This document shows positions 1-36,995 of a stretch of DNA of 36,995 nt, piece after piece. Every line of letters begins with the position of its first letter. Position 1 is the stretch's first letter. Under the pieces are notes generated by a model, which was not told the origin of the DNA, did not search any database, and worked only from the letters and a program-made list of their open reading frames with translations. The DNA comes from a virus. The position numbers and the translations under genes were made by a program. Location of the stretch: IMG/VR virus record IMGVR_UViG_3300021425_002358, positions 1 to 36,995 of that record; one strand, given 5' to 3'.

Positions 1-423
1 ACCGAAGTCTCTAGATTCACGAACAGCAATGCGTAAAGGTGAAACCTCAACAATTTCGTTATGTGAAAGCAACTGTGCTGACTTGGCACGACGAGCAGTG
101 CTCCTAACACGCCGAACACTGCGACTACGACGCTTTCCACCTCGGCCACGACCACGCTTGCCCTTACCTTCGTTTGGCCACTTACCGGTGATTTCGTGGT
201 GAAGCCAAGCACAAATACGCTGAGGCTTACCACCAAACTGCGGCTTGTCCATCAAAATAACGACACAACGTCTGAAGCCTCCCGGCTTCTTCATGATAGG
301 ACGCCAGTACTTTAAAAGTTCTTCAAGATTACCACGCCGAGGACCACGCCCACGAGTGAGACTAGTTAACTCGTCTGCGTTGGGGCCGATTTCTGGTCTC
401 TTGATTTCAGTCAGCATCGACAT
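1..423 (-). CDS. Basic phage protein of unknown function, cut by the window start
   Basis: The minus-strand frame is open from ATG at 423 through the left edge, so the C-terminus is missing (at least 141 residues). I do not recognise a named family. The N-terminal half is mixed (LEELLKYWRPIMKKPGGF, then RRCVVILMDKPQFGGKPQR) and is followed by an Arg/Lys/Gly-rich stretch near residues 85-115 (GKGKRGRGRGGKRRSRS), which suggests binding to nucleic acid or to an acidic partner such as the protein encoded at 604-2535. A purine-rich AGAGAGGTG lies about eight bases before the ATG. It overlaps the preceding short gene by 17 bases, so translation is probably coupled. It lies downstream of portal and protease in the head operon, where capsid or scaffold genes are expected. 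Confidence 0.75.
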   Translation of the reverse strand, partial: MSMLTEIKRPEIGPNADELTSLTRGRGPRRGNLEELLKYWRPIMKKPGGFRRCVVILMDKPQFGGKPQRICAWLHHEITGKWPNEGKGKRGRGRGGKRRSRSVRRVRSTARRAKSAQLLSHNEIVEVSPLRIAVRESRDFG

Positions 424-586
424 CCCCACACCTCTCTAAAGGTCTAAACTCGTAAACTTCGTCGCCAATCTCTAAGTATTCTACCTCGTCCGTATTGTAC
501 GTTGAGCCAAGAACCACGTTAGAACCGACGTTGAAAAGGGCTTCATTGGCAAGGCTAATTCTTTTCCCTACTTCTGAGGGTTTCAT
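407..586 (-). CDS. Small hypothetical protein in the head operon (59 aa)
   Basis: A 59-residue frame starts MKPSEVGKRISLANEALFN and ends CGDVDAD. It sits 17 bases after the stop of the large acidic protein and overlaps the next gene by 17 bases, the tight packing seen throughout this operon. GGGTAGG precedes the ATG as a weak ribosome site. The composition is acidic, with a stretch (residues 33-48, DEVEYLEIGDEVYEF) likely to form beta strands. No family recognised and no catalytic motif visible. Support comes from position, start spacing and the absence of any other gene in the gap; it could still be a chance frame. Confidence 0.55.
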   Translation of the reverse strand: MKPSEVGKRISLANEALFNVGSNVVLGSTYNTDEVEYLEIGDEVYEFRPLERCGDVDAD

Positions 587-603
587 AGCAGCCTACCCTT
601 CAA

Positions 604-2535
604 TCAGGAGCCTTCACCCTCCATAAGAGTGCGGAACTCATCTAGTGCTGAAAGCAACTCGGCATCATCTGACTTTTCACCATCCGCCTCAGGAGCGGGT
701 GCTTCAGCCTCATCCATAAAGCCTTCAGGAATCATCTCTTCAAGACCAAGTTCCTTTGCACGCTTCACGATGTGTGCCTTTGCAGCGGCAACATCTTTAG
801 CACGGCCATGTGCCTGAATAGCGTTCTTAAGGTCAGCCTCATCCGCAATCGGGAATGAACCATCTTCCATAGCCTCACCAGACTCAGCCATTGATTCACG
901 CTGCTCACGAGAGTACATGCGCTTAATCTCAAGTTCAGCCTCAAGAGCCTTGATTTCATCCTCTTCGCTCATGTCGTACTCAAAGTCGTCAAGCATGTCA
1001 TACTCGTCGTAGCCCAGCACCTTGCCTTCCACGGAAACGTAGAAGTCAAAACTCTTCTGCTCAGAATCAACTTCGACAACGTAGACATCTTCATCTGCGA
1101 AGATGTCAACCATGATACCCATGACTTCACCCTTCGCATCAAGTTCCATGTCGTCAAATGCCTTCACGGCAACCGCTTCAGCGTCTGAAGAAGAAATGAT
1201 CGTCAACTCTTCAGCCGACTTGCCATCAATGATTGTCTCGTCAACACGCAACCAACCAAGTTCGTCACCCTCACCTGACAGGAACACTTCAATACAGGTT
1301 CCATCTTCACGCTTGACATCAACAACGAACATGTCGTCAGTTGATGAGTAGCCCGACCCGATAACTTCACCGGGGTGAGCACTCTTGACAACCGTCTCAA
1401 TATCTGCAAGACCGGGAAGACCATCTTCAGGAGCGCAACCACCCTGACAGAAGTCGCACGGCTGTGCAACTGACTTGCGCTGGAAACCGCACAAGAACTC
1501 TTCAGACTTTTCACCATCTTCAGGCTTAGCAGCAGTCAACTTCTCCCATTCATCGTGGGAAGCACAAGGCATAAACTTATCACCGGCACCATGAGTGCCT
1601 TCGCATCCAAGTGCGGCAGCACGTTCAAGGGCTTCTTCTTCAGTGTCAAACATGTCAGCCATGTCTTCAGCCTTTTCCTGCACGTCTTCAACATCTTCAG
1701 ACTTTTCTTCGTCTTCCATATGCCCGCCCTTACGCATGGCGTTAACTTCCAAAGGACTGCGGCGACGATAGCGCTTGCCATATCCCTTGCCGGTACCCTC
1801 TTCAAAAACGTCTACTTCTTCGTAAGACTCTTTTGCGTCCATGTCTAGGTCGCCGTACTTCTCTTCAGAAATGAGTTCTTCGTCCTCTTCCATTTCCTTG
1901 AACCGAGTGTCTGTAAGGAAGATCGAAGGCTTCTTCTCTTCTTCCTGACCTACCATACGCATCATGAGTGATGCGGCCTTGACATCAACGGATTCAGCGG
2001 GGTCTTCAGCATCGACAGGAAGTTCAGCATCAGCGTCTACTTCCTCTTCTGCAACAACCTCTTCGGCTTCAACGGCATCGGCTTCTTCTTCGGCATCGGC
2101 TTCTTCTGCCTCTGCGTCTTCTTCGACCTCAGCGTCGTCGTCAGCGTCTTTGGTCTCAGCCTCTAGTGCTTGAGCAACCTTTTCAACCATATCGACATCT
2201 TCGTCGGCTTCGTCTGCTTCCTCAGTATCGTCAACGTCTTCTTCGGCTTCATCTTCATCATCAGCCTTAAAGCGGAACATCCAGCCCATTGACTCCTTGG
2301 TTTCTTCATTGAGAACGTTAACCATCTCGTAGCCCTTTTGGTCTTCGGGATCAAGCGCAGCAAACGCCGCCTCATCTAGAAGATCGCCAGCCTCAACCGC
2401 TTCCTTGAAACGGATGTCAGTCATGAACACAGAAGGTGCGCTCTTCTCATCTTCATGAGCACCCTTCTCCTCTGCGGACATAAGCGCTTCAATATCCTCA
2501 AACTTCTGAAGATCGTCATTCATGTTTTCACTCAT
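604..2535 (-). CDS. Large acidic repeat protein of the head module (possible scaffold or protease-associated protein)
   Basis: 643 residues, very rich in Glu, Asp and Ala. Two copies of one unit are visible: residues 33-88 (SVFMTDIRFKEA...) and 203-258 (SIFLTDTRFKEM...), separated by an acidic low-complexity linker (about 92-182). Residues 310-335 carry a GCxGxH...MPCxSHDEW motif that recurs in the neighbouring protease. A Cys cluster (PCDFCQGGC, 359-367) starts two similar beta-rich units (about 375-435 and 465-515). Near 556-605 is a short DGSFPI..ADLKNAIQAHGRAKD domain that resembles modules I associate with phage head-maturation proteins (DUF6582-like; tentative). Start ATG follows ATAGGAGTT. 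Position between protease and the expected capsid gene suits a scaffold; that role is inference. Confidence 0.85.
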   Translation of the reverse strand: MSENMNDDLQKFEDIEALMSAEEKGAHEDEKSAPSVFMTDIRFKEAVEAGDLLDEAAFAALDPEDQKGYEMVNVLNEETKESMGWMFRFKADDEDEAEEDVDDTEEADEADEDVDMVEKVAQALEAETKDADDDAEVEEDAEAEEADAEEEADAVEAEEVVAEEEVDADAELPVDAEDPAESVDVKAASLMMRMVGQEEEKKPSIFLTDTRFKEMEEDEELISEEKYGDLDMDAKESYEEVDVFEEGTGKGYGKRYRRRSPLEVNAMRKGGHMEDEEKSEDVEDVQEKAEDMADMFDTEEEALERAAALGCEGTHGAGDKFMPCASHDEWEKLTAAKPEDGEKSEEFLCGFQRKSVAQPCDFCQGGCAPEDGLPGLADIETVVKSAHPGEVIGSGYSSTDDMFVVDVKREDGTCIEVFLSGEGDELGWLRVDETIIDGKSAEELTIISSSDAEAVAVKAFDDMELDAKGEVMGIMVDIFADEDVYVVEVDSEQKSFDFYVSVEGKVLGYDEYDMLDDFEYDMSEEDEIKALEAELEIKRMYSREQRESMAESGEAMEDGSFPIADEADLKNAIQAHGRAKDVAAAKAHIVKRAKELGLEEMIPEGFMDEAEAPAPEADGEKSDDAELLSALDEFRTLMEGEGS

Positions 2536-2562
2536 TTTGAACTCCTATTGCTCGTGAGTATT

Positions 2563-4179
2563 TTACTCAACACCGTCTTCAGTGTCAAGGGTGGCGGGCT
2601 TTGAAACAGAAATCTCAGGATCAAAAGACAAACCGGCAAGAGCAGTTGCAACCTTGGCTAACAACTCTTCATGCTCAACCTTAGTTGAGAAATGCAAGTC
2701 AACTCCATCCTCTGATTTAAAAGTAAACACTGGAACCTCAGCAACTGCACTACTTACATCAAACGCTTCATTGTCAGAGCACTTAACGTGCACAACAAAA
2801 CCTGACGTAACCTTCTCACCCTGTTCCATCGGGCGAGACATGGGGGCAGAAGTCAAGAAATTTTCAAGTTCGTTAATAAGAGACAAGGTAGCCTCACGTA
2901 CTTCACCAGCACCACGAATCTTGAGCATTTCATTATAGGCCATCAACAAGAGTGCCATCGGGTCCTTAAGGTAATCAGGCTTACGGTCTCCCCGCATCAT
3001 GTGACCCTTTTCCTCAGTATCGCAAGAGCAAGCATCTTTTTCAGACTCACAACCACAGTCAGCACTCTTCGCTTCTTCCACTTCAACACCTTCAAGGTAG
3101 TTGTTGTGCGAATTGATGTTTGCATTTCCATCAAACTTCTCAAGAGCCTCTAGATACTCATCGTGTGTCTCGCAGGGCAGATAGCCACCACCGTGAGAAT
3201 GATAGCCTGAGCAACCAAAAGTCTTCGACCATGCTAGAGCAATATCGGGCGTAGCCCAAGTTCCCTGCTCTGGATTAGCGTCACGAATACCTTCAGGTTC
3301 CTCAGCATCCTTCTCATCTGGGTCCTTCACCATCATCGAAGTAGGTGCGTCATCTCCCACGGGAGTATAAGTTGTCATAGGCTTCACACGAGTTGGCTTA
3401 CCAATCATGATCTGCTGACCTTCACGGTTGAACGTAGCCATCCAAATCATATTTTCACCAGTCTGGAAAACGACGTTATTGTCATTAATCTCTAGAATCT
3501 GAACCGGCTTACGAAGTGCTTGGGAAAGCATACGTCCCATCATTGCAGACATCGCATCTGCACGATTAGCAGGAGCGTCCTTATCGTCGTCCATGTTGTA
3601 CATTCCACCCTTCTCGGAAGTTCCTTCATTATCATCTTTGACAGAGATTGTGCCAGTCAACTGGTTGGCTCCGTGCAGAACCGGAGAAATCTCGTACAGT
3701 TCTACTTCCTTAAGCATATTGGCCTGACGAGAAGCATCAAAATCAGCATTAATCGTCTTATAGCCGATTGACCATTCCTGATCCATACCGTAAAATGCCA
3801 CGTTCGCAAACGCTTCACGTCCTCGCTCGGTGTTGAGATTGAACTGAACCTTTGCAAAAAGACCACCGATACCAGCACGCTTCATCTTCTCGGGAAGGCG
3901 AGGGTCAGACTTCGGAACTTCGTAAATCTCCAGAACCTTACCAATTGGCTGATTCCAATCGTGGCCCCAAACAACACGAGGCTTACGTCGCTTCAATGAG
4001 CCATTAAACGCTCCAGAAACGACAACATCGCCAACTGAATCCTTATTACCGATACCTGAGACAAAGGCTTCAACAATGCCTTGTGCCTTGTCGATACCGA
4101 TCTGGCCGGAAATTGCTTTGAAATCAAATGCGGGATCAGTGTCTTCAACGACATCTGCGTACTCAACTAAAGTAGTCAT
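2563..4179 (-). CDS. HK97-type prohead protease with long C-terminal extension
   Basis: The N-terminal ~180 residues match Caudoviricetes prohead protease (peptidase S78/U35 family), which cleaves capsid and scaffold during head maturation. Visible signatures are GxVEAFVSxxGNxDxxGDVVxxGAF, the catalytic His in VVWGHDW (H73), the nucleophile region EWSIGY (S137) and ELYEISPVLHGAN (160-172). The enzyme usually has about 200 residues; this one has 538. The extension carries GCSGYH..YLPCETHDEY (322-342), shared with the adjacent acidic protein, and a Cys-rich patch (CGC...CSC, 375-386). I chose ATG at 4179 because AAGGAGAGTC precedes it; an in-frame ATG at 4197 has no such site. A TTGACG-16-TACTAT promoter lies upstream (4210-4237). 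Confidence 0.93.
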   Translation of the reverse strand: MTTLVEYADVVEDTDPAFDFKAISGQIGIDKAQGIVEAFVSGIGNKDSVGDVVVSGAFNGSLKRRKPRVVWGHDWNQPIGKVLEIYEVPKSDPRLPEKMKRAGIGGLFAKVQFNLNTERGREAFANVAFYGMDQEWSIGYKTINADFDASRQANMLKEVELYEISPVLHGANQLTGTISVKDDNEGTSEKGGMYNMDDDKDAPANRADAMSAMMGRMLSQALRKPVQILEINDNNVVFQTGENMIWMATFNREGQQIMIGKPTRVKPMTTYTPVGDDAPTSMMVKDPDEKDAEEPEGIRDANPEQGTWATPDIALAWSKTFGCSGYHSHGGGYLPCETHDEYLEALEKFDGNANINSHNNYLEGVEVEEAKSADCGCESEKDACSCDTEEKGHMMRGDRKPDYLKDPMALLLMAYNEMLKIRGAGEVREATLSLINELENFLTSAPMSRPMEQGEKVTSGFVVHVKCSDNEAFDVSSAVAEVPVFTFKSEDGVDLHFSTKVEHEELLAKVATALAGLSFDPEISVSKPATLDTEDGVE

Positions 4180-4209
4180 GACTCTCCTTAAGGACATTGC
4201 AACATTAAT

Positions 4210-4237
4210 ATAGTATCTCCTCAGTGACTTACGTCAA
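4210..4237 (-). promoter_or_regulatory. Promoter for the protease operon
   Basis: On the minus strand TTGACG (4237-4232) and TACTAT (4215-4210) are 16 bases apart and lie in the only gap between the MuF and protease genes. The leader then contains AAGGAGAG before the ATG at 4179. This would let protease, acidic protein and capsid genes be expressed independently of portal. Confidence 0.55.
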
Positions 4238-4277
4238 GTAGGGTTTATATAAAAATGCTCAGGGGTATTTTATATAT

Positions 4278-5072
4278 TTATCTGGTAAACTTCAACACAC
4301 AACGGCAGTTGATAGTTAACGAAGGCGGAGCAACTGGGTCTTTCGGAAACCTAATTGGAACGCCATTCACGAAAAATGGGCTACTTACAGGCACAATATC
4401 ACCATGCAACTGCTTGTGTGGTACACGAACTCGCTCATCTTTTAATGAAATCCACTGTTTATTCAAAGCAACATCGCTGTTGCTAGCAGAATCAAATAGC
4501 CCTTGATTATAAGGACCCAGAACAGCAGAATCTATAATCATTCGTTTGCGGTTGCTGCGTAATTTATTGAAAACCGCTTTGACTAAAGTTGCAGCCAAAA
4601 TAGCCTTAAAGGCAATGTCTATGTCCCCGCCATCTTCTGCCTTTGCAACAGAAGCCGCACCGAGTGCCTGAGCAACTTGATTTTGAGTAGTACTGTTGAA
4701 TTCGTTTACCGTGGCCATATGCTCTGAAATTGCCGCTTCCGCCTGCTGCTCGGTTACAATATCCCCAAACCCTTCTTGAATGTTGTCGGACACGGCCTGC
4801 TCATAGATACTGCGCATGGATACGAGTAAAGGTGCAGTGCTCACGGCCAACTCGGTCATAGGAACTACAGAAGCAAAATTAGAATCTGTTCCTAAATTTA
4901 ACAAAGCAGTTGCTGTAGGTGCCGCAATAGCAGCGAGTGTTGCCTCTTCCTGAGAATCAATAATCTCATCTAACTGCTTAGAAACCTGAGCCTCTAAAGA
5001 ATCTACCCGATAAAGTGCTTTCTGCTCCCACGGTGAATTCTTCGCTAAATCACCAAACTTTAGGCTCGTTGA
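4278..5072 (-). CDS. MuF-type head morphogenesis domain, probably translated by -1 frameshift from portal
   Basis: 264 codons are open from the frameshift point. The C-terminus has the phage Mu F (head morphogenesis) signature: DERVRVPHKQLHG, PVSSPFFVNG, RFPKDPVAPP and the terminal NCRCVLKF. MuF proteins ride with the portal and are incorporated into the head. No ATG or GTG exists in frame before the domain; the only alternative start is TTG at 4904, without a ribosome site, which would discard about 55 plausible residues (SLKFGDLAKNSPWEQKAL...). The frame overlaps the portal end and is exactly -1 to it, becoming open just upstream of a CCCTTTT heptamer (5078-5072). The portal-MuF product would be about 747 residues. 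A single-base sequencing error in the C4T4 run would give the same picture. Confidence 0.85.
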   Translation of the reverse strand, partial: STSLKFGDLAKNSPWEQKALYRVDSLEAQVSKQLDEIIDSQEEATLAAIAAPTATALLNLGTDSNFASVVPMTELAVSTAPLLVSMRSIYEQAVSDNIQEGFGDIVTEQQAEAAISEHMATVNEFNSTTQNQVAQALGAASVAKAEDGGDIDIAFKAILAATLVKAVFNKLRSNRKRMIIDSAVLGPYNQGLFDSASNSDVALNKQWISLKDERVRVPHKQLHGDIVPVSSPFFVNGVPIRFPKDPVAPPSLTINCRCVLKFTR

Positions 5073-6520
5073 AAAGGGGCGCTCTTCCTACCCTCCGGTT
5101 CGTCTCCCTCAAGTTCACTCGGAACAGCCGAAGCCGGAGCCTCAATATTTTGAGCACCAGTTACAGTACCGGCTTCCACAAAACCACCCGCTTCAGGACT
5201 AAACTCGGTTACTACAGACTGCTGTGCCTCTTGAGCCTGAACGTCTAGAGGGACACCACTTTCTACACCGGTCTGCTCATTCATAGCCTTTTCGGTATTA
5301 GCGATTGGAGTCTGATTCGGGTTAGACAGCAACGAATCAGCAATGTCTGACACGACCCGCTTACGACCAGATGCTTCACGATACTCATTAGCACTAATAA
5401 GACCAGTTTGGAACTCAGTCAAATAATGACGTTCACGCTCCTGTTTTGCTAACACCAAAATAGGTACGTTAGCAGTATCAAAGTCCACGAAGTACGAATC
5501 GTCAATCTTGTCGAAAGAGCGAGCGATCAAATCAAGGTGAGGAGACATTGTTTCCATCCAAAACACCTTACCCTCTTCCATAGCATTAGAGAAAGTACGG
5601 TTAGACGAGTTACCAATAATTGACTCAGGTACACCAAACGCCGCAAGAATCTCTTCTTTTGTGATAGTACGCATCTGTACATAAGCAGCGTCACGTGGGC
5701 TAGCAGCCGTATCTACGAAGTCAGCACCATCGTCAGACGAAATCACACCTACAGAACCTGCACGACCAATGTTACCACGGAACCGTGATCGCAGTTCTTC
5801 CTTGTCTTCATCAGCAATTTCACTACGAAGAACAAGCAAACCACCGGGACGACCATCGTTAATCAGGAAGTTTCGGTTGTAAACTTTAGCCAAATTTTCA
5901 AGTTCGATAGCAACCCCCGCTGCTTCCATGGGTGTCATGGACAGATAGGGGTCAAGAGGATGAGGGCGTCGAATCCAAATAACATTTTCTGGCTTAATAG
6001 TACGCTTCTCTGTAGCGTTAATCTTTACCTCAAACCCTTTAACGAACTTAGATACATCCGGGATAGGAGATGTGTTTTGTGGAGGAAGAAGATGCAGAGC
6101 AATCGGTGCCCCGCCACGACCACGAACAATTTCAACAAACGCACCACGGCTGCTCATAAGCAACTGTGCTGAAAGCCGATACCGGAATGCGAAAGCATTC
6201 TCACCGTCGTTAGCAGTGTTATTAAAAAGTTTCAGCATCGGGTTGTTTGCAACAATTTCTCCAAATGGGTTGTTATCTTTACGGAAAATCATGGGCAAAC
6301 GAGCCTGATTAGATGCGATCACATCAATACATCTGAATACCCAAGTTACCTTAGAAACACCATCTCGGTAAGCCTTTGTGATATCCCAGCCGTCATGATA
6401 CCCTCGGTTCTCACCCAGAGAAGGACTGTAGGAGATGGGGGCACCAACAGAAATAGGTGCCGCTTTTTGACCATCATTGATATTCTGTAAGGATTTGTTT
6501 GAACCTGAGTTCCACGCCAT
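5060..6520 (-). CDS. Portal protein, HK97 family
   Basis: 486 residues. The family forms the dodecameric ring at one capsid vertex through which DNA is packaged. Supporting sequence: VFRCIDVIASNQARLPMIF near residue 60, the long central portion with LLPPQNTSPIP and NVIWIRRPHPLDPYLSMTPMEAAG, GRPGGLLVL, and the conserved FGVPESIIGNSSNRTFSNAMEE region near residue 315. The last ~90 residues are Ala/Glu/Pro-rich and low in structure, as expected of a linker. The ATG overlaps the stop of the upstream 52-residue gene as TAATG. At its 3' end a slippery heptamer may send some ribosomes into the MuF frame, so both portal and portal-MuF may be made from one gene. Confidence 0.95.
   Translation of the reverse strand: MAWNSGSNKSLQNINDGQKAAPISVGAPISYSPSLGENRGYHDGWDITKAYRDGVSKVTWVFRCIDVIASNQARLPMIFRKDNNPFGEIVANNPMLKLFNNTANDGENAFAFRYRLSAQLLMSSRGAFVEIVRGRGGAPIALHLLPPQNTSPIPDVSKFVKGFEVKINATEKRTIKPENVIWIRRPHPLDPYLSMTPMEAAGVAIELENLAKVYNRNFLINDGRPGGLLVLRSEIADEDKEELRSRFRGNIGRAGSVGVISSDDGADFVDTAASPRDAAYVQMRTITKEEILAAFGVPESIIGNSSNRTFSNAMEEGKVFWMETMSPHLDLIARSFDKIDDSYFVDFDTANVPILVLAKQERERHYLTEFQTGLISANEYREASGRKRVVSDIADSLLSNPNQTPIANTEKAMNEQTGVESGVPLDVQAQEAQQSVVTEFSPEAGGFVEAGTVTGAQNIEAPASAVPSELEGDEPEGRKSAPFQRA
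5072..5078 (-). promoter_or_regulatory. Candidate -1 ribosomal frameshift site (CCCTTTT)
   Basis: Read on the minus strand in the portal frame this is GCC CCT TTT CAA, so the heptamer C CCT TTT has the X XXY YYZ form. A one-base backward slip lets both tRNAs re-pair with CCC and TTT and enters the MuF frame. The portal stop TAA is at 5062-5060, only ten bases on; the MuF frame has a TAG 12 bases before the first slippery base and none afterwards. A stem of GGTGA (5054-5050) with TCACC (5036-5032) lies 17 bases downstream, farther than the usual 5-9, so a stimulator is uncertain. Confidence 0.6.
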
Positions 6521-6678
6521 TATTCAGCCCCTAGCAGATAGCCGTAAATTCCACAAGTGAGGCCAGCACTTGCCAGACCCCACCCCAAACTCAGTATACT
6601 AATACCAAAGCCTATTAATAGTATACCAGCGCCCATGAGTAAATGGGCGACGGCAGCACGATTTAGAATATTCCTCAT
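6520..6678 (-). CDS. Small two-helix membrane protein ahead of portal (52 aa)
   Basis: The 52-residue frame begins MRNILNRAAVAHLLMGAG and is almost wholly hydrophobic after residue 8, with two likely membrane segments (about 11-30 and 33-50). Its TAA overlaps the portal ATG (TAATG), which implies translational coupling. There is no Shine-Dalgarno; instead TTGTCT-17-TACAGT ends exactly six bases before the ATG, the same leaderless layout as several other genes here. It is the first gene of the head operon. Function unknown; a membrane protein at this site could act early in assembly or be an exclusion factor, but nothing in the sequence decides. Confidence 0.7.
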   Translation of the reverse strand: MRNILNRAAVAHLLMGAGILLIGFGISILSLGWGLASAGLTCGIYGYLLGAE

Positions 6679-6684
6679 AGGTAT

Positions 6685-6713
6685 ACTGTACCTTTTATTT
6701 GTCTAGGAGACAA
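6685..6713 (-). promoter_or_regulatory. Leaderless promoter of the head operon
   Basis: Minus-strand TTGTCT (6713-6708), a 17-base spacer and TACAGT (6690-6685) are followed by six bases and the ATG at 6678. Transcription would start at or next to the start codon. The -35 hexamer overlaps the plus-strand ribosome site of the terminase gene, so the two divergent units share this short intergenic region. A plus-strand TATACT at 6682-6687 could serve terminase, but no matching -35 is seen. Confidence 0.55.
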
Positions 6714-6719
6714 GCAGAT

Positions 6720-8036
6720 ATGTCCACGCAAACACAAGACTGGCAGAAAATCAAAGAATACTTAGAGCCACGTCGTTCGGAATACTGGGTTGAGGAGCCG
6801 TCATTAACTCAAAAAGTGTTTCTTCGCTCAGAAGGACAAGAAGTTATGTTTGGCGGAGCGGCGGGCGGTGGTAAATCTTCGGCCCTAATCATGGCTGCGT
6901 TGCAATACGTGGATGTCCCCAACTACTCGGCAATCCTGTTCCGTCGTACATATGCCGACCTTGCGCTTCCCGGTGCCCTTATGGACCGCTTCCGGGAGTG
7001 GATCATGCAATTCGATGATGTCCACTGGAACGCCAACCAGTATACCGCAACGTTTCCTTCGGGAGCACGTATCACATTCGGTTACTTGAATAACGTAAAT
7101 GATTACCTGCGATACAAGGGTTCGGAATTTCAGTTTATCGGGATGGATGAGGTTACAGAAATCAGAGAGTCTGATTATAGGTATATGTTCTCTCGTCTTC
7201 GCCGCCCAGCATCAGGACCACTATCCACAGTTCCTTTGCGTATGAGATGTGCAACTAACCCAGCACCAAACTGGGTGCGCCAAAGGTTCCTAGTGGAAGG
7301 AAAAGAAAAGGGGCGTATCTTCATTCCTTCAATGCTTACCGATAACCCCGGAATTGACCCGACATCATACCGTGCTATGCTTTCAGAACTTGACCCAATC
7401 GAACGTAAGCGGCTAGAGTTTGGTGACTGGTGGGCGACAACCCTCGGTTCAATGTTCGATAGAAACAACTTTGAAATTATTGAACCTAGTGAAGTTCCAG
7501 AACTCAGTAAAGACACAACTGTAGTTCGGTTCTGGGACTTGGCAGGAACAGAACCCTCAAACTCTAATCCCGACCCTGACTGGACAGTTGGATGTTTGGG
7601 GGCCTTTGATAATGGTATATTTTATGTTCTGGATGTTCGGCGTATACGGGCCAAAGGTGAAAAAGTTGAAAAGTTTATTAAGGAAACTGCCGAAGAAGAC
7701 GGTCCTGAAATTATGATTCAGATGGAACAGGAACCGGGATCAGCAGGTAAAAACCTAATTGACCAGTACGCCAGATACGTTCTTCCGGGTTACAACTTCT
7801 CTGGACAAAGAGCAACAGGCGATAAAGTAACTAGAGCCAAGCCTTTTGCAGCAGCAGTCGCTAATGGAAATGTTAAACTACTTAGAGCCTCATGGAACAC
7901 AGAATTTATTGATGAGTTATCATCATTCCCAGAAGCGAGAGTCCACGACGACCAAGTTGACGCTACTACCCACGCATTTAACCTGTGTGCAGGACTAGGT
8001 ATGGGTATAAGACGTAAAATTGAAATCATTATTTGA
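6720..8036 (+). CDS. Terminase large subunit (ATPase-nuclease)
   Basis: 438 residues; packages DNA into the procapsid through the portal and cuts it. ATPase domain: Walker A GGAAGGGKS (45-53), a conserved LFRRTYADL after it, Walker B FIGMDE (139-144), and the coupling region CATNPAPNWVRQRF (178-190). RNase H-like nuclease domain: FWDLAGTEPS (D273), MEQEPGSAGK (336-344) and HDDQVDATTHAF (D410/D411/D414). These match the Terminase_6 N- and C-terminal families. I chose ATG at 6720 because AGGAGA precedes it by nine bases; a TTG at 6699 is in frame but worse. No small terminase gene lies upstream; the flanking gene is the divergent membrane protein. Confidence 0.96.
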   Translation: MSTQTQDWQKIKEYLEPRRSEYWVEEPSLTQKVFLRSEGQEVMFGGAAGGGKSSALIMAALQYVDVPNYSAILFRRTYADLALPGALMDRFREWIMQFDDVHWNANQYTATFPSGARITFGYLNNVNDYLRYKGSEFQFIGMDEVTEIRESDYRYMFSRLRRPASGPLSTVPLRMRCATNPAPNWVRQRFLVEGKEKGRIFIPSMLTDNPGIDPTSYRAMLSELDPIERKRLEFGDWWATTLGSMFDRNNFEIIEPSEVPELSKDTTVVRFWDLAGTEPSNSNPDPDWTVGCLGAFDNGIFYVLDVRRIRAKGEKVEKFIKETAEEDGPEIMIQMEQEPGSAGKNLIDQYARYVLPGYNFSGQRATGDKVTRAKPFAAAVANGNVKLLRASWNTEFIDELSSFPEARVHDDQVDATTHAFNLCAGLGMGIRRKIEIII

Positions 8037-8870
<834 letters not shown>

Positions 8871-8890
<20 letters not shown>

Positions 8891-9434
8891 CTTCATCTCT
8901 CCAAAACTTTGTTGACGAAATCTTTATACCGCCTGTTGATGGGTTACCACGGTGTTTATGGTGGCAACCGAATAGTAATAGCATATTCTTTTCAGGATTT
9001 ATTGTCAAGTTTAAATCAGGGAATACCAGTTCGCCGCCTTGATAGTCATCGTTTAAATAGTGAACTGAACTGTATACATGTACTTTTTCACGTTGCTCAG
9101 GATCATCGGAATTATGGTACATGTCGTCATGCAAACCCATACCGCATCCTTCTGGATACACAACTGCCGGTAGGTTATTATTCATTATCCCGTTAAAATT
9201 GAACACACTTAGTAAAGCAGTTTTAATTTCTTCTGAATAGCAAAGTATAGTCATGTCGTCTATTGATTCGGGGTTGCCTCCATCGACTACGTGCTTAGTG
9301 AAAAAGTTATAACAACGATCAGGCATTTCAACTATTTCCCCCTCACGAGGATTTTGAACCATCTCTAGAAGAGCATCACAATGCTCAGTAAAATCTCTGA
9401 TGATGACAAAATCATCTAAAATGTATTCAACCAT
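8871..9434 (-). CDS. 2-oxoglutarate/Fe(II) oxygenase, prolyl-4-hydroxylase-like
   Basis: 187 residues. The iron triad is visible as H102-x-D104 (MGLHDDMYHN) and a distal His in CHHKHRGNP (H161 most likely); HYLNDDYQGGELVFPD (125-140) is typical of 2OG-FeII_Oxy_3 proteins. These enzymes hydroxylate proteins, nucleic acid bases or small molecules with 2-oxoglutarate and oxygen. The usual Arg that binds 2-oxoglutarate is not obvious; Lys171 in GGIKISST stands near the expected place. It overlaps DUF932 upstream by 19 bases and the methyltransferase downstream by 20, so the three genes are probably coupled. Target unknown. Confidence 0.85.
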
Positions 9435-10366
9435 TGGAAAACATTCAACTTCAGTCGGTGGCTATAATTATCAATCTCTAGTGAGTGCTGCGCTGCTTCA
9501 TCATCAGGAATATTGCGATGAAAATCAATATACTCATTTATTGCGTTCAACAACGACCACCTGCATGTACCAAACGCCCCAACATTACTAGAACTGTGAT
9601 ACAAGTCGGTAATCGTTTCGTGGACACCTTCAGCATGTTCACGTTTTTTCTCTGTAGCAGCATACTCTGTAGGCCAGAATTTTTCTAGCGCTTTATCTAC
9701 TGTTGAAGCAGAGGCAGGAACAAATAACTTCCCGATAGCGGAACCCATGTACTCCGACCAGTTTATTCGCATATTTAATGCTTCCGTTGCCTCTTCATTC
9801 AGGTTGGCCCCACTAGGTGTATGGCGTTTTCTAATACTGAACTCTGCTGTAGGGGAACTAGAGAAACGATATGTCGTGTTATTTGAGCGCCTACTATCTA
9901 GACTGTAATAACAAATAGGGATACTTCCATCGTGTGAGGTCATAATCACTGTGTAGGAATCAATAATGTCATTGCTCTGATCTAGAGTAGGAATAGTTAT
10001 TGATCCAGTACGAACTACAGTAAAGAACTTTCGGCCTTCATCAAGTACACCACATCCAGTGAAAACTGCTGAGCCGTTGTATTTGCGGATTAAAGCGTAA
10101 GCACGTTCTAAAATCTTTTGGTTCTGCTCTACCTCATAGCGCTCTTTGACAACTTCCCAGTTCTCTAGCCGTTCGTCAATTTCACGACCGGTAACAAACC
10201 TATTCGGCACCTGAACAAACGCATTCACGAAACGGTCATAGACGTACACCTGATTTGTGACTACTGAATAGTCAGCGTGAGCGGCACTCAGTAACGATTC
10301 GTAAGACTTGGCCGACTCAAGGTTGCCGGTCGAAGTTACAAGAGAAAGCCAAGAATTACCTGTCAT
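9416..10366 (-). CDS. DUF932-family phage/plasmid protein
   Basis: 316 residues from ATG at 10366, which lies inside the end of mazG (11-base overlap) and follows a GC-rich purine stretch; a longer frame begins at 10417 but would overlap mazG by 62 bases. Features that suggest DUF932 (TIGR03299-like) are TGCGVLDEGRKFFTVVR, the SHDGS core near residue 145, IRKRHTPSG, and the C-terminal TCRWSLLNAINEYIDFHR. Such proteins are frequent in phages and plasmids; their biochemical role is not established. Co-location with mazG and ParB-like genes suggests early expression. Confidence 0.75.
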   Translation of the reverse strand: MTGNSWLSLVTSTGNLESAKSYESLLSAAHADYSVVTNQVYVYDRFVNAFVQVPNRFVTGREIDERLENWEVVKERYEVEQNQKILERAYALIRKYNGSAVFTGCGVLDEGRKFFTVVRTGSITIPTLDQSNDIIDSYTVIMTSHDGSIPICYYSLDSRRSNNTTYRFSSSPTAEFSIRKRHTPSGANLNEEATEALNMRINWSEYMGSAIGKLFVPASASTVDKALEKFWPTEYAATEKKREHAEGVHETITDLYHSSSNVGAFGTCRWSLLNAINEYIDFHRNIPDDEAAQHSLEIDNYSHRLKLNVFQWLNTF

Positions 10367-10682
10367 CCCCGGAGCCGCCAATCTTACCACGCTCAAAACG
10401 ACTAGACAACTTTTCAATGTTTGCGTCGGCTACCTCGGTAAGAGTGTAACCCAGTTCCCAAGCAAGGCCAGATACATACCAAAGAACGTCTCCGAGTTCT
10501 TTCTTGATTGCCTCTCGTGCTTCGTCGGAGAAAACTCCTCCGCTGTCACGAATGACCTTCTTAACCTTATCGGTTACTTCGCCTGCCTCACTTGCAAGAC
10601 CTAGTGCCGTGTACACAATTCCTTGATCGGGTGGGAATACCGCAGTTTCTTTTGCGGCGGCTTGATATGCGTTCATTTCCAT
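10356..10682 (-). CDS. mazG: MazG-like nucleotide pyrophosphohydrolase
   Basis: 108 residues. The all-alpha MazG fold is recognised from GLASEAGEVTDKVKK (residues 28-42), the metal-binding KKELGDVLWYVSGLA (60-75) and NIEKLSSRFERGKIGGSGDDR at the C-terminus. The family hydrolyses NTPs or dNTPs to monophosphates, or ppGpp-like alarmones; phages often carry it to tune nucleotide pools or starvation signals. ATG at 10682 follows GGAGAATAAC and lies nine bases after the ParB-like gene. The short length corresponds to single-domain phage MazG rather than the two-domain cellular enzyme. Confidence 0.93.
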   Translation of the reverse strand: MEMNAYQAAAKETAVFPPDQGIVYTALGLASEAGEVTDKVKKVIRDSGGVFSDEAREAIKKELGDVLWYVSGLAWELGYTLTEVADANIEKLSSRFERGKIGGSGDDR

Positions 10683-10691
10683 GTTATTCTC

Positions 10692-11213
10692 CTATGCTTG
10701 TTCAGAATGCCCCGTAGGCTTTTCAATATGAATATCTTCGCCAGTCTTGGATTCAATCGGAACCCAAGCAGGCGAATATGAATGTTGCTTGATTTTTCGC
10801 ATCTTGATAAGCGACCCGTCTAGCAGAATATCAAACTCATCGTAACTCATTGCAAGACGCTTACGAAGTTCTTCTTCAGTAAATCGCTTAGATTGCATTA
10901 CCGCTTGCATCAGTCTAGAAAGGTATTTAGCAATAATCATTCCCCTGTACCTGTTTAACTCAATATGTAAAAGCATGGCCTCAACATCATCACACTTAAC
11001 CACATTGACAGGAACTTTCTTCATGTTCTGCTCGTTGGCGATAGTCCAACGATGATAGCCGTCAATAATCGTACCATCTTTTTGTACGACAATAGGGTGC
11101 AACATGCCACGGTCTCTGATGGACTCGGAAAGACGTTTGTAATCAGGCGCAACAATATATGATGCTGATGACCACTTTGCGGGACGCAAGTCTGACGTTT
11201 TACAATAATCCAT
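10692..11213 (-). CDS. ParB/sulfiredoxin-fold protein, short form
   Basis: 173 residues. The N-terminal ~90 residues have the ParB-N pattern: YKRLSESIRDRGMLHPIVVQKDGTIIDGYHRWTIANEQNMKKVPVNVV, where DGYHRW is the usual ExxDGxHR-type phosphate-handling site. The rest lacks a classic helix-turn-helix for parS binding. ParB-fold proteins can be CTPases, nucleases or enzyme partners; here the gene is directly downstream of a PAPS-reductase-like protein, and a second ParB-like gene lies directly upstream of that. I read this as an enzyme partner or regulator rather than a partition protein. Ten bases separate it from the upstream stop; ribosome site weak. Confidence 0.88.
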   Translation of the reverse strand: MDYCKTSDLRPAKWSSASYIVAPDYKRLSESIRDRGMLHPIVVQKDGTIIDGYHRWTIANEQNMKKVPVNVVKCDDVEAMLLHIELNRYRGMIIAKYLSRLMQAVMQSKRFTEEELRKRLAMSYDEFDILLDGSLIKMRKIKQHSYSPAWVPIESKTGEDIHIEKPTGHSEQA

Positions 11214-11222
11214 GGATTTACT

Positions 11223-12395
11223 TTACCGTGTATCGTCTTGCCAGTCAAGGCTGTCGGCATCCATCAACTGCTGAGTTTCATCTTCTAACAAAGCAACCCT
11301 TTTATTGTGTGCTTTAGTCTTTGGGCCTACAGGACTAGGAGAACCCATAAACGAGTTCAATAGAAGTGTTCGGATTAAATGATCGACAGGATAGCCATAC
11401 GGGTCATTAGCGTGCTTCTTTTTAAATTCGTTTGAATACACTAACGCCGCCCTGTGGAGACCCGGAGTAAGCACATTATCATCAATACAATTCTTTACAC
11501 CCTTCCAACCATCTTCTGCATAAAAGTCAATCGCTGCTTCAATATCAAACTCCGCCCACAACTGTCGCTGGGCTTCAATCGTGGGGAAACAACGATACAG
11601 TTCATCATAAAACTCTGGTTCAGTGCGTAATACATCAGAAAGCCGTCGGGCCGCAACAGAGTGTAGAGGAATGCCGACTCTCTGGTTAGCCCCACTCATA
11701 GCCGCATAGTCATAGTATTCACAATACTCACCATTGTGCTCTTCGTGGATAAACTTCAAAACATCATCAGATGTCCAGTCATAGATGACTTTAGCAAAAC
11801 GTAAAGGAATCGCTTTTGAAAGTTTAAAAGGCCGGTTGATATAGTTCTCGTGTAACTTCTGCGTGACAGTCCTATACCGAATCATGGACTCGTTAGCCCG
11901 CACCCCCGTAATGAACGCAGTACGCCCCTTCTTGCCCTGCATGGTATACTCATCAATCTTGCGAGGAATCGCTTTCTCAGGATCAAGACCGAAGTGCTCG
12001 GCCCGCAATGCATTCTCAGGGAACGGCCTGAAAAGCCGACCCTTCCGCTCACGATTCTTAGACCACAATAATACATACTGGCGTCTACCTAAAACCCAGA
12101 GTTCCTGCCCTTGCGGAAGACAATACCACTCCATATCTACCCAGTCATAGTTACTGACTCGGGTAACGTAATCTTCTACGGCAGGTGACAGCATTTCTTC
12201 ATCACGAAAAATCGCTTTGACGGGTCCAAGACCACGCTCTTCGTGGATTTCTTTTGCCAAATATAAGCAAGCCGTTGAATCTTTACCCCCGCTGAACTGG
12301 ACACAGACCGTATCAAAAGTGTCATACACATGTCTCATGCGTTCTCGTGCAGCATCGACACAATTCATGTCCAAAAACATTCTCCGCCTAGGCAT
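11223..12395 (-). CDS. PAPS-reductase-family PP-loop protein (IbrA-like)
   Basis: 390 residues. The PP-loop VQFSGGKDSTACLYLAKE (residues 33-50) marks the PAPS reductase/ATP pyrophosphatase superfamily, which adenylates substrates. The later ITGVRANESMIRYRTV motif and the length fit the DUF3440/IbrA-like branch rather than true sulfate-assimilation CysH, whose ECGLH tail is absent. Proteins of this branch commonly sit beside ParB-fold partners (IbrB in E. coli). Here it is flanked on both sides by ParB-fold genes with one- and ten-base gaps. Candidate roles are nucleotide or DNA sulfur chemistry or gene regulation; neither is shown by the sequence. ATG follows AGAGGTTAAC. Confidence 0.88.
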   Translation of the reverse strand: MPRRRMFLDMNCVDAARERMRHVYDTFDTVCVQFSGGKDSTACLYLAKEIHEERGLGPVKAIFRDEEMLSPAVEDYVTRVSNYDWVDMEWYCLPQGQELWVLGRRQYVLLWSKNRERKGRLFRPFPENALRAEHFGLDPEKAIPRKIDEYTMQGKKGRTAFITGVRANESMIRYRTVTQKLHENYINRPFKLSKAIPLRFAKVIYDWTSDDVLKFIHEEHNGEYCEYYDYAAMSGANQRVGIPLHSVAARRLSDVLRTEPEFYDELYRCFPTIEAQRQLWAEFDIEAAIDFYAEDGWKGVKNCIDDNVLTPGLHRAALVYSNEFKKKHANDPYGYPVDHLIRTLLLNSFMGSPSPVGPKTKAHNKRVALLEDETQQLMDADSLDWQDDTR

Positions 12396-12396
12396 G

Positions 12397-13206
12397 TTAA
12401 CCTCTGGGAGAGTGCTGGGCGATAAAGTCTAACAAGCGCTCAGAGGTCGTATCGCCGTCATACGCTGCATTCTCCTTAAGCCACTTTAGGAAAGAGTACC
12501 ACGTAGACTGCTGCTCGGCGCTGTCAAAAACAAGTGTGAACTGAATGGCGGCATTTCTAGTTCCCGACGTACCCGCCGCTGTACTTCCTTGCGTCACAAT
12601 ATTCTCAACAGTCGCAGACTGAGGCGTGGGAGCAGTAGCGGTGCCTTCGTCTGAAGGTACCGAAGGAGCGTTAGGTTGAGTCTCAACTGCCGGAGTAGTA
12701 GAAATGTCGTTCACTACAATCTCGGGGGCAGTCCATCCAGCATTCGGATCAGGAGTGTTTCCAAGTGAATCACTGATGATAGTGTTTTCGATTGCCGCAA
12801 CAGAAAAGTCGTCCCATCCCAAAGCCTCAAAAAAGTCCTCGTCGTACCCCATAGTTTCTGTAAGCATGTCGTACAACAAGTCGGTATCAGTAGTACCTAG
12901 TTCAGAGATTCGGTTATCAGCCAATGCAAAAGCAAGGGCGTTCTCTTGGTCTAGGTCCACAATGGATACCGCAATCTGTTGCCACCCCAAACGCTTCGCC
13001 GCTTCTAACTGATGGTTGCCAGCAATAACTGTTAATGCACCGCTTTCGTTTTCTACAGCGACGATGGGCTTAACTTGCCCAAATTTGGAGTAGGACGCCA
13101 TGATAGCATCAACATCACCACGCCTAGCATTGTTTTCCAACGGCTGTAGCAAGTCAATATCAACTGCTAGACCTTCAATATTTCCTGCAATGTTGTGAAT
13201 CATCAT
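12397..13206 (-). CDS. ParB-like nuclease-domain protein, long form
   Basis: 269 residues. Residues 12-110 show ParB-N: DLLQPLENNARRGDVDAIMASYSKFGQVKPIVA, then TVIAGNHQLEAAKRLGW (AGNHQLEA replaces the usual DGHHR/GN-R core) and ALADNRISELG. A Pro/Thr/Ala-rich linker (about 155-215) leads to a C-terminal segment FTLVFDSAEQQSTWYSFLKWLKE typical of ParB-like proteins linked to phage DNA modification enzymes. It ends one base before the PAPS-reductase gene. Probably acts with that enzyme; direct evidence is lacking. CTGAGGTAA before the ATG supports the start. Confidence 0.85.
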   Translation of the reverse strand: MMIHNIAGNIEGLAVDIDLLQPLENNARRGDVDAIMASYSKFGQVKPIVAVENESGALTVIAGNHQLEAAKRLGWQQIAVSIVDLDQENALAFALADNRISELGTTDTDLLYDMLTETMGYDEDFFEALGWDDFSVAAIENTIISDSLGNTPDPNAGWTAPEIVVNDISTTPAVETQPNAPSVPSDEGTATAPTPQSATVENIVTQGSTAAGTSGTRNAAIQFTLVFDSAEQQSTWYSFLKWLKENAAYDGDTTSERLLDFIAQHSPRG

Positions 13207-13211
13207 TTACC

Positions 13212-13568
13212 TCAGAACTTAGTTTGTGACCTGACATTAGCCGCAATCGTGCGCAAAGCATCACAAGCAGTGCGGAGAGAGTGAAGTTTTTCTCTCTTTG
13301 CCTTAACAAGTGCTTCAGCGATCATGGAGTCATAATGCAACTCGCTAGTCTTATAGCCTGCCCAACTTTCCTTTTGCTTAACTGCGCCTTCAGCGGCCAA
13401 GTACTCCTTAAACCACTGCTTCTTGTACTCTGCTTCTTTACCCGCATGGTCTTTAGCCAAGACCTCAAACTCTTCGGTTTCTCGCTCAATTTCAGAAGTC
13501 AGCCTAAGCAACTCTGATTCTACCTCAGCAGGGCTAATTGGCGCAGTTCTATACGAATTCATAGACAT
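13212..13568 (-). CDS. Coiled-coil hypothetical protein
   Basis: 118 residues, with Glu/Lys/Ala-rich heptads (residues 15-55 and 75-112) that predict two long helices: ESELLRLTSEIERETEEF and AKREKLHSLRTACDALRTIA. No catalytic motif. Short helical proteins of this type are common in actinophage early regions near recombination or HNH genes; I know no assigned function. The gene begins four bases after the HNH stop and ends five bases before the ParB-like gene, so it belongs to the same transcript. Confidence 0.72.
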   Translation of the reverse strand: MSMNSYRTAPISPAEVESELLRLTSEIERETEEFEVLAKDHAGKEAEYKKQWFKEYLAAEGAVKQKESWAGYKTSELHYDSMIAEALVKAKREKLHSLRTACDALRTIAANVRSQTKF

Positions 13569-13571
13569 ATA

Positions 13572-13952
13572 TTACCACGTTGTGTCCAAAGTAGCAAGGG
13601 CGATTTCAAGCCTATCGCATTCAGACTGCCAGTCAACTTTAATGCCCGAAACACCTCGTTCAAGAAGATCATCTAAATGTTCTTTACCTAATTCCTGCTC
13701 AAGCCAACGTGCCCAGACTAACGGATTCTTAGACTGTGCCCAATGGCACGACGCACATAAGGCAACCGCATTGCGCTCGTCAGTCCGAGTGGCAGAAATA
13801 CTACGAGAAATAATGTGGGCACACTGAATTTGCTTACCCTGTTCCTTAGTAGCACCACACCAGCGACAAGTAAACTTATCTCTAGTACGAACGTAAAGAC
13901 TGTGAAGTTTAGTAGCCTTTGCTTTGGCATTTTTGCCATAGTTCGCCGCCAT
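13572..13952 (-). CDS. HNH-family endonuclease
   Basis: 126 residues from ATG at 13952, whose first bases overlap the upstream stop (TGATG). The zinc-bound betabetaalpha-metal motif is seen as CRWCG (residues 30-34), the catalytic IQCAHIISRS, TRTDERNAVALCASCHW and the final WARWLEQ. The arrangement resembles NinG/Rap-like HNH nucleases that resolve recombination branches, but could also be a homing or packaging nuclease. It sits at the border between the sugar-modification genes and the ParB trio. Confidence 0.87.
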   Translation of the reverse strand: MAANYGKNAKAKATKLHSLYVRTRDKFTCRWCGATKEQGKQIQCAHIISRSISATRTDERNAVALCASCHWAQSKNPLVWARWLEQELGKEHLDDLLERGVSGIKVDWQSECDRLEIALATLDTTW

Positions 13953-14734
13953 CACAACTCACGATCTGGAACATCCCGATCTTCAATAGAAACCAAACTT
14001 GGAACTTCATGCTCAACAGACACATCTTTTCGGACCCAAGTCTGACCCCAAGTCTCCTCGCTTTCGTGCATCTTTAAACGTTCCATAGCATATTGTGTTG
14101 CAGGGTCGTCACTCAAATTCATGTACGAGTTATGCTGCCAAACCAACTCGTAATAAGCAGGGGAGTTGACCCACAAACTTCCTGCCGTGTTCCAATGCTC
14201 TTCAATCAGAGGGTCTTCGTTGATGGCTTTGCCAGTCAAGCAGTAAGCAGGGACATTAAGACCCACCATGGGGTGATCAACTTCCATTAACTTGCTAATG
14301 TGATCCGCTTCTAGTACCATGTCGGAGTCGATGTAGTAAATTGCTTCAAAATTTACAGCGTCTTCCTGTGGAGTATCTTCTCCCCAATGATTACCCGACA
14401 TCAACCTTCCCCGCTGAGCGAATTCACGAACAAGGTTGCGACCCATCTCAATACGAATCCAACGATTGAAACTTGTTACCTTGCTTTCGTTATCGTTCAA
14501 AGAATACGTCCACCAAGTACCATTGACCTGTTCCAGTAAATCTAATAACTCCTGATACGGCTCTAAGCCCTTGGCGTCAATCTCTAACGCAGCAAAGAAC
14601 TGCGCTCGTGGGAAAAGTTCTTTAACTTCCACGGCGTTACGCAACCAACTTAAACCTTCGCCTCTTTCGCACTTCCACCCAACAAGGGGAGAGCCGATCA
14701 CGAATGGCATATTGTGATCTACTTCTCTAAACAT
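13952..14734 (-). CDS. Glycosyltransferase-like protein (GT-A fold)
   Basis: 260 residues. The central FEAIYYIDSDMVLEADHISKLM contains the DxD motif that binds the metal and nucleotide-sugar in GT-A enzymes. Supporting text: FNRWIRIEMGRNLVREFA (about 90-107), GLNVPAYCLTGKAINEDPLIEEHWN, and the C-terminal ETWGQTWVRKDVSVEHEVPSLV, which fits the His/metal region near the end of GT2-like enzymes. ATG at 14734 is preceded by AAGGAGATTAAAGA inside the end of the upstream gene. Acceptor unknown: surface polysaccharide, a virion protein, or modified DNA. Confidence 0.78.
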   Translation of the reverse strand: MFREVDHNMPFVIGSPLVGWKCERGEGLSWLRNAVEVKELFPRAQFFAALEIDAKGLEPYQELLDLLEQVNGTWWTYSLNDNESKVTSFNRWIRIEMGRNLVREFAQRGRLMSGNHWGEDTPQEDAVNFEAIYYIDSDMVLEADHISKLMEVDHPMVGLNVPAYCLTGKAINEDPLIEEHWNTAGSLWVNSPAYYELVWQHNSYMNLSDDPATQYAMERLKMHESEETWGQTWVRKDVSVEHEVPSLVSIEDRDVPDREL

Positions 14735-15210
14735 TCTTTAATCTCCTTGACATAATCAGAACACACGCCAGCGAATCCAGTATAGGTGTCTGGGTCGTAA
14801 CAGGTATCCTTTTTCCATTCCGGGCACACATTAATAGATGTATTCATGACTAGTGCGGGCATACCCGGATAACACCACACTTGTCCTGCTGAAGTCAAAA
14901 CATAGGCTTCGTCTGTGTGAAAGAAGCAATTCAGTAAATACCTGCCATTTCTTTTCTGGCACAATAAAGCATTTAAAGCATCACTATTTTTACAATGAAT
15001 CCACAAGTTATCTCTACGACTAAGAAGCCAATCTAAACCAATGGGAGTGCGGGGATCATCATGGCCTAAGCACAAACCGTACCTCATATTCAGCCAGACA
15101 TCAACCTCAACGTCGTAACCGGCTGCTATTGCAGCGTCAATGTAATGCGGTTTGTTTTCTAACTCTGAATTGCGGCCACTGATATTGCCACGATGCGAAA
15201 TGTAAATCAT
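14719..15210 (-). CDS. Glycerophosphodiester phosphodiesterase-like protein
   Basis: 163 residues. The GDPD pattern is visible: ISHRGN at residues 4-9, ENKPHYIDAAIAAGYDVEVDVW (Glu-x-Asp metal ligands) and LCLGHDDP (catalytic His). The domain is shorter than the usual ~240 residues, with the second half of the barrel reduced, as in similar short proteins found in polysaccharide clusters. It might cleave a glycerophosphodiester in a glycan or lipid. It overlaps its neighbours on both sides (ATGA start with fkbM, 16 bases with the glycosyltransferase). Confidence 0.8.
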   Translation of the reverse strand: MIYISHRGNISGRNSELENKPHYIDAAIAAGYDVEVDVWLNMRYGLCLGHDDPRTPIGLDWLLSRRDNLWIHCKNSDALNALLCQKRNGRYLLNCFFHTDEAYVLTSAGQVWCYPGMPALVMNTSINVCPEWKKDTCYDPDTYTGFAGVCSDYVKEIKECLEK

Positions 15211-15809
15211 GGCTTCTTAAAGTGTACGTCTGCTTCTTTACCCACGTTGTCTGGAACAATAGTGCAGGCAAAGCCTCGCTCTTCTAGCCATGCCTTAATA
15301 TCATCAACATGGTTGTCTGTGTTACTGTACAAGTCCACGGTGTAAGCACCTTCACACTTTCCCTCAGAAACGTGCTCAATACGATCACCTAAACTCTTCA
15401 ATACCCGAAAGTCATTACCCTGTGCGTCGATCCACAAGTAGTCAATCCATTCAATAGAGTTATCTGCCATAAACGTATCCAAACGCACCTTGTCAATAAT
15501 CACGTGGTCAGTGAACGCAAAGTCCGGTCGGTCTTCCCACTTCTCATGAATGTCTTCGGTGAACTCATAAAGCGATGAGCACCCCCAGTCTCTGGTACCA
15601 GCAATGTTGAATTGGGCTTTACCCTCTTCCAAGTCAATAGCAACCGGATGAACAGTGACATTATCGTTCATAGCAAATCGGTCTTCCAAATGGGTCACCA
15701 ACTCGGGGGTTGGCTCAATTGCGTACACACGGACATTGCCTGAGTTACCGCCTGAAAGATGCTCAGTATCATTACCGAAATTAGCACCAACCTCAACTAC
15801 TGTTCTCAT
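15207..15809 (-). CDS. FkbM-family methyltransferase
   Basis: 200 residues. N-terminal SAM-binding motif VVEVGANFGNDTEHL (residues 4-18), then YAIEPTPELVTHLEDRF, NDNVTVHPVAI, the VIIDKVRLDTFM and IDYLWIDAQGNDFRVLKSLG motifs characteristic of FkbM (Methyltransf_21). O-methylation of a sugar is the usual reaction. Start ATG overlaps the preceding stop as ATGA and the C-terminus overlaps the GDPD-like start, so the chain HAD-NTase, FkbM, GDPD, glycosyltransferase is translationally coupled. It is distinct from the shorter relative at 8309-8890. Confidence 0.92.
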   Translation of the reverse strand: MRTVVEVGANFGNDTEHLSGGNSGNVRVYAIEPTPELVTHLEDRFAMNDNVTVHPVAIDLEEGKAQFNIAGTRDWGCSSLYEFTEDIHEKWEDRPDFAFTDHVIIDKVRLDTFMADNSIEWIDYLWIDAQGNDFRVLKSLGDRIEHVSEGKCEGAYTVDLYSNTDNHVDDIKAWLEERGFACTIVPDNVGKEADVHFKKP

Positions 15810-17164
15810 CTCGTCGCCTCCAAATATGTGGTCAGGTCCTCAGGGGTACCAATTCCCCACATCTTACTGATATTGTAAGTACGAATCTTTTTACCGTCAA
15901 GGATTGCCTCATTGAAGACAGGGCATACATAGAACTCACCGTTAGTACGAATGTCTTTGTCAATCATTTGCTCGGCATACTTGACGTAATCACTACCCTT
16001 CTTCCAGAAGTAGATTCCTACAGTAGCAATATTTGAGATTGGATTCTTTTCAGCAACCTCACTCACGTATCCGTCTTCACCAAGTTTTGCAAACGACCAT
16101 TTAGGGTGCGTAGCCTCAAACGTCAGGATACTACCGTCGCTATGATCGGTCGTAAATGCATACAATGCTTCTCCAGCATCCCACTCAACAATCTGGTCGG
16201 AGTTCGCCATCATCAGCGGCTGATCATTGTCAATAAACTCTTTTGCTAGCAAAGTTGTGCAGGCCGCACCTTCAGTCATCCCATCCACGGTAACAATGTT
16301 GCAGCCGGGGGTAATCAAGTTAAGTAAGTGGAGCAAATTATACTTTTCGTAATGCTCTTGTTGGACAATGTAAGTGAACTTGGCTTTAACATTAAGATTT
16401 TCAACCACTGCCTGAATCATAGGCTTTCCCTTTACCTCAATTAGTGGCTTAGGGAAGGTGTAGCCCGCAGAGGAAAACCTAGAACCAGCGCCCGCCATGG
16501 GAATGAGAACATTGAGAGTCTCGTCTTCCCACGCAAATGACTTATCATTGTCGGATGTTACCATTTTCATTATTCTTTCCTTGTTCAGATCGTATGAGTC
16601 TTTAATACCCATGACATTTGCACCAGAGCGGTGTGCGCCCAGTCTACCTACGTGTGAGTCTTCAATAATTAATGTTTCAGAAGGTAAAACCCCAAACTTA
16701 GACATCGCCTTCCAATACATCTCCGGGTGGGGCTTAGGCATTGTCACACACTGATTGCTTACAAAGAAATCAACCTTGTGCATGATGTTCAACGAGCACA
16801 ACGCCGAAACAACTGTGCTTCTAATACTGTTACTTGCCACAGCAACCTTGATCCCTGCTGACCGGAGCAAGTCAACAATCTCCGAAACGTTCTCGTCTTC
16901 TGGAACAGACAAGAATGCCTTCTGCGTAAGCCTTTGCTTTCTCTCCCAAATCTCATGATGGTCTTCTTCAGGAAGTCCCCGCTCCTCGGACAGCATTGCC
17001 AACTTTTTGCTTGTACTTAATCCGTCAAACTTAGACAAATGATCCGTCCATGATATCACATACTCAGGGTTGCATTCAGCCAGTGCCTGATTCAACACAT
17101 CAAAATGCAGTCCCTTCGTATCTACTAATACACCGTCTAAATCAAAAATAACTAATTTAATCAT
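15806..17164 (-). CDS. HAD phosphatase / sugar nucleotidyltransferase fusion
   Basis: 452 residues with two enzymes in one chain. Residues 1-205 are a HAD hydrolase of the beta-phosphoglucomutase type: FDLDGVLVDT (motif I), VAVASNS (II), MPKPHPEMY (III) and IIEDSHVGRLGAHRSGA (IV). Residues 218-452 are a nucleotidyltransferase: LIPMAGAGSRF, FPKPLIEVKGKPMI, and the MMANSDQIVEW metal/sugar region. Together they could convert a sugar bisphosphate or monophosphate and load it onto a nucleotide. The frame is continuous through the junction (about 205-218), so this is a true fusion, not neighbouring genes. ATGA overlap with the upstream gene. Confidence 0.93.
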   Translation of the reverse strand: MIKLVIFDLDGVLVDTKGLHFDVLNQALAECNPEYVISWTDHLSKFDGLSTSKKLAMLSEERGLPEEDHHEIWERKQRLTQKAFLSVPEDENVSEIVDLLRSAGIKVAVASNSIRSTVVSALCSLNIMHKVDFFVSNQCVTMPKPHPEMYWKAMSKFGVLPSETLIIEDSHVGRLGAHRSGANVMGIKDSYDLNKERIMKMVTSDNDKSFAWEDETLNVLIPMAGAGSRFSSAGYTFPKPLIEVKGKPMIQAVVENLNVKAKFTYIVQQEHYEKYNLLHLLNLITPGCNIVTVDGMTEGAACTTLLAKEFIDNDQPLMMANSDQIVEWDAGEALYAFTTDHSDGSILTFEATHPKWSFAKLGEDGYVSEVAEKNPISNIATVGIYFWKKGSDYVKYAEQMIDKDIRTNGEFYVCPVFNEAILDGKKIRTYNISKMWGIGTPEDLTTYLEATR

Positions 17165-17820
17165 GATGGTTCAGGCCCTAAATGTCGATGCCACTTATTA
17201 TGTCTTACGATACTTTTACCGTTACAAATCATTCTGTACTTATCTCTCACTCTCAAAGACCACTCAACGTCTTCTTCTTCATTCCAAAGCAAGTCTTCAT
17301 TTAAAGGCTCGGCAAGCATAACATCTTTCTTTACTATAAAAAATGCACCGGCGAGATACATATATTGTGTTTCATCCCAGTTATCGTAAGGCAGTGCCCA
17401 CGCACGCCCTGCTCCGGGTTTATCCCACAAAGACCAATCCATAGGTACTCTGTGTCCGTTTATGAATAACTGCTGACATGAACAAATATCCCACGCTTGT
17501 TCAAACTGAAGAAAGTGTGAATACCACCAAATATCAAATACGTGGTAGTCATGCATCATCGCTAGATTTTCGTACTGCGCTGTCTGTGCCAGTATGTTCT
17601 TCTTGCGGGTAATCCATCTGGGCTTAACCGAGTCATCAAAGTGGATGTGTGTAACATCTTCACCTATGAGGGAGCCATCCGGTAGGCCAGTTTGATCACC
17701 GATGAATAGTATTTCATAATTAGGAATAGTTAAACGTCTAATAGAGTCTACGACCTCTTGAAGTTTATCAACATCATCGTATCCAGTAGTGATACAAAAC
17801 GACCAATCTTTATTACTCAT
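17161..17820 (-). CDS. Family 2-like glycosyltransferase
   Basis: 219 residues. WSFCITTGYDDVDKLQEVVDSIRRL and YEILFIGDQTG give the start of a GT-A fold; IHFDDSVKPRWITRKKNILAQTAQYENLAMMHDYHVFD includes the expected acidic metal site (HDYHVFD). AGAFFIVKKDVM, NEEEDVEWSLRVRDK and the final HNKWHRHLG fit the ED-x-E acceptor-base region and C-terminal His. It overlaps the HNH gene upstream by eight bases and the HAD-NTase downstream by four. Probably uses the nucleotide-sugar made by the fusion enzyme, by gene order. Confidence 0.88.
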   Translation of the reverse strand: MSNKDWSFCITTGYDDVDKLQEVVDSIRRLTIPNYEILFIGDQTGLPDGSLIGEDVTHIHFDDSVKPRWITRKKNILAQTAQYENLAMMHDYHVFDIWWYSHFLQFEQAWDICSCQQLFINGHRVPMDWSLWDKPGAGRAWALPYDNWDETQYMYLAGAFFIVKKDVMLAEPLNEDLLWNEEEDVEWSLRVRDKYRMICNGKSIVRHNKWHRHLGPEPS

Positions 17821-18277
17821 CTTCTTCCATCCAATACGGTTTTGCTGCTCTACCCTTCGTCCACTCTGATCTAACCCTAGCAGCCTCCTGAAAATGCTCT
17901 TTGGAGTTACACCAACTTTCTAAGTGTAAACCAAGTCCCTCAGCCTGCTTGGGCCTGATCGTTATTCTAGTATGGCAAGGTCGGCAGACAGCAAAAAGAT
18001 TCTCATCCTCCAGAATGCTTCCGCCCTGCGAACGGTTAACTAACTCGTGGATGTCATTTGTTCTGTTTACCGGCACTGCGCCTTGTTTGCCATCGTATAC
18101 CGCAAAGATAAGACATGCCTCGCACTCGGGGTTCTTCGCCAACATTTCCTCTACAATAGAACGACGTTCAACATACTTGGCCTTCATCTTGTCAGACCTA
18201 TGCTTTAGTGGAGTTCTCTTTAATTGGCTAGTACCCCTGTTGAGAGGTGTCCGGCGAAGCGGCTTACCTCTTTTCAT
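17813..18277 (-). CDS. HNH endonuclease with basic N-terminus
   Basis: 154 residues. A basic start (KRGKPLRRTPLNRG, KRTPLKHRSDKMK) is followed by CEACLIFAV, NDIHELVNRSQGGSILEDENLFAVCRPCHTRI, giving the two Cys pairs, the catalytic His and the Asn of HNH nucleases. It lies inside the glycosyltransferase cluster and overlaps both neighbours, so it is either a free-standing homing-type nuclease that has become part of the operon or a functional phage nuclease. It is not similar in detail to the HNH protein at 13572-13952. Confidence 0.88.
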   Translation of the reverse strand: MKRGKPLRRTPLNRGTSQLKRTPLKHRSDKMKAKYVERRSIVEEMLAKNPECEACLIFAVYDGKQGAVPVNRTNDIHELVNRSQGGSILEDENLFAVCRPCHTRITIRPKQAEGLGLHLESWCNSKEHFQEAARVRSEWTKGRAAKPYWMEEDE

Positions 18278-19382
18278 TCCATGCCTCCTTATGCATCGTT
18301 TTAATTAAATTGTAAAGTTTACCCGCACCTACCTTCACATCGAACTGCTTAACCTTTTTGCGAATTATAATAGACTGCTGCTTGCGGTAATCTTCGTCTA
18401 ATAGATTGCTAAGTAGAGACACATACTCTGAAGGCTCCCTAGCCAACATGCCAATACCATGAGTTTCCACAAGTTCCTCGTATTGAGGTGACCAAGACGC
18501 TACAAAAGGAATACCAGCAGCAGCATACTCCAGACCCTTAATATAGGACTTGGCGTGATTGAACGGAATGTCAGTCAAAGGGACAATACCAACGTTAAAC
18601 AAAAACCCTTCCTGTAAAGCATAAGGAGGTAAGAAGGGAGACGTAGATACAATTCCAGCACTCAGTCCCATCTCCTTATAGAACCTAGGAATGTTTGGTG
18701 CTTTAATGTCGCCAGTGTGATGGAAGCGTGCAAAATTAGAAACTTTGTTAGCGAAAGGTTTAAGGATTTCCAAATCTCCACTTCGGTGAGCCGTAGAACC
18801 CATCCACCCTACAACTAGTTTTCTAATTGGATCATCAGAGACAAAATCGGGAACGTTTCTGAACTGTGCAGTATTCACATGGTTCGTGTGTAGACCAACA
18901 TTATCGTTCCATTCAAGCATTCTGTCCCGGAGGAAAGGAGTAGATGCAATAACACCATCAGACTCTTCGATGATCTTACGGTACCAGTCAATATTTTCAA
19001 CAGGGTTGAGTTTGGGGTTAGAGGCCGAATACGCAGCATTCTTTTTGCTTAAGCCCCAGTACCAGTCATCAACATCCTGAAGGATAATCTGCCCTGCCAT
19101 CTGTGCCCGTTTCATATCTGGCAGAATCTGCTTGTGCATATAGCGCTGCATTATGATAACATCGCAGTCAAAATGGTCGCCCGTGTTATCCCAAGAATGG
19201 ATGCCAAAAGTGCCAGTAATATTGTTGTGTGCTAAAATGCCTAACACAACATCAATACCCCTCTTGCGTAAAGGACTTATGTACTGCCCTATTCTGATAT
19301 GACCCGAACCACCCATTACCGGCAAACCGGTATGGGTATGCATAGAACGTGACCAATCGTTAGATGCAAAACCAATCTTCAT
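18264..19382 (-). CDS. Glycosyltransferase, GT4-like (GT-B fold)
   Basis: 372 residues from ATG at 19382 (TAATG overlap with the upstream gene, GGAAG before it); a TTG four codons upstream is less likely. N-terminal MKIGFASNDW and GGSGHIRIGQYISPLRKRGIDVVLG fit a GT-B acceptor domain; VVGWMGSTAHRSGDLEILKP marks the second Rossmann domain; SYIKGLEYAAAGIPFVASWSPQYEELV is the Glu-containing donor site of GT4 (glycosyl transferases group 1). Likely adds a sugar to a surface polysaccharide or virion component. Confidence 0.87.
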   Translation of the reverse strand: MKIGFASNDWSRSMHTHTGLPVMGGSGHIRIGQYISPLRKRGIDVVLGILAHNNITGTFGIHSWDNTGDHFDCDVIIMQRYMHKQILPDMKRAQMAGQIILQDVDDWYWGLSKKNAAYSASNPKLNPVENIDWYRKIIEESDGVIASTPFLRDRMLEWNDNVGLHTNHVNTAQFRNVPDFVSDDPIRKLVVGWMGSTAHRSGDLEILKPFANKVSNFARFHHTGDIKAPNIPRFYKEMGLSAGIVSTSPFLPPYALQEGFLFNVGIVPLTDIPFNHAKSYIKGLEYAAAGIPFVASWSPQYEELVETHGIGMLAREPSEYVSLLSNLLDEDYRKQQSIIIRKKVKQFDVKVGAGKLYNLIKTMHKEAWNEKR

Positions 19383-19840
19383 TAAAACTTCCAAACACCA
19401 TCAAGAGCGGCATATAAACAATCGTCGCCCTCAGAATTAACTAAACCGTTATCTTCATGCCAACGCTTATGTTCAATGATTGCATCACGCAAGAACGTAG
19501 CCAACGAAAGAGAAGGATCGGCGGGCTGACCAAGCGCCATTAACCTATCCACTTCAGCAAGACGCTTCTCTGCATAAAACCTGAAACGTTTCGACTTCTC
19601 ACGTTGATCCTCAAGACCGGCAGCAGGGTCAGTAATAAAGTCTGAATAAGAACTACGGATAGCGGAAATTTCTTTGTCTAGTTCACCAATCTTGAAAGAG
19701 ACAGTCTCAATAATATTTACAAGACACTCTCTCCACCTTTCATGGTGCTCAGGCAAGCGCAATAAATCTCTATCCTGCTGCGAAGCCTTGTTTTTGATAT
19801 CTTCAGAAACAACTATCTCAAAATCTTTTAAAGTAGTCAT
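19382..19840 (-). CDS. Hypothetical helical protein
   Basis: 152 residues, mostly alpha-helical by composition (residues 20-110 rich in Glu/Lys/Arg/Leu; ETVSFKIGELDKEISAIRSSY, REKSKRFRFYAEKRLAEVDRL). The C-terminus (FLRDAIIEHKRWHEDNGL...DDCLYAALDGVWKF) is better conserved in appearance. I do not recognise the family. The gene lies between the RecB-like nuclease (three-base gap) and the GT4 glycosyltransferase (TAATG overlap), joining recombination and sugar genes in one transcript. Confidence 0.75.
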   Translation of the reverse strand: MTTLKDFEIVVSEDIKNKASQQDRDLLRLPEHHERWRECLVNIIETVSFKIGELDKEISAIRSSYSDFITDPAAGLEDQREKSKRFRFYAEKRLAEVDRLMALGQPADPSLSLATFLRDAIIEHKRWHEDNGLVNSEGDDCLYAALDGVWKF

Positions 19841-19843
19841 AGT

Positions 19844-20626
19844 TCAGTTCCATTCAGGACAAAGGCTCTTGAAATCGCACCAGTTACACAATGGTCCAGT
19901 CCTAGTTTCAAACTCACCCGAGTCACACATTGACTTTACTTCGTCCCAAGTATTTCGTACTTCCACACGAACAGCATTCTCAAGTTTTTCATCTACTGTA
20001 TACTTTGCAAACTGGCCTGACTTTACATACAGCAACTCAGCACGCTCAATATCCATGCCAGTCTGCTCTTTTAGAAGAATGCTATAAATAGTGATCTGCA
20101 TCTTCTTCTCCCACTCGTACTGTGGGCGAGGTTTCTTGCCAGTCTTGTAATCGGAGATAACTAACTTACCGTCTTCGACGGTATAACGGTCAATAATGCC
20201 AAAGATAGGTACACCATCAATGTCTCCATCCATCTTGGCTTCAATTCCAGTAGCGTCAAAAGAAGTAGGGTCTTCCATTCCGAAGTAATTCTCAATACAC
20301 CACCACGCCTTCCAGCGGAACTCATTCTCATCGCACTTTTCTTTAAGCGCACGAAACTCAGCCTCCCACTTGTTATTCCACAAATCACGAGCCAACTTGC
20401 GAGCAGTGACCTCAGTGCGCTCTTCACGAGGGTGAGCAAAAAGTTCTTCAAGAACTTCATGAACGAACGATCCTAAATGCTGCGCCTCCGTGGATTCAGT
20501 AGGCAACCTATCTAGCCTAGAAAACTTGAACTTTAGTGGACACTGCTGAAAAGTTCCAATAGAACTTGGCGACATATACTTCGGGTACTCGTAGGAAACA
20601 GGACCCAAGTCTAAACTATCCTGCAT
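19844..20626 (-). CDS. Cas4/RecB-like PD-(D/E)XK nuclease with Fe-S cysteines
   Basis: 260 residues from ATG at 20626 (GAAGAAGAGACAG before it, 11-base overlap with the annealing-protein gene; ATG at 20674 would overlap by 59). Nuclease elements: LGSFVHEVLEELF (the His motif), GIIDRYTVEDGKLVISDYKTGK (Asp and the D-x-K catalytic pair) and QITIYSILLKE. C29 with C247-x2-C250-x5-C256 (CNWCDFKSLC) forms the cage expected for a 4Fe-4S cluster, as in Cas4 and AddB. Next to a single-strand annealing protein, it likely supplies the 5' end resection step of a phage two-component recombinase. Confidence 0.92.
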   Translation of the reverse strand: MQDSLDLGPVSYEYPKYMSPSSIGTFQQCPLKFKFSRLDRLPTESTEAQHLGSFVHEVLEELFAHPREERTEVTARKLARDLWNNKWEAEFRALKEKCDENEFRWKAWWCIENYFGMEDPTSFDATGIEAKMDGDIDGVPIFGIIDRYTVEDGKLVISDYKTGKKPRPQYEWEKKMQITIYSILLKEQTGMDIERAELLYVKSGQFAKYTVDEKLENAVRVEVRNTWDEVKSMCDSGEFETRTGPLCNWCDFKSLCPEWN

Positions 20627-21278
20627 CTGTCTCTTCTTCTGCCGCTTCAGCGTTTCTATTCTTAACGAAGTCAAGCATTTCTCTCAAATGAGTTGCTGTC
20701 ACATTCTCATTGATAAATTCAGCACCGTCAGAAATTGTTTCCCAATGACTACGGCAAGCGTCGATAACATCCTGTGGCTGATTATTAAGAACACCTCGCA
20801 GTTTCTCAAAATGCTCAGCACTAATTGGCAAATCTGCTTCGTCCTCAACACGCTCCAAGTGCATTGCTTCTTCGGAACGGGCAAGATACAAGCCGACACC
20901 TAAATGCTGCGCTGCCTTCTTCAAAGCGTCTGATACAGCGCCCTTCATTTCATCACCAAGATCAACGATATCGCCATTCTTAGTACGCTTAATTTTCTGA
21001 CCACCAATACCGTCCTTGACAATCTTGATGGCAGGAGCCTCATCGGTAGGAACAAATGTTGTAGTCAAGCGGACGTGTGCCACAACGAAATCTGGATCAA
21101 GCGCATCACGGGCACACGAAATAATTTCGTAAGACCACATGTCAACCCCAAGTACACGATTTAGGCGACTGATTACCTCACTAACAGGAATATAAGTAAG
21201 GCTTGTCCCACCTTTCTTTAACTGACGCTCAACCGAAGAGTCGAACGGTTCAGATAATGCAAGTAACATATGGCTCAT
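20616..21278 (-). CDS. Rad52/22-like single-strand annealing protein
   Basis: 220 residues. LTYIPVSEVISRLNRVLGVDMWSYEI, VAHVRLTTTF, GIGGQKIKRTKNGDIVDLGDEMKGAVSDALKKAAQHLGVGLYL match the Rad52_Rad22 annealing domain (roughly residues 25-140); the C-terminal 80 residues are a variable acidic tail. The protein would anneal complementary single strands made by the nuclease encoded immediately downstream. AGGAGAAACAA precedes the ATG, which overlaps the upstream stop as ATGA. The phage also encodes RecA (23427-24401), so two pairing systems coexist. Confidence 0.93.
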   Translation of the reverse strand: MSHMLLALSEPFDSSVERQLKKGGTSLTYIPVSEVISRLNRVLGVDMWSYEIISCARDALDPDFVVAHVRLTTTFVPTDEAPAIKIVKDGIGGQKIKRTKNGDIVDLGDEMKGAVSDALKKAAQHLGVGLYLARSEEAMHLERVEDEADLPISAEHFEKLRGVLNNQPQDVIDACRSHWETISDGAEFINENVTATHLREMLDFVKNRNAEAAEEETDAG

Positions 21279-21787
21279 TTGTTTCTCCTAATCACTAGAT
21301 TCTTTTTTGATTCTCCAACTTCACAGTACTCATCAGCGTCCAAATGAAGTTCCTTCAACTTAGTAACCTTCCAATACGATATACCTGCAAACTGCAAAGC
21401 CTCACGGATCATCTCCGTGGGCGACTTAATGACTTCACCAGTATTCAAATCAACACTGCTGTCAACAATACGTTTACTGACATCTTCAATCAGTGATTGA
21501 TGATCCCAAGTCTTACGTGGGGAACCCGACTTAATTTCTACAGTAGCGCCGTCAACAGTAACAGGTACAGCCAAATGACCCAAATGTTCGGTTACGACAG
21601 ACTGCACCTCATTGAACAATTCTGAAATATGACCCTTCGCCGCATGTAAGTCACTAGCAAACTGCAACAACTCTTCTTTCTCGGTGGAATCAATGTCATC
21701 ACCAAGTTGCATAATACACCCCTCAAGGGTGCGCAATAAAGAATGAACTTCGTTTAGCGTCGAAGCCGGTCCAGACAAATCAGACAT
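21275..21787 (-). CDS. Conserved phage hypothetical protein ahead of the annealing protein
   Basis: 170 residues in two parts: a helical N-terminus (residues 10-70) and a C-terminal mixed domain VTVDGATVEIKSGSPRKTWDHQSLIEDVSKR...STEM-type helix, FAGISYWKVTKLKELHLDADEYCEVGES. I have no named family; the gene position directly before a Rad52-like protein suggests a recombination accessory. AAGGAGACTAT precedes the ATG. A clear promoter (TTGACT-17-TAAAAT) lies just upstream, making it the first gene of the recombination/sugar transcript. Confidence 0.78.
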   Translation of the reverse strand: MSDLSGPASTLNEVHSLLRTLEGCIMQLGDDIDSTEKEELLQFASDLHAAKGHISELFNEVQSVVTEHLGHLAVPVTVDGATVEIKSGSPRKTWDHQSLIEDVSKRIVDSSVDLNTGEVIKSPTEMIREALQFAGISYWKVTKLKELHLDADEYCEVGESKKNLVIRRNK

Positions 21788-21818
21788 ATAGTCTCCTTAA
21801 TAAATAGTAACTACGTGT

Positions 21819-21847
21819 ATTTTACTGAAAAATCAGCAACGAGTCAA
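21819..21847 (-). promoter_or_regulatory. Promoter for the recombination and sugar gene block
   Basis: Minus-strand TTGACT (21847-21842), 17-base spacer, TAAAAT (21824-21819), then a leader of about 25 bases with AAGGAG. It faces the whole minus-strand block down to about 8309; no further strong promoter was seen in the overlapping genes between. Confidence 0.6.
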
Positions 21848-21850
21848 CAC

Positions 21851-22237
21851 TCACTGCTCGTCAAGAAGTTGATCTAGCGCATAGTCCAAACTATACTTCA
21901 ACGGATCGTCCACCTCGGTGACTGCATCACGGAAAACTTCTGTCAGTTTAGCAGAGAACAACTGGATAGCGTGTTCTCTAACTGCGTTAACTGTTTCTTC
22001 TTCGGTTGCATCATCTCCAACCGTGCTCAAAATACCACTAACGATAAAATCATCAATGTCCTTATTTAGATACTCTTCCGCAACAGCAATAGTGATTTTG
22101 TCTATCGTCCAAGACACGACAGAAAAGTTCTTACCATCAAGACTGGCAGACGGTGATGACACAAACGTTATCTCAACGTCACCACGCTTTAAAACCGCAA
22201 GAACATCGTGGTCAAACTCTTCATACTCAGTTAACAT
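21851..22237 (-). CDS. Small acidic hypothetical protein downstream of whiB
   Basis: 128 residues from ATG at 22237, which overlaps the last 11 bases of the whiB-like gene; GGAAGTG lies upstream in the whiB coding sequence. A longer frame from 22309 would overlap whiB by 83 bases and is unlikely. The chain is acidic with alternating strand-like (DVEITFVSSPSASLDGKNFSVVSWTIDKITIAV) and helical (AVREHAIQLFSAKLTEVFRDAV) segments. Family not recognised. Co-transcribed with whiB. Confidence 0.72.
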   Translation of the reverse strand: MLTEYEEFDHDVLAVLKRGDVEITFVSSPSASLDGKNFSVVSWTIDKITIAVAEEYLNKDIDDFIVSGILSTVGDDATEEETVNAVREHAIQLFSAKLTEVFRDAVTEVDDPLKYSLDYALDQLLDEQ

Positions 22238-22469
22238 CAGACAACACTTCCGAAAGACGGACCAAATCTGGTCCAGTCTTTCCACCCCAAACCCCAACAG
22301 TCTGTCCACTATCTAAAGCAAACTTCAAACACTCTTCCTTGTGTTGACAAACATTATTACACATCGACACCGCCATCCTTCTCTTAGATGGGTGCGCAGA
22401 AAAGAACAACTTGTCTTCTCCAACGCAAGGGGCATCCTGAAACCAAGACGGTGCGCTTACATTAAACAT
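22227..22469 (-). CDS. WhiB-family Fe-S transcription factor
   Basis: 80 residues with the diagnostic features: C15, C37, C41 and C47 (C-x21-C-x3-C-x5-C, cluster ligands), CxxxxEECLKFAL and the G(V/I)WGG turn GVWGG (59-63). WhiB proteins bind 4Fe-4S, associate with the housekeeping sigma factor and occur only in Actinobacteria and their phages. The basic C-terminal DNA-binding tail is weak here (residues after 63 have few Lys/Arg), so it may act through sigma rather than direct DNA contact. Leader contains GGAGAAATTTC; promoter TTGATG-17-TACACT upstream. Confidence 0.94.
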   Translation of the reverse strand: MFNVSAPSWFQDAPCVGEDKLFFSAHPSKRRMAVSMCNNVCQHKEECLKFALDSGQTVGVWGGKTGPDLVRLSEVLSDVN

Positions 22470-22492
22470 TGAAATTTCTCCATGATAAACGT

Positions 22493-22521
22493 AGTGTACC
22501 TAAACGGTGTCAAGCCATCAA
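22493..22521 (-). promoter_or_regulatory. whiB promoter
   Basis: Minus-strand TTGATG (22521-22516), 17-base spacer, TACACT (22498-22493), about 25 bases upstream of the whiB ATG. A second TTGACA (22513-22508) overlaps but has no well-spaced -10. The unit diverges from the plus-strand promoter at 22538-22567. Confidence 0.5.
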
Positions 22522-22537
22522 CCGAAAAGTCACATAC

Positions 22538-22567
22538 TTGACAGCACCCCCCACGTGCGGCTACCCT
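22538..22567 (+). promoter_or_regulatory. Plus-strand promoter of the gene-free region
   Basis: Consensus TTGACA (22538-22543), 18-base spacer and TACCCT (22562-22567). Predicted start near 22574. No gene with a plausible start follows in the next 400 bases on this strand; the next plus gene, recA, has its own promoter. This is the main reason for proposing a noncoding RNA. Confidence 0.5.
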
Positions 22568-22574
22568 ATGAGCA

Positions 22575-22990
22575 CACTACAGAAGGAGCAAACTACCAAA
22601 AGACTGCAACCGGGAAATCCCGATGACATAAACGTTCACTGAAGGACCGGAGGGTTACACTCGTTACGCAACTGGTACTTTTACGACTAAGAGGGCACGC
22701 CTGCCCAAAGAGGAACGATTTGAATCGCACGATACACTGGAACAACATCTTTGACGAGATGCCAGTCCCTGCACGGAGACCATCAAGCCTTGAGGAACAG
22801 GTTCGGAACAAGCAAACGCCCATGCGGTTCCGGCACACGGGCAACTAGAGCCATATCTAGGGAGAGTGGGCATCGCTGAAAAAATAGGCGGTGTTTGGGG
22901 TCCATGAAGTGAACAGCCTTGAATAAACCATATGGGTTCGTCCCAGCCTCTCGTGCGTTAGCGTCAACTACCACACGAAAGGGTAGGTAG
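22575..22990 (+). ncRNA. Candidate structured noncoding RNA
   Basis: The 535 bases between whiB and the gene at 23005 hold no frame with a good start and ribosome site. A plus-strand promoter points in. Possible stems tile the interval: CGGG/CCCG 22611-22622; ACCGG/CTGGT 22646-22676; GGGCA/TGCCC 22693-22706; CGATT/AATCG 22716-22727; a compound ACTGG-CATCT/AGATG-CCAGT hairpin 22736-22766; GCCC/GGGC 22818-22842; CTAGA/TCTAG 22845-22860; GGC..TGTT/AACAGCC 22887-22918; TGGG/CCCA 22933-22945; TCGTG/CACGA 22951-22978. Some short stems are expected by chance, so the compound hairpin and the promoter carry most weight. Not tRNA, tmRNA or RNase P by any signature I can see. Strand and ends are inferred. 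Confidence 0.45.
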
Positions 22991-23004
22991 AGAAATGCCC
23001 AAAA

Positions 23005-23370
23005 TCAAACCAGCCTACGAACTTGCTGAGCATCTAGAAACACCGTAGCGGTTCCGTTCACAAGTTCTACCTGATCCATAGGGACTCCGACTTTAGAAGC
23101 AATTGCCGCACGCACCCGAATGTCTTCCATCGGATCATAAGCGGTGAAGAAGTCACGGTCTTCTCTATCATCAGACAGCACCTCCATCAGAGGAACGGGG
23201 GCAGGAGGAGCAATACAAGTTTTACAGCATAGGCGGTCTTCGTTCACCTTAGGCTTGCGGGCGCTGTCAACAGCGTGCCCACACTCCAACTCAATATGCC
23301 ACTTAGTTTGCCCGTACTCACCTAAGCGTACTGCCTGAGTGACTAAACGCTTTGGTCCTCGCTTACTCAT
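23005..23370 (-). CDS. Hypothetical protein with Cys/His cluster
   Basis: 121 residues from ATG at 23370. Residues 25-55 read ELECGHAVDSARKPKVNEDRLCCKTC, a possible zinc site (CGH plus CCxxC). The rest is acidic, then DIRVRAAIASKVGVPMDQVELVNGTATVFLDAQQV. No named family. TATTAT stands six bases before the ATG with no Shine-Dalgarno, the leaderless layout also used by recA, which diverges from this gene only 56 bases away. Confidence 0.7.
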   Translation of the reverse strand: MSKRGPKRLVTQAVRLGEYGQTKWHIELECGHAVDSARKPKVNEDRLCCKTCIAPPAPVPLMEVLSDDREDRDFFTAYDPMEDIRVRAAIASKVGVPMDQVELVNGTATVFLDAQQVRRLV

Positions 23371-23391
23371 AAAGATATAATACCAGCCCTC

Positions 23392-23420
23392 TTGACTGCA
23401 AGCCACTGACAACCTACAAT
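23392..23420 (+). promoter_or_regulatory. Leaderless recA promoter
   Basis: TTGACT (23392-23397), 17-base spacer, TACAAT (23415-23420), then six bases to the ATG at 23427. Transcript should begin at the start codon; there is no Shine-Dalgarno. No SOS-box palindrome is evident in the gap. Confidence 0.7.
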
Positions 23421-23426
23421 ACGACT

Positions 23427-24401
23427 ATGGATAAAGATAAACTTCTTGAAGACGCTCTAGGTCAAATCGAAAAGCAGTTTGGCACAGGAAGCATCATGCG
23501 TCTCGGTGACGCCGCTTCAATGCAGATCGAAACGATTTCAACCGGCTCTATCGCCCTTGACTTAGCCTTGGGTGTTGGAGGCGTGCCTCGTGGACGAGTT
23601 ACAGAAATCTATGGCCCCGAGTCTTCTGGTAAGACTACTATTGCGCTTCACATTATTGCAGAGGCCCAAAAGAATGGCGGAAAGTGTGCTTTTATCGACG
23701 CAGAACACGCACTAGACCCCGTGTACGCTAAGGCAATCGGATGCAACATTGATGACCTTCTCGTATCACAGCCAGATACCGGTGAGCAGGCGCTGACAAT
23801 CACGAACAAGTTGATTGAGTCGGGCGCTCTAGACGTTGTGGTCGTGGACTCAGTAGCAGCACTTACCCCTCGTGCAGAAATTGACGGCGAGATGGGCGAT
23901 AGCCATGTCGGGCTTCACGCAAGACTGATGTCTCAAGCCATGCGCAAGATTGTTGCTAATCTAAATCATTCCAAGACCACACTGATCATGATCAACCAGT
24001 TGCGGGAAAAGATTGGTGTAATGTTTGGTTCGCCCGAAGTAACTACTGGCGGCAAGGCACTCAAGTTCTACGCTTCAGTCCGAATGGACATTCGTCGCAT
24101 CGAAACGCTTAAGGATGGTGGCGAAGCGTCCGGTAATAAGACACGAGTTAAGGTAGTCAAGAACAAGTGCGCTCCGCCTTTCCGTCAAGCAGAGTTTGAA
24201 ATTGCATATGGTGAGGGAATCAGCCGCACCGGAGACATTGTAGACATTGCTGTCGAAATGGGCATCCTTGATAAGAAGGGTGCATGGTATGCTTACAAGG
24301 GTGAAAACATCGGACAGGGCCGTGCCAACACCAAAGCATTCTTGGATGAAAATGAAGAAATCCGAGAAACGATTGCCGATACAATCTATTCATCCATTTG
24401 A
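23427..24401 (+). CDS. recA: RecA recombinase
   Basis: 324 residues. Near-complete bacterial Rec[47 protein letters not shown] with Walker A (63-71), [26 protein letters not shown] (Walker B), [30 protein letters not shown] and [12 protein letters not shown]. It forms filaments on single-stranded DNA and drives strand exchange. The usual Gly/acidic C-terminal tail of cellular RecA (~345 residues) is mostly absent: the chain stops at [10 protein letters not shown]. High similarity to cellular forms suggests capture from a host, not a UvsX-type phage recombinase. The stop overlaps the -35 of the next promoter. Confidence 0.98.
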
Positions 24402-24426
24402 CAGACGCTATCATATGTAGTATCCT
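24398..24426 (+). promoter_or_regulatory. Promoter overlapping the recA stop
   Basis: TTGACA (24398-24403; contains the recA TGA), 17-base spacer, TATCCT (24421-24426). Leader includes AAGGAGG before the ATG at 24451, so this gene, unlike recA, uses a normal ribosome site. Confidence 0.65.
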
Positions 24427-24450
24427 TTCGTATCTAAGGAGGAAACTACT

Positions 24451-24759
24451 ATGGCTAGAAAACTTAAAACAACTAAACCTGTCGGCCCACCACAAGGATG
24501 GGTTGTCTCCGACTCATATCAAATATCACCGCAAGTCACCCTTACTAAAGGGGACGAATGTCGTATCAAGGGAGAGCAAGGCAAGTACAAGTTCATGCGC
24601 CACGTGGTGAACACTAACCTAGACCCACAGAGTGAATGGATCGACCTGTGGGGAGGCTCGCACGGTCATGGACAGTGGCGTTCTATTCAGGTTGAGCGCT
24701 TGAAGCACATTCCGCAAAAACGTGCCCGTAAAAAGAAAGAACCCCAGTCACCGAAGTGA
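24451..24759 (+). CDS. Small conserved actinophage-type hypothetical protein
   Basis: 102 residues: a basic ARKLKTTK start, then GWVVSDSYQISPQVTLTKGDECRIKGEQGKYKFMRHVV, EWIDLWGG, GQWRSIQVERLKHI and a Lys/Arg-rich tail. The TKGDE...GEQGKYKF layout looks like a small SH3-like beta barrel, and similar proteins occur in actinobacteria and their phages (DUF7246-like, tentative). No enzyme motif. It has its own promoter and a strong ribosome site (AAGGAGG), and its stop lies inside a strong hairpin terminator. Confidence 0.85.
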   Translation: MARKLKTTKPVGPPQGWVVSDSYQISPQVTLTKGDECRIKGEQGKYKFMRHVVNTNLDPQSEWIDLWGGSHGHGQWRSIQVERLKHIPQKRARKKKEPQSPK

Positions 24760-24770
24760 CCGGGGTTTCT
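24740..24770 (+). terminator. Hairpin terminator (works on both strands)
   Basis: AACCCC-A-GTCAC (24740-24751), loop CGAA, GTGAC-C-GGGGTT (24756-24767): 11 of 12 pairs, then TCTTCCC. The TGA of the upstream gene lies within it. The opposite strand has a comparable A-run, so it can also stop the convergent holin-region transcript. Confidence 0.8.
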
Positions 24771-24861
24771 TCCCTGTTAGGGAACGACACAAAAGGAGCA
24801 AAAGCCAATCCCGCTAACAACCATATACTAGTGTATCGCTAAGTGGTTAATCAAGCGATAC
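24770..24861. repeat. Two further hairpins between convergent genes
   Basis: TTCCCT-gtt-AGGGAA (24770-24784) follows the terminator at once, and GTATCGCT...AGCGATAC (24833-24840 with 24854-24861, eight perfect pairs, 13-base loop) lies just before the end of the minus-strand gene. They may be back-up terminators or mRNA-stabilising ends. No gene in between; an AAAGGAG at 24792 has no start codon after it. Confidence 0.6.
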
Positions 24862-24872
24862 GGGCACTACGC

Positions 24873-25070
24873 TCAGACGAGAGAAGCCGTTGATTTGTCG
24901 CCAACCTTAGTAGCAGCGAATGACTTCACCACTGAAAGGGCGGCGGCAACAGCAGCCGTCGCAGCACCCTTGGCTGAAGCCATGTCAGTCACGACAAACA
25001 TTGCCAGAAATGTCTGGGCGAATGTCATAAGGGCACGCTCTCCAACCTGCTTGTAGATGCTCATATCCAT
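24873..25070 (-). CDS. Small membrane protein, r1t-type holin candidate
   Basis: 65 residues: VGERALMTFAQTFLAMFVVTDM followed by GAATAAVAAALSVVKSFAATKVG. Two hydrophobic segments (residues 13-29 and 34-52) and the ERALxTFAQTF / ALSVVKSFA pattern resemble the r1t-type phage holins, which permeabilise the inner membrane at lysis. Holins are typed weakly by sequence, so this is a moderate call. No endolysin was found next to it in the window. AACAAGGAG lies before the ATG; part of this site pairs in a leader hairpin. Confidence 0.7.
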   Translation of the reverse strand: MDMSIYKQVGERALMTFAQTFLAMFVVTDMASAKGAATAAVAAALSVVKSFAATKVGDKSTASLV

Positions 25071-25079
25071 AAGTATTCT

Positions 25080-25103
25080 CCTTGTTAGGGGATAATTACA
25101 AGG
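25080..25103 (-). promoter_or_regulatory. Leader hairpin over the holin ribosome site
   Basis: In the minus-strand message CCTTGT (25103-25098) can pair with ACAAGG (25085-25080); the second arm contains the first bases of the Shine-Dalgarno AAGGAG nine bases before the ATG at 25070. Folding would lower translation, a plausible way to delay a holin. Six pairs with a 12-base loop, so only moderately stable. Confidence 0.4.
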
Positions 25104-25173
25104 CTATTTGCCTCACTGATATTCTACCATACGTAATATGCCTATAGCAGAGCACATTTATGTAAATATTATC

Positions 25174-25425
25174 TCAACTTTTCTTTTGCGAAAGGCTAAA
25201 CGCTGCATCAATCTCGTCAGTAGTAACCTTACCATCATCAGCATAAGCCGCAGCAAGTTTCTGCAATACCGTAGCCGCCGCAGTAGCGCCAGCAAGGAAC
25301 GCAGCCTTCCACGGCTCAATACCACCAATAAGACTTGAACTACCGATAATCGCCATAGCGTTCATCAAGAACACGGCGAAAATTCTACCGATAGTGTTCC
25401 AAATAAGTTTAGTCGTCGCTGTCAT
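25174..25425 (-). CDS. Small membrane protein with C-terminal EF-hand-like tail (holin candidate)
   Basis: 83 residues from ATG at 25425 (GAGAAG just upstream; ATGs at 25437 and 25440 are also in frame). Membrane segments around residues 8-27 (IGRIFAVFLMNAMAIIG) and 38-55, then AAAYADDGKVTTDEIDAAF. The ADDGKVTTDEID end resembles a single calcium-binding loop and recurs in phage holin-like proteins. It overlaps the preceding gene by 17 bases. Could be a holin partner or antiholin to the gene at 24873; not proven. Confidence 0.65.
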   Translation of the reverse strand: MTATTKLIWNTIGRIFAVFLMNAMAIIGSSSLIGGIEPWKAAFLAGATAAATVLQKLAAAYADDGKVTTDEIDAAFSLSQKKS

Positions 25426-25633
25426 CGCTTCTCTCATCATCTACATAGTCTAATACAGTACCAAACAGGTGCAGTGCAAGACCGGCGAAGGAAATATATA
25501 TTCCCTGCTTCAGCGTGGTCGAAGAAAGCGTGATTAACACCAACCCCGTACCTGCTAATGTCCATCCAAGGTACAGCATTTCTCTACCCATTCGACGGAC
25601 GGCTCCAACTGCTAGTTTAATTTTTTCTTTCAT
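25409..25633 (-). CDS. Two-segment membrane protein of the lysis-like cluster
   Basis: 74 residues from ATG at 25633 with AAAGGAGG before it; a GTG five codons upstream is in frame but improbable. Two hydrophobic segments (about 20-38 YLGWTLAGTGLVLITLSS and 42-60 GIYISFAGLALHLFGTVLD) and an acidic tail (DDERSDDSDD). No enzyme motif. Located between the secreted threonine-rich protein and two holin candidates, so it probably belongs to lysis or to membrane anchoring. Confidence 0.7.
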   Translation of the reverse strand: MKEKIKLAVGAVRRMGREMLYLGWTLAGTGLVLITLSSTTLKQGIYISFAGLALHLFGTVLDYVDDERSDDSDD

Positions 25634-25644
25634 GGTGCCTCCTT

Positions 25645-28236
25645 TCACCGAGACCTTCTTCTAGAACTTCCTTTTTTATTTCCGCCACCAGAGTCGCCTC
25701 CGGGGCCTCCACCTCCGCCGCCAGAACCACCGCCGCCGCCAGAAGGACCAGACGGACCAGCAGATGCAGCAGCGGCAGCAACAGTTACGGCTGCACTTGC
25801 AGCAACAACAGTACGACGAGTTTCAGTATCAACAGTAGAGCCTTCAGCAATATATTCGTTGTAGGCTTCGTCATCAAAGATGTCTACAGTTTCCTCAAAT
25901 TTCTCTTTGACTTCATCGTCCGCTTCGTTGATGGCGACTACAAGGACTGCCTTAGCATCGTCAGAAATTTGGTCAAAGTTTTCGTCAGTGGCAAGGCTTT
26001 CAATTTCTTCCGTGGTGATTTCACCGTCAACGACATCCAAAAACTCTTCGGCTAGTTCTTCGTCCAACTCGTCCAGTTCTTCAACGATTTTAACTTCTGC
26101 GACATCTACTTCAAGCAGGTCAACACCCTCGGTGTCAATACCTAGTTCTTCAAACTCTACTTTTGTTTCAGCCGCTCGTTCCTCTTCTAGCGTCGGCGGC
26201 ACGGTGGTTGTTGTAGGCGGCGTCCTCGGGATCGTCGTACTCGTTGGCATAGTCGTAGTGGGGGCTACTGTAGTCGTTGTCGTTGACGATGTGGTGGTTG
26301 TCGTGGAAGTGCTGGTAGTTGTAGTGCTTGTCGATGTAGTCGTAGTCGGGGTTACCGTAGTCGTCGTAGGCGGTACGGTTGTCGTTGTCGTTGATGGCGG
26401 TGCCTCCGTTGTCGTTGTTGTAGGCGCTACCGTCGTCGTAGTCGTTGGCGGCAACGTCGTTGTTGTCGTTACAGGTATTGTAGTGGTTGTGGTCGTCGTT
26501 GGAGGCAAGGTCGTCGTAGTTGTTGTTGTGGTTGTAGTGGTGGTTGTTGTCGTCGGAGGAGTGCCTTCTGAAACTTGAATTTCCATCGTTTCACCAACAT
26601 GACAGTCGTTCTCAGAACCGCAAGCAAGAATGTTGAAGTACCACGTTGCACTACCTAGATCATCGTAGGCAACCGTGTAAGAAGTAGATGAAATGTTTTG
26701 AGTATAAACAATATTAGAGTCGTCTATTTCCCATGGATTCCCAAGTTGGTTCCAAGCAATCTTATAGTGTGTAGGATCGACAAATCCGTCGCTAGAAGCA
26801 TCCCAACTAAACGTTAGATCACCAGTAGCGTCATTTCGCTCATAGGTCTGATTGTCAACAACGTCCGGCATGTTCATGATGGAAGCGGATACAATGGGTG
26901 TCCAACTAGAGTATAAAGCGTTAGTGTCGTTATCCGAGCGAACATTAACGTTGAACAAACCGTGTGCTTCGTTGAACAACTGCTCTATGTAAGAAGCACT
27001 GAACGTGTACTCTGTGACTAAGGCATTTTCGTCCCCAACGTTACCAGTTGCCACACCATACGGCCCAGCGTTACCATCGTCATTCAGACCAAACCCAATA
27101 GCGTAACGTTCTGGATCGACGTTTCCGTCAGTTGGGGCATCCCAATCGGCTTTGACTGTGCCGTTGTAGTAGTCAACGGTTAAAGTCAAGTTGGTAGGAT
27201 CGCCTATTGTTTGAGGAATTGTCGTCGTGGTAGTTGTTGTAGTGGCAGGCGTCGCCCAAGTCCAAGTGTTTTGAACAAATCCACAAAGTGTAGAAGAAGT
27301 CAAACCTTGGCATGTGTCCCACGAAGCGTTAGACGACCAGCCATTCGGTACAGAGTTACTGTTAATGGAGTTGAACTGAGGATTAGTGAGCAGGTTGGTG
27401 AGGTCTGTCCATTCGGTGCTCCCATCAAGTTTTGCTTTGAAAGCGACTTCTTTGATTTCGGTTCCGTAGTTGCCTCCCCAACCTTCGCCATCTTTTGCCC
27501 AGATGCGAATCTTTACTGTGTCCCACGATGTTGAATCTTGAACATTCGTAGAGGTAGACGCTGAGAACCAAAAGGAAGGAACCTCAACCCAAGATGTTGG
27601 AGCAGACGAAGTTATGTTGCCCTGAAGCACGTTCCCAACAGAATCGTATGCGGCATATTGTGTCGCAACGTAGTCATTCACATCGTAGGACCGTTTAACA
27701 AGAGGGGTAACAATAATTGAATCAATCTCCCCGGCATATGACGAAACGTCAATCGTCTGCTCAATGTATGCAGGAGTGTAAGAGAATCTGACCCCGTTGT
27801 AGGTGCTGAAGTTTGTTGCAAGCGTCAGGTCAGTGACAAGTGCGTATTCACCATTTTCGTAACCCGGACCAACCTGACCGGGGTAATAGCCCGCCCTAAG
27901 GCGATAAACACCTGCATCCAGCGTGGTGTCAATCTTTGCTGAAACACACTGCTCTTGATCGTTGTGGTTGCCGTCATCATTGCTGGTAATCAGTGTCCCA
28001 GAAAGATTGTACAACCACAAGTGCGGGTCAACCGTTACCTCATTACATGACTGATTGCTGTTGCCGTAGATGACAACATCGGTGCTGTCTGATTCAATCT
28101 CAAAGTACCAGTCCGATTCTTCGGTAACTGTGTATGAAGCGGCGGCTGCCGGGACGGGAGCAAACCACGCTAATGCAAAAACCCACACAAGCGCTGCTTT
28201 AGCCATTCTTTTGTAGGTTCTGCCTTTACGCAGCAT
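25645..28236 (-). CDS. Secreted threonine-rich protein with PPC-like and fibronectin III-like domains
   Basis: 863 residues. Signal peptide 1-33 (Lys/Arg start, hydrophobic core, APVPAAAA end). Residues 35-140 resemble a bacterial pre-peptidase C-terminal (PPC) beta domain (DPHLWLYNLSG, GVYRLRAGYYPG). Two fibronectin III-like units follow (about 345-455 and 458-557; GNVDPERYAI and GFVDPTHYKI are repeats of each other). Residues 560-700 are Thr-rich with Pro/Val breaks, then an acidic segment (705-810), a hydrophobic stretch (about 818-838), a Gly-rich run and a basic tail. The architecture suits a stalk displayed at the cell surface or virion. No catalytic residues seen. The AGG of its ribosome site lies in one arm of the repeat element at 28243-28286. 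Confidence 0.85.
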   Translation of the reverse strand: MLRKGRTYKRMAKAALVWVFALAWFAPVPAAAASYTVTEESDWYFEIESDSTDVVIYGNSNQSCNEVTVDPHLWLYNLSGTLITSNDDGNHNDQEQCVSAKIDTTLDAGVYRLRAGYYPGQVGPGYENGEYALVTDLTLATNFSTYNGVRFSYTPAYIEQTIDVSSYAGEIDSIIVTPLVKRSYDVNDYVATQYAAYDSVGNVLQGNITSSAPTSWVEVPSFWFSASTSTNVQDSTSWDTVKIRIWAKDGEGWGGNYGTEIKEVAFKAKLDGSTEWTDLTNLLTNPQFNSINSNSVPNGWSSNASWDTCQGLTSSTLCGFVQNTWTWATPATTTTTTTTIPQTIGDPTNLTLTVDYYNGTVKADWDAPTDGNVDPERYAIGFGLNDDGNAGPYGVATGNVGDENALVTEYTFSASYIEQLFNEAHGLFNVNVRSDNDTNALYSSWTPIVSASIMNMPDVVDNQTYERNDATGDLTFSWDASSDGFVDPTHYKIAWNQLGNPWEIDDSNIVYTQNISSTSYTVAYDDLGSATWYFNILACGSENDCHVGETMEIQVSEGTPPTTTTTTTTTTTTTTTLPPTTTTTTTIPVTTTTTLPPTTTTTVAPTTTTTEAPPSTTTTTVPPTTTTVTPTTTTSTSTTTTSTSTTTTTSSTTTTTVAPTTTMPTSTTIPRTPPTTTTVPPTLEEERAAETKVEFEELGIDTEGVDLLEVDVAEVKIVEELDELDEELAEEFLDVVDGEITTEEIESLATDENFDQISDDAKAVLVVAINEADDEVKEKFEETVDIFDDEAYNEYIAEGSTVDTETRRTVVAASAAVTVAAAAASAGPSGPSGGGGGSGGGGGGPGGDSGGGNKKGSSRRRSR

Positions 28237-28242
28237 AAAACA

Positions 28243-28286
28243 CCTCGCCTACCACTAACACCTAGTATTATTGTACCGTGGCGAGG
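28243..28286 (+). repeat. Intergenic 17-base repeat element, copy 1, with pairing arms
   Basis: CTACCACTAACACCTAG (28249-28265) is identical to 32314-32330. Arms CCTCGC (28243-28248) and GCGAGG (28281-28286) pair perfectly. The conserved block extends on each side (TCGC before, TAT after). It lies in the gap between divergent genes. Read as a promoter it would be CTCGCC-16-TATTAT; read as RNA it is a stem with a conserved loop. Confidence 0.6.
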
Positions 28287-28288
28287 AC

Positions 28289-28316
28289 TTGCCAAAAGCC
28301 AGTCAGGTGGTATAAT
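28289..28316 (+). promoter_or_regulatory. Leaderless promoter of the zinc-ribbon gene
   Basis: TTGCCA (28289-28294), 16-base spacer, consensus TATAAT (28311-28316), then seven bases to the ATG at 28324. No Shine-Dalgarno. Confidence 0.6.
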
Positions 28317-28323
28317 AAGAAAC

Positions 28324-28542
28324 ATGCCTATGTATGATTACAAATGTGAAACCTGTGGGGTCTATGAGGTGTTCCAGAACTTTTCTGAAGACACTTTGAC
28401 AGAGTGTCGTAAGTGTGGCGCTGGTGTAAAGAAAGTTTTGACAGTTCCCGGTGTCTCAGGATTCCAGAACGTCCCCAACACAGTTTCCCCAACCTACCGA
28501 CCCGACCGTTCCGCTCTCTGGAACAGCGCACAACAGGAGTGA
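28324..28542 (+). CDS. FmdB-family zinc-ribbon protein
   Basis: 72 residues: MYDYKCETCGVYEVFQNFSED and TECRKCGAGVKKVLTVPG carry the two CxxC knuckles (C8/C11 and C29/C32) of the FmdB regulatory-protein zinc ribbon. The second half is a Pro/Ser-rich tail. The family is widespread; its role is thought regulatory or in binding small-subunit partners, but is poorly defined. Directly followed by thymidine kinase after one base. Confidence 0.9.
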   Translation: MPMYDYKCETCGVYEVFQNFSEDTLTECRKCGAGVKKVLTVPGVSGFQNVPNTVSPTYRPDRSALWNSAQQE

Positions 28543-28543
28543 C

Positions 28544-29158
28544 ATGGGACGCCTAACTTTTCTCACAGGCACCATGTCTTCAGGGAAGACCACCCATCTC
28601 TTACAGTCGCACTTCAACATCGAAGATGCTTTTCCCGGTCAAGTTCTACTCATCAACAAGAATGACAGATCAGGCGAGTCTGTGTGTAGTAACCGAATGG
28701 GCGGAATGAGTTTATCACATGGAATAAACGATGATACGAACATCGTTGATCTTGTTTCCAAACACGAACAAGAGACGGATAATAAGATTTCATACATTTT
28801 TGTAGACGAAGTACAGTTCTTCAGCACTGACCAGATTGAACAACTCGTGCACTTAGCAGACGTTCAAGACATTGATATCTTTGCTTACGGTCTGTTAACT
28901 TCGTACAAGGGCGAACTGTTTTTGGCCAGCAAACGGCTGATCGAACTTTGCGACAGGATCGTACAAATCAGTAACGGTATGCGTTGCTGGTGCGGGGCAC
29001 GGGCGACTCACAACGCCCTCTACTTGAGTGGTCGTAGTGCAAACACTGGGAGCGACACCGTAGTAGACAACGCCGACAATATTGATTATCGTGTCATGTG
29101 TCGTAGACACTTCTTGGAGCATATTGGGAATCACTCAAAGAGAGACCTGAACGGTTAA
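28544..29158 (+). CDS. tdk: Thymidine kinase, type II
   Basis: 204 residues from ATG at 28544 (CAGGAGTGAC before it; a frame reaching back to 28451 overlaps the FmdB-like gene and lacks a start site). P-loop GTMSSGKTT (residues 9-17), YIFVDEVQFFSTDQIEQL with the metal-binding DE, FAYGLLTSYKGELF (lid region) and a zinc site MRCWCGARA...MCRRHF. Phosphorylates thymidine to dTMP, complementing ThyX at 33436-34110. The last 24 bases overlap the convergent small gene. Confidence 0.95.
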   Translation: MGRLTFLTGTMSSGKTTHLLQSHFNIEDAFPGQVLLINKNDRSGESVCSNRMGGMSLSHGINDDTNIVDLVSKHEQETDNKISYIFVDEVQFFSTDQIEQLVHLADVQDIDIFAYGLLTSYKGELFLASKRLIELCDRIVQISNGMRCWCGARATHNALYLSGRSANTGSDTVVDNADNIDYRVMCRRHFLEHIGNHSKRDLNG

Positions 29159-29341
29159 CTGCCCGTCACTCTCTGACAACACCTGTAGGTCAAGACCTTC
29201 AAATAAAATATTGGTGACCTGCATCATATCGTCTACAGCCAATTCTCGGTCTTCGTCATCAGGGTCGGACAAGTCAACTAGCGTGTCCACGAAGTAGTTA
29301 AATAGTGCCATTCTGGCTTGTTCAATGTTTTCTTCAGACAT
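29135..29341 (-). CDS. Small acidic hypothetical protein
   Basis: 68 residues (MSEENIEQARMALFNYFVD...FEGLDLQVLSESDGQLTVQVSL), acidic, helical then beta. Family not recognised. Evidence that it is real: a well-formed minus-strand promoter TTGATC-17-TAGACT ending six bases before the ATG, the leaderless arrangement used by several neighbours. Its 3' end overlaps tdk tail to tail. Confidence 0.65.
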   Translation of the reverse strand: MSEENIEQARMALFNYFVDTLVDLSDPDDEDRELAVDDMMQVTNILFEGLDLQVLSESDGQLTVQVSL

Positions 29342-29347
29342 GCTGTT

Positions 29348-29376
29348 AGTCTAGTCTCAGAAAATTTTCTGATCAA
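29348..29376 (-). promoter_or_regulatory. Leaderless minus-strand promoter back to back with ssb
   Basis: TTGATC (29376-29371), 17-base spacer, TAGACT (29353-29348), six bases, ATG at 29341. Its -35 is six bases from the -35 of the ssb promoter, so the two polymerases would compete. Confidence 0.55.
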
Positions 29377-29382
29377 GCAGTC

Positions 29383-29411
29383 TTGACAGAACATAGAGGG
29401 TCGATTATAAT
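29383..29411 (+). promoter_or_regulatory. ssb promoter
   Basis: Fully consensus TTGACA (29383-29388), 17-base spacer, TATAAT (29406-29411). The strongest promoter in the window by match. Leader of about 50 bases has the hairpin CTGCTT-GAGA-AAGCAG (29419-29434) and then AGGAGAAG before the ATG. Confidence 0.8.
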
Positions 29412-29468
29412 ACCATTACTGCTTGAGAAAGCAGCATCTGTACATAGCGAACATGATAGGAGAAGCAA

Positions 29469-29903
29469 ATGAGTAATGCAGATATCACAGTATCAGGTAA
29501 CCTAACCGTAGACCCGGACTTGAAGTTCTCAAGCAACGGGAATGCACGACTGTCATTCTCAGTCGCATCAAACAAGCGGTTTCAGGTCAACGGAGAATGG
29601 CAAGAAGAAACCTCTTTTTTCAATGTTGTTGCTTGGCGAGGAATCGCAGAACAGGCAGCAGCAGTTCTAGAAAAGGGAATGCCCGTCATCATCAAGGGCC
29701 GTCTTGAACAGCGCTCATGGGAAACCAGCGAGGGCGAAAAGCGTTCCACCGTTGAAATCGTTGCCGACGCAATTGCTGTGAATACTTTCGGAATTGAAAG
29801 CCTTGTACGTCGCCGTGGCGGCGGAGGCGGTGGCGGCGCAAGCCGACCAGCCCCACAACAGAAGGCTACGGTTCCAGACAGAGACCCGTTTGAAGATTTC
29901 TGA
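29469..29903 (+). CDS. ssb: Single-stranded DNA-binding protein
   Basis: 144 residues. OB-fold signatures: ITVSGNLTVDPDLKFSSNGNARLSFSVASN, EETSFFNVVAWRGIAEQAAAVLEKGMPVIIKGRLEQRSWE, KRSTVEIVADAI. A Gly-rich linker follows and the C-terminal tip DRDPFEDF retains the acidic DxxF-like end that recruits partner proteins. Own strong promoter and leader hairpin; a strong terminator follows, so it is a single-gene unit with high output. Confidence 0.96.
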   Translation: MSNADITVSGNLTVDPDLKFSSNGNARLSFSVASNKRFQVNGEWQEETSFFNVVAWRGIAEQAAAVLEKGMPVIIKGRLEQRSWETSEGEKRSTVEIVADAIAVNTFGIESLVRRRGGGGGGGASRPAPQQKATVPDRDPFEDF

Positions 29904-29919
29904 TACGAAAGGAGAGCCT

Positions 29920-29947
29920 GCCCCCCGAAAGGGGGGCTTCTTCTTTT
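29920..29947 (+). terminator. Rho-independent terminator after ssb
   Basis: GCCCCCC-gaaa-GGGGGGC (29920-29937, seven perfect pairs with a GAAA loop) followed by TTCTTCTTTT. Confidence 0.9.
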
Positions 29948-29953
29948 ACAGTA

Positions 29954-29982
29954 TTGACAGATCGACAAACGGAGGCTATGAT
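29954..29982 (+). promoter_or_regulatory. Leaderless promoter of the replication genes
   Basis: TTGACA (29954-29959), 17-base spacer, TATGAT (29977-29982), six bases, ATG at 29989. No ribosome site. Placed immediately after the ssb terminator. Confidence 0.7.
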
Positions 29983-29988
29983 TAACAC

Positions 29989-30450
29989 ATGGAAAAAACT
30001 GATTGTAAAGCAGTAGTAGAACTGCTAAGCGTGACTTGGGATAAGTCACTGGATACCGCATCACTGACAGTGCGAGCAAAAGGGTATTGGGAATACATCC
30101 ACGACCTACCCTACGAAGAAACTAAAGCGACTGTGAAGCGAATGGGCATGGCTGGGCGTAAGTGGATGCCTAAGCCCGGAGAACTACGTATCGCTACACT
30201 CGCTGGCATTGAAGGCGAAGAACTGCCACCCGAACCAGAAGAAGCGTGGACAGTACTGCAAGCCATTGGACAAAAGATTTACAGTGGTACCTACGACTAC
30301 ATTAAGCCTCATCCTGTGCTGGCAGAAACCATTAAGCGTCTAGGAACTAATGCTACGGCCTTGACAACGAACTCTGATCGTGCTATGTTTACGTCCTTGT
30401 ACGAAAAGACCCGAGAGGCTTACATTTTGGAGAGATATGCAACCGATTGA
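29989..30450 (+). CDS. Possible helicase-loader/replisome-organiser-like protein
   Basis: 153 residues, helical: CKAVVELLSVTWDKSLDTASLTVRAKGYWEYIHDLPYEETKATVKRMGMAGRKWMPKPGELR. The layout (short N-terminal helical domain with a KPGEL motif, just before primase-helicase) resembles small phage replisome organisers that load helicase, but I see no ATPase motif; call by context. It overlaps the primase-helicase gene by 14 bases. Confidence 0.6.
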   Translation: MEKTDCKAVVELLSVTWDKSLDTASLTVRAKGYWEYIHDLPYEETKATVKRMGMAGRKWMPKPGELRIATLAGIEGEELPPEPEEAWTVLQAIGQKIYSGTYDYIKPHPVLAETIKRLGTNATALTTNSDRAMFTSLYEKTREAYILERYATD

Positions 30451-32245
30451 TAACGTATTAGCACGAATTAACCATACACAGTCTGGTGAGAACCAGTGGG
30501 ACGCTACTTGCCCATGCCGAAACGACGACGACAACCCATCTCTCAGGGTTGCTGTTGGTAAGCAGGGACAAGTTCTAATGAAGTGTCTTCGTGGTGGAGG
30601 ATGCGAACTCGGAGAAATCTGCGAGTCAATCGGTGTGGAAGTCGGAGACCTTTTCCCTAAAGATGCTCCCAAGCCTCAAAAGTCGAAGTTAGACCTTGTT
30701 GACACATACAAGTATTTCTACGAGGACGGCACTCTTGCGATGGAAGTTCTACGCTTCGTAGACGAGCGAGGAAAGAAGACCTTCCGTCAACGTCGCCCAG
30801 ACGAAAACGGTGGATGGAACTGGTCAACTTCAGACATTGAGAAGCCGCTGTACCGTCTTCCTCAAGTCATCTTCGCCAAGGAAGAAGGCCGTCCGATTTA
30901 CGTCGTAGAGGGCGAGAAGGACGTACATAGTTTAGAGTCTCTGGGCAAGACTGCTACCACCAACCCCGGTGGTGCAGGTGCAGAGGGCCAGAACAAGTGG
31001 ATGCCTCATCATACTGAAGCGCTTGCTGGAGCAAATGTTATTGTCATCTGCGACAACGATGAAGCAGGCTACCTGCACGCACGATCAGTTAACAAGATGT
31101 TGACTGACGCTGGATGCACCGTGAAGGTGTTCAAGCCCGGAAAGTACAACGATGTTTCCGATCTGATTGATGCTGGTGAAGAGTTAGCAGATACGCTTAT
31201 ACCGTTTGACACCGCATCAGTTTCTGAAACAGTGGAAACAGAATCGGATACTAGTGCACTACAAGAGTTAATCGACAGTCTGTCAAACTTGCAGGGCCAA
31301 GACATCAGCGAAAGTATTCTGATGGGACGGGTGGCTTCTAGTTTTGATATGTTCATCAGTAGCAAGGATCGCCAGCATGAAGACACTGGTACCCTTGTCG
31401 GTTGGTCAGAATTTCTAGAACGTGACGTTGACCTTTCTTACGACTGGGTTATCCCAAACGTTCTTGAACGACAAGAACGAGTCATTGTTGTCGCCGCCGA
31501 AGGCGCAGGTAAAACTACGCTAGCACGACAGGTTGCGTTGATGTCAGCCGCAGGTATCCATCCGTTCCGCCGTGATGTAATGCCCAAGGTGAGGACGCTA
31601 ATGATCGACTTGGAGAACCCTGAACGCATCATTCAACGAACCTCTGGACGCATCTATGACAAAATTAAGTGGTTCAACAAGCACGAGGATTTAGATGCTC
31701 ATCTTTTGATGAAGCCAGATGGTGTAAACCTGCTAACCTCAAAAGACAAAGCCTTAATCGAAGAGCATGTCGCCACAGTACGTCCAGACATCCTATTCTT
31801 TGGTCCACTCTACAAGTCGTTCATTGACCCCGGTGGGCGAACAGCAGAATCAGTCTCAATCGAAATAGCAAAGTTCCTAGACTACATCCGACACACATAC
31901 AACTGTGCGCTCTGGATTGAGCACCATGCTCCACTAGGCTCAGGCGGTCAGCGAGACCTCCGACCATTCGGTTCAGCCGTATGGTCACGCTGGTCAGAGT
32001 TCGGTCTAGCCCTAGCCCCAGACCCCACTGACCCAGAACTGATTGAGTTCAAGCACTACCGTGGACAGCGAGAAGCCCGAGAATGGCCTGCACTCTGCAA
32101 GCGTGGAGAAACATGGCCATTTGAAGTCGTAGAATTCTCACAATACCAAAATACTGTTGCCCCTCAAGGCTCAGGCCGTTCTGATGAAGAACTTAACGAA
32201 GCATATCAAAACGAAGAATTTGACGACGATGTAACACCTTGGTGA
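30437..32245 (+). CDS. Primase-helicase-like protein (zinc finger, TOPRIM, RecA-like ATPase)
   Basis: 602 residues from ATG at 30437 (GGAGAG before it; a longer frame from 30380 lies inside the upstream gene). N-terminal zinc site C25-x-C27...C50-x5-C56; TOPRIM-type region with IYVVEGEKDVHSLESLG, TNPGGAG and VIVICDNDEAGYLHARSV (about 150-225). The C-terminal half is a RecA-like ATPase of the AAA_25/RepA type: VIVVAAEGAGKTTLARQVA (Walker A), RTLMIDLENPERI, PDILFFGPLYKSF (Walker B) and WIEHHAP. It would unwind DNA and prime the lagging strand. The low-complexity linker (about 255-275) separates the halves. Confidence 0.92.
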   Translation: MQPIDNVLARINHTQSGENQWDATCPCRNDDDNPSLRVAVGKQGQVLMKCLRGGGCELGEICESIGVEVGDLFPKDAPKPQKSKLDLVDTYKYFYEDGTLAMEVLRFVDERGKKTFRQRRPDENGGWNWSTSDIEKPLYRLPQVIFAKEEGRPIYVVEGEKDVHSLESLGKTATTNPGGAGAEGQNKWMPHHTEALAGANVIVICDNDEAGYLHARSVNKMLTDAGCTVKVFKPGKYNDVSDLIDAGEELADTLIPFDTASVSETVETESDTSALQELIDSLSNLQGQDISESILMGRVASSFDMFISSKDRQHEDTGTLVGWSEFLERDVDLSYDWVIPNVLERQERVIVVAAEGAGKTTLARQVALMSAAGIHPFRRDVMPKVRTLMIDLENPERIIQRTSGRIYDKIKWFNKHEDLDAHLLMKPDGVNLLTSKDKALIEEHVATVRPDILFFGPLYKSFIDPGGRTAESVSIEIAKFLDYIRHTYNCALWIEHHAPLGSGGQRDLRPFGSAVWSRWSEFGLALAPDPTDPELIEFKHYRGQREAREWPALCKRGETWPFEVVEFSQYQNTVAPQGSGRSDEELNEAYQNEEFDDDVTPW

Positions 32246-32269
32246 ACTCAGACGATCACATAGTAACAG

Positions 32270-32298
32270 TTGACTAAAAGCCTAAAAGCATATAGTCT
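32270..32298 (+). promoter_or_regulatory. Promoter for the epimerase-ThyX genes
   Basis: TTGACT (32270-32275), 17-base spacer, TAGTCT (32293-32298). The predicted transcript starts near 32305 and carries a long leader with the repeat element and a 14-pair hairpin. Confidence 0.6.
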
Positions 32299-32305
32299 AC
32301 AAATA

Positions 32306-32345
32306 TCGCTTCGCTACCACTAACACCTAGGTATAAGAGGAGCGA
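32306..32345 (+). repeat. Intergenic 17-base repeat element, copy 2
   Basis: CTACCACTAACACCTAG (32314-32330) equals copy 1. TCGCT (32311-32315) pairs with AGCGA (32341-32345). Relative to copy 1 there is one base missing before and one extra G after the block, then TAT in both. Confidence 0.6.
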
Positions 32346-32346
32346 C

Positions 32347-32381
32347 GACTGGCCTTCAGATCAATACTCTGGAGGCCAGTC
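32347..32381 (+). promoter_or_regulatory. 14-pair leader hairpin
   Basis: GACTGGCCT (32347-32355) pairs with AGGCCAGTC (32373-32381), then T-G wobble and CAGA/TCTG, seven-base loop. No T-run follows, so it is not a normal terminator; the ribosome site AAGGAG begins nine bases later. May protect the message or control it with the element upstream. Confidence 0.6.
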
Positions 32382-32399
32382 TCATATTTAAGGAGAAAA

Positions 32400-33425
32400 A
32401 TGAACAAGCGAGTACTACTGACAGGCGGACTAGGATTTATCGGTTCACACACAGTAGAGCATTGGCTAAAGACCACCGACTGGGACATTGTTGTCTTAGA
32501 CTCTCTTCGATTCGCAGGACGGGTAGAACGCCTACTAGATATCGAAGCATACGACCCCAAGAGAGTGACCCCACTATGGCACGATCTTAGGGCACCTCTC
32601 CACGACCAAATCAAGCGACAAATCGGTGAAATAGATTATATCGTTAACATGGCATCCGACTCTCATGTAGATCGTTCCATCACCGAACCCATTGACTTTG
32701 TACAAAACAATGTAAGCCTAGCACTAAACATGTTGGAGTACGCACGAAACGTGCAGCCAGAAAAGTTTATCCAAGTGTCAACAGACGAAGTGTACGGCCC
32801 AGCACCAGTCGGACACGACCATGTGGAAGGAGAACCGCATCGCCCCTCCAATCCGTACTCGGCCTCAAAGTCTGCACAGGAAGCAATCGCATTCTCCTAC
32901 TGGAGAACCTACAATGTTCCGGTGTACATCACAAACACCATGAACAACTTCGGGGAACGCCAACACCCCGAAAAGTATGTACCTATGGTAATCAACAAGA
33001 TTTGCAACGGTGAAGAAATCCAAGTCCACAGCCGTCCGAACGAAAACGGCGACTGGACTATTGGATCACGAGTATGGCTACACGCCCGCAACCATGCCGA
33101 CGCCGTTCAATACATACTACAGAATATTGACCACCAGCGATATGTGAACAGCGACGTAACTCCTGATGTTCAACGGTACAACGTGTCAGGTGAAAAAGAA
33201 ATCGACAACTTACAAATTGTAAACATGATCAGCGACATCGTTGGAACACCCGCAAACTATAAACTAGTTGACTACCACTCTAGTCGCCCCGGACACGACT
33301 TGCGATACTCGCTCAACGGTGATAAACTTAGGAACGCTGGCTGGACAGCGCCAATGAGCGTAGAAGAGTCATTTGAAAAAACAGTAAACTGGACACTCAA
33401 CCACCCGGAGTGGTTAATCGGCTAA
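32400..33425 (+). CDS. NAD-dependent sugar-nucleotide dehydratase/epimerase (RmlB-like)
   Basis: 341 residues, extended SDR family: NAD-binding TGGLGFIGSH (residues 8-17), VNMASDSHVDRSI, the VSTDEVYGPA segment and catalytic NPYSASKSAQE (Y-x3-K). This pattern and length fit dTDP-glucose 4,6-dehydratase (RmlB) most closely; UDP-GlcNAc 4,6-dehydratases are an alternative. It makes a 4-keto-6-deoxy sugar nucleotide that the glycosyltransferases on the minus strand could use. AAGGAG before the ATG. Confidence 0.92.
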   Translation: MNKRVLLTGGLGFIGSHTVEHWLKTTDWDIVVLDSLRFAGRVERLLDIEAYDPKRVTPLWHDLRAPLHDQIKRQIGEIDYIVNMASDSHVDRSITEPIDFVQNNVSLALNMLEYARNVQPEKFIQVSTDEVYGPAPVGHDHVEGEPHRPSNPYSASKSAQEAIAFSYWRTYNVPVYITNTMNNFGERQHPEKYVPMVINKICNGEEIQVHSRPNENGDWTIGSRVWLHARNHADAVQYILQNIDHQRYVNSDVTPDVQRYNVSGEKEIDNLQIVNMISDIVGTPANYKLVDYHSSRPGHDLRYSLNGDKLRNAGWTAPMSVEESFEKTVNWTLNHPEWLIG

Positions 33426-33435
33426 AGGAGCAAAC

Positions 33436-34110
33436 ATGGAACTAGACGTATTAGACAACGGATTTATCCGGCTTGACGCATCATGCGCAGACGACCTTAG
33501 CGTAGTCAACGCAGCACGAGTAAGTTTTGGAATTCAAAGTGAAGAACTCAGCGAAAAAGACAAGGGCCTCATCGGCTTCCTCATGAGAGAAAAGCACGGA
33601 ACCCCATTTGAACACAACTTCTTCAGGTTCCACATCAAAGCCCCAATCTTCGTAGTGCGAGAATGGTTCCGTCACCGCATTGGCTGGTCATACAACGAAT
33701 ACTCGGGACGCTACTCCCAAATGATGACCGAAGCCTACATTCCTAACGGAGAACAAATGCGGACACAAGTAGGTAAGCCCGGAGCCTACACATTTGAACC
33801 AATGGAAAACTATCAGTTCTCCCAAGACCGGATCAAAATGTCATACTACGCAAGTTTCCATGCATACGAAAAACTTTTAGAAGAAGGCGTAGCCAAAGAA
33901 GTAGCACGCATGGTACTGCCAGTAGCCACCTACAGCGAATTTTACGCAACAACAAACGCACGGGCACTCATGAACTTCATCAACCTACGAGGCGACGAAA
34001 CCGCCCAATGGGAAATCCAGCAATACGCACACGCACTAGAACACTTCTTCCAAGGAGCCATGCCTGTCACGCATTCTCACTTTGTGGAAAACGGACGGGT
34101 AGCACCCTAA
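33436..34110 (+). CDS. thyX: FAD-dependent thymidylate synthase ThyX
   Basis: 224 residues with the ThyX signature RHRIGWSYNEYSGRYS (79-94). The spacing between RHR and the downstream Ser has one residue more than the textbook RHRx7S, a variation I have seen in other ThyX proteins. Converts dUMP to dTMP with methylene-tetrahydrofolate and NADPH. KHGTPFEHNFFRFHIKAPIFVVREWF (53-78) and the C-terminal NLRGDETAQWEIQQYAHALEHFF also match. TAAAGGAGCAAAC before the ATG. Works with thymidine kinase and MazG on the thymidine pool. Confidence 0.96.
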   Translation: MELDVLDNGFIRLDASCADDLSVVNAARVSFGIQSEELSEKDKGLIGFLMREKHGTPFEHNFFRFHIKAPIFVVREWFRHRIGWSYNEYSGRYSQMMTEAYIPNGEQMRTQVGKPGAYTFEPMENYQFSQDRIKMSYYASFHAYEKLLEEGVAKEVARMVLPVATYSEFYATTNARALMNFINLRGDETAQWEIQQYAHALEHFFQGAMPVTHSHFVENGRVAP

Positions 34111-34132
34111 CCGAATGTGCTAAACTAATTGC

Positions 34133-35107
34133 ATGAGCGAAATAACGATTATCGACAACTACGAATACAAAGGTGAACGCACAGACACCGCCGAATTTTA
34201 CGAAAAATACGGCTTTGCGATCATCCCCAACGCTGTACCCGACGAGTCACTAGACATGTACGGGGAACGATGGGACGCCGAATTCGATACACCCGAAAAC
34301 CCACACTTCATGGGATGGGAAGACGACAAAGCGTACATGCACGTCCCCGAACTGAAAGAAGTGCTCTGCCACAAAGGCGTAAACGACTTCTTTAAAGAAA
34401 TCGACGTTGCCGTAGCGCTCCACGTCACCAAAACACGGATGACCGTACAACACACCGGATGGCACATTGACGCAAACCACCCACACGAAGCAGCACCACA
34501 AAACTACGTCGGAGGTATGGTAGCATTAGGTGACTGCAACGAAGAAAACGGCGCAATCGAAGCAATCCCCGGATCACACAAATGGGACCTAAACTATCGT
34601 GAACGGTTTTCAGTCCACTCCACACCAGACGGCAAAGGACACGTACCGTCCACAGAATTTGAAGACTACCGTCAACAAATCGACGCCCCAATCGTGCAAC
34701 TCCACGCCCGCCGAGGCGACCTACAAGTATGGCACGGACGCTCAGTACACCGAGCCGCCCAACCCACACAAAACGGCACCAAACGACCAGCAGTCGTAGC
34801 ACACTGGTGCAACCGGCTCGTAGCCGAATCAGAAGTAGAAAAAGCAGGAGGACACGTCCCATACGAAATCATGGCAGACGACCTCCTCACCAACAAATCA
34901 AACTCCAACGAACACTTCTTCCAACGCTGGGGAAACGACGGCGGATTCTACTACCCCAACTGCACAATCACCCGCACATGGCTCAGCAGAAATCACCCAG
35001 AAATCCCCTACGACAAAGTACTATGGGAAGAACTCCCCTCATACGGCATCAGCCACGACGACGGCGACCCCCTCCTGCTACTACCAGACGGCGGCGGCAA
35101 CTACTAA
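34133..35107 (+). CDS. Phytanoyl-CoA dioxygenase-like (PhyH) 2OG oxygenase
   Basis: 324 residues. Iron ligands H111 and D113 (WHIDANHP), distal H206 (SVHRAAQPT) and a likely 2-oxoglutarate Arg218 (KRPAVVAHW). NGAIEAIPGSHKWD is a family hallmark. PhyH proteins hydroxylate diverse small molecules or, in phages, occasionally nucleosides and sugars; substrate unclear. It is leaderless: TAAACT-6-ATG, no Shine-Dalgarno. A second 2OG oxygenase (8871-9434) is of a different subfamily. Coding strand is already poor in G. Confidence 0.9.
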   Translation: MSEITIIDNYEYKGERTDTAEFYEKYGFAIIPNAVPDESLDMYGERWDAEFDTPENPHFMGWEDDKAYMHVPELKEVLCHKGVNDFFKEIDVAVALHVTKTRMTVQHTGWHIDANHPHEAAPQNYVGGMVALGDCNEENGAIEAIPGSHKWDLNYRERFSVHSTPDGKGHVPSTEFEDYRQQIDAPIVQLHARRGDLQVWHGRSVHRAAQPTQNGTKRPAVVAHWCNRLVAESEVEKAGGHVPYEIMADDLLTNKSNSNEHFFQRWGNDGGFYYPNCTITRTWLSRNHPEIPYDKVLWEELPSYGISHDDGDPLLLLPDGGGNY

Positions 35108-35109
35108 AT

Positions 35110-35138
35110 TTGCCCACCCCGCTCAACTGTGGTAAACT
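35110..35138 (+). promoter_or_regulatory. Leaderless promoter of the 123-residue gene
   Basis: TTGCCC (35110-35115), 17-base spacer, TAAACT (35133-35138), six bases, ATG at 35145. The end TAAACTAANNGCATG is shared with the gene at 34133 (TAAACT at 34121-34126), where the -35 is poor. Confidence 0.5.
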
Positions 35139-35144
35139 AACCGC

Positions 35145-35516
35145 ATGGAAGCATACGGATTTATCCCCACATACACAGACACAGTAGACTACCTACACGA
35201 AGTGAACCCAGAAGCATTATTCGCAGACGGGCTAGAAGAAGCCTGCATCGGACACACAGAAGTTTACCAAAACGACAAAGACGGCAATGTAAACAGAGTA
35301 GCGCTCGCAGTCTACAGCAAACAAAAAGTCGCCAGCATACTCGTAGAACGAGACAAAATGACCCCCGAAGAAGCCTACGAATACGCAGACTTCAACATCT
35401 ACTCAGCCTACATGGGACCAAACACACCCCTCTTCGTAGACGAAACCTACACCGGATTCAACAGGAAACCCTTCAAAACACAACCCGTACTACCCGAAGA
35501 AATGTACGAACTTTGA
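35145..35516 (+). CDS. Conserved phage hypothetical protein
   Basis: 123 residues: IGHTEVYQNDKDGNVNRVALAVYSKQKVASILVERDKMTPEEAYEYADFNIYSAYMGPNTPLFVDE. I have seen the pattern ALAVYxxxK...MTPEEAxEYxxFNxxxAYxGxxTPxF in other phages near helicase genes, but no function is assigned to it. The stop TTTGA overlaps the TTG that I take as the start of the helicase gene. Compact, acidic, no catalytic motif. Confidence 0.85.
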   Translation: MEAYGFIPTYTDTVDYLHEVNPEALFADGLEEACIGHTEVYQNDKDGNVNRVALAVYSKQKVASILVERDKMTPEEAYEYADFNIYSAYMGPNTPLFVDETYTGFNRKPFKTQPVLPEEMYEL

Positions 35517-36995
35517 AAAGACTCTACCTCAACGGCACAAAACTCGTCCTAGACACACCCTACAACAAAGACGAAGTACAAGCCCTCAAAACATCCTTCC
35601 CCAACGCACGCTGGGACAAAATCAACAAACACTGGACAATACCCCTCGCCGCCCGCAAACGAGCAATCTCCTTCGCCAACTCATGGAACATCGACGTGGA
35701 CGAAGAACTCATCCGCCTACAACTACCAGAACACCCCATAGGCGAAACCACCATCAGACTTGAAAAAGCCATCCTACAAATCGTCGTACCCTACGACACC
35801 CTACAAATCCACGACCTCAAAGCCATCCCCGGCATCAAATGGAACCCCCACCAAAACCACTGGGAAACCCCCTACACCAACGTACACGAACTCATCCAAT
35901 GGGCAGACAAATACAACCACCCCATCCCCGACCACATCCGCACACAAGCCGACATCGAAACCCAAAAAGCCCAACACGCACAAAACCTCACACAAGCCAC
36001 CGACGCCAAAATCACCATACCCAACCTACAACTAGAACTCTACCCCTACCAAAAAGCAGGCGTAGCCTACGCCGCCGAAAAACAACGCACCTTCATCGCA
36101 GACGAAATGGGCCTCGGCAAAAGCATCCAAGCCCTCGCCACCACAGAATACACAAACCAATACCCAGCCCTCATCATCTGCCCCACCAGCCTAACAGAAG
36201 ACTGGAAAACCAAAATCGAACAAGCCCTACCCCACCGCACCATCCAAACCATCGAAGGCCGCAAAACCCCCACACTGACCGAAACCGACTACACCATCAT
36301 CGGCTACCCCAACATCCACGCCCAAAAACAACACCTCAACAACCAACACCACAACACCCTCATCCTAGACGAATCCCACTACTGCAAAAACCCAGACGCA
36401 CAACGCACCAAAGCCGCCAAAAACATCGCCAAAAACATCCCCACCACCGGCAACATCCTCCTCCTCACCGGCACCCCCATCACCAACATGCCAGCCGAAT
36501 ACGCCCCACAACTAGAAATCCTCCAACAAATCGACAACTTCGGAGGCCGCTGGAACTTCTACAAACGATACTGCGGAGCCTACCGAGACAACTGGGGCCA
36601 CTGGCAAATCCACGGCTCAACCAACAACAAAGAACTCCTCAACAAACTACAAACCAACTGCTACATCCGCAGAGAAAAACAACACGTCCTCACCGACCTC
36701 CCACCCATCACCTACAACACCATCCACACCACAATGGACAAAAAACACCGCACCATGTACAACCACGCCCTCAACGACCTACAAGAATGGTACACACAAC
36801 AACAAGAACAACTCGCCATCCAAGAAGGCAACAACCCCACCCAAGCACGAATCCGAGCACACTACGCAACCCAAAACTACGAAAACCTCATCCAACTCAC
36901 CGAACTCAGAAAAATCGCCGCCCAATCCAAAATACCCCACGCCCTAGAATGGATCGAAAACGCAAACACCCAAGGACAAAAAATCGTCATCGCCG
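35513..36995 (+). CDS. SNF2-like helicase (DESH box), cut by the window end
   Basis: About 494 codons, open to the edge. A TTG start at 35513 is the first candidate after the previous stop (no ATG in frame nearby); the start is uncertain. N-terminal ~175 residues contain repeated WDKINKHWTIP and KWNPHQNHWETP units, like the substrate-recognition modules of SMARCAL1/HARP-type proteins. Then YPYQKAGVAYAAEKQ, Walker A ADEMGLGKSIQAL, ALIICPTSLTEDW, TLILDESHYCKNP (DESH, motif II), LLTGTPITN (motif III), and FYKRYCG. The C-terminal helicase lobe lies beyond the window. Strongly biased to C- and A-ending codons, with very little G on this strand. Confidence 0.92.
   Translation, partial: MKRLYLNGTKLVLDTPYNKDEVQALKTSFPNARWDKINKHWTIPLAARKRAISFANSWNIDVDEELIRLQLPEHPIGETTIRLEKAILQIVVPYDTLQIHDLKAIPGIKWNPHQNHWETPYTNVHELIQWADKYNHPIPDHIRTQADIETQKAQHAQNLTQATDAKITIPNLQLELYPYQKAGVAYAAEKQRTFIADEMGLGKSIQALATTEYTNQYPALIICPTSLTEDWKTKIEQALPHRTIQTIEGRKTPTLTETDYTIIGYPNIHAQKQHLNNQHHNTLILDESHYCKNPDAQRTKAAKNIAKNIPTTGNILLLTGTPITNMPAEYAPQLEILQQIDNFGGRWNFYKRYCGAYRDNWGHWQIHGSTNNKELLNKLQTNCYIRREKQHVLTDLPPITYNTIHTTMDKKHRTMYNHALNDLQEWYTQQQEQLAIQEGNNPTQARIRAHYATQNYENLIQLTELRKIAAQSKIPHALEWIENANTQGQKIVIA

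Follow-up and report, generated by a model that had tools for sequence, protein, structure and literature searches.

Programmed -1 frameshifting in dnaX and in elements of the IS911/IS3 type uses a slippery heptamer X_XXZ_ZZN read in the 0 frame together with a stimulatory SD-like sequence, which in E. coli lies 6-17 nt before the motif (PMC4066793); the signal described here has the same two elements. Heptamers of the class H_HH.U_UU.Y, including C_CC.U_UU.U and C_CC.U_UU.C, are among the most efficient in E. coli (PMC4066793). The lambda G/GT tail assembly chaperone likewise arises by a -1 shift in a phage morphogenesis gene, which yields a short and a long form. In Lactobacillus phage A2 and Listeria phage PSA, frameshifting makes a C-terminal extension of a structural virion protein (cited in PMC5009743, PMC10885494, PMC10299305). 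The MuF protein of SPP1 (gp7) binds the portal (gp6) in the procapsid and is located inside the capsid in few copies; the phage can do without it, but its presence favors infection (PMC6316719). The number of gp7 copies is given as one to two (PMC5576092). In-frame fusions with the order portal-linker-MuF are also on record, in the annotation of Streptomyces phage Gilgamesh and in PHROG 2662.

In this study, we analyzed viral DNA of 36,995 nucleotides, IMG/VR record IMGVR_UViG_3300021425_002358, positions 1 to 36,995 (the window). An earlier note on this DNA had proposed a programmed -1 frameshift that fuses the portal to the MuF head protein, and the comparison of relatives supports it. It is highly probable that a functional -1 programmed frameshift in the portal gene yields the 486-aa portal and some 747-aa portal-MuF. 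The phages concerned appear to be a large group of environmental, marine phages.

Portal gene and MuF frame in the window

The portal ORF was assigned by a Pfam profile search (PF04860 Phage_portal, 189.5 bits, above the curated cut-off of 39.1) and by PHROG matches to phrog_2662/phrog_12, portal. The MuF frame comes directly after the portal and matches PF04233 Phage_Mu_F (41.5 bits, curated cut-off 29.6) and phrog_2468. The 3' end of the portal gene reads GAG GGT AGG AAG AGC GCC CCT TTT CAA CGA GCC TAA. The features are listed in Table 1.

Table 1. Coordinates of the portal-MuF locus and its neighbors in the window
Feature	Position	Strand	Remark
Portal protein ORF, 0 frame	5060..6520	-	486 aa; ends SAPFQRA-stop; stop TAA 5062-5060
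Slippery heptamer C CCT TTT	5072..5078	-	read in portal frame, 10 nt before portal stop
Internal SD-like GGAGGG, proposed stimulator	5091..5096	-	12 nt upstream of heptamer
TAG stop, -1 frame	5088..5090	-	12 nt before first base of heptamer; 5' limit of open MuF frame
MuF head protein open frame, -1 relative to portal	4278..5087	-	stop TAA 4280-4278
MuF part decoded after the shift	5072-4281	-	264 codons
Predicted transframe portal-MuF	4278..6520	-	747 aa (483 + 264); join(6520..5072, 5072..4281)
Prohead protease gene, downstream of MuF	2563..4197	-	PF04586
Small hydrophobic ORF	6520..6678	-	52 codons; its TAA overlaps portal ATG (TAATG)

The earlier note had read the heptamer CCCTTTT in the portal frame, placed MuF in exactly the -1 frame with a stop 12 bases before the heptamer and 264 open codons after it, and estimated a fusion of about 747 residues; all of this is confirmed from the sequence. 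Its statement that ATG and GTG are lacking from the MuF frame holds near the junction, but both codons are present further in, and the first ATG, GTG or TTG is a TTG at 4904, about 58 codons past the heptamer. The SD-like GGAGGG upstream of the heptamer had been overlooked. The exact combination GGAGGG-N12-CCCTTTT occurs once in the window, and with up to 2 mismatches it has 2 matches against 0.49 expected by chance.

Several other features of the window were noted. The TAATG overlap of the small hydrophobic ORF with the portal gene (6678-6520, -) suggests translational coupling. The large terminase gene (6699-8036, +) is divergent from the portal-MuF-protease genes (6520-2563, -), which is unusual for a head module. 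The prohead protease has in its C-terminal region a DUF3721-like Cys/His motif that scores below the Pfam cut-off, and the motif is also found in the acidic 643-aa protein encoded next (604-2535, -); neighboring head genes share this module. The ORF at 8046-8312 (+) encodes a small ferredoxin-like protein, by appearance a host-derived metabolic gene in a phage. The 863-aa protein at 25645-28236 (-) has long Thr-Thr tracts and, by appearance, fibronectin-like repeats, and is possibly an adhesion or tail-fibre protein.

Relatives and conservation of the signal

A portal search of IMG/VR gave 80 loci of three classes: MuF in the -1 frame with the heptamer present; no MuF, with the protease directly after the portal; and MuF in +1, with an ATG that overlaps the portal end (ATG AAG AAT CTT GAT), where the heptamer is missing. 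A broader search yielded a sister clade (L190-L221) and shorter in-frame fusions. In the sister clade, portal, linker and MuF are collinear in one ORF of 726-754 aa, 56-64% identical to the query of that search over the matched segment; the in-frame fusions that the earlier note mentioned for other phages are the arrangement of this clade. The C-terminal part of the predicted transframe protein aligns with that of the sister-clade fusions (BLASTP E down to 1e-34). The in-frame heptamer was found in 59/59 loci with MuF in -1, whereas it was found in 0/50 readable loci with another arrangement (29 in-frame fusions, 15 without MuF and 6 with MuF in +1); 6 further loci, interrupted by a contig end, belong to neither number. 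The conservation of the SD-heptamer arrangement among relatives far exceeds chance.

In the sub-clade in which MuF has its own ATG, the corresponding place reads MKNLDDKNIATWEEK and the SD element and heptamer are both absent; the MuF-less sub-clade likewise lacks the heptamer. No relative has both a slippery site and a separate MuF start, and the absence of the slippery site from the ATG-start group is what the frameshift model predicts. Since MuF is absent from one sub-clade, the fusion is not universally needed. The portal tree groups the frameshift, ATG-start and MuF-less phages in a single branch with support 91/100, and the in-frame fusions fall outside it. Read most simply, the frameshift would have been gained once and followed by two exits, one to an own ATG and one by loss of MuF; the direction of change depends on the rooting, which was set by distant isolates. 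No portal relatives were found in bacterial genomes, and the similarity of portal and terminase to those of Gordonia phages hints at an actinobacterial host. The shorter in-frame portal fusions (L195, L204, L208, L210, L211, L214 and L215; 669-692 aa) have no terminal CRC motif. On visual comparison, their C-terminal domain is similar to the N-terminal half of MuF, and the Pfam search of L195 gave portal only.

Constraint on the signal was estimated from 34 dereplicated members with MuF in -1 (median nucleotide divergence 32%); dereplicated members were used because the full set includes near-copies. L218 and L219, in-frame fusions with a chance CCCTTTG, were left out of the synonymous-site test. 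Variation is almost absent from the eight codons up to the end of the heptamer: GAG (34/34), GGT (33/34), GAG, AGG or AAG, AAG (33/34), AGC or AGT (33/34), a C-ending codon (34/34), CCT (34/34) and a last codon that varies only at its third position (TTT in 27, TTA in 6 and TTC in 1). Synonymous changes, counted over minimum-spanning-tree pairs, numbered 8-9 in windows of 7 codons that cover the signal versus 83-85 expected, about one tenth (z about -11.5). This is the strongest constraint in the portal gene; the next lowest z is -5.7, in the 5' part. The codon directly before the CCT of the heptamer is Leu CTC in 23/34 members, as against 5% of Leu codons elsewhere in these genes, because the first C of the heptamer must come from that codon. 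C CCT TTH occurs in frame elsewhere in the same genes only 4 times in 16,936 codon positions. The 0-frame tail past the heptamer varies, its stop lying 10-46 nt downstream across members, and in 29/29 representatives the -1 frame has a stop (TAG, TGA or TAA) 12 nt ahead of the heptamer.

The purine-rich GAGGGTRAG stands at a constant distance from the heptamer across members and gives the strongest or near-strongest anti-SD pairing in most portal genes; it is weaker in a few (L048 and the L068 group). This SD-like element is probably the frameshift stimulator. Its 12-nt spacing fits the 6-17 nt rule, which was derived by experiment in E. coli (PMC4066793). The 6 representatives with CCCTTTA are outside the H_HH.U_UU.Y class, which ranked best in E. 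coli; the tRNAs and anti-SD of the phages' own host may differ. No 3' hairpin was detected when the 60 nt downstream were folded in 34 representatives (mean z 0.14 for structures other than pseudoknots), so the frameshift efficiency may be modest.

The full pattern GAGGGTRRGNAGNGNNNCCCTTTW matched 76 stretches of viral contigs, 58 of which have both portal and MuF by a strict motif test; 7 more contain a portal or MuF of this family in an incomplete stretch. The same pattern had 5 matches in 257 Gb of genomes, all in unrelated places and none with a -1 ORF of more than 28 codons.

Two other candidate sites deserve separate mention. L090 (IMGVR_UViG_3300043331_001325, minus strand, heptamer near 1584-1578) carries a distantly related but convincing portal of 450 aa that ends GGAGGGTGAGAAGCGCCACCCTTTT. 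It has the same SD plus CCCTTTT, then a 212-codon -1 ORF with a Cys-rich end (CTDC...NCGC). Comparison of this ORF with MuF families and with the C-terminal regions of the fused relatives of L090 gave nothing significant, and a search for a second locus of this kind found none. L090 is tentatively a second, independent portal frameshift, and given L090 such a frameshift may have arisen more than once. In two contigs of 187-189 kb, L107 (at 9225, +) and L117 (-), the same SD plus CCCTTTA ends a Gln/Ala-rich gene and is followed by a conserved 126-codon -1 ORF, whose conservation in L117 starts ahead of any Met. This is a candidate frameshift in another phage gene.

Translation of the MuF frame and its dosage

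The strong, conserved SD-like element just upstream of the -1 frame could also serve initiation, so that GGAGGG would drive separate MuF synthesis from a non-standard start codon and no fusion would be made. We consider this very unlikely. No NTG or ATN codon is present at initiation distance from the SD, the -1 codons there being GAA GAG CGC CCC TTT or equivalents, and CTG, ATT, ATC or ATA within the first 20 codons occur only in some members and at varying places. The first ATG, GTG or TTG of the -1 frame is past a conserved WxxK motif in 33/34 members. The stretch from this motif to codon 57 has dN/dS of about 0.14 (13 pairs), and this purifying selection ahead of the first start codon indicates that it is translated. 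Separate initiation also leaves unexplained the conservation of CCC TTT, the limitation of its last base to T, A or C and the preceding third-base C. Moreover, both the SD element and the heptamer are missing from the only sub-clade in which MuF has a true ATG. Slippage during transcription of the C4T4 run would likewise give both products, from mixed mRNAs. However, CCCTTT(T/A/C) is no homopolymer of the length that such slippage usually needs, the CCCTTTA and CCCTTTC members have three T only, and the fixed SD would be left unexplained; this possibility is slighter still. The least probable explanation, an erroneous base in the homopolymer-like C4T4 run of a gene really in one frame, as in the sister phages, is refuted, because the same frames recur in 59 independent loci from many metagenomes, down to about 66% portal identity and with many diverged by 10-38% in nucleotides, and the 0-frame tails and stop positions differ among them.

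Programmed frameshifting would thus proceed as follows. Ribosomes translating the portal 0 frame would reach C CCT TTT while the 16S rRNA anti-SD is paired to GGAGGG, and this pairing would create pausing or tension. With tandem re-pairing of the Pro- and Phe-tRNA to CCC and TTT, some of the ribosomes would go on in the MuF frame to make the 747-aa portal-MuF, while the remaining ones would read QRA-stop and release the 486-aa portal. If shifting occurs in the host and both forms co-assemble, the resulting rings would be mixed: of about 12 portal subunits, only a part would bear a MuF domain, attached through a flexible acidic linker. AlphaFold2 prediction of an in-frame sister fusion gave a confident MuF part (mostly pLDDT 72-92 from residue 490) and disordered residues 381-488; its portal part was poorly predicted from a shallow alignment. 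A disordered linker followed by a folded C-terminal domain fits a tethered MuF.

The earlier note had expected that a fusion would place MuF stoichiometrically on the portal ring. Instead, the frameshift most likely makes MuF sub-stoichiometric, and control of MuF copy number may be its selected purpose. At a modest frameshift rate, a 12-subunit ring would receive a number of MuF domains comparable to that in SPP1. The rate may even be tuned so that each portal ring has, on average, only one or a few MuF domains linked to it covalently, a proposal to which we give slightly less than an even chance. If so, translational recoding would set the copy number of a head protein that is internal or ejected, and the rotational symmetry of the portal ring would be broken.

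Comparison with known systems

Frameshifting, its stimulation by SD sequences and in-frame portal-MuF fusions are already known; what appears to be new is the portal as the gene concerned. According to the earlier note, frameshifting in a portal gene is not known to have been described, and no report of it, or of a frameshift that makes a MuF fusion, was found in the open-licence literature. In the PRFect study, MuF-like genes are mentioned only among 'false positives', as known fusion genes (PMC10885494). Recoding of phage genes would extend to the portal, which is the component of the unique vertex in tailed phages, and the question of how a portal ring carries a minor, sub-stoichiometric head protein would receive a testable answer. 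Because the clade and its sister comprise in-frame fusion, frameshift, separate start and loss, they form a natural experiment in the encoding of protein stoichiometry. Gene callers would give a truncated, wrongly started or missing MuF in these phages, and portal-MuF pairs of environmental phages are probably mis-annotated.

The locus differs from each of its closest counterparts. Compared with dnaX and the IS911/IS3 type, the gene and product are different, the heptamer is C CCU UUH and no downstream hairpin was detected. Lambda G/GT is a gene pair before the tape measure, whereas here the gene is a head gene, the portal, with MuF and the prohead protease beside it; the signal is also different, and a distinct head-protein domain is appended. 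In A2 and PSA, major head or tail proteins are extended, whereas here it is the portal and the extension is MuF. The in-frame fusions are read in a single frame and place MuF on every portal subunit. In SPP1, few copies of MuF are likewise bound to the portal, but gp6 and gp7 are separate genes and the attachment is non-covalent.
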